In this document: positions 1-37,484 of the stretch, piece by piece
How positions within the stretch are numbered: the stretch's first letter is position 1
Layout: each line of letters starts with the position of its first letter
DNA from: Acidobacteriota bacterium
GTDB lineage: Bacteria; Acidobacteriota; JAAYUB01
Direction of reading: 5' to 3'
Length of the DNA stretch: 37,484 nucleotides
Assembly: GCA_016935015.1 (NCBI GenBank)
Contig: JAFGRT010000109.1
Location: 1 to 37,484 of the forward strand
Program-made: the position numbers and the translations under genes
Notes under the pieces: generated by a model
The model's database searches: none
Seen by the model: only the letters and a program-made list of their open reading frames with translations
What the model was told of the DNA's origin: nothing

Positions 1-657
1 GCCGCGCATGAAGGCCAGGGGGGCAATCTCGATCACTTCCCGTTCCAGCAGTTTCTGCACCTTGTCGAAATCCAGCATGTGGTAGAGGGCATCATAGAGC
101 GGACGCAGATACGGATTGACCTTCTCCTGCATATCACCGGGCAGGAAGCCCAATTTTTCGCCCGCTTCCACGGCCGGCCGGGCCAGAATCAGCTTGGTCA
201 CCTTCTTGTCCAGGAGCATGGAAACAGCCACCGCTACCGCCAGGAAGGTTTTGCCCGTTCCAGCCGGCCCGATGGCGAACACCAGGTCGTTGCGCCGGAT
301 TTCATCCACATAGCGCTGCTGATTCCGGCTTTTGGGGAATACCCGCCGCTGTCCTACATGGATGGGCTCCTGGCGTTCGAAGAAATCGTGTAGCCGCAAG
401 GCGGAGTTTTCAGCAATTTCACGAAATGAGCGACGCAGCATGTCCCGCTCGATGACGGGCTCCTTGGCCGAAATCTCCGCAAAATCGTGCAGAACCTGAC
501 GGACGATACCGACATTCTCTTCGGCCCCTTCCAGATTGAGCATATGTCCCCGGACATGGATTTCCACGTCAAAGAGGGATTCAAGCAGTCGCAGGAATTC
601 CTTGTTGCGTTCAAAAAGTATTTCCACACTCTTGTCATTCAACTCCAGCGGTTTCAA
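1..657 (-). CDS. phoH: PhoH family ATPase, C-terminus cut by window edge
   Basis: This encodes the first 219 residues of a PhoH-like cytoplasmic ATPase; the rest lies beyond base 1. A KH-like N-terminal region (residues about 1-95) precedes the P-loop domain. Walker A is GPAGTGKT at residues 130-137, followed by family blocks LILARPAVEAGEKLGFLPGD and YDALYHMLDFDKV and the start of IEIAPLAFMRG. I place the start at a TTG codon (657-655) because a strong GGAGGGG ribosome site sits just upstream; no ATG in this frame covers the conserved N-terminus. PhoH proteins are linked to RNA metabolism and often sit near ybeY, which would lie outside this window. A good promoter (693-721) precedes it. The family call is certain; the exact role of PhoH is poorly known in general. 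Confidence 0.93.
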   Translation of the reverse strand, partial: MKPLELNDKSVEILFERNKEFLRLLESLFDVEIHVRGHMLNLEGAEENVGIVRQVLHDFAEISAKEPVIERDMLRRSFREIAENSALRLHDFFERQEPIHVGQRRVFPKSRNQQRYVDEIRRNDLVFAIGPAGTGKTFLAVAVAVSMLLDKKVTKLILARPAVEAGEKLGFLPGDMQEKVNPYLRPLYDALYHMLDFDKVQKLLEREVIEIAPLAFMRG

Positions 658-692
658 ACAGGTCCCCTCCTGTCGACATTGGGCTGGTCAAC

Positions 693-721
693 ATCTTACC
701 AATCCCCGCCCGTTACGTCAA
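693..721 (-). promoter_or_regulatory. Probable sigma70-type promoter of phoH
   Basis: On the minus strand, -35 TTGACG (721-716) and -10 TAAGAT (698-693) are separated by 17 bases. This predicts a start of transcription near 686 and a leader of about 30 bases containing the GGAGGGG ribosome site of phoH. Confidence 0.55.
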
Positions 722-776
722 TCTTTGGCTGTTCCGGTGAACCGTTCATATTCCGGTCAGGAGATTGTTGTTTTTC

Positions 777-792
777 TGTGACAAATATCACG
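777..792. promoter_or_regulatory. CRP/FNR-family-like palindrome
   Basis: TGTGA, six bases, then TCACG, with a flanking C on the left and G on the right extending the symmetry. This is close to the E. coli CRP consensus TGTGA-N6-TCACA. It lies in the divergent intergenic region between phoH and the dockerin protease, about 98 bases upstream of the predicted phoH transcription start, and could act on either gene. No regulator gene of this family is seen in the window. Confidence 0.4.
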
Positions 793-898
793 GAATTTTG
801 ATTGTTTCTTCTTTAAACTACGGCCGCTCGTACTGGAAGGAATTACTGCCCCGGGTCGTCCGCAACCGCCGCCGGCCCGCTTCAGGATGGAAATCATT

Positions 899-2929
899 AT
901 GAGAAACAAGCTGCTTCTTTTCTGCTGGCTGCCGATACTGATACTGGCAGCCGGCGAAGCGATGTTTGCCCTCGAGAACGATGACCCGGAAGAACTGCTG
1001 CGCCGGCTCCGCCAGGACATCCGCCGTCACGGCTACCGCTTTCAGGTGGCGGACAATCCGGCGCTGGATTATCCCTTGTCCACCTTGTGCGGCCTGGTGG
1101 AGCCGCCCGACTGGCGGGAAGGCGCCCGTTTCGTCGATTTCACCGCCAAGGAAGAGCTGCCCGCCGCCTTTGACTGGCGGGACCTGAACGGCTGCACTCC
1201 CGTCAAGAACCAGGGCAATTGCGGCAGCTGCTGGGCGTTCTCCACCGTGGGCGGCCTGGAGTGTCAAATCCTGCTGCTCGACCTGATGGCAGAGGACCTG
1301 TCGGAGCAGTTCCTGGTCAGCTGCGACACCAGCAACAGCGGTTGCAGCGGTGGCTGGTTCGCCCATGATTTCCACATCACCGAAGGCGCCGTCCGGGAGA
1401 GTTGCTTCCCGTACACCGCCGCCGACGATCCCTGCATCGAGACCTGCCCGCGCCCTTATTATGCGGAATCCTGGGCCTACATCGGCAATTCCTACAGTGT
1501 CCCCAGCATCAACGCCATCAAGCAGGCCATTTACGACTACGGTCCCATCTGCGCGGCCGTGGCCGCATCCAGCTCCTTTCACGCCTATTCCGGGGGCGTC
1601 TACGACGCCGACGACTCCACCGTGATCAACCACGCCATCATGCTGGTGGGTTGGGATGACGCCGACGGCTGCTGGATCCTGCGCAATAGCTGGGGCGCCG
1701 GTTGGGGTGAAGACGGGTATATGCGGATCGCTTACGACTGCAACCGGGTTGGTTATGCCGCCAATTTCGTGACCTACGTGCCGCTGAATGCACCCCTCAT
1801 CGATCTCGACGATGTCCAGCCCGACTCCGGGGTCTCAGGAAATAACCGTCTGGACCCGGGCGAAACCGCCGAGCTGACGATTCTGCTCCTGAACGACGGC
1901 GCCGAGGTTTCGTCCGTCCAGGCCGTGCTCTCGAGCACCGATTCCTACGTCTCCTTCCCCGTGGCGCAGGCGGATTACGGGACGATCCCCCACGGCGAAA
2001 CCCGTGCCGGGCTGTGGCCTTTCCAGGTCACCGTGGCCGCGGACGTGCCAATGGAACACCAGGTCCAATTTCAGTTGGCCGTTTCGGCCGGCGGCAGCTA
2101 CGCCGTTGATCTTAGCTTTGCGCTGACGGCCCATTATTCCGGCATCCTGGTGCTGGATCTGGACGGCAACACCAACAGCGGCCCCGCCCTGGCCACCGCC
2201 CTGGAGAGCAACGGGCGTCCCGCTCATTACGCCACTTCCTACGACTGGAATGCGTTGTCGGATTTCGAAGCCGTGTTCCTGTGCCTGGGGATATACTCCC
2301 AGAACCATGTGCTGACCTCAAGCGAAGGGGATGCCCTGTCCGCCTATCTGGACGGGGGTGGCGTTCTCTATCTAGAGGGAGGCGACACGTGGGCCTTTGA
2401 CTCGGCCACCACCGTGCATTCTCGTTTCCATATCGACGGCACCGCCGATGGCACCAGCGATCTGTCCACCCAGCAGGGCCAAAGCGGCACGCTGTGGGAG
2501 GGCCTGGCCCTGGTCTATGATGGTGACAACAATTTCATCGATCATCTGGCCGCCACAGGTGACGGCCAGCTCATCTTCGCCAACAGTTCCCCGGCCTACG
2601 GGACCGCGGTGGCCCGGGACGCCGGCACCTATCGCACCATCGGCGCCTCGTTCGAATTCGGCGGCCTGGTGAACGGCGCCGGGGACAACACGCCAACCGG
2701 CGTCATGGCCAGGATCATGGAGTTTTTCGGCATCCATGCAACCGGCAGCGGCGACCTGGATGACAACGGCGTGCTTGATGCCGTGGATCTCGGCATCCTG
2801 GCTTCTTTTCTGGCCGGCAACAGCGACCAATTGCCCGGCGAATCGTCAAAGGCCGACTGCAACGGCAACGGGCAGGTCGAACTTCAGGATCTGGTGGTGC
2901 TGATCGAGATGGTCACGGGCAACCTTTGA
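899..2929 (+). CDS. Exported papain-family (C1A) cysteine protease with C-terminal dockerin
   Basis: A secreted cysteine peptidase of 676 residues. The signal peptide is MRNKLLLFCWLPILILAAGE followed by AMFA; the ATG at 899 is preferred over one at 887 because GGA at 889-891 is well spaced for it. A short propeptide (about residues 24-88) precedes the peptidase C1A domain (about 88-290) with Gln105, the active Cys111 in NCGSCWAF, His245 in INHAIMLVGW and Asn263 in RNSWGAGWG, so the catalytic set is complete. A COG1361/CARDB-like beta domain follows (about 300-415), then a Rossmann/glutamine-amidotransferase-like fold (about 417-610; ILVLDLDG start, YLDGGGVLYLEGG). Residues 618-676 form a type I dockerin with two calcium loops (DLDDNGVLDAVD and DCNGNGQVELQD). 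The dockerin implies docking to a cohesin, such as the one at 32940-37376. Protease identity is firm; the partner is inferred. Confidence 0.93.
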   Translation: MRNKLLLFCWLPILILAAGEAMFALENDDPEELLRRLRQDIRRHGYRFQVADNPALDYPLSTLCGLVEPPDWREGARFVDFTAKEELPAAFDWRDLNGCTPVKNQGNCGSCWAFSTVGGLECQILLLDLMAEDLSEQFLVSCDTSNSGCSGGWFAHDFHITEGAVRESCFPYTAADDPCIETCPRPYYAESWAYIGNSYSVPSINAIKQAIYDYGPICAAVAASSSFHAYSGGVYDADDSTVINHAIMLVGWDDADGCWILRNSWGAGWGEDGYMRIAYDCNRVGYAANFVTYVPLNAPLIDLDDVQPDSGVSGNNRLDPGETAELTILLLNDGAEVSSVQAVLSSTDSYVSFPVAQADYGTIPHGETRAGLWPFQVTVAADVPMEHQVQFQLAVSAGGSYAVDLSFALTAHYSGILVLDLDGNTNSGPALATALESNGRPAHYATSYDWNALSDFEAVFLCLGIYSQNHVLTSSEGDALSAYLDGGGVLYLEGGDTWAFDSATTVHSRFHIDGTADGTSDLSTQQGQSGTLWEGLALVYDGDNNFIDHLAATGDGQLIFANSSPAYGTAVARDAGTYRTIGASFEFGGLVNGAGDNTPTGVMARIMEFFGIHATGSGDLDDNGVLDAVDLGILASFLAGNSDQLPGESSKADCNGNGQVELQDLVVLIEMVTGNL

Positions 2930-2969
2930 TCCAAACCGATGTGGGGATTTCGCTCTTCATACCGGGTAC

Positions 2970-2993
2970 TGGCCGCGCCGGCCGGCGCGGCCA
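2970..2993. terminator. 24-base perfect palindrome, possible hairpin terminator
   Basis: Twelve bases TGGCCGCGCCGG are followed directly by their reverse complement. As RNA this folds into a 10-bp GC-rich stem with a GGCC loop, 40 bases after the protease stop codon. No T-run follows on either strand, so it may be a non-canonical terminator, an mRNA 3'-end stabiliser or a protein-binding palindrome. Confidence 0.45.
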
Positions 2994-3002
2994 AATAATG
3001 TC

Positions 3003-3031
3003 TTCAATCGCGCCGAGACTTGTATTATAGT
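3003..3031 (+). promoter_or_regulatory. Possible promoter giving a leaderless pcnB transcript
   Basis: TTCAAT (3003-3008) and TATAGT (3026-3031) are 17 bases apart. Transcription would begin near 3038, at the GTG (3038) or ATG (3041) of pcnB. That fits the absence of any ribosome-binding site in front of this gene. Confidence 0.35.
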
Positions 3032-3040
3032 GTTGCCGTG

Positions 3041-4312
3041 ATGGATAAACCGAGCAGCGACTGTTCCTATACCATACGCAAACTGGATCTCTCCGGCACA
3101 TTCCTGTCCCCCCCACCCGAGGACGTTTCCCTGTCGCCCTGTGTCATCGAGTATGAACTTCCTCCGGACCGGCTGGACCTCGACGCTCTGAAGATCATCC
3201 GGCGGCTCCAGCGTCACGGTCATCCAGCCTTTTTGGTCGGCGGGTGCGTCCGTGATATCCTCCTGGAGCAACCCCCCAAAGACTTCGACGTCGTCACATC
3301 AGCCCAACCCAAAGACATCCGGAAACTCTTCCGTAACAGCCGGCTCATCGGACGACGCTTCCGGCTGATTCACATGTACTTCAAACAGGGCAAAATCATC
3401 GAGGTGGCTACATTCCGCCGCAGTGCCACCCAAGATGACGAACTGGAGGACCGTCATGCCGAAACGAATCTCTACGGTGGACCGGCCGACGACGTCATCC
3501 GACGCGACTTCACCATCAACGCCCTGATGTATGATCCGGAGCGGCGCGAAATCCATGATTACGTCGACGGTTTCCGGCATCTGTCCCGCCGGCTGTTATG
3601 CACCATCGGCCGGCCCGAACGACGCCTGCAGGAAGATCCGGTCCGCATCATCCGCGCCGTCCGCTTCGGTGTTCGGCACAACCTGCAATTTGATCCGCCT
3701 CTTCTGGCAGCCATGCAACAGCTGTCGACACAGGTGTTGGAATGCAACCGGGACCGCATGACCGAGGAAATTTTCAAGATACTCCGCTGCAGCGCCGCCG
3801 CCCCATGTCTGCAGATGTTTACGGAGCTTGGCATTCTGCCACTCCTGTTTCCCGGCCTCCAGCTCAAAGCGGAAGCCGGTGAATCTCCCTTCAAACACAT
3901 CGAGAGACTGGATCGCTCCATACGGAATAACGGATTCTTCAACGACTCCATCATTCTCGCCGTTTTCGTATTCAGCTTCTGCCGGGATTTTCTGTATGAA
4001 GCGGGTGACATCGTTCAGGATCTGAACGAGGTGCTGGCTGCCGTCAACGCCAATCTCCGTTTTCCCCGCTGGCAACTGCACCATATCCGCCAGATGCTGA
4101 TGTCCCAGCGCAACCTGCTGCGTGGTCCCTACACCCGGCGGGCCCAACGAATACTCTCCCGTGATTATGCCGCCGACGCCATCACCCTCATGGGACTCGT
4201 GGCGGGGGACAATGACGCCCGCAAAATGCATGAAGCCTGGAGCCGACTGATCTCGGGCCAGGCATCGGGCCCGCGTCGAAAACGAAAACCCCGCTCTAAA
4301 AGGAATCAATAA
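3041..4312 (+). CDS. pcnB: Poly(A) polymerase I (PcnB type)
   Basis: A class II nucleotidyltransferase of about 423 residues that adds 3' poly(A) tails to RNA and promotes its decay. The N-terminal head domain has LVGGCVRDILL (from about residue 65) and the catalytic pair Asp81/Asp83 in KDFDVV. The block LIGRRFRLIHMY (from residue 102) is the signature that separates bacterial poly(A) polymerases from CCA-adding enzymes. RNA-binding neck regions follow (RRLQEDPVRIIRAVRF) and the basic tail ends PRRKRKPRSKRNQ. The start is uncertain: ATG at 3041, GTG at 3038, or TTG at 3020; no good ribosome site precedes any of them. The next gene begins one base after the stop, so the peptidase and mannosidase genes may be co-transcribed. 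Family assignment is firm. Confidence 0.93.
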   Translation: MDKPSSDCSYTIRKLDLSGTFLSPPPEDVSLSPCVIEYELPPDRLDLDALKIIRRLQRHGHPAFLVGGCVRDILLEQPPKDFDVVTSAQPKDIRKLFRNSRLIGRRFRLIHMYFKQGKIIEVATFRRSATQDDELEDRHAETNLYGGPADDVIRRDFTINALMYDPERREIHDYVDGFRHLSRRLLCTIGRPERRLQEDPVRIIRAVRFGVRHNLQFDPPLLAAMQQLSTQVLECNRDRMTEEIFKILRCSAAAPCLQMFTELGILPLLFPGLQLKAEAGESPFKHIERLDRSIRNNGFFNDSIILAVFVFSFCRDFLYEAGDIVQDLNEVLAAVNANLRFPRWQLHHIRQMLMSQRNLLRGPYTRRAQRILSRDYAADAITLMGLVAGDNDARKMHEAWSRLISGQASGPRRKRKPRSKRNQ

Positions 4313-4313
4313 G

Positions 4314-5837
4314 ATGTCATTCATTCGCCCGACGGTCTGTCTTCTCCTCTGTTGGGGGATGCTGATTCCGTCCGGTGTCGTCCGCGCAACGGGCTCACCC
4401 GAAAGGGGGGTAACCCAGCGGATGCACACCATCTCCAGCCATCGACTTCACGAATATGTGGCCGAACTGACCGCGCCTGCGTATTCCGGCCGGCTCACCG
4501 GCACGACCGGCTACCGGGCCGCCGCCCAGTGGGTGGCCGAACGATTCCGCCGCTGGGGCATGGAACCTGCCGGCGACGACGGCTCCTGGTTTCAGCATTT
4601 CGACATCCCGTATACTCTTGTCTTCCCGGGCAGCGTGGTCAGGCTGCACCTCACGCAAGACAACGGACAGGTCATCTGCAAGGACTACCGTTACGAAGAA
4701 GAATATATCCCGGGATCGACTTCCGCCAGTGGTGAAGTGACGGCGGAAGTGGTCTATGTCGGTTACGGTATCTCCGCGCCGGAACTGGGGTTTGACGAAT
4801 ACGCCGGCGTGAACGTGGCCGGTAAAATCGTGCTGATGGAGCCGGAAGTGCCGGTCTCTCCGGAAACACATGCCGACATGTTTTCTGCCTGGCGGCCCTA
4901 TTCCTTCCATCAGTACAAGCTGCGGAACGCCGTCGCGCACGGCGCCCGGGGCATGCTGTACAACTACGGTCCCATTGCCAATCCCAACAATGCCTATGAT
5001 CCGAATTTCATCTATTCTCACGTGGGCGACGTCGTCGCCGCCGACCTCTTCGCCGGCACCGGCCGCGAACACGCCATCGTTGTCAAGGAAATCCGCGAAA
5101 CGCTACAGCCCCGTTCAGCAACGCTGGGCAAAACCGTGACCATCCGGAACCACACCGAGCATCATCCCGAAGGACGCGGCTGCAACGTTCTGGCTCTGTT
5201 GCCCGGCCATGATCCGGAGCTCCGGCAGGAAGTGATCATTGTCGGGGCGCATCTCGACCATGTCGGTCGCTGTGACGAAATCATGCCGGGTGCCAATGAC
5301 AACGCTTCGGGCATAGCCGTCCTGCTGGGCGTGGCCGAAGCGCTGGCCGGCCTGGAGGAACCGTTGCAACGATCCGTCCTCTTCATCTGCTTCGGCGCCG
5401 AGGAACAGGCCCTGGTGGGTTCGCAGCACTATCTCGCGCAGCCCGTCTTTCCCCTGGCCCAGACCCGTTGTCTGCTGAATCTGGACGGCGTCGGCTGCGG
5501 CGACAAGCTCTCCGCCATGGCGGCCGAAAATTTTCCGGCCTTGTGGGAATTCATCCGGCGGGCCAACGCGAACTACGTGCATCGGACGGTCACGCCGCGT
5601 CTTTTCCATAACCTCGCCCGACCGCGGCTGGACGCCGCCTGGTTCATGTGGCGCGAAATTCCAACGATCTCCTTTTCCTCATACGGGGCACCCTGCCCCT
5701 ATCATGTGACCCGCGACAACCTGGACATCATCACACCCGAAATTATGGAAGACCTCGGCCAGATCCTGTTTCTGGCCATTGCCGAACTGGCCGGCCAGGC
5801 GGAACTGCCCGATTTGAAAAACGGAGGTCATCGATGA
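4314..5837 (+). CDS. Exported M28 family zinc metallopeptidase
   Basis: A secreted aminopeptidase-like enzyme of 507 residues. It has a signal peptide (MSFIRPTVCLLLCWGMLIPS, then GVVRA), a PA-type inserted domain (about residues 130-265) and an M28 catalytic domain. The two-zinc site can be read as His313 (VGAHLDHVG), Asp329 (GANDNASG), Glu363/Glu364 (FGAEEQALVGS), Asp391 (LNLDGVG) and His464 (PYHVTRDN), so all ligands are present. An AAAAGGAA ribosome site sits before ATG 4314. The stop overlaps the start of the alpha-mannosidase gene (ATGA at 5834), which indicates translational coupling; together they suggest joint breakdown of glycoproteins outside the cytoplasm. Substrate specificity (aminopeptidase versus carboxypeptidase) cannot be read from the sequence. 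Confidence 0.93.
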   Translation: MSFIRPTVCLLLCWGMLIPSGVVRATGSPERGVTQRMHTISSHRLHEYVAELTAPAYSGRLTGTTGYRAAAQWVAERFRRWGMEPAGDDGSWFQHFDIPYTLVFPGSVVRLHLTQDNGQVICKDYRYEEEYIPGSTSASGEVTAEVVYVGYGISAPELGFDEYAGVNVAGKIVLMEPEVPVSPETHADMFSAWRPYSFHQYKLRNAVAHGARGMLYNYGPIANPNNAYDPNFIYSHVGDVVAADLFAGTGREHAIVVKEIRETLQPRSATLGKTVTIRNHTEHHPEGRGCNVLALLPGHDPELRQEVIIVGAHLDHVGRCDEIMPGANDNASGIAVLLGVAEALAGLEEPLQRSVLFICFGAEEQALVGSQHYLAQPVFPLAQTRCLLNLDGVGCGDKLSAMAAENFPALWEFIRRANANYVHRTVTPRLFHNLARPRLDAAWFMWREIPTISFSSYGAPCPYHVTRDNLDIITPEIMEDLGQILFLAIAELAGQAELPDLKNGGHR

Positions 5838-8800
5838 AACTTTCAGTCATTCTCTGGTTGATGCTGATGCTCTTCCTCGTCCCTGTCCCCGCGGCGAAAG
5901 CCGACGGCGCAGCCGTCATGCTGGAGGCCGTCGCCAGGGCCATGGATACCGGCATCGCCGACTGGGAGTTGGCGCTCGATGGCCGCACCTTCACGCCATA
6001 TTCACCCGGGCAATCCGTTACAACCGGCTCCGGTGTATTCCAGGCGGTCTTCACTGTGCCGCCATCCCACGCCGGGCAGCCCGTGACCGGGACTGAATGC
6101 CGGCTCGTTCTGGAAATGTACGCCCGGGGCGAGGTGGAGATCGTTCCCCGCTGCAACGGCCGGGAATATGCCCCCTTTGTCATTCCTGGCGGGGAGCTGA
6201 CGGGTCAAGAATTCCGCCATGACATTGTGATCGCCAATGAGCTTTCCGCCGGACGGGTCGAGGTACAACTTTCCTTTCACAACCGGGGATTGCGACCGTT
6301 CCGCACGGAGTTCTGGCCGCCACGCAAATCTCCCCTCCCCGATGAACAACAGAACCTGATTTTACGCGGCGCCCGGCTGGACTTCCCGGCCGCGGCGGGA
6401 AACAACCAGGCCGTCATCGGGTGGCTGACCAGCATGCAGACGGCCCAGGGGTTGTTGAATCCCGAACTGAAGCGGTACACGTTTATCGGTGATCCCTACG
6501 ATATCCCCGATGCCCGCAATATCCCTGCCGGGCGACTGGCCGCCCTGCGCGACAACTGGGCGGACGCCGTCCTCGCCCTGGACCTGGCCGCCCTGCAAGC
6601 GGGGGATTGGCCCGCAGTGGCGGCTTCCCTGCAACACTCCTATGACCTGGCCGGCCCGCTGCGGGAATACGCACGGGAATTCAAGGTCTATCTCATCGGC
6701 AATGCCCACATCGATATTGCCTGGTTGTGGCGCATGGCCGAAACGAAACAGGTGGCCCGCAACACCTTCGACACGGTCCTGACCAATATGACCGAATACC
6801 CCGAGCTGCGCTATGCCCAGAGCCAGGCCCTCACGTACCAGTGGATGGAGAGGGAATACCCCGAACTGTTCGAGCGGATCCGTCGCCGAATCAAGGATGG
6901 TTCCTGGGAAGTGGTGGGCGGTATGTGGGTGGAACCCGACTGCAACCTCATTTCCGGGGAGAGCTGGGTCCGCCAGCTTCTTTACGGCAAGAAATATTTC
7001 CGGGAAAAATTCGGCGTCGACGTCCGCATCGGCTGGAATCCCGACTCCTTCGGCTACAACTGGAACATGCCCCAGATCTACGGCCAATCAGGTATCGACT
7101 GCTTCATCACCCAGAAGATCTGGTGGAACGACACCACCGTTTTCCCTTTTTTCACTTTCTGGTGGGAAGGGGTGGACGGTTCCCGTCTCCTGACCTATTT
7201 TCCGCCCATGGGGTACACGTCGCGGGTGCGCCTGCCGCGGGTGGTGGATGCCATCACCAAATACCAGGCTACCACCGGTTACCAAAAAAGCCTGATCCTG
7301 TATGGGCTGGGCGATCATGGCGGCGGTCCGAACCGGGAGATTCTGGATCGCGTGCGCAGCTATGAAAAGCTATTTATCACACCTGAATTCATTCATTCCC
7401 CGGCCGCCAGTTTTCTGGATCACCTGGAGAAGGATTTGGGTGCCACCATTCCCGTGTGGAATGACGAATTATATCTCGAATACCATCGCGGCACCTACAC
7501 CACCCAGGCTTACACCAAGAAGCAGAATCGACGAAGTGAATCCGGCCTGGGCGCCGCCGAAAAATGGGCCACGATAGCCTGGCTGTTGGGAGAGAGGTAC
7601 CCCGCGGCGGAACTGGAGACCGCCTGGAAGAGGGTGCTCACCAACCAGTTCCATGACATTTTGCCTGGTTCGTCCATCACCCCCGTCTATCGGGACGCCG
7701 CTGCGGATTACTCCCGCGCCGCACAGGCCATGACTATCGCCACGGAAGCAGCCCTGGCCACTATCGCCGCCCGGGTGGACACGTCGGCGGTGATGGGCAT
7801 CCCGGTCCTGGTATTCAACTCCCTGGCCTGGCCGCGTTCCGATTTCGTGCAGGTGGCTTTGCCGGCCGGGCATGATCAGTGGCGGCTCCTCGATCACGCG
7901 GGAAACGAGCTGCCGCTGGAAGTCGCGGCGGAGCCGGCGCCCGGTCGGCTCATGGCCGGCTTCGTGGCGGAAGAAGTGCCGTCCGTCGGCTATCGTCTCT
8001 ATGAATTACGGCCGGAAGCCCCCCGCATCAGCGATCAACACCTGCATGCCCGCGACCTCACGCTGGAAAACACGGTCCACCGGCTCACCGTGGATTCACG
8101 CACCGGCCACGTGATCAGCCTCTTCGACAAGCGGCTCCAACGGGAGTTTGTGCCGGCCGGCGGGGCCATGAACGTCCTGCAGGCCTTCGAAGACCGGCCC
8201 GAAAACTGGGATGCCTGGAATATCGGCTATACCGGCCGGATGTGGACACTGGACTCGCCCGACCAGGTGTCCCTGGTCCATCAATCGCCCGTGCGGGCTG
8301 TCATCCGGGTAAAAAAGAGCTTTCTCGGCCTGGACAAGAGTCGCTACAGCCCGACCGAAGACTTCCCGTCCTCTTTTTTCATTCAGGATATCATCCTGTA
8401 CCGCGCCATGGATCGCATCGATATCCAGACCACTGCCGACTGGTGGGAAACTCATGTCCTGCTCAAGGCGGCCTTTCCCACGATGATTCGCAGCGATCGG
8501 GCCACGTATGAAATTCCGTTTGCCGCCATCTCCCGCAGCACTCGCCGGGAGACGATGCACGAAAAAGCCCGCTTCGAAGTGCCGGCCCTGCGCTGGGCGG
8601 ACCTCTCGGACGCCGCCGGCGGTCTGTCGCTGCTCAACGACAGCAAGTACGGCTACGACATTCATGATTCGAACCTGCGGCTTTCCCTGCTGCGCGCCCC
8701 CACCTGGCCCGATCCCGTAGCTGATCGGGGCCAGCATGAATTCACCTATTCGCTGTACACCCATCCCGGCGGCTGGAACGACGGGGCGACGGTCCGGCGC

Positions 8801-9130
8801 GGCCGGGAGCTGAACACACCCCTGCAGGCAACCCTACCCGGACAGCATGGCGGCATCCTGCCGGCGGAGATGAGTTTCTTCACTCTGACCGGGGAGGGGA
8901 TTGTGCTGGAATCCGTTAAACTGGCGGAAGATGGGACGGGTCTGATTCTGCGGCTGTACGAATCGTCCGGACGTGGTGGCAGTGCCACGTTGCGACCGTA
9001 CCGCACGCCCGACCAGGTCTGGGAAACGGACTTGATGGAAAACCCGCGGCGGGAAATGGCTTTCACGACGGGAGCCATTTCCCTGGAATTCATCAAATTT
9101 GAGATCAAATCCCTCAAAATGATCTTTTGA
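5834..9130 (+). CDS. Exported GH38 alpha-mannosidase
   Basis: A glycoside hydrolase family 38 retaining alpha-mannosidase of 1098 residues that trims alpha-mannose from glycans. The start at 5834 follows an ACGGAGGTCATCG ribosome site and overlaps the M28 stop; longer in-frame extensions run inside the upstream gene. A signal peptide (MKLSVILWLMLMLFLVPVPA, AKA) is followed by an N-terminal beta domain (to about 280) and the GH38 catalytic domain with zinc ligands His292 and Asp294 (NAHIDIAWLW), nucleophile Asp404 (WNPDSFGYNWNMPQI) and His495 (GDHGGG). The helical middle domain includes YLEYHRGTYTTQAYTKKQNR and TNQFHDILPGSSI. A long beta-rich C-terminal domain completes the protein. Length and motifs are typical, so the enzyme looks intact. 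The signal peptide separates it from cytoplasmic bacterial GH38 enzymes. Confidence 0.95.
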   Translation: MKLSVILWLMLMLFLVPVPAAKADGAAVMLEAVARAMDTGIADWELALDGRTFTPYSPGQSVTTGSGVFQAVFTVPPSHAGQPVTGTECRLVLEMYARGEVEIVPRCNGREYAPFVIPGGELTGQEFRHDIVIANELSAGRVEVQLSFHNRGLRPFRTEFWPPRKSPLPDEQQNLILRGARLDFPAAAGNNQAVIGWLTSMQTAQGLLNPELKRYTFIGDPYDIPDARNIPAGRLAALRDNWADAVLALDLAALQAGDWPAVAASLQHSYDLAGPLREYAREFKVYLIGNAHIDIAWLWRMAETKQVARNTFDTVLTNMTEYPELRYAQSQALTYQWMEREYPELFERIRRRIKDGSWEVVGGMWVEPDCNLISGESWVRQLLYGKKYFREKFGVDVRIGWNPDSFGYNWNMPQIYGQSGIDCFITQKIWWNDTTVFPFFTFWWEGVDGSRLLTYFPPMGYTSRVRLPRVVDAITKYQATTGYQKSLILYGLGDHGGGPNREILDRVRSYEKLFITPEFIHSPAASFLDHLEKDLGATIPVWNDELYLEYHRGTYTTQAYTKKQNRRSESGLGAAEKWATIAWLLGERYPAAELETAWKRVLTNQFHDILPGSSITPVYRDAAADYSRAAQAMTIATEAALATIAARVDTSAVMGIPVLVFNSLAWPRSDFVQVALPAGHDQWRLLDHAGNELPLEVAAEPAPGRLMAGFVAEEVPSVGYRLYELRPEAPRISDQHLHARDLTLENTVHRLTVDSRTGHVISLFDKRLQREFVPAGGAMNVLQAFEDRPENWDAWNIGYTGRMWTLDSPDQVSLVHQSPVRAVIRVKKSFLGLDKSRYSPTEDFPSSFFIQDIILYRAMDRIDIQTTADWWETHVLLKAAFPTMIRSDRATYEIPFAAISRSTRRETMHEKARFEVPALRWADLSDAAGGLSLLNDSKYGYDIHDSNLRLSLLRAPTWPDPVADRGQHEFTYSLYTHPGGWNDGATVRRGRELNTPLQATLPGQHGGILPAEMSFFTLTGEGIVLESVKLAEDGTGLILRLYESSGRGGSATLRPYRTPDQVWETDLMENPRREMAFTTGAISLEFIKFEIKSLKMIF

Positions 9131-9144
9131 TAGACCCCCGCATT

Positions 9145-9351
9145 TTACTCTACGCCGAATCCCACTTTCAGAACAACCTGGTATTCGGCCACCGTGTTGT
9201 TCTGAATGCGACCGCGTTGCTCGACAACTTCGAACCAGCTCAGATGCTGCAGGGTTCGGGAGGCTTTTTCAATTCCCACTTCAATGGCTCGCTCGAAGCT
9301 CTCCGCGGAACTGGCGGCAATCTCGATTTTTTTGTACACTCGTTCACTCAT
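9145..9351 (-). CDS. Dodecin (flavin-binding protein)
   Basis: A 68-residue dodecin, a small protein that assembles into a hollow dodecamer and stores or buffers flavins. It begins MSERVYKKIEIAASSAESFE and ends YQVVLKVGF plus three residues, covering the full beta-alpha-beta-beta family fold. The flavin-stacking Trp is in LSWFEV and the flavin-contacting Gln is in YQVVL. The ATG at 9351 is chosen over a longer ORF because AAAGGAG sits seven bases upstream and 68 residues is the family's normal size. It converges with the mannosidase gene (14 bases apart) and is divergent from the rnf operon, whose subunits carry FMN, so a link in flavin economy is plausible but unproven. Confidence 0.93.
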   Translation of the reverse strand: MSERVYKKIEIAASSAESFERAIEVGIEKASRTLQHLSWFEVVEQRGRIQNNTVAEYQVVLKVGFGVE

Positions 9352-9438
9352 GAGGTGCTCCTTTTTTACAATGATTTCAATCTTATGGGATGAATAATCA
9401 GGCTGTAAGATTCCTGTTTTTCTAGATTTACGCAACAA

Positions 9439-9456
9439 TTTTTCCTTCTGGAAAAA
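9439..9456. repeat. Inverted repeat in the dodecin-rnfA intergenic region
   Basis: TTTTTCC, loop TTCT, GGAAAAA: a perfect 7-bp inverted repeat located 15 bases upstream of the predicted rnfA -35 box. It could be an operator for the divergent pair, or chance in an AT-rich spacer. Confidence 0.3.
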
Positions 9457-9471
9457 CGGATTCGAACCTGC

Positions 9472-9500
9472 TTTACTTTTACAGCCTATTTGGATAAAAT
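9472..9500 (+). promoter_or_regulatory. Probable promoter of the rnfABCDGE operon
   Basis: TTTACT (9472-9477) and TAAAAT (9495-9500) are separated by 17 bases, giving a predicted transcription start near 9507 and a leader of about 40 bases to the rnfA ATG. Confidence 0.5.
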
Positions 9501-9546
9501 ACGGGGTTCTCGACTGGAACAGGGATCTTCAGTGGGGTACCAGCTC

Positions 9547-10131
9547 ATGGAAAAACTTTTACTCCTGATCGTCAGCGCAGTGTTTGTCAATAACTTTGTG
9601 CTGGCTCGTTTCCTCGGAATATGCCCGTTTCTGGGAGTTTCCAAACGCATCTCCACCGCCGCCGGGATGAGCGGTGCCGTCATGTTCGTGATGACCCTGG
9701 CGGCCATGGTGACCTGGGTGCTGCAGCATTTCGTGCTCAACCCATTACAGATCGGCTATCTGCAAACCATCGTCTTTATCCTGGTCATCGCCTCTCTCGT
9801 CCAGTTGGTGGAACTGGCGCTAGCCAAGTTCAGTCCGACGCTGCAGGCCGCCCTGGGGATCTATCTGCCCCTGATCACGACCAATTGTGCGGTGCTGGGG
9901 ATGGCCGTGCTCAACATCCAGAACGATCACTCCTTTCTGGAAACCACCGTCTTCGCCCTGAGCGCCGGGGCCGGCTTCGGCCTGGCGCTGTTGATTTTTG
10001 CCGGTATGCGGGAGCGCCTGGATCTGGCCCTGGTGCCGGAACCCATGAAGGGAACCGGTCTGGCTCTGGTCACCGCCGCATTGCTCAGCCTGGCGTTCAT
10101 GGGATTCGCCGGACTCTTCGGCTCGTCCTAA
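9547..10131 (+). CDS. rnfA: Rnf complex subunit A (membrane)
   Basis: An integral membrane subunit (194 residues, about six helices) of the Rnf complex, which couples electron flow between ferredoxin and NAD to Na+ or H+ transport. The protein starts MEKLLLLIVSAVFVNNFVLA and continues FLGICPFLGVSK, with the second-half block LPLITTNCAVLGMA; the paired Cys of CPF and NCA are those that hold the intramembrane 2Fe-2S cluster between RnfA and RnfE in the family. The start is ATG 9547 because the conserved N-terminus begins there; a GGGG stretch about nine bases upstream is a weak ribosome site. It is the first gene of the order A-B-C-D-G-E, the same order as the enterobacterial rsx operon. Confidence 0.95.
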   Translation: MEKLLLLIVSAVFVNNFVLARFLGICPFLGVSKRISTAAGMSGAVMFVMTLAAMVTWVLQHFVLNPLQIGYLQTIVFILVIASLVQLVELALAKFSPTLQAALGIYLPLITTNCAVLGMAVLNIQNDHSFLETTVFALSAGAGFGLALLIFAGMRERLDLALVPEPMKGTGLALVTAALLSLAFMGFAGLFGSS

Positions 10132-10154
10132 TTCAATTTTTTTAGGACCGTATC

Positions 10155-10973
10155 ATGCTGGAAGCGATTTTAACATTATCCGGTCTGGCCATCCTGGCTA
10201 GTTTCGGATTGGGCCTGGCCGCCAAATTTTTTGCCGTCAAAGTGGATCCCCGGGTGGAAAAAATCGAGGAGATCCTGCCCGGCGCCAACTGCGGAGGCTG
10301 CGGCGCCGCCGGCTGCAGTGATTTCGCCAAGGGCGTGGTGGAAGGAAAATACGCCGCCAATGCCTGCCCGGTGGGCGGTCCCTCCTGCGCCGCTAAAATC
10401 GCCGAGATTCTGGGCGAGGAAGTGCGCGCGTCGGAGCCCCGTGTCGCCATCGTCCTGTGTGCCGGCGATGAGGATCAGTGCGGCAACCGGTTTGATTATA
10501 ACGGGATCTATGATTGCAATGCCGCAGATCTAATCCAGGGTGGCTTCAAGGCCTGTACCTACGGTTGTCTGGGTTTGGGGAGCTGCGCGCGAGCCTGCCC
10601 GTTCGACGCCATCGTGATTACGGACAAGCGCCTGGCCGTCATCGATCGCGACAAATGCGTGGGATGCGGCAAGTGTGTCCCCGTCTGTCCCCGCAAACTC
10701 ATCACCCTGGTGCCTGTTTCCAGGAAAACACATATTCTGTGCAGCAGCCACGATCCCGGTGCGGAGGTCCGTAAAAAATGCAAGGTGGGTTGTATTGCCT
10801 GCAAAAAATGTGAAAAAACTGTCAACGGCGAAGGAATTTCCATCAACAACTTTCTGGCGGTGATGGATTACAGCAAGGATCTGGATGGATTCGCGCTGGA
10901 AACCGTCTGCCCCACCCATACCATCCAGCGGGTGGATCAGCCGGCGTTGCAAGAAAGCGAGAAAACTGCATGA
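10155..10973 (+). CDS. rnfB: Rnf complex subunit B (iron-sulfur)
   Basis: The ferredoxin-interacting subunit, 272 residues. One N-terminal membrane helix is followed by a 4Fe-4S domain with NCGGCGAAGCSDF and a fourth Cys in NACPVGG. A two-cluster ferredoxin module follows (CTYGCLGLGSCARACP and CVGCGKCVPVCP). A further C-terminal module has Cys209, 213, 216, 219 (KCKVGCIACKKCEK) and Cys252 (VCP). The positions that normally supply the other four cysteines of this last pair read EKTVNG and YSKDLDGFALE, so only one of two clusters can form there. AGGA precedes the ATG, and the stop overlaps the rnfC start (ATGA). Confidence 0.95.
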   Translation: MLEAILTLSGLAILASFGLGLAAKFFAVKVDPRVEKIEEILPGANCGGCGAAGCSDFAKGVVEGKYAANACPVGGPSCAAKIAEILGEEVRASEPRVAIVLCAGDEDQCGNRFDYNGIYDCNAADLIQGGFKACTYGCLGLGSCARACPFDAIVITDKRLAVIDRDKCVGCGKCVPVCPRKLITLVPVSRKTHILCSSHDPGAEVRKKCKVGCIACKKCEKTVNGEGISINNFLAVMDYSKDLDGFALETVCPTHTIQRVDQPALQESEKTA

Positions 10974-12304
10974 TCAAGAGGGCGCATGGCTTCCCGGGTG
11001 GTGTTCACCCCGATTATCACAAGGAGCTGACCGCGGGTCTGGCCCTGGAAGTGCCACCGCTTTTCGAGCGCTATGTCGTACCTGTTGCGCAGCATATCGG
11101 CTCGCCAGCCAAGGTGATCGTCGACAAGGGCGCCCAGGTTTTTAAGGGCACCGTCCTCGCCGAACCATCGGGTTTCGTCTCCGTTCCCATGCACAGTCCC
11201 ACTTCGGGCACAGTAAAATCGGTCAAAAATTTACCTCACCCATGGGGCCCCAGCATGCTGGCCGTGGAGATCACCGCCGACGGCGAGGATACGCCGGATC
11301 CGGAGTTGCCGCGTCTTAACCATGAAACCGCCTCCATCGATGAACTGCGGGACTTTATTCGTCAGGCCGGCATTGTGGGGATGGGCGGAGCGGCGTTTCC
11401 CACGCACGTCAAACTTTCCCCACCCAAGGAAAAACCCATCGACGTCCTGATCCTGAACGGGGCCGAGTGTGAGCCGTACCTTACCGCCGACCACCGGCTG
11501 ATGGTGGAATCACCCGAAAAAGTGATCGCCGGAGCCGGCATTCTGGCCAAAATTTTGAAGGTGAAACGGATCTGCATCGGCGTTGAAGACAACAAGCCGG
11601 ATGCTTTATCCGCACTGGAGAAGGCCGCCGCCGGGCAGGCCGACATGGATGTCTATTCCCTGCATGTCACCTACCCGCAGGGCGCGGAAAAGCAGCTGAT
11701 CTACGCCATCCTCGGCCGCGAAGTTCCGGCGGGTGGTCTGCCCATGGATGTCGGCGTGGTCGTGCAGAACGTCGGCACGGCGTCGGCCGTGTGGGACGCC
11801 GTCGCCAACGGCATTCCCCTCATCGAGCGCATCACCACCATCACCGGTCGGGGGATTGGCCGACCGGGCAACCTGGTCCTGCGCATCGGCACGCTGGTGG
11901 AAGACGTGGTCCGCTGGCGGGGCGGTATAAGCGATGATACCATCAAGGTCGTCAACGGCGGTCCGATGATGGGTATGGCCATGTCCGGCCTGGATGTGCC
12001 GGTACTGAAAGGATCGTCGGGACTACTCTTTCTGGAACGGGACGAGGTGGAACAGTATCATCACTATCCCTGTATTCGATGCGGCCGCTGCGTGGATATC
12101 TGTCCCATGAAACTGATGCCCTGCATTATCAGCTACTACACGGAAAATGAAATGTTCGACGAAGTGGAGTCCCTCAACGTAACCGATTGTATTGAATGCG
12201 GCAGTTGTGCTTATGTCTGCCCCTCCTCCCGGATTCTGGTCCATCACATGAAGATGGGGAAGGCCGAGGTCATCGTCCGCCGGCGCAAAAAAGCCGTATC
12301 CTGA
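10970..12304 (+). CDS. rnfC: Rnf complex subunit C (NADH-binding, iron-sulfur)
   Basis: A 444-residue peripheral subunit carrying the NAD(H) and FMN site and two 4Fe-4S clusters, on the cytoplasmic face. It has the family N-terminus FPGGVHPDYHKELTAG, the biotinyl-lipoyl-like region near residues 40-90, the flavin/NAD block GIVGMGGAAFPTHVK with LNGAECEPYLTADHR, and two complete cluster motifs, CIRCGRCVDICP and CIECGSCAYVCP. Length is that of the short RnfC forms, without the long repetitive tail of enterobacterial RsxC. Translation is probably coupled to rnfB by the ATGA overlap. Confidence 0.96.
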   Translation: MIKRAHGFPGGVHPDYHKELTAGLALEVPPLFERYVVPVAQHIGSPAKVIVDKGAQVFKGTVLAEPSGFVSVPMHSPTSGTVKSVKNLPHPWGPSMLAVEITADGEDTPDPELPRLNHETASIDELRDFIRQAGIVGMGGAAFPTHVKLSPPKEKPIDVLILNGAECEPYLTADHRLMVESPEKVIAGAGILAKILKVKRICIGVEDNKPDALSALEKAAAGQADMDVYSLHVTYPQGAEKQLIYAILGREVPAGGLPMDVGVVVQNVGTASAVWDAVANGIPLIERITTITGRGIGRPGNLVLRIGTLVEDVVRWRGGISDDTIKVVNGGPMMGMAMSGLDVPVLKGSSGLLFLERDEVEQYHHYPCIRCGRCVDICPMKLMPCIISYYTENEMFDEVESLNVTDCIECGSCAYVCPSSRILVHHMKMGKAEVIVRRRKKAVS

Positions 12305-12333
12305 TCCGACCAACAGAGGCAAGGAGAGCCATC

Positions 12334-13377
12334 GTGTCCACGAACGCCCACCCCATATCCCATAACCTGCTGGTCAGCGCATCCCCTCATATCACCAGTG
12401 GTGAGACCATCCCCCGGATCATGTACAACGTGATCCTGGCCATGCTGCCCGTCTGCCTGGTGAGTATTTATTACTTCGGCTATTACGGCATCAAGGTGCT
12501 GGTTCTGACGACCCTGTTTTGTGTCGGCTTCGAATACCTGTGGCAGAAGATGCTGCGGAAACCAGTGACCATCAGCGACGGCTCGGCTGCCGTCACCGGC
12601 ATTCTGCTGGCCCTGAACCTGCCGCCCTCCGCGCCGTGGTGGTTGATGCTGGTTGGTTCCTTTCTGGCCGTCATCATCGCCAAGCAACTGTACGGAGGAC
12701 TGGGCTACAATCTCTTCAATCCGGCGCTGGTGGCCCGGGTGGCGCTGTTGATCTCCTTCCCCGTACACATGACGAACTGGATCCAGGCCACGCCGTTGTT
12801 CAGCGGAGTGGACGCCGTGACCACCGCTACGCCGCTCGGGATCCTACAAACCGCCATCAAAACCACCGGCTCCATCCCGCCCGAGGTCATGGCCCAGGTC
12901 AATCCGTCCTCCCAGAACATGCTGACCTGGTTTACCGGACACATGATGTCCGGCAGTCTGGGCGAGTTCTCGGCCCTGGCCATCCTGCTGGGCGGCCTCT
13001 GGCTGATGTACAAGAAATACATCTACTGGCAGGTACCGGTCACCTATATCGGCACCGTCCTGATCTTCTCGGGCATCTTCTGGATGATCGACCCCACCCG
13101 GTATGCCCATCCCCTCTTTCATCTGCTGACAGGCGGCCTGTTTCTGGGGGCCTTTTTCATGGCCACCGACATGGTGACCTCGCCCGTCACGAAAAAGGGC
13201 TTGCTGGTCTTCGGCGTCGGCTGCGGTCTCATCACCTGTCTGATCCGCATGTGGGGCAGCTATCCCGAAGGAGTCAGTTTCGCCATTCTGCTGATGAACG
13301 GATTGACGCCGCTGCTGGATCGCTGGTTCAAGCCGACGGTCTTCGGCCAACGCAAACTGTATGAGGAAACAAAATGA
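12334..13377 (+). CDS. rnfD: Rnf complex subunit D (membrane flavoprotein)
   Basis: A 347-residue membrane subunit homologous to NqrB, carrying covalent FMN. The start is a GTG at 12334 with an AAGGAG ribosome site; the upstream ORF extension overlaps rnfC and is not conserved-looking. The N-terminus VSTNAHPISHNLLVSASPHI is typical (SPH motif). The flavinylation motif is DAVTTATPL with FMN expected on Thr166, which fits the D-x-x-(S/T)-x-A-T pattern of ApbE substrates. Many hydrophobic helices follow, including GGLFLGAFFMATDMVTSP. The stop overlaps rnfG by ATGA. No apbE gene is present in the window, so the flavin transferase must be elsewhere. Confidence 0.95.
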   Translation: MSTNAHPISHNLLVSASPHITSGETIPRIMYNVILAMLPVCLVSIYYFGYYGIKVLVLTTLFCVGFEYLWQKMLRKPVTISDGSAAVTGILLALNLPPSAPWWLMLVGSFLAVIIAKQLYGGLGYNLFNPALVARVALLISFPVHMTNWIQATPLFSGVDAVTTATPLGILQTAIKTTGSIPPEVMAQVNPSSQNMLTWFTGHMMSGSLGEFSALAILLGGLWLMYKKYIYWQVPVTYIGTVLIFSGIFWMIDPTRYAHPLFHLLTGGLFLGAFFMATDMVTSPVTKKGLLVFGVGCGLITCLIRMWGSYPEGVSFAILLMNGLTPLLDRWFKPTVFGQRKLYEETK

Positions 13378-14039
13378 AAGACCTGTTGAGACTGATTCTG
13401 GTCCTCACCATCATCTGCGCCGTCAGCGCCGGCCTGCTGGCCCTGGTCGAGAGCCTGACGGCCGATGCCCGGGCCCAGGCCAAGCGGGCGGAAATGCTGC
13501 GTGCCATTCAGTCAGTGATGCCGATCGGCTACGCCAATGAACCGGACCGGTCCATCGTGTCGGTCAATGATGCGGCGGGGAATCCGCATAAAATCTTCGT
13601 CGGTCTGAAGGCTGACGGTCAGGTGACGGGATTTGCCTTCCAATCAGCGGATCCCAAAGGCTACGGCGGTGAGATTCAGCTCATGATCGGCCTGACCGCC
13701 GATGGGGTGATAACGGGCATCGAAATTCTGCAACACAAGGAAACACCTGGACTGGGAACAAAAATACAGGATCCGGAATTTCGACAGGCTTTCGAGGGCA
13801 AAACCCTCGACAATTCCGCCTGGAAGGTGCAAAAGGAAGGGGGCAGCTTCCCGCAATTCGCCGGCGCCACCATCAGCCCCCGCGCTGTGGTCAATGCCGT
13901 CCAGCGGGGCCTGGAATTCTACCGCAGTGCCCAGGATCAGATCCGAGCCAAAGCGGCCGCTCTGTCAACGGCTGGCGATTCAACGGCTGCTGATAGTGAG
14001 CCCGCGGCCGTTCCGACCGGCCCGGCGGGCGAGGAGTGA
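13374..14039 (+). CDS. rnfG: Rnf complex subunit G (flavoprotein)
   Basis: A 221-residue subunit with one N-terminal helix ([20 protein letters not shown]) and an extracytoplasmic FMN-binding domain ([31 protein letters not shown]). The FMN-bearing residue should be Thr166 in [16 protein letters not shown]. Proteobacterial relatives read about DQFTGATIT here; this protein has Pro160 in place of Asp and Ala163 in place of Ser/Thr, a departure from the ApbE recognition motif. The Ala/Thr/Ser-rich tail after residue 190 looks disordered. Identity is firm; whether it is flavinylated is less sure than usual. Confidence 0.94.
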
Positions 14040-14043
14040 CGTT

Positions 14044-14730
14044 ATGGGAGCACTACAAGAATTTACTAAGGGCATCTGGCGCGAGAATCCGGTATTCAAG
14101 CTGGTTCTGGGTATGTGCCCCGTCCTGGCCGTCACGACATCCGGTATCAACGGTCTGGGCATGGGACTGGCATCCACGTTCGTGCTGCTGGGTTCCAACA
14201 TGGTGATTTCCCTGTTGCGCAAGCTCATTCCTAAAAAAGTTCGCATCCCGGCTTTCATTGTCGTCATTGCCTCGTTCGTAACTATCGTGGATTTAGTGAT
14301 GGACGGCTTTTTCCATGATCTGCACAAAAGCCTGGGTCTCTTCATCCCCCTGATCGTGGTGAACTGCATCATCCTTGGCCGAGCCGAGGCGTTCGCCTCG
14401 CGGCACCCCCTGCGCCTGGCCATTCTGGACGGACTGGGCATGGGTTTCGGTTTCACCCTGGCGCTGGTGGTTCTGGGTGTCACCCGTGAATTCCTCGGTG
14501 CCGGAACCGTCTTCGAACAGAATGTGCTGGGTGAAGGCTACACGCCTTTCCTGCTGATGATTCTGCCGCCCGGCGCCTTTCTGGCGCTGGGGATCTACCT
14601 GGGCCTCCTCAACAAACTGGAGATGTGGCTGGCCGCCCGTAGCGGACGCGCGCCGCGACTGGCCCAGCTGGCCGACTGCCGGACGTGTGCCCTGTGCCAC
14701 ATCGAACCACCGGAGCAGCCGGTGGACTGA
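14044..14730 (+). CDS. rnfE: Rnf complex subunit E (membrane) with cysteine-rich tail
   Basis: A 228-residue membrane subunit with about six helices, homologous to RnfA but of opposite topology. The family N-terminus [20 protein letters not shown] is followed by [16 protein letters not shown], and a second-half block is [20 protein letters not shown]; the Cys residues in LGMCPVL and VVNCI match the intramembrane 2Fe-2S ligands. ATG 14044 follows a GAGGAG site inside the end of rnfG, four bases after its stop. After the last helix a tail of about 25 residues carries Cys212, Cys215, Cys218 and His219 (CRTCALCH), a C-x2-C-x2-C-H arrangement that contains a CxxCH core. It closes the rnf operon. 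Confidence 0.94.
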
Positions 14731-14889
14731 GGGGATCGGCGATCCTTCCCGGCGGGACCGCACCTCTGCCAACGGCAATTGCTGCCGAAAACCTCCCGTC
14801 AGCTCTTCTTTTCACCGAAGCCGTGATTTCGCGTCACAGCGCCGGACAATCCACTTTCGGGATAGCCTCACCGGGAGTAGAATGGGAAC

Positions 14890-15138
14890 ATGGGCAGCGG
14901 TATTCGCCTTCTGTGGAACATCGTCATGGGACTCTTCATCGTGAAGGAGGCCGTAACCTTCGACTACCATCATTTCAAGCGCCTCGGCCGTAAATTCTGG
15001 CGCCCCGGACCGGAAAAATGGGCCTTTTCCCTGCCGGAACGACGAGCCTTCCACCGCTGTTTTCTGTGGATCATTGTGATGATCATCGGGAACGCACTCA
15101 TTTCCCTAGCCCGACTGCTCCGGGAAGCTCTCGCCTGA
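14890..15138 (+). CDS. Small two-helix membrane protein of unknown function
   Basis: I do not recognise this 82-residue protein. It has a hydrophobic segment near the N-terminus (LLWNIVMGLFIVKEAVTF), a basic polar middle (FKRLGRKFWRPGPEKW) and a second hydrophobic segment (CFLWIIVMIIGNALISLARL), consistent with two membrane helices joined by a charged loop. GGGAG lies 12 bases upstream, which is long for a ribosome site; an alternative ATG at 14882 is in another frame and gives only 20 residues. It sits 159 bases after rnfE and reads the same way, so it could be a late member of the operon. The coding call rests on composition and hydrophobic pattern only. Confidence 0.5.
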   Translation: MGSGIRLLWNIVMGLFIVKEAVTFDYHHFKRLGRKFWRPGPEKWAFSLPERRAFHRCFLWIIVMIIGNALISLARLLREALA

Positions 15139-15245
15139 CCAACCGGCCCGGTCGCTTACGACATGACTCGTTTTCACTCCGAATTCCCGCGCACTCCTGC
15201 CGCGTCGAAAACGACACCGCGCCTCTCAAGGAACCGGCGTTCCGG

Positions 15246-15275
15246 TTCACCCCAACCCGCGAAATCTGATACAAT
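15246..15275 (+). promoter_or_regulatory. Possible promoter of the pyruvate-kinase-like gene
   Basis: TTCACC (15246-15251) and TACAAT (15270-15275) with an 18-base spacer. Transcription would start near 15282, leaving a leader of about 60 bases before ATG 15344. Confidence 0.35.
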
Positions 15276-15343
15276 GACTAGAACGTACGTCCGCCGGCCC
15301 CGTCGTCCGGGGACGTCCACCTGAATCGTGCGGCAGGTAAGGT

Positions 15344-16420
15344 ATGCAACAGCGGAACCAGCGGTCCGGTGGGCCGGCATTCGGATCCACCCATATCGAA
15401 ATTATCGCCACCCTGGGGCCGGCCACGGCCTCCCCCGACGGGATCCGGGCACTGCTCTCGGCTGGAGCCACCCGGTTTCGGCTGAACCTGGCCCATGCGG
15501 ATTCCGACTGGCTGAAACGCTGCCTGGCCGCCATACGGTCACTCGTCGTGCCAGGATCGGCCCACCTGCCGGTTGTAGCCGACCTGCCCGGCCGCAAGTT
15601 CCGGACCGAACGATTGGCCGCCCCGTTTCAACTCCAGGCCGGCACCGAGGTTTATTTTGGCCGCTCCGCGCCTCAAACGGAAAATGTCGTGCACGTTCCC
15701 TTCCATGACTGGCCGGAAATCATCTCGCCGAAAAGAGGGGATACCATCCTGCTGCAGGACGGCGCGATGGAATTGCGGATTCAGGAATCCGGCCCGACGG
15801 GCTGCCGGGCACGGGTCATCCGGGGCGGCATGCTGCGCGACCGGATGGGAGTGGTCTTTACCGGCGCCGTATCATCACAATTGATGACCCTGGCCGAGGA
15901 AAAAATCCGTATCTGCCGTGCCCAGGGGGTACATGCTTTTCTGATTTCGTATTGCGAGACTCCGGCCGATGTGGCGACGGTGCACCGGAGTGTCGGCTCC
16001 GCGAGTGATTCGGCCTGTGTGCTGATTCCCAAAATTGAAACCGCGGCGGCCTTGCAGAATGTTGACGCCTTGTTGGCGGCCGTCGATACGGTGTGTCTGG
16101 CCCGCGGAGATCTGGGTGCACAGATTGGGCTGTCCCGTGTTCCACCGGCGGAAATCCGCCTGCTGAAAGCCGCCCGGCAGGCCGGCCGGGGTGTCTGGAT
16201 CGCCGGTCAGGTCCTGCCCGGCAGCCTCACGGACAGCGGCGTGAACCGTCCTGAACTGGCCGCGCTCTATTACGCACTTTGTCACGGCGCCCGCGGCTTC
16301 ATCCTCTCCGAGGAAACCGCCGTAAACGAAAAGGCGGCGACAGCGATCCGTTCCATGGTCGAGATCATCCAGCAGTGGACAGACAACGGTTCTCCCCATT
16401 GCCAGGCGGACCCGGTCTGA
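15344..16420 (+). CDS. Short divergent pyruvate-kinase-like protein
   Basis: A 358-residue protein covering the A and B domains of pyruvate kinase but lacking the C-terminal allosteric domain of standard enzymes (about 470 residues). Family blocks in order: IEIIATLGPAT, TRFRLNLAHAD, VVADLPGRKFRTE, a B domain (about residues 90-165), VLIPKIETAAALQNVDALL with Lys230 and Glu232, and ARGDLGAQI with Asp256, so the lysine and metal ligands remain. The usual ATQMLESM loop reads AGQVLPGSL, replacing the conserved Thr by Gly. The K+-site Thr of the DTKGPE motif is Leu and its Glu is Lys, as in K+-independent pyruvate kinases. TAAGG is a weak ribosome site. It could be an active variant, a kinase for another substrate, or a regulatory relative. 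Confidence 0.8.
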   Translation: MQQRNQRSGGPAFGSTHIEIIATLGPATASPDGIRALLSAGATRFRLNLAHADSDWLKRCLAAIRSLVVPGSAHLPVVADLPGRKFRTERLAAPFQLQAGTEVYFGRSAPQTENVVHVPFHDWPEIISPKRGDTILLQDGAMELRIQESGPTGCRARVIRGGMLRDRMGVVFTGAVSSQLMTLAEEKIRICRAQGVHAFLISYCETPADVATVHRSVGSASDSACVLIPKIETAAALQNVDALLAAVDTVCLARGDLGAQIGLSRVPPAEIRLLKAARQAGRGVWIAGQVLPGSLTDSGVNRPELAALYYALCHGARGFILSEETAVNEKAATAIRSMVEIIQQWTDNGSPHCQADPV

Positions 16421-16437
16421 TTCGTCTTTCCCGGGCG

Positions 16438-16460
16438 GCCTCTCCACCTCGCGGGGAGGC
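16438..16460 (+). terminator. Possible hairpin after the pyruvate-kinase-like gene
   Basis: GCCTCTCC, a seven-base loop, then GGGGAGGC form an 8-bp stem with one G-U pair, 18 bases after the stop codon. No T-run follows. It lies between two converging genes. Confidence 0.35.
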
Positions 16461-16580
16461 TCTGGCGCTACCGGAAATGAGGGCAGAAGGCTGCTTGACA
16501 GCATCGTCGGTGAAAGGAAAGCATCTTTCCAACCCTCGGTCTCAGGGCGATTGGGGATAAATCGAAACGTCTGGCTGGGA

Positions 16581-18218
16581 TCACTTTCCTTCTATCGGCG
16601 ACCAGGGCAGTATCTGGTCGAGAATCGACTGAATATCTTCCAGAGAGATGGGTTTCTGCAGAAAACCCGCCGCTCCCCGCCTCAGCAGCTCTCGAATGGT
16701 GTGGTCCACGCTGTAGCCGGAAATCAGGATCACCGGCAAATGCGGATTTCGCTCCCGCAGGGCGGCGAAAGTTTGCTCGCCATTCAGCCGTGGCATGATC
16801 ATGTCGAGGAAGACCAGGTTGATGGTGCCGGATTGCTCGTCAAAAATGGTCAGTGCTTCCCGGCCATCCTCCGCGACCCGGACGGCATACCCCAACTTGC
16901 GGAACAGGCGGCTGGCCGTATTGCGTACCATTTCATCGTCATCCACCAGCAGGATGCACGGCACATGACGCTGCGGCTTCTCCCGGCCCGCCTTATCGAC
17001 CGCCGCGGGTACCGGGGCTGTCACGACATCCTCGCCCGGTGACGGAAACAGAAGTGTAATTATCGTCCCCTTGCCCGGCGCTGAATCCACCAGTATTCCG
17101 CCGTCATGCGCCGCCATGACGGAGTAGGCCACCGTCAATCCCAGCCCCCGGCCACCGGTTTCTTTGCGCGTGGTGAAATAAGGCTCGAACATCCGGTCCC
17201 GGACCTCTTCACTCATCCCTGTTCCGGAGTCGGCAATTTCCACACCCAGATAATTCCCTTCCGGCAGCGCCATCAGATTGCGATGATCATGCCGTTCAAT
17301 TTTCCGCCAGACAGTCCGGATGCGTAAGCGTCCCCCCTCCGCCATGGCCGCCGCCCCATTCCGGCAGATTTGGATGATAGCCTCCCTGATCTGCTGGGCG
17401 TCCGCCTCCATGTCGGGCAAGGTTTCGTTCAGCTCATACTCCACATCGATCCGTTCCCCGACACCCTCCAGTGCCTCGACGGTCGACTGCCGGACCAGTT
17501 CATTGAGATGGATCACGGATTTGTTGAGCTGCCGCCGCCGCGAGTAGCGTAACAGAAGGGAGGACAGCGCCACTCCGCGCCGGGCCGACTTTTCAATATC
17601 CTCCAGATAGTCGAAATACGGGCTGTTTCGATCCAGATCCAGCTTGATCAGTGAAAGGTAGCCCATGATCCCGTTCAAGATGTTGTTGAAATCATGCGCT
17701 ACGCCACCGGCCAGCTGTTTCAGGGCGGCCTGTTTCTGGACCTGGATCCGCTGTACCTGGGAGGGAATGGTTTCATTTTTGGGGCGCCCCCCTGCCCACG
17801 AGCGGGTTGTCGGAAACAAGTCTTCGCCGGTGGACAAGAGATCAGCCATCTGCTCCAGATAGCGACGCAGCCGGGAGGTGCCATCGTTATCCAGCAGGAT
17901 CCAGTTAACGGGTTGTCGGATCTGGACCTGACCCAGTCGGGGGAAGGCCGCCGGGGAGAGCAAAAAAAGGCACCGCCCCGGGCCTGGATCCGCAGATAGC
18001 TCCGGCTGGTCGTCCGGTCGGGCGGTCAGCAATTGCGCCAGCCCCTCATCGCCCAGCACCACCAGCGCATACTGATGAAGCAGTCTTTGCAGCCGTCCGG
18101 GCAGTTCTACCGGATTCAATTCCTCCGCGTTGATCTGCCAGGGTAGTCCGGCGGCGGCGGCCCGAATCAGATGGATGTGCTCTTCACTACAACCGAGACA
18201 GAGAGCATGAACCTGCAT
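16581..18218 (-). CDS. Soluble hybrid histidine kinase with C-terminal receiver
   Basis: A cytoplasmic signalling kinase of 545 residues from the ATG at 18218, or 556 from 18251; neither has a strong ribosome site. No membrane helix is seen. The N-terminal 140 residues look like a degenerate receiver-type fold (ALVVLGDEGL, VNWILLDNDG). A HisKA domain contains the H-box LAGGVAHDFNNILNGIMGYL, followed by a HATPase with N-box QICRNGAAAM, G1 IADSGTGM, F-box FEPYFTTRK and G2 GGRGLGLTVA. The C-terminal receiver has ILLVDDDE, the phosphoacceptor Asp in VFLDMIMPRLNG, ISGYS and the Lys of FLQKPI. This is the layout of PAS-less hybrid kinases that autoreceive phosphate. It follows ftsY in the same direction after a short T-rich hairpin. 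The stimulus is unknown. Confidence 0.88.
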   Translation of the reverse strand: MQVHALCLGCSEEHIHLIRAAAAGLPWQINAEELNPVELPGRLQRLLHQYALVVLGDEGLAQLLTARPDDQPELSADPGPGRCLFLLSPAAFPRLGQVQIRQPVNWILLDNDGTSRLRRYLEQMADLLSTGEDLFPTTRSWAGGRPKNETIPSQVQRIQVQKQAALKQLAGGVAHDFNNILNGIMGYLSLIKLDLDRNSPYFDYLEDIEKSARRGVALSSLLLRYSRRRQLNKSVIHLNELVRQSTVEALEGVGERIDVEYELNETLPDMEADAQQIREAIIQICRNGAAAMAEGGRLRIRTVWRKIERHDHRNLMALPEGNYLGVEIADSGTGMSEEVRDRMFEPYFTTRKETGGRGLGLTVAYSVMAAHDGGILVDSAPGKGTIITLLFPSPGEDVVTAPVPAAVDKAGREKPQRHVPCILLVDDDEMVRNTASRLFRKLGYAVRVAEDGREALTIFDEQSGTINLVFLDMIMPRLNGEQTFAALRERNPHLPVILISGYSVDHTIRELLRRGAAGFLQKPISLEDIQSILDQILPWSPIEGK

Positions 18219-18259
18219 ACAAGACCCGCCCGATAACGAGTGATGTTTCATACATAGCA

Positions 18260-18290
18260 CATCCCGTTTATAAAAAAAAGGCTGGCCTTG
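18260..18290 (-). terminator. Weak intrinsic terminator after ftsY
   Basis: On the minus strand, just after the ftsY stop, AAGG-CCAG-CCTT is followed directly by a run of T. The stem is only 4-5 bp, so termination would be partial and the kinase gene could still be read from the ftsY transcript. Confidence 0.35.
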
Positions 18291-18294
18291 ATAT

Positions 18295-19224
18295 TCAGCT
18301 GTTGGGGGTAAACAACGATTCGACGAAATCATCCACATGAAAATCGATGAGATCATCGATCTTTTCCCCGACCCCCACATACAAAAGAGGCAGATTCAGT
18401 TCCTTGGTGATGGCCACAACCACTCCCCCTTTGGCCGTGCCGTCCAATTTTGTCACGATAAGACCGGTCACGCCTGCCGTTTTCAGAAATTCACGCGCCT
18501 GGACCAGCCCATTCTGGCCCGTGGTGGCATCGATGATCAGGTACACGTCGTGGGGAGCACCGTCGATCTTTTTCTGGGCGATACGGGTCATTTTCTCCAG
18601 CTCACGCATCAGGTTGATCTTGGTATGCAGCCGGCCGGCCGTATCCACCAGCACCATATCGGCCTGATCATGGATGGCCCGGTCGAGGGAATCATACAGT
18701 ACCGCCCCCGGATCGGCGCCGTGTTCCTTCTTGATCAGGGTCGAGTCGGAGCGCTGGGCCCATACTTCCAGCTGCTCGATGGCCGCCGCGCGGAACGTAT
18801 CCGACGCACAGACCACGACTTTTTTGCCCTGTTGATGGAATCGATACGCCAGCTTGCCGATGGTAGTGGTCTTGCCCACGCCGTTGACCCCAACAATGAA
18901 AACAACCCGCGGCTTGACCGTGGACGGCGGTTCGTATTTCTCGCGGGAGGCCTGCATCACCGCGCGCAATTCCGTTTTCATCAGCTTGATCAGTTCCCCG
19001 GCATCCGCGATACGGTCCCGCTGAACCTCCCGCCGGACCGTCTCCAGGATATCCATGGTGGCATTCACCCCGATATCCGCTCCGATCAGAATCTCCTCCA
19101 GTTCATCGAGAACACGCGCATCGATCTTCTTCTCGCCGAGTACCAGGTCTTCGATGCGGTCCACCAGTTGTGCCTTGGTGCTGCGGATCGCGTTCTTCAT
19201 CTTGGAAAAAAAATGGCTTACCAT
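18295..19224 (-). CDS. ftsY: Signal recognition particle receptor FtsY
   Basis: The SRP receptor GTPase (309 residues), which brings ribosome-nascent-chain complexes to the Sec translocon. It has the N domain (about residues 1-95; LEEILIGADIGVNATMDIL) and the G domain with P-loop GVNGVGKTTTIGKLA (from about residue 111), SDTFRAAAIEQLE, DTAGRLHTKINLM, TKLDGTAKGG and the C-terminal GVGEKIDDLIDF. The acidic A domain of enterobacterial FtsY is absent, as in many bacteria. The start MVSHFFSKMK is supported by a GAGG about 11 bases upstream and by the length. It lies 18 bases downstream of birA in the same direction. Confidence 0.97.
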   Translation of the reverse strand: MVSHFFSKMKNAIRSTKAQLVDRIEDLVLGEKKIDARVLDELEEILIGADIGVNATMDILETVRREVQRDRIADAGELIKLMKTELRAVMQASREKYEPPSTVKPRVVFIVGVNGVGKTTTIGKLAYRFHQQGKKVVVCASDTFRAAAIEQLEVWAQRSDSTLIKKEHGADPGAVLYDSLDRAIHDQADMVLVDTAGRLHTKINLMRELEKMTRIAQKKIDGAPHDVYLIIDATTGQNGLVQAREFLKTAGVTGLIVTKLDGTAKGGVVVAITKELNLPLLYVGVGEKIDDLIDFHVDDFVESLFTPNS

Positions 19225-19242
19225 AGGCGACTCAACCTCGGA

Positions 19243-20079
19243 TCAGTATTCAAAAATCTCACCATGATAGACATCCACCACTTGGTGATTGCGGGTAACA
19301 ATCTGCAGTGCGCCGTCCTGCTTCAGCCCGTTGGTTATGCCCATGACCGGACCATGCTTGTCGAAATATTTTACCTTGCGGCCCCGGGCGAATGAACTGG
19401 CTTGCTCCCAGTCATACCGTATCCGCTCGTAATCCGCCGTGGCCAGCTGCCGGAGACGATTTTCGAGAACGGGCAAGATTTTCAGCAGCACGTCATGTCG
19501 GGAGAGCACCTGACGATTGATCTGGTAAAGGGAAACCGCTCGGCTCTGGATCTCGGGCGGGAAGTGCTCGTTGGTGACGTTGATGCCGAAACCCACGACG
19601 ATAAATATCTGTTGGCCGTCCTTGATGACGGATTCCGCGAGAATGCCGGCCAGCTTGCGGTTTTCCCAGATGATGTCGTTGGGCCATTTGATATCGAGTC
19701 GGTTACCGGCCGGCGAAATCAGGCCGGAAATGGCCTGATGCAGGGCTAATCCGGTCGTCAGGGTCACGAAGGATGCCTTATCCGGCGGCGTCAGCGGTGC
19801 AAGAAGCAGGGAAGCATAAATACCGCGCCCCCGTGGCGAGTGCCACGAATGATTCAGCCGGCCCCGGCCATCTGTCTGCTCATCGGCCAGAATCAGCGTC
19901 CCGGGCCGGATAGTGTTCTTCAGGGCCCAATCCTTGGCCAGCTCGTTGGTGGAGCCGACGGATTCAAAGCCGACCACGGTCCGACAGTATTCCAGCCCGC
20001 TGATCTCAGCATCGATAGGCGCATACGGGCAGGAGTGGGTTGCGTTTACATCCGGTTTGCCTTGGGAGGAATCCAGCAT
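19243..20079 (-). CDS. birA: Biotin--[acetyl-CoA-carboxylase] ligase without DNA-binding domain
   Basis: A 278-residue biotin protein ligase that makes biotinyl-AMP and transfers biotin to a carrier lysine. The catalytic domain shows GSTNELAKDWA (from residue 42), the biotin/ATP loop ADEQTDGRGRLNHSW (GRGR at 71-74), KWPNDIIWENRKLAGILAES (Lys142 equivalent to the catalytic Lys of E. coli BirA) and GFGINV. The C-terminal SH3-like domain ends VVDVYHGEIFEY. The N-terminal winged-helix repressor domain of E. coli BirA is missing, so this is a class I ligase that cannot repress transcription by itself. A promoter at 20120-20147 gives a leader of about 34 bases. ftsY follows closely. Confidence 0.95.
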   Translation of the reverse strand: MLDSSQGKPDVNATHSCPYAPIDAEISGLEYCRTVVGFESVGSTNELAKDWALKNTIRPGTLILADEQTDGRGRLNHSWHSPRGRGIYASLLLAPLTPPDKASFVTLTTGLALHQAISGLISPAGNRLDIKWPNDIIWENRKLAGILAESVIKDGQQIFIVVGFGINVTNEHFPPEIQSRAVSLYQINRQVLSRHDVLLKILPVLENRLRQLATADYERIRYDWEQASSFARGRKVKYFDKHGPVMGITNGLKQDGALQIVTRNHQVVDVYHGEIFEY

Positions 20080-20119
20080 GACGTCCGAAACTTATCCCCT
20101 CGGGTATAGTAAGGCGAAA

Positions 20120-20147
20120 ATTATAATGGAATGAGAAGAAAATTGAA
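20120..20147 (-). promoter_or_regulatory. Probable promoter of birA-ftsY
   Basis: On the minus strand, TTCAAT (20147-20142) and a perfect TATAAT (20125-20120) are 16 bases apart. A GAGGGG stretch follows in the leader before ATG 20079. Confidence 0.55.
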
Positions 20148-20218
20148 ACACGAAACACGATTTCTGCACAAAAAGAGGAACCCCGTTGCCTGCCGGGAGC
20201 CGGCACCGGTCCATGAGA

Positions 20219-21514
20219 TCAGATTTTCCCTTCCTCCTTCATGTTATCGATTTCCTGCCGGATTAGCAATTCTGCCAGATCCGGGACCACCTCCCAGGCG
20301 ATTTCGCGGATGATTTTCTCCGAAAGACGCTCCACAACCATTTCGGCAATCCGGGTGATCAGTCGCTCATCCAGAACATGTTCTGGGGCTTTCAGAGCTG
20401 CCACTGCCGCCGGCTCTTCCCCGAAGTCCATCGTCGCCGGAACCGGTGCTTCCTCTACCGGCGCCTCGCTTTCCGCCTCTTCCTCCATGGCTACGATTTT
20501 TTCCGCTGCTTCGATCCCGTGATCCATGGCGACCGGCTCTTCCTCTTCCACCAAGGACTCCCATGCGGCGACAGCTTCTTCTGCCGACGGGGTCTCAGGC
20601 TCCGCCGAATCGACAACCTCCGGCTCCGCTTCCTCGGTAACGCTCTCTTCCAGGGATCTCTGACGGGCGATGATATCATCCAGATGAATCAGGTCGAATA
20701 CGCCCAAGATATCCTCTTCCGTCGGTCGGGAGATCCGGGTGTCCATCACCGGCATCTCCAGGATCTCCTCCTCGTTATTGACGGGGGCCGGCGATGACGC
20801 CGCGATGTAGGGCTCATCCGGCGGTGGCGCAAACTCTCCCTCATCCACCAGCGCGGAGGGCGGAACCGCCACTTCATCCTCTGCCAGCAAGATCTCTTCC
20901 GGGCCCAAATTTTCCTCGGAGCGGGCGAGGGGAGGGCTGATTATGGTCGCCTCAAAAGACTCTGCAGCTTTGGATCCAGCCGGAAATTCAGGGGTTTCCA
21001 AAACATCCTCCTCCGCACTTTCGGGCGGTGTGGGGATGAATCTCCGGCCGGCGTCCTCTCCCACCGGTACCTGCATTGTCGGTTCGGGTGCGGGACGAGC
21101 CTCTCCAGAATCCGCCGGCGGTGGGGCCACACCGGCACGTCTGCCGGCCTTGGCAGCGGCATCATTGACCATCTGCACCAGGACAGTTGTCTCGAACGGT
21201 TTGGTCAGATATCCGTCCGCCCCGACACGCGCCGCTTCTTGTTTATCAAAGGGTTCGAAGGTGCCCACCAGCAGCAGCACGGGAATATGAACCAAATTCG
21301 CATCGGATTTGACGAATTCACAAACCTCGTAACCGGTCTGGCGAGGCATAAAAATATCCGCCAGGACAACATCCGGATGAAGCTCTTTAATCTTTTCGAT
21401 GGCGATCTCACCATTACCGACACAGATGACATCGTAGTCTTCCTCAGCGAAGGTTAGACTGACGACCTTCTGGATGGTGATACTGTCATCGGCCAACAAG
21501 AGCTTTTTCGCCAT
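20219..21514 (-). CDS. Receiver-domain protein with long acidic linker and conserved C-terminal helix
   Basis: A 431-residue response-regulator-like protein. Residues 1-120 are a complete receiver: KLLLADDSITIQKVV, the phosphoacceptor Asp53 in VLADIFMPRQTG, LLLVGTFE and the Lys of YLTKPFE. About 250 residues follow that are very rich in Glu, Ala and Pro and probably disordered. The last 55 residues (LDERLITRIAEMVVERLSEK, then IAWEVVPDLAELLIRQEI) are a conserved helical module seen in receiver proteins of Acidobacteriota and some Deltaproteobacteria, from memory. No DNA-binding domain is present, so output is probably through protein contact. GAGGGAGG precedes the ATG, with a strong promoter at 21556-21584. 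Confidence 0.85.
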   Translation of the reverse strand: MAKKLLLADDSITIQKVVSLTFAEEDYDVICVGNGEIAIEKIKELHPDVVLADIFMPRQTGYEVCEFVKSDANLVHIPVLLLVGTFEPFDKQEAARVGADGYLTKPFETTVLVQMVNDAAAKAGRRAGVAPPPADSGEARPAPEPTMQVPVGEDAGRRFIPTPPESAEEDVLETPEFPAGSKAAESFEATIISPPLARSEENLGPEEILLAEDEVAVPPSALVDEGEFAPPPDEPYIAASSPAPVNNEEEILEMPVMDTRISRPTEEDILGVFDLIHLDDIIARQRSLEESVTEEAEPEVVDSAEPETPSAEEAVAAWESLVEEEEPVAMDHGIEAAEKIVAMEEEAESEAPVEEAPVPATMDFGEEPAAVAALKAPEHVLDERLITRIAEMVVERLSEKIIREIAWEVVPDLAELLIRQEIDNMKEEGKI

Positions 21515-21555
21515 AAAAACCTCCCTCGTTGCGCGAAAAGGAGTATTTTTCAGCT

Positions 21556-21584
21556 ATTAAATCACAGAAAGATAGCACTGACAA
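21556..21584 (-). promoter_or_regulatory. Strong candidate promoter of the receiver-domain gene
   Basis: On the minus strand, TTGTCA (21584-21579) and TTTAAT (21561-21556) with a 17-base spacer. The start of transcription would be near 21549, about 35 bases before the ATG. Confidence 0.6.
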
Positions 21585-21624
21585 GCAAATTTTGAGTCTT
21601 CATGAAGTTACACCAATACAATCG

Positions 21625-21651
21625 GGTGAGAACGGGCGAGATGTTCTCACC
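21625..21651. terminator. Perfect 9-bp inverted repeat between bamD and the receiver gene
   Basis: GGTGAGAAC, nine bases, GTTCTCACC. It lies 40 bases after the bamD stop and 41 bases upstream of the receiver-gene -35 box. It can form a stable RNA hairpin at the end of the bamD transcript but has no T-run, so it may instead be an operator. Confidence 0.4.
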
Positions 21652-21690
21652 GCTGCGATGAGGGTCGGCGGTGGTATCATCGGGTGGAAA

Positions 21691-22668
21691 TCAGGTGTTC
21701 TTCGAAAGTTCGTAGGCCTTCAGGTTCTCTTTTTCCTGCTCGCGGCGATCCTTTTCCATTTCTTTCCAGGGTTTCTCCTCGTCACCCAGGCCGAATATGC
21801 CGAAAACCGTCCGGAACGGGGATGTCCAGATGGACTTGGACGTGTAGTAATACTGCAGGTTCGCCTCGGCCAGAGCACGGTCGACATCGGGAATGGGGCG
21901 CTCCAGCTGGCGCAGCCGCTCCTTGGACTTTTCAAAATAATCGCTGAAGGGATAGCCGCGTACGATCTGGGAATAATAGATGGCACTCTCATCATAATTT
22001 TTCAGATGATCCAGCGAATCGGCCAGCAGAAAAAGAGCCTCATCACGGCGGCCGAACTGGTCATATTTCTGAACACATACCCGCAAGCGCTCGGCTGATG
22101 CCTTGTACAATTCCTTCTTGTAATAGAAATTTCCCTTGTGGAACTCGCTCATGGCCAGAACATCCTCGACATACTGGAGGCGCACGCCCATCTCGGGCAC
22201 GAGGGGTGACGTGGGAAAATCCTTCAAGAAGGCCCGAATCTCCTGGAATGCCTTGAATGTGTGGGTCTGATCCCGGTTGGGAGCCCGCATCAGCTTCATG
22301 TTGATTTCCACCACATGAGCCTGGGCGTTATCGGCCAGTTCCGATGTGGGGAAAAACAGCCGAAAATCCTTGAAGGCCTGCTCGGCCTGGATGAGGTTCT
22401 CGATGCCCCCTTCCCGCCAATAAGAGTATGCAATATAGAATTTGGCCTTCTCCAAGTACTCAGAATCATCATAGGTGTTGATGAGGGTCTGAAACGCCAG
22501 ACGGGCACGGAGATGATGCCCCTTCTCCACATAGGCCATACCGTTTTCGAACAGCGTTTTGTCGGGGAGTACTGCCTGGGATTGCAGGTCGGCCTTTTTG
22601 CCGCCACAGCTGATGACGAGCAGCAGCAAACCCAATATGGAAATGATTGAAAGTATTCTCTTGAGCAA
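21691..22668 (-). CDS. bamD: Outer-membrane assembly lipoprotein BamD
   Basis: A 325-residue lipoprotein of the BAM complex, which inserts beta-barrel proteins into the outer membrane. The start is a TTG at 22668 directly after GGAGGTAACA; the in-frame GTG at 22680 would place the ribosome site inside the gene. The signal peptide LLKRILSIISILGLLLLVIS ends in a lipobox with Cys21. Tetratricopeptide-type helices follow (ARLAFQTLINTYDDSEYLEK, SEFHKGNFYYKKELYKASA, AIYYSQIVRGYPFSDYFEKS). A charged tail of about 60 residues after the last repeat is longer than in E. coli BamD (about 245 residues). It follows rpe by 45 bases. Its presence shows a diderm cell envelope. Confidence 0.9.
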   Translation of the reverse strand: MLKRILSIISILGLLLLVISCGGKKADLQSQAVLPDKTLFENGMAYVEKGHHLRARLAFQTLINTYDDSEYLEKAKFYIAYSYWREGGIENLIQAEQAFKDFRLFFPTSELADNAQAHVVEINMKLMRAPNRDQTHTFKAFQEIRAFLKDFPTSPLVPEMGVRLQYVEDVLAMSEFHKGNFYYKKELYKASAERLRVCVQKYDQFGRRDEALFLLADSLDHLKNYDESAIYYSQIVRGYPFSDYFEKSKERLRQLERPIPDVDRALAEANLQYYYTSKSIWTSPFRTVFGIFGLGDEEKPWKEMEKDRREQEKENLKAYELSKNT

Positions 22669-22713
22669 TGTTACCTCCACTGTCCCTTTCGATCAGAATG
22701 GCAAGGAAACAGA

Positions 22714-23379
22714 TTATAGCATACGTTTCAACATTTGCTGGATTGTCTTCACCGGATCGTCGCTGTTGAAAACGGCTGAACCGGCCACCGCGATGTCCAC
22801 CCCAGCTTGCGATAATGCGGCGATATTGTCAAGATCCACTCCTCCATCCAGCTGGATTGCCACGTCCAGTCTCCTCCGGTGGATCTCCCGGGCCAGCTGC
22901 TCCACTTTTCGGAAAGCGGTGGGGATGAACGTCTGGCCACCGAAGCCCGGATTGACCGACATGAGCAGCACAAAGTCCACCAAATCCAGTGCTTCATCTA
23001 TGATGGAAATAGGCGTGGCCGGGTTCAGAACCACCCCGGGATGACGTCCCGCTGCGGCAATTCGGGTGAGAGTCCGGTGCAGATGACGCGACGCCTCCAC
23101 ATGAACACTGATCATGTCCGCTCCAGCGTCGATATAGTCATGGACGGTTTCGTCCGCGTTCTCGATCATCAAATGAACATCCAGCAGCAACGGAGTAATT
23201 TGGCGCAGTGCCCGGATGACTGGCGGGCCGATGGTCAGATTGGGAACAAAGTGGCCATCCATGACGTCCAGATGGACGATGCCGGCGCCACCTTCGGCCA
23301 CCATCCGCACGGCCTCCCCCAGATTCGTGAAATCCGCCGACAAGAGGGACGGTGCAACTTCTTTGCGTTTGCTGATCAT
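22714..23379 (-). CDS. rpe: Ribulose-phosphate 3-epimerase
   Basis: A cytoplasmic TIM-barrel enzyme (221 residues) that interconverts ribulose 5-phosphate and xylulose 5-phosphate in the pentose phosphate pathway. Family blocks are APSLLSADF, HLDVMDGHFVPNLTIGP, LLLDVHLMIE, ISVHVEAS, VLLMSVNPGFGGQTFIP and IQLDGGVDLDNI, giving the metal-binding His and catalytic Asp residues and the phosphate loop near AGSAVF. Length is normal. Its ATG overlaps the stop of the PASTA gene (ATGA), so it is translationally coupled to that gene. Confidence 0.97.
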   Translation of the reverse strand: MISKRKEVAPSLLSADFTNLGEAVRMVAEGGAGIVHLDVMDGHFVPNLTIGPPVIRALRQITPLLLDVHLMIENADETVHDYIDAGADMISVHVEASRHLHRTLTRIAAAGRHPGVVLNPATPISIIDEALDLVDFVLLMSVNPGFGGQTFIPTAFRKVEQLAREIHRRRLDVAIQLDGGVDLDNIAALSQAGVDIAVAGSAVFNSDDPVKTIQQMLKRML

Positions 23380-24113
23380 CGGCTCACCACCAGGGTAATG
23401 GGTGATTTTCGGGTGATGGGATAGCCCGGCCGCGGGTAGTGGGTGATGACCAGTCCCGGGCTCCGTAAAAAGGTACTCTCATATTCATTCGGCCGCAAGA
23501 CAAAGCCTTCTTTTTTTAGGAAGAAGGAAATATCCTCGGCCGACATGCCCTTGAGATCGGGCATAACGAAGCGGGTCGACTCCAGGGGTATGTTCACCAG
23601 GTAATTCACATAGGGAGACTGCGGATTGGTCGTTCCGGCCGGTGGGTACTGCTGGACGACTTCATCTTCCGCCGAAGCCAGTACATTGGCACGACTGACA
23701 AGGCCCGGCCGCAATCCGCTCTGGCGCAAAACGATCTCCGCCTCCTTTTCCGTCAGACCGATCAAACGGGGCACCGCCACTTCTTTCTCCCCGGCACTGA
23801 TGTACAACCATACCTTACGGCCGCTTTTCACCTGATCGCCCGCCCGTGGCGTCTGCTTGATGACATGGTTTTCTGGCACATCGGCGCTGAAGCGATAGGT
23901 CCGGATCTCGGGAATGAGTCCCACGGTTTCAAGGATGGCATTGGCATCGGATACATCCTTGGCCGTCACCTCCGGCACCTTGACGTCCTCCTGGCCGAAG
24001 CGAATTCCGATCCACAGGCCCACATAGACACCCAAGGCCGCCAGGACAATGGGCAGCAGAATCATGATCCCGAATTTTGTGAACCGTACGACTTCCGGTT
24101 TTACATTCTTCAT
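23376..24113 (-). CDS. Membrane-anchored PASTA-domain protein
   Basis: A 245-residue protein with one membrane helix (FGIMILLPIVLAALGVYVGL) near the N-terminus and three PASTA domains outside the membrane: VKVPEVTAKDVSDANAILET, VAVPRLIGLTEKEAEIVLRQ and FVMPDLKGMSAEDISFFLKK begin them. PASTA domains usually bind peptidoglycan or muropeptides and occur on Ser/Thr kinases or PBPs; here there is no kinase or transpeptidase domain. I prefer the ATG at 24113 (GGGG just upstream) over 24152 because a predicted promoter covers the upstream codons. The stop overlaps rpe. In many genomes such a gene sits between fmt/rsmB and rpe, which fits a conserved housekeeping position. Confidence 0.85.
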   Translation of the reverse strand: MKNVKPEVVRFTKFGIMILLPIVLAALGVYVGLWIGIRFGQEDVKVPEVTAKDVSDANAILETVGLIPEIRTYRFSADVPENHVIKQTPRAGDQVKSGRKVWLYISAGEKEVAVPRLIGLTEKEAEIVLRQSGLRPGLVSRANVLASAEDEVVQQYPPAGTTNPQSPYVNYLVNIPLESTRFVMPDLKGMSAEDISFFLKKEGFVLRPNEYESTFLRSPGLVITHYPRPGYPITRKSPITLVVSR

Positions 24114-24142
24114 GTGTCCCCAATGCTGCGCAGCGACGAAGA

Positions 24143-24171
24143 AATTTATCATATTTTCAGGTACCTATCAA
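24143..24171 (-). promoter_or_regulatory. Probable promoter of PASTA-rpe-bamD
   Basis: On the minus strand, TTGATA (24171-24166) and TAAATT (24148-24143) with a 17-base spacer. Transcription would start near 24136, upstream of ATG 24113 but downstream of ATG 24152. Confidence 0.45.
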
Positions 24172-24247
24172 GTCATTTCCCATTTTGAAAAAGGTCTCCC
24201 CTGAACCCGGCGAGTGACATTCCGTATGGAAAAAGTATTGTGCCTCT

Positions 24248-24276
24248 TTCCAGTCTCGCCAAGGATTTGTTATAAT
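24248..24276 (+). promoter_or_regulatory. Probable extended -10 promoter of smpB operon
   Basis: A perfect TATAAT (24271-24276) preceded by TGT, an extended -10 element, with a weak -35 TTCCAG at 17 bases. Start near 24283, leaving a leader of about 38 bases with the GGGAGG ribosome site. Confidence 0.55.
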
Positions 24277-24320
24277 TTCCTGAATTGTGGTCAGGTCCCA
24301 GCCAGACCCGGGAGGATTTT

Positions 24321-24791
24321 GTGCGGAATACAGCGGTGAAAATGATCACCAAAAATAAAAAGGCGTTTCACGACTATGAGATCGTGGAACGGCTCGAGGC
24401 CGGCCTCGTCTTGCAGGGCACCGAGGTCAAGTCCATCCGCGAGGGGAAGATCAACCTCAAGGAGGCCTACGCCAAAGTACAGAATGGGGAAGTCTGGCTG
24501 GTCCGATGCCATATCAGCCCGTATTCCCACGGCAATGTCCACAATCACGATCCTTTGCGCAAGCGGAAGTTGCTGCTGCATCGCCGCGAAATCAAAAAAC
24601 TGATCGGTAAGGTGAAAGAGCGGGGAATGACATTGATACCCCTGGCCGTCTATCTGAAAAACGGCATGGTCAAGCTGGAAATCGGCCTGGGAAAAGGGAA
24701 AAAAACCGTGGACAAGCGGGCGGCCCAGCAGGAAAAAACCCAAAAACGGGAAATCGACAAAATGCTGAAGCAGCAGCACTTCTACAAGTGA
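24321..24791 (+). CDS. smpB: SsrA-binding protein SmpB
   Basis: A 156-residue RNA-binding protein that escorts tmRNA to stalled ribosomes for trans-translation. It starts at GTG 24321 after GGGAGG (24310-24315). Family blocks: [66 protein letters not shown] and the lysine-rich C-terminal tail with [19 protein letters not shown]. Length and order are normal. No tmRNA (ssrA) gene is visible nearby. It leads a run of genes with gaps of 18 bases or less. Confidence 0.97.
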
Positions 24792-24809
24792 CGTTGAGGA
24801 GAGGCGCGC

Positions 24810-25514
24810 ATGAGAAAGAGAGCCACCTGGTTGGCGGCAATGATCTGGCTGATGCTTCTGTGCCGATTCATCACGGGGCAGGATCTGCTGGACAGGGGGG
24901 CCTTCGTGATTTACAACCAGGGGAAAACCGTGGGTTCGGAGGAGTTCAACATTCGCATTCTGAACGGCAAAGGTGATATCCAGTCCACGACCAGCTATGA
25001 AATCAGCCATGAGAACCGGCAGATCAGAGTCACGCTGGAGAGCACCCTTTCCTTCGCCGAACACCTGGTGCCGCTGGCCTACGATTTGAGCAGCACCACC
25101 AACCAGGCGAAACAGTCATTGCAGGTGGAGTTCAAGCCGAAACTGGCCGTATGTATTTTCACACTGGCCGCCGGCCAGCAAACCCTAGCTGTGATTCTGC
25201 CCGAAGGCGTGAGCGTGGTGGACGAGAACATGTTCTCTCACTGGTCCATGGTCCTGGCCCGTTTTGATCTCAAGGTCAAGGGAACCCAGCGCTTTTTCGT
25301 ATTCGTACCGCAGATGGGCTCCGGCGGCCTGGGGGAAGTGCTGGTGCGCTATGTGGAGCGGGCGCGGATCAAGGTGGGAGCCCATAGCTATCGCGCCCAT
25401 CATTACAGTGTGACGACCTCCAGCCTGACCCTGGAGATATGGCAGGATCAGACCGGCCGTATCCTGCGCATCAAGTCTCCGCAAAACCAGGCCGAAGTAG
25501 TGCGCGCCCAATGA
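24810..25514 (+). CDS. Exported protein of unknown function
   Basis: I do not assign a function to this 234-residue protein. It has a signal peptide (MRKRATWLAAMIWLMLLCRF, ITG) and a beta-rich mature part starting QDLLDRGAFVIYNQGKTVGS. The C-terminal part, SLTLEIWQDQTGRILRIKSP, resembles the last strands of DUF3108/DUF6134-like exported proteins, in which a sugar or lipid ligand is suspected; this is a weak resemblance from memory. GAGGAG precedes the ATG, 18 bases after smpB. It overlaps the YjbQ gene by ATGA if that gene starts at 25511. Confidence 0.75.
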   Translation: MRKRATWLAAMIWLMLLCRFITGQDLLDRGAFVIYNQGKTVGSEEFNIRILNGKGDIQSTTSYEISHENRQIRVTLESTLSFAEHLVPLAYDLSSTTNQAKQSLQVEFKPKLAVCIFTLAAGQQTLAVILPEGVSVVDENMFSHWSMVLARFDLKVKGTQRFFVFVPQMGSGGLGEVLVRYVERARIKVGAHSYRAHHYSVTTSSLTLEIWQDQTGRILRIKSPQNQAEVVRAQ

Positions 25515-25948
25515 AGGCAAGTCCGAGTATGAAATACCATTGGATGGAAAAAACATATCACACCTCCGGCCAGACCGATATTATTGACCTGTCGGCGGAT
25601 CTGCAACACTTTGTCCGCGACGCCGGTCTGCGCCAGGCACAGCTGACAATCATGGTGCCGGGATCGACCGCTGCCATTACCACCATCGAGTATGAATCGG
25701 GCGTCCTCGGCGATCTGCAGCGGGCGGTGGAGCGACTGATTCCTCGAAATATTCCGTATGAGCACGATCAGCGATGGGGCGACGGGAACGGCTATTCCCA
25801 TGTCCGGGCGGCGATTCTCGGACCATCCATCAGCATTCCTCTCATCGACGGTCGGCTGATTCTGGGCACCTGGCAACAGGTGGTCTGTGTCGATTTCGAC
25901 AATCGCCCCCGCCGGCGGATAGTTATTTTTCACATGATAGGCGAGTGA
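25511..25948 (+). CDS. YjbQ/UPF0047 family protein
   Basis: A 145-residue cytoplasmic protein of the YjbQ family (secondary thiamine-phosphate synthase activity in some members). It contains DIIDLSADLQHFV, MVPGSTAAITTIEYESGVLG, YEHDQRWGDGNGYSHVRAAI, LGPSISIPLIDGRLILGTWQ and VDFDNRPRRRIVIF. The first His of the common HTT motif is Gly here (PGST), the form seen in a distinct subgroup; the other His residues and the GDGN and GTWQ motifs are intact. The start could be ATG 25511 (overlapping the upstream stop) or ATG 25529 (MKYHWMEK). Confidence 0.9.
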   Translation: MKASPSMKYHWMEKTYHTSGQTDIIDLSADLQHFVRDAGLRQAQLTIMVPGSTAAITTIEYESGVLGDLQRAVERLIPRNIPYEHDQRWGDGNGYSHVRAAILGPSISIPLIDGRLILGTWQQVVCVDFDNRPRRRIVIFHMIGE

Positions 25949-27529
25949 ATGAGGAATGATCCCCTTTATTTGACGTTGTTGATCCTTCTCGTATCCGGAG
26001 TTTTCTGGTGGCATGGACAGGCCGCTATCAGCGGCCGCATCACCGGTGACGGCCGGATCGTTACCTTCCTGAGCGACAACGGCCTGGAATACACCATCGA
26101 ACCGGGTGCGGCCGGCTTTCTCAAATATACCAATTTCCGCATCCAGATCCTGGATCCGGTACATCCGACCTCCGACACCATCCGTTTCCAACGTTATCGC
26201 ATCCTGGAATCCGATGCCGGGGAAACAGTCAACTCATCGATACGGACCATCATGCGCATCAAGAACAAGCGCCCGCGAATGGAACTCCGCATCCACCAAA
26301 CGCCCGTACAGGTGAGATTCAGCCTCTGCCTTAGCAACAGCGGTGACGCCCCGATCTCCCTCCGCTTTCCATCAACCCAGCGCTACGACCTGGTGGTCAT
26401 GACGGCCGATCAGCAAAAAACGCTCTGGCGCTGGTCATGGGGACAGGAATTCGAAATCGGCTTCAACGATTATGTCATCCCCACCAGCCAGGAGATTCGC
26501 TTCGTCGAAACATGGGCATTCGCCGACAACTATATCGAGGACGGTGAATACATTGTGTTTGCCGAATTGCATTGCCTGCCCCACGGCATTCTCTCGGATG
26601 TGCAGCGGATCGTGCTGCAGAATCCGCGGTCCGCGATCCAGTTCCAGGAGTACTGCATTCCCATGAAACTGGGAAATTACTGGACCTTCCATTCACCCGA
26701 CCTGGATGAAAACTGCCGGATGGAGATCACCGGCCTGTTCCACTGGGAAGACCGGGAGTATTTTATTTTCTCCTTTTTCCCTGACAGCTTACGCCGGGCG
26801 GAAAACGGGTTGGCCGGCACCGGCAACAGCCGTATCCTCCGTTTTGACACCGGGCCCGGCCGATTCATGGAATGGACTCCCGACGGTGAAAAACCCCTGC
26901 TGATGACCGACCGGACCCATCGTCTCCGGGAATCCGCGGAGGGGTGTCGTACGGCCGTGGGGACCTTCAAACATTGCTTGGAATATCAGGTCCTCGTTGA
27001 GAATGAATGGCAACTGCGTTACCGCTTCGTACCCGGCATCGGTCTGACCTTTGCGGAAATATACTCACCCGCCGCGCCGCCCGTACGCCTGGAAATCACC
27101 GATTTTCATTTCCGAACCTCGGCTGACTCCGTTTCCCTGGGCGAAGCCAGGGTCACCACCCGTCCCCCCGCCGCCCATCTGATACTGAAGAAACGCGGCG
27201 GTTTTCCCGCGGAAGACATCCTTTACTCTCTGAAATCCGACGGAACTTTCGCCGTCCAGGAAAACGGAACCCTGGTGGATCATGGAATCTTCCCGCCATC
27301 CGAATTATGGAACATGATTCAGATCATGGAGGATGACGGCTTGTTCCATTTGAGAGAAAATTACGGCGAACGCCCCGTGGAGGACCCGCTGATCATTGAG
27401 CTGACGGTTCAGATAAACGGCTCGACCAAACGGGTGGCCATGCAGACCAGTCCCAGTGATAAACCGCCGCTGGTGTTTTGGAAAATCATCGACAATGTGG
27501 AGAAAATGATCCATCAATACCGGCAGTAA
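25949..27529 (+). CDS. Exported BsuPI-domain protein of unknown function
   Basis: A 526-residue protein with an N-terminal signal anchor (LYLTLLILLVSGVFWWHGQA). Residues about 120-215 match the BsuPI (intracellular proteinase inhibitor) fold: FSLCLSNSGDAPISLRFPST, QRYDLVVMTADQQKTLWRWS, WGQEFEIGFNDY and EDGEYIVFAELHC. Residues about 235-395 form a region beginning MKLGNYWTFHSPD and including GTFKHCLEYQVLV and FVPGIGLTFAEIYS, a pattern common in exported proteins of unknown function in Acidobacteriota and similar phyla. The C-terminal part (LILKKRGGFPAEDILYSLKS) resembles emfourin-type small inhibitor domains. The ATG follows the YjbQ stop directly. Two inhibitor-like modules would suggest protease control, but this is only an inference. 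Confidence 0.8.
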   Translation: MRNDPLYLTLLILLVSGVFWWHGQAAISGRITGDGRIVTFLSDNGLEYTIEPGAAGFLKYTNFRIQILDPVHPTSDTIRFQRYRILESDAGETVNSSIRTIMRIKNKRPRMELRIHQTPVQVRFSLCLSNSGDAPISLRFPSTQRYDLVVMTADQQKTLWRWSWGQEFEIGFNDYVIPTSQEIRFVETWAFADNYIEDGEYIVFAELHCLPHGILSDVQRIVLQNPRSAIQFQEYCIPMKLGNYWTFHSPDLDENCRMEITGLFHWEDREYFIFSFFPDSLRRAENGLAGTGNSRILRFDTGPGRFMEWTPDGEKPLLMTDRTHRLRESAEGCRTAVGTFKHCLEYQVLVENEWQLRYRFVPGIGLTFAEIYSPAAPPVRLEITDFHFRTSADSVSLGEARVTTRPPAAHLILKKRGGFPAEDILYSLKSDGTFAVQENGTLVDHGIFPPSELWNMIQIMEDDGLFHLRENYGERPVEDPLIIELTVQINGSTKRVAMQTSPSDKPPLVFWKIIDNVEKMIHQYRQ

Positions 27530-27691
27530 TTTCCGATTCCCGTCAACCGGACCGTCGGCGAGGGGACGAATGGCCGGAATATCCTTGACCCCCGGCCGAT
27601 GTCGCCGCATCATATGGTTGAAGCCGGGCGGCACGCGGAAGGCCCCGCATCCCGGTGTTCCTCTTCCGGCAGCGAACATGAGGTAACCATC

Positions 27692-28792
27692 GTGAAGGAC
27701 AATTGGAGACGCTGGAAATTCATTCTGATCAGTCTGGTCATACTAACCGGTGCTCCTTTTCTCTATCAGCAGGACCGGAGCGCCGAAGAGACGGACCCGA
27801 CCCGGCGCATCACCACCAGCGTATCTCTCGTCTCCATCAATGTTGTGGTGCTGGACAAGTTCGGTTTTCCGGTTTCTGGTTTGAAAAAGGAGGATTTTAC
27901 GATCTTTGACGACGGTACCCCGCAAGACATAACCTTCTTCGCCGAAACGTCCGAACCGATGAGCGTCGTACTCATCATCGACTCCAGCGGAAGCACCTAC
28001 AAGAAGATCACCATGATCAAACAGGGCGCCATCGAATTCATCCGCCGCCTGCACGAATCGCGCCCCCGTGACCGGATCGCCGTTGTCAATTTCAACGATG
28101 ACATTTCCCTCATGGCCCCCTTCAGCACGTCCTGGCGGCAGAAGACCGCCCTGATCCAGGACCGCATCGATGCCATGGGCGGAACAGCGTTATACGACGC
28201 CCTCTATCTGACCAGTAAGGATATTCTCAATCAGATCAGCGGCCGGAAAACCGTGGTCCTTTTCACAGACGGCATCGACAACAAGAGCCTCAAGGATTTT
28301 AACGAGGCCTTCCAGTGGTCGCTGGCCACCGACGCCACTTTTCACATCCTGACCGTCGACAATCTCAACCAGGCCCTGACGGATGCCGGCCGGGATTATT
28401 ACGCCCTCTCGCGACGAAGTTTCTATGCTTACATGCAGGGGGAGGCTGCAAGCCGGGATGGTGTCATCGATCCCCAGTGGTCCCATGACATGCGACGGCA
28501 GTATTCCTCGCGTGATGTCCTGGAATTGGCCTACCGTCTCTCCTACCAGATGCTTCAACGGCTGGCCGTCACATCGGGCGGAATGTTCTTCAAGGTCGGC
28601 CAGTACGACGAACTGCCCGGCATTTACCGTAAAGTCGCCGCCGAGTTGCCCTATTACTACACCATCGGCTACCGGCCGGATTTTGAAAAAATGAAAGAGG
28701 GCGAATTCCACCAGATCGAGGTCCAGGTCTCCGACGCCGAGCTGACGCCGCGTTACCGCCGCGGCTACTATTATCGCCCCAACGCGAAATGA
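27692..28792 (+). CDS. Exported VWFA protein, acidobacterial type
   Basis: A 366-residue exported protein of the 'VWFA-related Acidobacterial domain' family. The GTG start at 27692 follows GAGGT; earlier in-frame starts lack a ribosome site. A signal anchor (WKFILISLVILTGAPFLY) precedes a beta module typical of the family (VSLVSINVVVLDKFGFPVSG, LKKEDFTIFDDGTPQDI) and a VWA domain with a complete MIDAS: DSSGS from Asp97, the Thr in MGGTALYDAL and the Asp in LFTDGIDN. The C-terminal stretch LPYYYTIGYRPDFEKMKEGE and YRRGYYYRPN closes the family pattern. Function is unknown; metal-dependent protein binding outside the cytoplasm is expected. It is the best lineage marker in the window. Confidence 0.93.
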   Translation: MKDNWRRWKFILISLVILTGAPFLYQQDRSAEETDPTRRITTSVSLVSINVVVLDKFGFPVSGLKKEDFTIFDDGTPQDITFFAETSEPMSVVLIIDSSGSTYKKITMIKQGAIEFIRRLHESRPRDRIAVVNFNDDISLMAPFSTSWRQKTALIQDRIDAMGGTALYDALYLTSKDILNQISGRKTVVLFTDGIDNKSLKDFNEAFQWSLATDATFHILTVDNLNQALTDAGRDYYALSRRSFYAYMQGEAASRDGVIDPQWSHDMRRQYSSRDVLELAYRLSYQMLQRLAVTSGGMFFKVGQYDELPGIYRKVAAELPYYYTIGYRPDFEKMKEGEFHQIEVQVSDAELTPRYRRGYYYRPNAK

Positions 28793-28839
28793 TGGTGTCC
28801 GGAGCACCTCACGGCCTCGACTGACCCGGAGGATCAGCC

Positions 28840-30072
28840 ATGATCACCCTTGATGATTGCCGACGGGCCGATGCAGAGGATCCGCTGGCCGGCCTGCGTG
28901 AACAGTTCAGCATCCCGGCAGACCTGATCTATCTGGACGGTAACTCCCTGGGCGCGCTGCCCGCCCGAACACCCGGCCGAATGGACGACATCATCCGCCG
29001 GCAATGGGGCACCGACCTCATTAGGAGCTGGAACACTCACGGCTGGGTCGATCTGCCACAGCGCCTGGGCGACCGACTGGCCCCGCTGGTCGGGGCCGGA
29101 GCCGGCGAAGTTCTGGTGGCCGATTCCACCTCCATCAACCTGTTCAAGCTTCTCGATTTGGCGCTGCAATTACGGCCGAAGCGGCGCACTATCCTTTCCG
29201 ACACCGGCAACTTCCCCACCGATCTCTACATGGCGCAGGGCCTGACCCGTTTCCTCGGCCGGGGATACTCGCTTCGGTTGGTGGAAGAGAACGAGCTGGG
29301 CGAAGCGCTATCCCCCGATGTGGCGGTAATAATGGTGACCCAGGTCAACTACCGGTCCGGCCGTCTCCATGACATGGCCCGACTGACCCGCCTGGCCCAC
29401 CAGGCCGGCGCGCTGGCCTTGTGGGACCTGTCCCATTCCGCCGGCGTTGTACCGGTGGATCTTGGCGGCTGTGATGCCGATTTGGCCGTCGGCTGCGGCT
29501 ACAAGTATCTGAACGGCGGTCCGGGCGCGCCGGCTTTTCTCTATGTCAACCAACGTCACCAGGGAAAGGGCTTCCCCACTCTGAGCGGCTGGTTCGGCCA
29601 CCAGACGCCCTTCGACTTCAACCTGGCGTACACCCCAGCCCCGGACATCCGGCGCTTTCTCTGCGGCACGCCGCCGATTCTCAGCCTGGCCGGACTGGAG
29701 GCCGGTCTCGAACTTCTTTCATCCGTAGACATGAAACTCATCCGCCGGAAATCCATGAACCAGACGGATCTTTTCATCCACCTAGTCCGGCAGGAGTGCC
29801 CGGATTGCTTCCAGCTGATCAGCCCCGAGAACGCTGCCGAGCGCGGCAGCCAGGTCAGTCTCGGTCATCCGGCGGGCTACGCCGTCGTCCAGGCGCTGAT
29901 CGCCCACCAGGTTATTCCCGATTTCCGGTCTCCGGACATTATCCGGTTTGGTTTCGCCCCGCTGTACACGCGCCACACCGATATCTGGGAAGCCGGGCAA
30001 CGCCTGAGCGCGATCATGCGTTCCGGCGAATGGGAACGTCCGGAATACCAGGTTCGCCACTCGGTCACCTGA
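28840..30072 (+). CDS. kynU: Kynureninase
   Basis: A PLP-dependent hydrolase (410 residues) that converts kynurenine to anthranilate and alanine. Family blocks: YLDGNSLGALPARTP, WNTHGWVDLPQRLGDRLAPL, VLVADSTSINLFKLLDLAL, VNYRSGRLHDM, LWDLSHSAGVVPVDL and GCGYKYLNGGPGAPAFLYV with the PLP Lys222. FGHQTPFDF and the terminal RFGFAPLYTRHTDIWEA complete the family. GGAGGATCAGCC precedes the ATG. No tryptophan dioxygenase or kynurenine formamidase gene is seen here, so either those lie elsewhere or kynurenine is taken up. The only neighbour in the same direction is a damaged methyltransferase gene. Confidence 0.95.
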   Translation: MITLDDCRRADAEDPLAGLREQFSIPADLIYLDGNSLGALPARTPGRMDDIIRRQWGTDLIRSWNTHGWVDLPQRLGDRLAPLVGAGAGEVLVADSTSINLFKLLDLALQLRPKRRTILSDTGNFPTDLYMAQGLTRFLGRGYSLRLVEENELGEALSPDVAVIMVTQVNYRSGRLHDMARLTRLAHQAGALALWDLSHSAGVVPVDLGGCDADLAVGCGYKYLNGGPGAPAFLYVNQRHQGKGFPTLSGWFGHQTPFDFNLAYTPAPDIRRFLCGTPPILSLAGLEAGLELLSSVDMKLIRRKSMNQTDLFIHLVRQECPDCFQLISPENAAERGSQVSLGHPAGYAVVQALIAHQVIPDFRSPDIIRFGFAPLYTRHTDIWEAGQRLSAIMRSGEWERPEYQVRHSVT

Positions 30073-30100
30073 ATTCCCGCCGGCTCGGGGTATCGAAGAA

Positions 30101-30873
30101 ATGAATCAGGATACACCGCACATGATGGACCCCATCGCTGTCTTTTTCGAAATCCACCAGGGGCTGCCGCGGGAAGAGCCCGGTTGTTTCGACGATACCC
30201 GCCGGGCATTCCGCGGCCTGCCCCCCCCCGCCCGACCGGCCGCTCATCCTGGACAAGGGATGCGGCCCCCGCGCACAGACCCTTTATCTGCATCAACTTT
30301 CACCGGCGGCACGGATTGTGGCACTGGACAATCATCGGCCCTACCTCCGGGTTTTACAGAATGCATGCCATCAGTGGCATGATCCATCAGCTATCCACCC
30401 GGTCTGCGCCGATATGAACCGTCCGGATTTTCAGCACGGCATCTTCGACCTGATCTGGTCGGAAGGGGCCATCTATCAGGCGGGTTTTGGACCGGGTTTG
30501 CGCGCCTGGCGCGACCTGCTGAAACCGAACGGCCGGCTGGCCGTCTCCGAAATCGCCTGGCGGCGGCCGGACCCTCCACCCGCGGTGCGGGCGTTTTGGG
30601 AAGAGGGATACCCGGCCATGCAGGACAATCGTGCCAACCTAGCCGCGATCCGCGAAGAGGGGTATCGCCTCTCGGGCAATTTTTTTACTGCCCGACCAGG
30701 CTTGTTGGAACGAGTACTATCACCCCCTGGAAGATCGACTGGCGGATCTCCGGCGGAAGTACGACGCTTATCCGGAGATCCGTCCGATCATCACCAGGGA
30801 ACAGGTGGAGATCGATCTGTTCCACCGGTACAGTGATTATGGGTATTACTTCTACACTATGATCAGGGAATGA
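30101..30873 (+). pseudogene. SAM-dependent methyltransferase gene with two +1 homopolymer frameshifts
   Basis: Read across three frames, this is a class I methyltransferase of about 256 residues. Frame 1 (from ATG 30101) gives MNQDTPHMMDPIAVFFEIHQ and the following helix. A run of nine C at 30221-30229 then moves the frame; with eight C it continues DRPLILDKGCGPRAQTLYL (SAM-binding motif I), VALDNHRPYL and DLIWSEGAIYQAGF. A run of seven T at 30680-30686 moves it again; with six T it reads GNFLLPDQACWNEYYHPLED and ends TMIRE at TGA 30871. Each site therefore carries one extra base. As written, no functional protein is made. It may be a real pseudogene, a phase-variable gene or two base-call errors. 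Confidence 0.85.
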
Positions 30874-30902
30874 TACAGCCGTGGAGGATTGCGCCGGCGT
30901 TG

Positions 30903-32321
30903 TCAGGATGACGGGGAGGCCTTGTTCTTGTGACCCAAGGCTGGCGAGAGATACTTGAGTATACCCCGAAAATACTTCGCCATCATACCTGGACGGAACA
31001 GGCCGGCCAGTAGTTGCACCAGACGCCGCGGCCGGGAATAGAAAGCGAGATAGGCCATGAAATAGAGCCACTTTTGGCGAGGGATGGAGATCTCCCGGGT
31101 CTCGATATGGGGGGTAGTTACGTCCATGGCGGTATCCAACAGCTGGGTACGCAGCCGCTGACGCCGGGTGATTTCAGCCAGTTCAGTGCCCGGATAGGGG
31201 GTAGCAAAGGCGAAAAAAGCATAGTCCAGATCGGAGCGGCGGGCATAACGGATGGTTTGCCAGACCTCCGCCACCGTCTCTCCCGGGAAACCGATAATAA
31301 AGGACCCATTGGTCGTGACGCCGTAACGACGGGCCAGACGGAGAAACTCCTCCACTTTTTCCAGCTGCAGTGCCTTGCGGATCAAGCGCTGGACCCGCGG
31401 ACTGCCCGACTCCACCCCGATGGTGATGGAATGTGTTCCCGCCTGGACCATGAGCCGCAATAAATCCTCGTTTACCCGATCGGCCCGAATGCCGTTGGGA
31501 AACTGCAGCCCCACCGTCATTCCCGACTCGATGATCCCCCGACAGATGGCCCGGGCCCGAGGCAGGTCCATGGTAAAATTGTCATCATAGATGAGAAACT
31601 CTCGCACCCCGTAGGTATCATACAGCAGGCGCATCTCGTGAAGGACATTTTCCGGCGAGCGGGGGCGGAAACGTTTGCCGAACAGGTCATGGCAGTATAT
31701 GCAGAGATAGGGACAGCCGCGGCTGGTGAATATCTGCATGGGATTGGGGTGACGGGTGGGGAAACCGGGGATCTCCATCCGAAAGTATTCCGCCATGGGA
31801 AAGAGGTGATAGGCGGGAAAGGGCAGATCATCCATGGCCGGGGATTGCCGGGCCGGCGGATTGTGGACGATGGTTTCACCCCGCCGATAGGACAGGGCCG
31901 GGATCAGAACCGGATCGCCGCCCTGCTCCAGGGTGTCCGCCAATCCCGTCAGTGGGAATTCGCCTTCCCCGCGCACCACATAATCAACAAAATCCAGTTG
32001 CAGCGTCTCGTCAGGCGTGATGGACGGATGAGCGCCGCCGAAAACCACCGGCATGTCGGGAGCTCTTTCCCGGAGTACCCGCCCGGCCTGACATGCACCG
32101 CGATACTGGACGCCCATACAGCTGATTCCGGCCAGACCGAATTCATGGGTGGCCAGGACTCGCCGCAACTCGGTCGGCCAGTCCCGGTACAATACCAGGT
32201 CCAACGGGACCGGTGTATGGCCAGCCTGCGCCAGCACCGCCGCCAGATAGCCGAGCCCGATGGGAAAGCCGGCGGGGCGGTGGTGGGCATCATAGTGAGG
32301 ACGTAACAGCAGGACCTTCAT
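30903..32321 (-). CDS. B12-binding radical SAM protein
   Basis: A 472-residue enzyme of the BchE/HpnP-type superfamily. A cobalamin-binding domain comes first (residues about 1-150: MKVLLLRPHYDAHHRPAGFP, GLGYLAAVLAQAGHTPVPLD, VVFGGAHPSITPDE) and then the radical SAM core, with the cluster cysteines in TSRGCPYLCIYCHDLF near residues 201-208 and the SAM block ITIGVESGSPRVQRLIRK. The C-terminal part is helical with FMAYLAFYSRPRRLVQLLAG, possibly membrane-associated. ATG 32321 follows GGGAG; the in-frame extension to 32459 lacks conserved features. Such enzymes carry out methylations or ring rearrangements, often in lipid or natural-product pathways; the substrate cannot be told. It converges with the methyltransferase gene. 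Confidence 0.9.
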   Translation of the reverse strand: MKVLLLRPHYDAHHRPAGFPIGLGYLAAVLAQAGHTPVPLDLVLYRDWPTELRRVLATHEFGLAGISCMGVQYRGACQAGRVLRERAPDMPVVFGGAHPSITPDETLQLDFVDYVVRGEGEFPLTGLADTLEQGGDPVLIPALSYRRGETIVHNPPARQSPAMDDLPFPAYHLFPMAEYFRMEIPGFPTRHPNPMQIFTSRGCPYLCIYCHDLFGKRFRPRSPENVLHEMRLLYDTYGVREFLIYDDNFTMDLPRARAICRGIIESGMTVGLQFPNGIRADRVNEDLLRLMVQAGTHSITIGVESGSPRVQRLIRKALQLEKVEEFLRLARRYGVTTNGSFIIGFPGETVAEVWQTIRYARRSDLDYAFFAFATPYPGTELAEITRRQRLRTQLLDTAMDVTTPHIETREISIPRQKWLYFMAYLAFYSRPRRLVQLLAGLFRPGMMAKYFRGILKYLSPALGHKNKASPSS

Positions 32322-32455
32322 CGGTCTCCCGTCTCCGGTAATTCGGCTGATTATACTCCAGGGACCGGGCGGTGACAACGTCCACCTCGCTTGTCCCTCG
32401 GGTGGGCGAACAGCTTTATCTTCCGGCCGGGGTGCTGACTGGCCGGTAACTGGCA

Positions 32456-32872
32456 TCACCAGTCAGGGAAAGGCTTTCGGCGCCAGGTGAGACAAATTCG
32501 TTGGTATTCGGCTTCGAGCATCTGATCTTCCACCGGCAGGGAAGCGGCCCTTTGCTCGATATGCTTGAACCGGCGGGCCATCAGGAAAATGAATGTATTG
32601 ACCAGGATCAGAATCACAATATGCAGAAAGTCCAGCCGTTCCGCCAGAATTCCGTAGATCATCAGCACCAGCGCACCGCCCAGCAGAAGCAGCTGGACCA
32701 GGGCCAGGTACATCTGTTCCTTGACCATCTGTTTGAATTGATTGAGTTCACGTGATGTCGTAATGGCCGGTACGCCGGCCAGAAAGGTCTCGATGCGGCC
32801 CTTGCCCCACCACCCGTTCAGAACCCCCAAGATATTGAGCAACAGAATGATCACGAACAAGGCATCGAGCAT
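32456..32872 (-). CDS. Small membrane protein of unknown function
   Basis: A 138-residue protein I do not recognise. Three hydrophobic segments are seen: LDALFVIILLLNILGVLNGW, YLALVQLLLLGGALVLMIYG and FLHIVILILVNTFIFLMARR. A helical charged tail follows (RFKHIEQRAASLPVEDQMLE) with a final WRRKPFPDW. Two adjacent ATG codons occur; the second (32872) is better spaced from AAGGAGG. The gene stands between the radical SAM gene (134 bases) and the large repeat protein (67 bases), all on the same strand. Confidence 0.75.
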   Translation of the reverse strand: MLDALFVIILLLNILGVLNGWWGKGRIETFLAGVPAITTSRELNQFKQMVKEQMYLALVQLLLLGGALVLMIYGILAERLDFLHIVILILVNTFIFLMARRFKHIEQRAASLPVEDQMLEAEYQRICLTWRRKPFPDW

Positions 32873-32939
32873 CATCGCCTCCTTACTCCGCGCTGCGAAA
32901 CGGTCGCCCAATCACCGGATGGGCCCAGCGGCTGCAGAT

Positions 32940-35900
32940 TTATTCAACCGTCGGATTTTCCTCAATGCGATATGCGCACATCATACCACACACGTCGGGC
33001 GGAGTGTCGCTCCACGTCCGTCCGCCGATTGATGAATTCAGCCGGATCTCGACGAACAGCACCTGCCCACCCGTCACCGGCCGGGCGCCGGCCATGACCA
33101 CCCGCCAGAGATTCTCCCGGCGGACGACCCCCAGCGACCAGTCATCCGTCAACAAGCTGCGTTCGAAAGCCAGGCTCCAGTCTTCCCGCACTTCCAGAAC
33201 CATCTCCCACGCGGTGACTCCCCGGTTGGCGTCCAGCACGACCGGCACGCGCCAGACAAAATCTCTCTCGTTGTACAGATCTGATGTGGCCATGCGCAAC
33301 CGGGCGTCCGTATCGGCGATAGACTGTTCGTCCAGAGGGAAACCGGTCCATTCGCCGCTGTCGCAGCGCCGGACCCAGGCGGCGTCCAGGGCCGTGATCT
33401 CGCCGTCACCGGTCACATCGGCGGCGCAGAGGGGAAGCGCGTCGGGCGGCGAACCTTCCAAAACAAACGTCTCGATCAGCTGGGCATCGTAGACCGTGAC
33501 GGCCCCGTCACCGGAAACGTCGCCGGCGATGCATTCCTCACCGAGGCATATCCTGGTGGATGCCTTCACTGCAGCCGATACGTCTCTGTTGATCCGGAAG
33601 CGGGACAGCTCCATCCTTGCGCAGTCCCGGCCCAGCCCGGCGGCACCGGCGGCCAGCAGGATGTTCAGCAGCCGGCCCCGGTCACGGAGCGGACGGATCC
33701 CCTCCGCGCGGATGACCAGTCCGCCGGATTCCCACTCGCCCCGTACGTTCCATCCTTCGGACAACGTACCCTCCGGCCAGAGATCCTTCACCTGCAGTAA
33801 CTCCGGATCGTACGCCAGGGTAAATTCCCAGGCCGTGACAGTCCAGGCCTCCGGCAGGACATCCAGCGGTGCGCTGAGCGAAACGGGCAAAATCACTTCT
33901 TCCCCCGCAGGTATCTCCAGGTTTTCCGGAAGCGTCACCACCAGGGGTGGCCCTTGTGGCCCGGCGGGCGGAATAGCTCTGATATCCTCGCTCAGACCGT
34001 AGTCGCTGAAAACCGAGATCCGCAGTTCCGTGGCGGATAGGAGCCGCTCGGACGTCAGCCCGCGAATCCGGTATTGCCCGGTCGGATATTGATGTAGGGC
34101 CGCCCTGAGATCCGTCAGGGAAACATCTTTGGGCGACGGGAACCAGAGCCCGCCGGTCTGGCGGGCCAACTGCTCCAGCGGATCGACGGCTACCGATCCG
34201 GTACCCACGACATGAACAGCGATGCGACTGTCGGCGGCCAGCCGGACCACATCGGCCATGGAATGGCGGCTGTGGGTGTCTCGACCGTCGCTCAGCACGA
34301 CAACATGGCGGCTGCCCGGATAAGGGCCCAGGCTCTCCAGGGCCTGGACCAGGGCGTCATGCAGACGTGTGAATCCACCGGAGGGGAGAAGGTCCAGCCG
34401 GGTCTCCAGCCGCTGTCGGTCTACCGTCCATAAAGAGATCGGCCGGGCAGTCGCCGTGTTCACCAGAGCCCAGCGATCCTCCGGGGCGCCGTGGCTGAGG
34501 AGTTCCCGCATCAACTGCCGGCCCTCCGTGAGAGTGGAAGCGGATATGCTGGCGCTGGTGTCGAAACAGATAACGCCCGTCACCGGTGCATCCCCGCTGA
34601 GCGGTTCGATGTTGAACGGTGTTTCCACCCCATCCAGGGCCACACTGACCTCTTCCTGCCGCAAGCCCTGCCGGGCTTGGCCGGCGCCATGGTATGCCGA
34701 AAACACAACCTCCGCCGATCCACCCGGCGTAAAAGCGAGGCGATTGATATCCAGGCCGGGTTCCGTGGACGGGACCGTCCGCACCAAGCGGAACGGATAA
34801 CGGCTGCCGGACGGCGGAATCTCGAATTGCAAGTAGTGCGGACCTCGCCTCCGGGCCACCATGATTTCCGGCGTACCTGGCTCCGCCACGGCGCCTGCAC
34901 GTTCGGCACCAGACTCGCCGGCCGTTTTTTCCCAACCGGGCCAACACCATTCCCCACCGGATTTTCCCGGCAGAACCAGCGGCCTGCCCATGCCCATCCG
35001 CCCCGCCACCAGCATACGCGTCAGTTCCTCCGTTGTCGGCAACCGGTATCCGTCGGCCGATACATCGCAAAATATGCCGGTTTCACGGAAATTGTGACGA
35101 TGGATACAGCCTTCCCCCTTCGCCGTCGCATAGTAACAGGGTTGCCACCCCCTTTTCCGAGAGAGCTGGTTGGCATACCAGACCGCCTCTCGCCACGTAG
35201 CCCGGGCCAGAAATGCATCGCCAGCCGGTTCCGTCACCCTCGGCGGGACGGTCGGAACGACAGCAGGCGAAGGGTTATCCGGGATCTGGTTGGCACTCAG
35301 CGGGGCTTCCATGACAGCAATATCCCGAGGCAGCAACCGGTAACCGGCGTTTATCGCTTCATGTAGTTCACCGACACCGCCCATCGCCGAGAGGATCGGC
35401 ACCCGGCCGGTGGCCAGAAACCGCAACTCTCCCAGCCGGTGATCCGTGTCATAGATTACACCGGTATTGCCGGCCGCCGGCAGAACAGGCCGGGTTAGAA
35501 TGACGCCGCCCTCGCCCACGGTGACCAGCTGACGGCCATTGGTGGCGATTTCATACAGGTTCGTTTCCGCGGGCGACGGTAGCTGGAGCCAGGTCCGGCC
35601 GTCGAGACTGGCAAAGACGATCCCTTCGTAGCCGACAGCCCACCACTGCTCTTCTGACCAGCAAATTCCCTCCAAATGATTGCGACGACCGAGTCCAAAA
35701 GCCGCCCAGTGACATCCGTCCCCGCTGCACGTCACCACTCCACCTTCGCCCACGGCCGCGTACATGGTATCTCCGGCGGCCACGGCATACAGATGGTTGG
35801 GGGTGCCCGCTTCATGGCGTCGCCACTGCCGGCCATCCCGGCTATGCAACAAGGTGCCGTTCCGCCCGGTGGCCACCCAGCCCTGCGGCCCATCCGTCAC

Positions 35901-37376
35901 GGCATACAAATCCTGGGTGGTGTCCGTGGCACATTCCGTCCAGTTGACACCATCGACACTGTGATAGATCCGGCCCCATTCGCCGGCGGCGAGCCAGGAG
36001 TGGCCATCGGTTCCGAGGCCATATAGATTGCGGGGTATTCCCGCCTCGATTTGCCGCCATTCCCGGCCGTCCTCGCTCCGCAGCACCAGTCCGTCATCGC
36101 CCACGGCCAGCAGGATCCGGCCGTCGTATTCGACGGCCCGCAGCCGGCGGTTCACGCTGACCGCCAGCGACCGCCACGAGAGGGCATCCGCCGCGCTCGC
36201 CCACAAGCCGTCCCGGCCGACGGCGATAAAACCGTCCGGACCGTCCGTCACGCTTTCCAGCTCGCCGGGCCGGTCCCCTGTCGGCCCGGCCCATTCCTCG
36301 CCGGAGTCACTGCCGAGGATAGTCCCGTAGTAGCCCACCGCCTGCCATCGTCCCTCGGCATACATCACACCGCTCAGTCCGGCGGTAGTCGGCACGGCGA
36401 TATTCTCCCATGGCCCGTCGCCGGTGCGGCTGAGCATCGTTCCACCAAAGCCTACGGTTATATACCGCCCCGCGGCGAAATGAACGGCGTATAGGTCCCG
36501 TCGGACTACCGGTGGATGGTGTTGCCAGTCGTTGCCATCGGGGCTGGAAACAATCAGGCCGCCATAACCTACGGCCACCATTCCCTGCGTACCGGCACAC
36601 ACGGCATACAGGTCGCTTCGTCCGTGCATCTCAAAGTTACGCCGTTGCCAGATCTCACCGTCGGTGCTGGTCAGGATCAGCCCGTCGGCTCCCACGATCA
36701 CCCAACCGGCTGCGTCGTGCGCGATTCCATACAATGTTGCGGCGACGCCGGCGTCCACGTTTGTCCAGGATTCTGCATCCGGGCTGCGCAGAATCACCCC
36801 GGCCTCACCCACGGCCCAGAAATGGTCGGCCGCCCAGATGACGTAGTAGAGCGTCCGCGCCGTCGGGGGGATGACAGCCGTCCATTCACCGGCATCCCGG
36901 CTGATTAGCACGGTGCCCTCATTTCCAACGATCACCAGCCGATCCCCGTTGCTGGCCAGGCTGTTAAGGGAATTGCGGGTCCCCGATGCACCGCGCCGCC
37001 ATGAGCATCCTTCCAGGCTGGTCAGGATCGTTCCCCGGCGTCCCACAGCCACATAATGTCCGTGAAAATGCCCGATAGCCCGCAAATGATTCCCCTGGGG
37101 CTGCGGCTGGATCCAATGCCAGGGGTCCAGGCCGCACTGGCGATAGATAAACCGCCGGGCCGCGAAAGGGAAGGAGTCCGCATCTTCCACCGCCGCCGTG
37201 CGGACGGCGGCGGTCAGAGTGGAAAGGCAAAGTGCGAAAGAAACACTCCATAGTAAAGGATGGAAAAGGAACAGCCTATGGACCTCCGGCCGGCCGGGAC
37301 CATGGCGGCGGTGGATTTGACGTTCCGGCATCTTGCCGTTTGAACAAGACAGGAGAAAGACATCGGCGGTGCTCAT
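32940..37376 (-). CDS. Very large exported protein: BNR repeats, FGE-like, VWA, cohesin-like and dockerin domains
   Basis: Up to 1478 residues. The start may be ATG 37376 or, with a more usual signal peptide (LFLFHPLLWSVSFALCLSTL), ATG 37331. Residues about 97-668 hold 14 repeats of about 42 residues of the form LYAV...G..VAVG..G.IL.S.DG..W, as in BNR/Ycf48 propellers. Residues about 735-865 resemble an FGE-sulfatase domain (WREAVWYANQLSRKRGW, DGYRLPTTEELTRM, FRLVRT). A VWA domain (about 930-1105) has an intact MIDAS (DTSAS, Thr in GGFTRLHDAL, LSDGRD). A cohesin-like domain (about 1150-1262; TAWEFTLAYDPELLQVKDLW) precedes a type I dockerin (about 1282-1342; DVSGDGAVTVYD, DVTGDGEITALD) and a second cohesin-like segment. 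No catalytic site is evident; a surface scaffold or sensor of protein assembly is likely. Confidence 0.85.
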   Translation of the reverse strand: MSTADVFLLSCSNGKMPERQIHRRHGPGRPEVHRLFLFHPLLWSVSFALCLSTLTAAVRTAAVEDADSFPFAARRFIYRQCGLDPWHWIQPQPQGNHLRAIGHFHGHYVAVGRRGTILTSLEGCSWRRGASGTRNSLNSLASNGDRLVIVGNEGTVLISRDAGEWTAVIPPTARTLYYVIWAADHFWAVGEAGVILRSPDAESWTNVDAGVAATLYGIAHDAAGWVIVGADGLILTSTDGEIWQRRNFEMHGRSDLYAVCAGTQGMVAVGYGGLIVSSPDGNDWQHHPPVVRRDLYAVHFAAGRYITVGFGGTMLSRTGDGPWENIAVPTTAGLSGVMYAEGRWQAVGYYGTILGSDSGEEWAGPTGDRPGELESVTDGPDGFIAVGRDGLWASAADALSWRSLAVSVNRRLRAVEYDGRILLAVGDDGLVLRSEDGREWRQIEAGIPRNLYGLGTDGHSWLAAGEWGRIYHSVDGVNWTECATDTTQDLYAVTDGPQGWVATGRNGTLLHSRDGRQWRRHEAGTPNHLYAVAAGDTMYAAVGEGGVVTCSGDGCHWAAFGLGRRNHLEGICWSEEQWWAVGYEGIVFASLDGRTWLQLPSPAETNLYEIATNGRQLVTVGEGGVILTRPVLPAAGNTGVIYDTDHRLGELRFLATGRVPILSAMGGVGELHEAINAGYRLLPRDIAVMEAPLSANQIPDNPSPAVVPTVPPRVTEPAGDAFLARATWREAVWYANQLSRKRGWQPCYYATAKGEGCIHRHNFRETGIFCDVSADGYRLPTTEELTRMLVAGRMGMGRPLVLPGKSGGEWCWPGWEKTAGESGAERAGAVAEPGTPEIMVARRRGPHYLQFEIPPSGSRYPFRLVRTVPSTEPGLDINRLAFTPGGSAEVVFSAYHGAGQARQGLRQEEVSVALDGVETPFNIEPLSGDAPVTGVICFDTSASISASTLTEGRQLMRELLSHGAPEDRWALVNTATARPISLWTVDRQRLETRLDLLPSGGFTRLHDALVQALESLGPYPGSRHVVVLSDGRDTHSRHSMADVVRLAADSRIAVHVVGTGSVAVDPLEQLARQTGGLWFPSPKDVSLTDLRAALHQYPTGQYRIRGLTSERLLSATELRISVFSDYGLSEDIRAIPPAGPQGPPLVVTLPENLEIPAGEEVILPVSLSAPLDVLPEAWTVTAWEFTLAYDPELLQVKDLWPEGTLSEGWNVRGEWESGGLVIRAEGIRPLRDRGRLLNILLAAGAAGLGRDCARMELSRFRINRDVSAAVKASTRICLGEECIAGDVSGDGAVTVYDAQLIETFVLEGSPPDALPLCAADVTGDGEITALDAAWVRRCDSGEWTGFPLDEQSIADTDARLRMATSDLYNERDFVWRVPVVLDANRGVTAWEMVLEVREDWSLAFERSLLTDDWSLGVVRRENLWRVVMAGARPVTGGQVLFVEIRLNSSIGGRTWSDTPPDVCGMMCAYRIEENPTVE
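35372..37090 (-). repeat. 14 tandem protein repeats of about 42 codons (BNR/Ycf48 type)
   Basis: Each unit is about 126 bases and encodes the same pattern: a hydrophobic strand (LYAV), a short turn, a second strand ending VAVG, then GTILxSxDG and a Trp. The units differ at nearly half their residues, so they are old duplications rather than recent copies. Fourteen blades would make two seven-bladed propellers. Confidence 0.85.
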
Positions 37377-37484
37377 GCCCTCATCTTACCCGATCCCCTG
37401 ACCTCGGACAAGGAGAACGAGCCAGACCCTTGACGCGTCCGGGCCTGTTGCCTCGGCACGCATCTGCTTGTCTGTCGACAAGGC
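37377..37484. other. End of window, no gene seen
   Basis: This 108-base stretch upstream of the large repeat protein shows no convincing coding frame. On the minus strand it should hold that gene's promoter, but I see no clear -35/-10 pair. Confidence 0.4.

Follow-up and report, generated by a model that had tools for sequence, protein, structure and literature searches.

The window analysed here, a 37,484-nucleotide stretch of DNA from an Acidobacteriota bacterium, comprises one entire contig. A reading frame on its minus strand (32,940-37,376) is open over 1478 codons and encodes a multi-domain product of 1478 residues, and the contig ends about 110 bases upstream of the start of this gene. 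Either M1 or M16 may serve as the start codon. Basic residues followed by a hydrophobic stretch near residues 41-58 fit a signal peptide, and the N-terminus on its own suggests that the protein is probably exported or secreted. We found no anchoring element in the protein. At 30,903-32,911, directly downstream on the minus strand, lie a 151-residue open reading frame with no family match and, overlapping it by 4 bases, a gene for a B12-binding radical SAM protein; they could form an operon with the 1478-residue protein's gene.

Residues ~90-635 (35,472-37,109, minus strand) were assigned to propeller-type repeats of the BNR/YCF48-like kind. The NCBIfam model NF045728 matched this region in four stretches (E = 1e-20, under the NCBIfam cut-off), PF23366 of Pfam also matched it, and a motif scan counted seven repeats. 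An incomplete FGE/SUMF1-like region followed at residues ~720-870 (34,767-35,219, minus strand), where phmmer gave a match to residues 723-795 and where likeness by eye was seen to L046, an FGE-sulfatase/dockerin protein of the same genome. Residues ~680-790 matched many open reading frames of this genome, the same region of L046 among them, and the Pfam FGE family had no match in the 1478-residue frame. A von Willebrand factor A (vWA) domain was found at residues ~930-1090 (34,107-34,589, minus strand) with Pfam VWA (E = 5e-8) and with the NCBIfam family acidobact_VWFA (E = 5e-13, under its cut-off). This part of the protein resembles many open reading frames in its own genome and in relatives, and a separate VWA protein of the acidobact_VWFA family, passing the cut-off of that model, is encoded in the window at 27,599-28,792 on the plus strand.

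Cohesin and dockerin modules of the 1478-residue protein

The C-terminal third of the protein had been described in a preliminary description as a cohesin-like domain, a type I dockerin with two calcium loops and a second cohesin-like segment. The dockerin occupies residues 1284-1337 (33,366-33,527, minus strand), and PF00404 matched it well above the cut-off (E = 1e-10; 41.7 bits against a cut-off of 22.9). Loop aspartates are present at positions 1286, 1297, 1320 and 1331, positions that hardly vary among the genome's dockerin proteins. An AlphaFold2 (AF2) model, calculated from an alignment of 28 dockerins, had pLDDT values of 87-95, and solved dockerins were the first and second matches of this model in Foldseek (4uyq_B, TMt 0.79, 40% identity). 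Profile match, loop residues and predicted structure thus confirmed the assignment of this segment as a canonical two-loop type I dockerin.

The first cohesin (residues ~1137-1276; 33,549-33,968, minus strand) did not pass the Pfam cut-off. PF00963 scored 15.7 bits on the protein and 19.8 bits in the genome-wide search, against a cut-off of 24.1, and a plain PF00963 search (E 0.001) therefore calls the genome free of cohesins. Used as a single query against genomes of the phylum, however, this segment matched loci in which Pfam, too, recognises a cohesin (G290:C68, G290:C6 and G156:C22), and a lineage-specific profile made from those loci (A1) recovered the segment in turn. The AF2 model of the domain (pLDDT about 67-91) had solved cohesins as its top matches in the PDB (2vo8, 2xdh and 1aoh by Foldseek), with a non-cellulosomal Archaeoglobus module included among the matches; the alignment behind the model held cohesin homologues, so that fold and homology do not count as independent lines of evidence. 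Homology and predicted fold together provide good support for a diverged but real cohesin, as had been proposed, with a putative calcium-dependent binding of dockerins.

Evidence for the second segment (residues ~1355-1478; 32,943-33,314, minus strand) was mixed. Alignment with the cohesin profile by hhalign was collinear with a probability of 78% (P = 1.9e-5), the segment has the VTAWE motif and a GxRP...G stretch in common with cohesin 1, and in shuffle tests only 1 of 3000 shuffled sequences scored as high against a profile that contained cohesin 1 and 5 of 3000 against one that did not. Plain pairwise alignment with cohesin 1, on the other hand, was not significant (428 of 5000 shuffles reached the score), and a search of the phylum's genomes with this segment alone returned matches at chance level only. 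A first AF2 model showed a similar order of strands at pLDDT 50-72, and a second, calculated with no homologues for this segment, gave a beta-sandwich of low confidence for which Foldseek returned nothing specific. Structure prediction, which had been suggested as a check on both beta segments, therefore yielded a cohesin fold for the first and a generic sandwich, at low pLDDT and with no cohesin-specific match, for the second. We consider the second segment a probable, moderately supported diverged duplicate of a cohesin.

The dockerin-bearing proteins of the genome and the C1A protease

The genome-wide search with PF00963 and PF00404 that had also been suggested gave 51 dockerin matches and no cohesin above the Pfam cut-off. 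Among the 52 dockerin proteins collected from the genome, 46 carry the module within 20 residues of the C-terminus, a client-like placement. At least 14 are peptidases (five of family C25, three C1, two trypsin-like, and M14, M28, S15 and C39-like members); the others include a penicillin amidase, a beta-lactamase-fold protein and an amidohydrolase. One dockerin protein carries a CBM96, and no glycoside hydrolase family matched any of the 52 at E <= 1e-4. The C25 peptidases, of the gingipain family, end in dockerins and are encoded at L035, L037, L041, L133 and L138. Two proteins have the dockerin at the N-terminus, one a multihaem cytochrome-like protein (L047:2685-4433, contig C199) and the other a protein in which the dockerin precedes some 1100 residues that include an amidohydrolase match (L128:1-3579, contig C39).

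Neither Pfam nor the lineage-specific profile A1 found a second cohesin protein in this genome, whose assembly is 97% complete and consists of 237 contigs. The 1478-residue protein is the only candidate receptor detectable in the genome at the sensitivity used. We rejected a reading as a cellulosome, there being one cohesin protein with two modules instead of three or more cohesins, and no glycoside hydrolase or CBM3 on the dockerin proteins. The peptidase-rich set fits the earlier suggestion of a putative assembly that degrades protein rather than cellulose.

The dockerin of the cohesin protein itself differs from this set. It is internal, followed by a tail of 145 residues, and so belongs to the 6 of 52 that depart from C-terminal placement. 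In similarity to the others it ranked 47th of 52, and positions 10-11 of its loop 1 are V-Y where the other dockerins of the genome mostly have A-A or A-V. Such an outlier is expected if the dockerins of scaffold and clients differ.

The window also encodes a secreted C1A (papain-family) protease at 887-2,929 on the plus strand, a frame of 680 residues whose start may instead lie at 899. The Pfam family Peptidase_C1 matched residues 91-292 (E = 2e-52). As had been observed earlier, the protein ends in a type I dockerin (residues 622-675; 2,750-2,911, plus strand; PF00404, E = 1e-5), an ordinary member of the genome's set (39th of 52 in similarity). The preliminary description took this dockerin to match the cohesin protein, which would make the two a private pair in which the 1478-residue protein specifically recruits this protease. 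Both genes do lie on one 37 kb contig and both products carry a dockerin, but ~30 kb separates the genes, which are on opposite strands, and the genome encodes a minimum of two further C1A proteases and some 50 further dockerin proteins elsewhere. We saw no sign of a private pair, and given the distance and strands of the genes and the many other dockerin and C1A proteins we rejected that pairing as very improbable. Recruitment of the protease may occur if the protein is a general adaptor for dockerin proteins.

Cohesins and dockerins in related genomes

Three genomes of the same family (G001-G003) contain dockerins (13, 20 and 17) and no cohesin that could be detected, an absence that is provisional, since each of the two cohesin profiles (Pfam and A1) misses cohesins found by the other. 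Two genomes of the same order have dockerins as well (19 and 12), together with one or two cohesin proteins of another architecture. Given the three same-family genomes, dockerins may also act without a cohesin, and a need of the present genome's dockerins for this scaffold cannot be assumed. This leads to the main alternative to an assembly, in which the dockerins would be cohesin-independent C-terminal calcium-binding modules that stabilise the protein, retain it at the surface or interact with some other partner, and the cohesins would be ordinary beta-sandwich spacers of the kind seen beside acidobacterial secretins. PF00963 matched in 169 of 297 genomes of the phylum Acidobacteriota, and cohesins there often lie C-terminal of secretin domains, a setting unrelated to enzyme docking; two single-cohesin proteins that we checked (L057 and L064) are type II/III family secretins with the cohesin at the C-terminus. 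Positions 10-11 of loop 1, similar but not uniform across the dockerins of the genome under study, point the same way. However, several unrelated proteins of the phylum pair a cohesin and a dockerin in one polypeptide, which would be unexpected if the two never interacted, and the cohesin-free state of the sister genomes is not firm. We regard this alternative as a serious contender, although on balance we doubt it.

The chains in which the two modules occur together have the order cohesin-dockerin in L055 and L118, dockerin-cohesin in L116 and L117, and cohesin-dockerin-cohesin in L115. A further cohesin-dockerin-cohesin chain, L068 (G290:C68), was recognised by eye from a dockerin-like repeat between its two cohesins. 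The region between the cohesins of L068 comprises a carboxypeptidase-regulatory-like domain and two copies of the dockerin-like repeat SFDAALVAQHVVGI, for which the dockerin profile gave no match. An orthologue of the whole 1478-residue protein was not found in six genomes of the class or in a scan of named genomes; searching the six genomes of the class with the FGE-vWA part returned paralogous FGE-like and vWA proteins, none of the same architecture.

Chains of this kind also bear on a second alternative, that the cohesin and dockerin of the 1478-residue protein bind each other, either as a clasp or in a head-to-tail polymer, with the dockerins of the proteases irrelevant to them. The modules are all contained in a stretch of ~340 residues, L115 repeats their order, cohesin-dockerin tandems occur in L055 and L118, and the protein's own dockerin differs from the client-like set, as that of a private partner might. 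On the other hand, only ~6-7 residues link the last strand of cohesin 1 to the dockerin, a spacing also seen in L055 and L118, and so short a linker would probably bar the dockerin from folding back onto the binding face of its own cohesin 1. No interface could be read in the AF2 models (pTM 0.43-0.48). The idea put forward earlier, that the protein could polymerise head-to-tail through its own dockerin, found no support, this dockerin being an outlier of the genome's set; an outlying position is still compatible with self-binding, but we judge a clasp or polymer to be distinctly unlikely.

A putative adaptor for dockerin-tagged proteins

A lone cohesin protein, a peptidase-rich and client-like set of dockerin proteins, and the arrangement of the modules fit an adaptor that gathers dockerin-tagged proteins. 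We tentatively propose, with a confidence that falls somewhat short of even, that the 1478-residue protein may be a secreted two-socket adaptor, or mini-scaffold, for secreted peptidases and other proteins that bear dockerin tags. The propeller, FGE-like and vWA part would sit on a surface, a matrix or a substrate. One or two cohesins would act as calcium-dependent sockets for the C-terminal dockerins of proteins secreted by the same cell, and the clients would include many peptidases (C25, C1, trypsin-like, M14, M28, S15 and C39). The adaptor's own diverged dockerin, between the cohesins, could bind another receptor outside the detected set or could have become structural. In favour of an adaptor is the presence of cohesin(s) and a dockerin in one putatively exported protein together with dockerin-tagged peptidases in the same genome, as is the recurrence of neighbouring cohesins and dockerins in the phylum. 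Against it stand the poor ratio of two cohesins to ~50 clients, the moderate support for the second cohesin, the same-family genomes in which dockerins persist and no cohesin was detected, the failure to find an orthologue in six genomes of the class or among named genomes, and the lack of an identified anchor. The analysis shows the domain identities (that of the second cohesin as probable), a single cohesin protein at the sensitivity used and a dockerin set rich in peptidases; secretion, binding of clients, their co-assembly and the function of the adaptor are what we infer.

Comparable proteins have been described in other phyla. Limihaloglobus sulfuriphilus has a single Coh2-Doc1-Coh1 scaffoldin-like protein and 13 dockerin fusions in a presumably non-cellulolytic setting (PMC11557425). 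The likeness lies in a lone cohesin-dockerin-cohesin protein accompanied by dockerin-fusion proteins. In contrast to the present case, the organism belongs to the PVC phylum and has fewer clients, and the available account describes no propeller, FGE-like or vWA parts (PMC11557425). The 'planctosome' of freshwater Planctomycetes is a proposed peptidase-binding assembly of a dockerin-cohesin adaptor and dockerin-bearing peptidases (PMC6461901), which resembles the arrangement here in that the adaptor has both a cohesin and a dockerin and that the peptidases are dockerin-tagged, and differs, as the account presents it, in having clients of families M12B and M14 and, for anchoring, a distinct LTD protein that bears a cohesin. 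A cellulosome-like complex in Ca. Stygibacter (Cloacimonadota) is reported to have dockerin-tagged secreted peptidases including C25, as here, and S8, but its scaffoldin, as described, has 3755 residues with multiple cohesins, CBMs and a C-terminal cell-surface domain (PMC8542988), none of which was seen in the 1478-residue protein. Proteins of ANME archaea likewise hold a dockerin and several cohesins in one chain outside cellulolysis, but are described with up to five cohesins and with clients such as ABC-transporter binding proteins (PMC9012536). The adaptor scaffoldins of clostridia also combine cohesin and dockerin, but they are parts of cellulosomes, in which the clients are glycoside hydrolases and anchors attach to the cell wall (PMC11557425).

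As far as these accounts extend, no binding test is described for the Limihaloglobus, planctosome, Ca. Stygibacter or ANME assemblies (PMC11557425, PMC6461901, PMC8542988 and PMC9012536). The protein studied here is a further case of an already described, functionally open type, with the same domain order occurring elsewhere in Acidobacteriota. A wider reading, which we hold to be rather unlikely, is that a two-socket protein with a divergent plug of its own organises ~50 secreted proteins, many of them peptidases. Acidobacteriota would then have a minimal surface system built of one scaffold and many proteases, which would function as a counterpart of the cellulosome without being one.

The role of non-cellulosomal cohesins and dockerins has been an open question since the two were catalogued. 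With ~50 dockerin proteins, of which at least 14 are peptidases, and a single detectable cohesin protein, the genome offers a small, testable system, and the sister genomes that have dockerins and no detectable cohesin sharpen the choice between an assembly and a cohesin-independent role. If the sole cohesin protein binds the client dockerins, the organism would have a protease-organising assembly; if it does not, its dockerins would have a role that is independent of cohesins.
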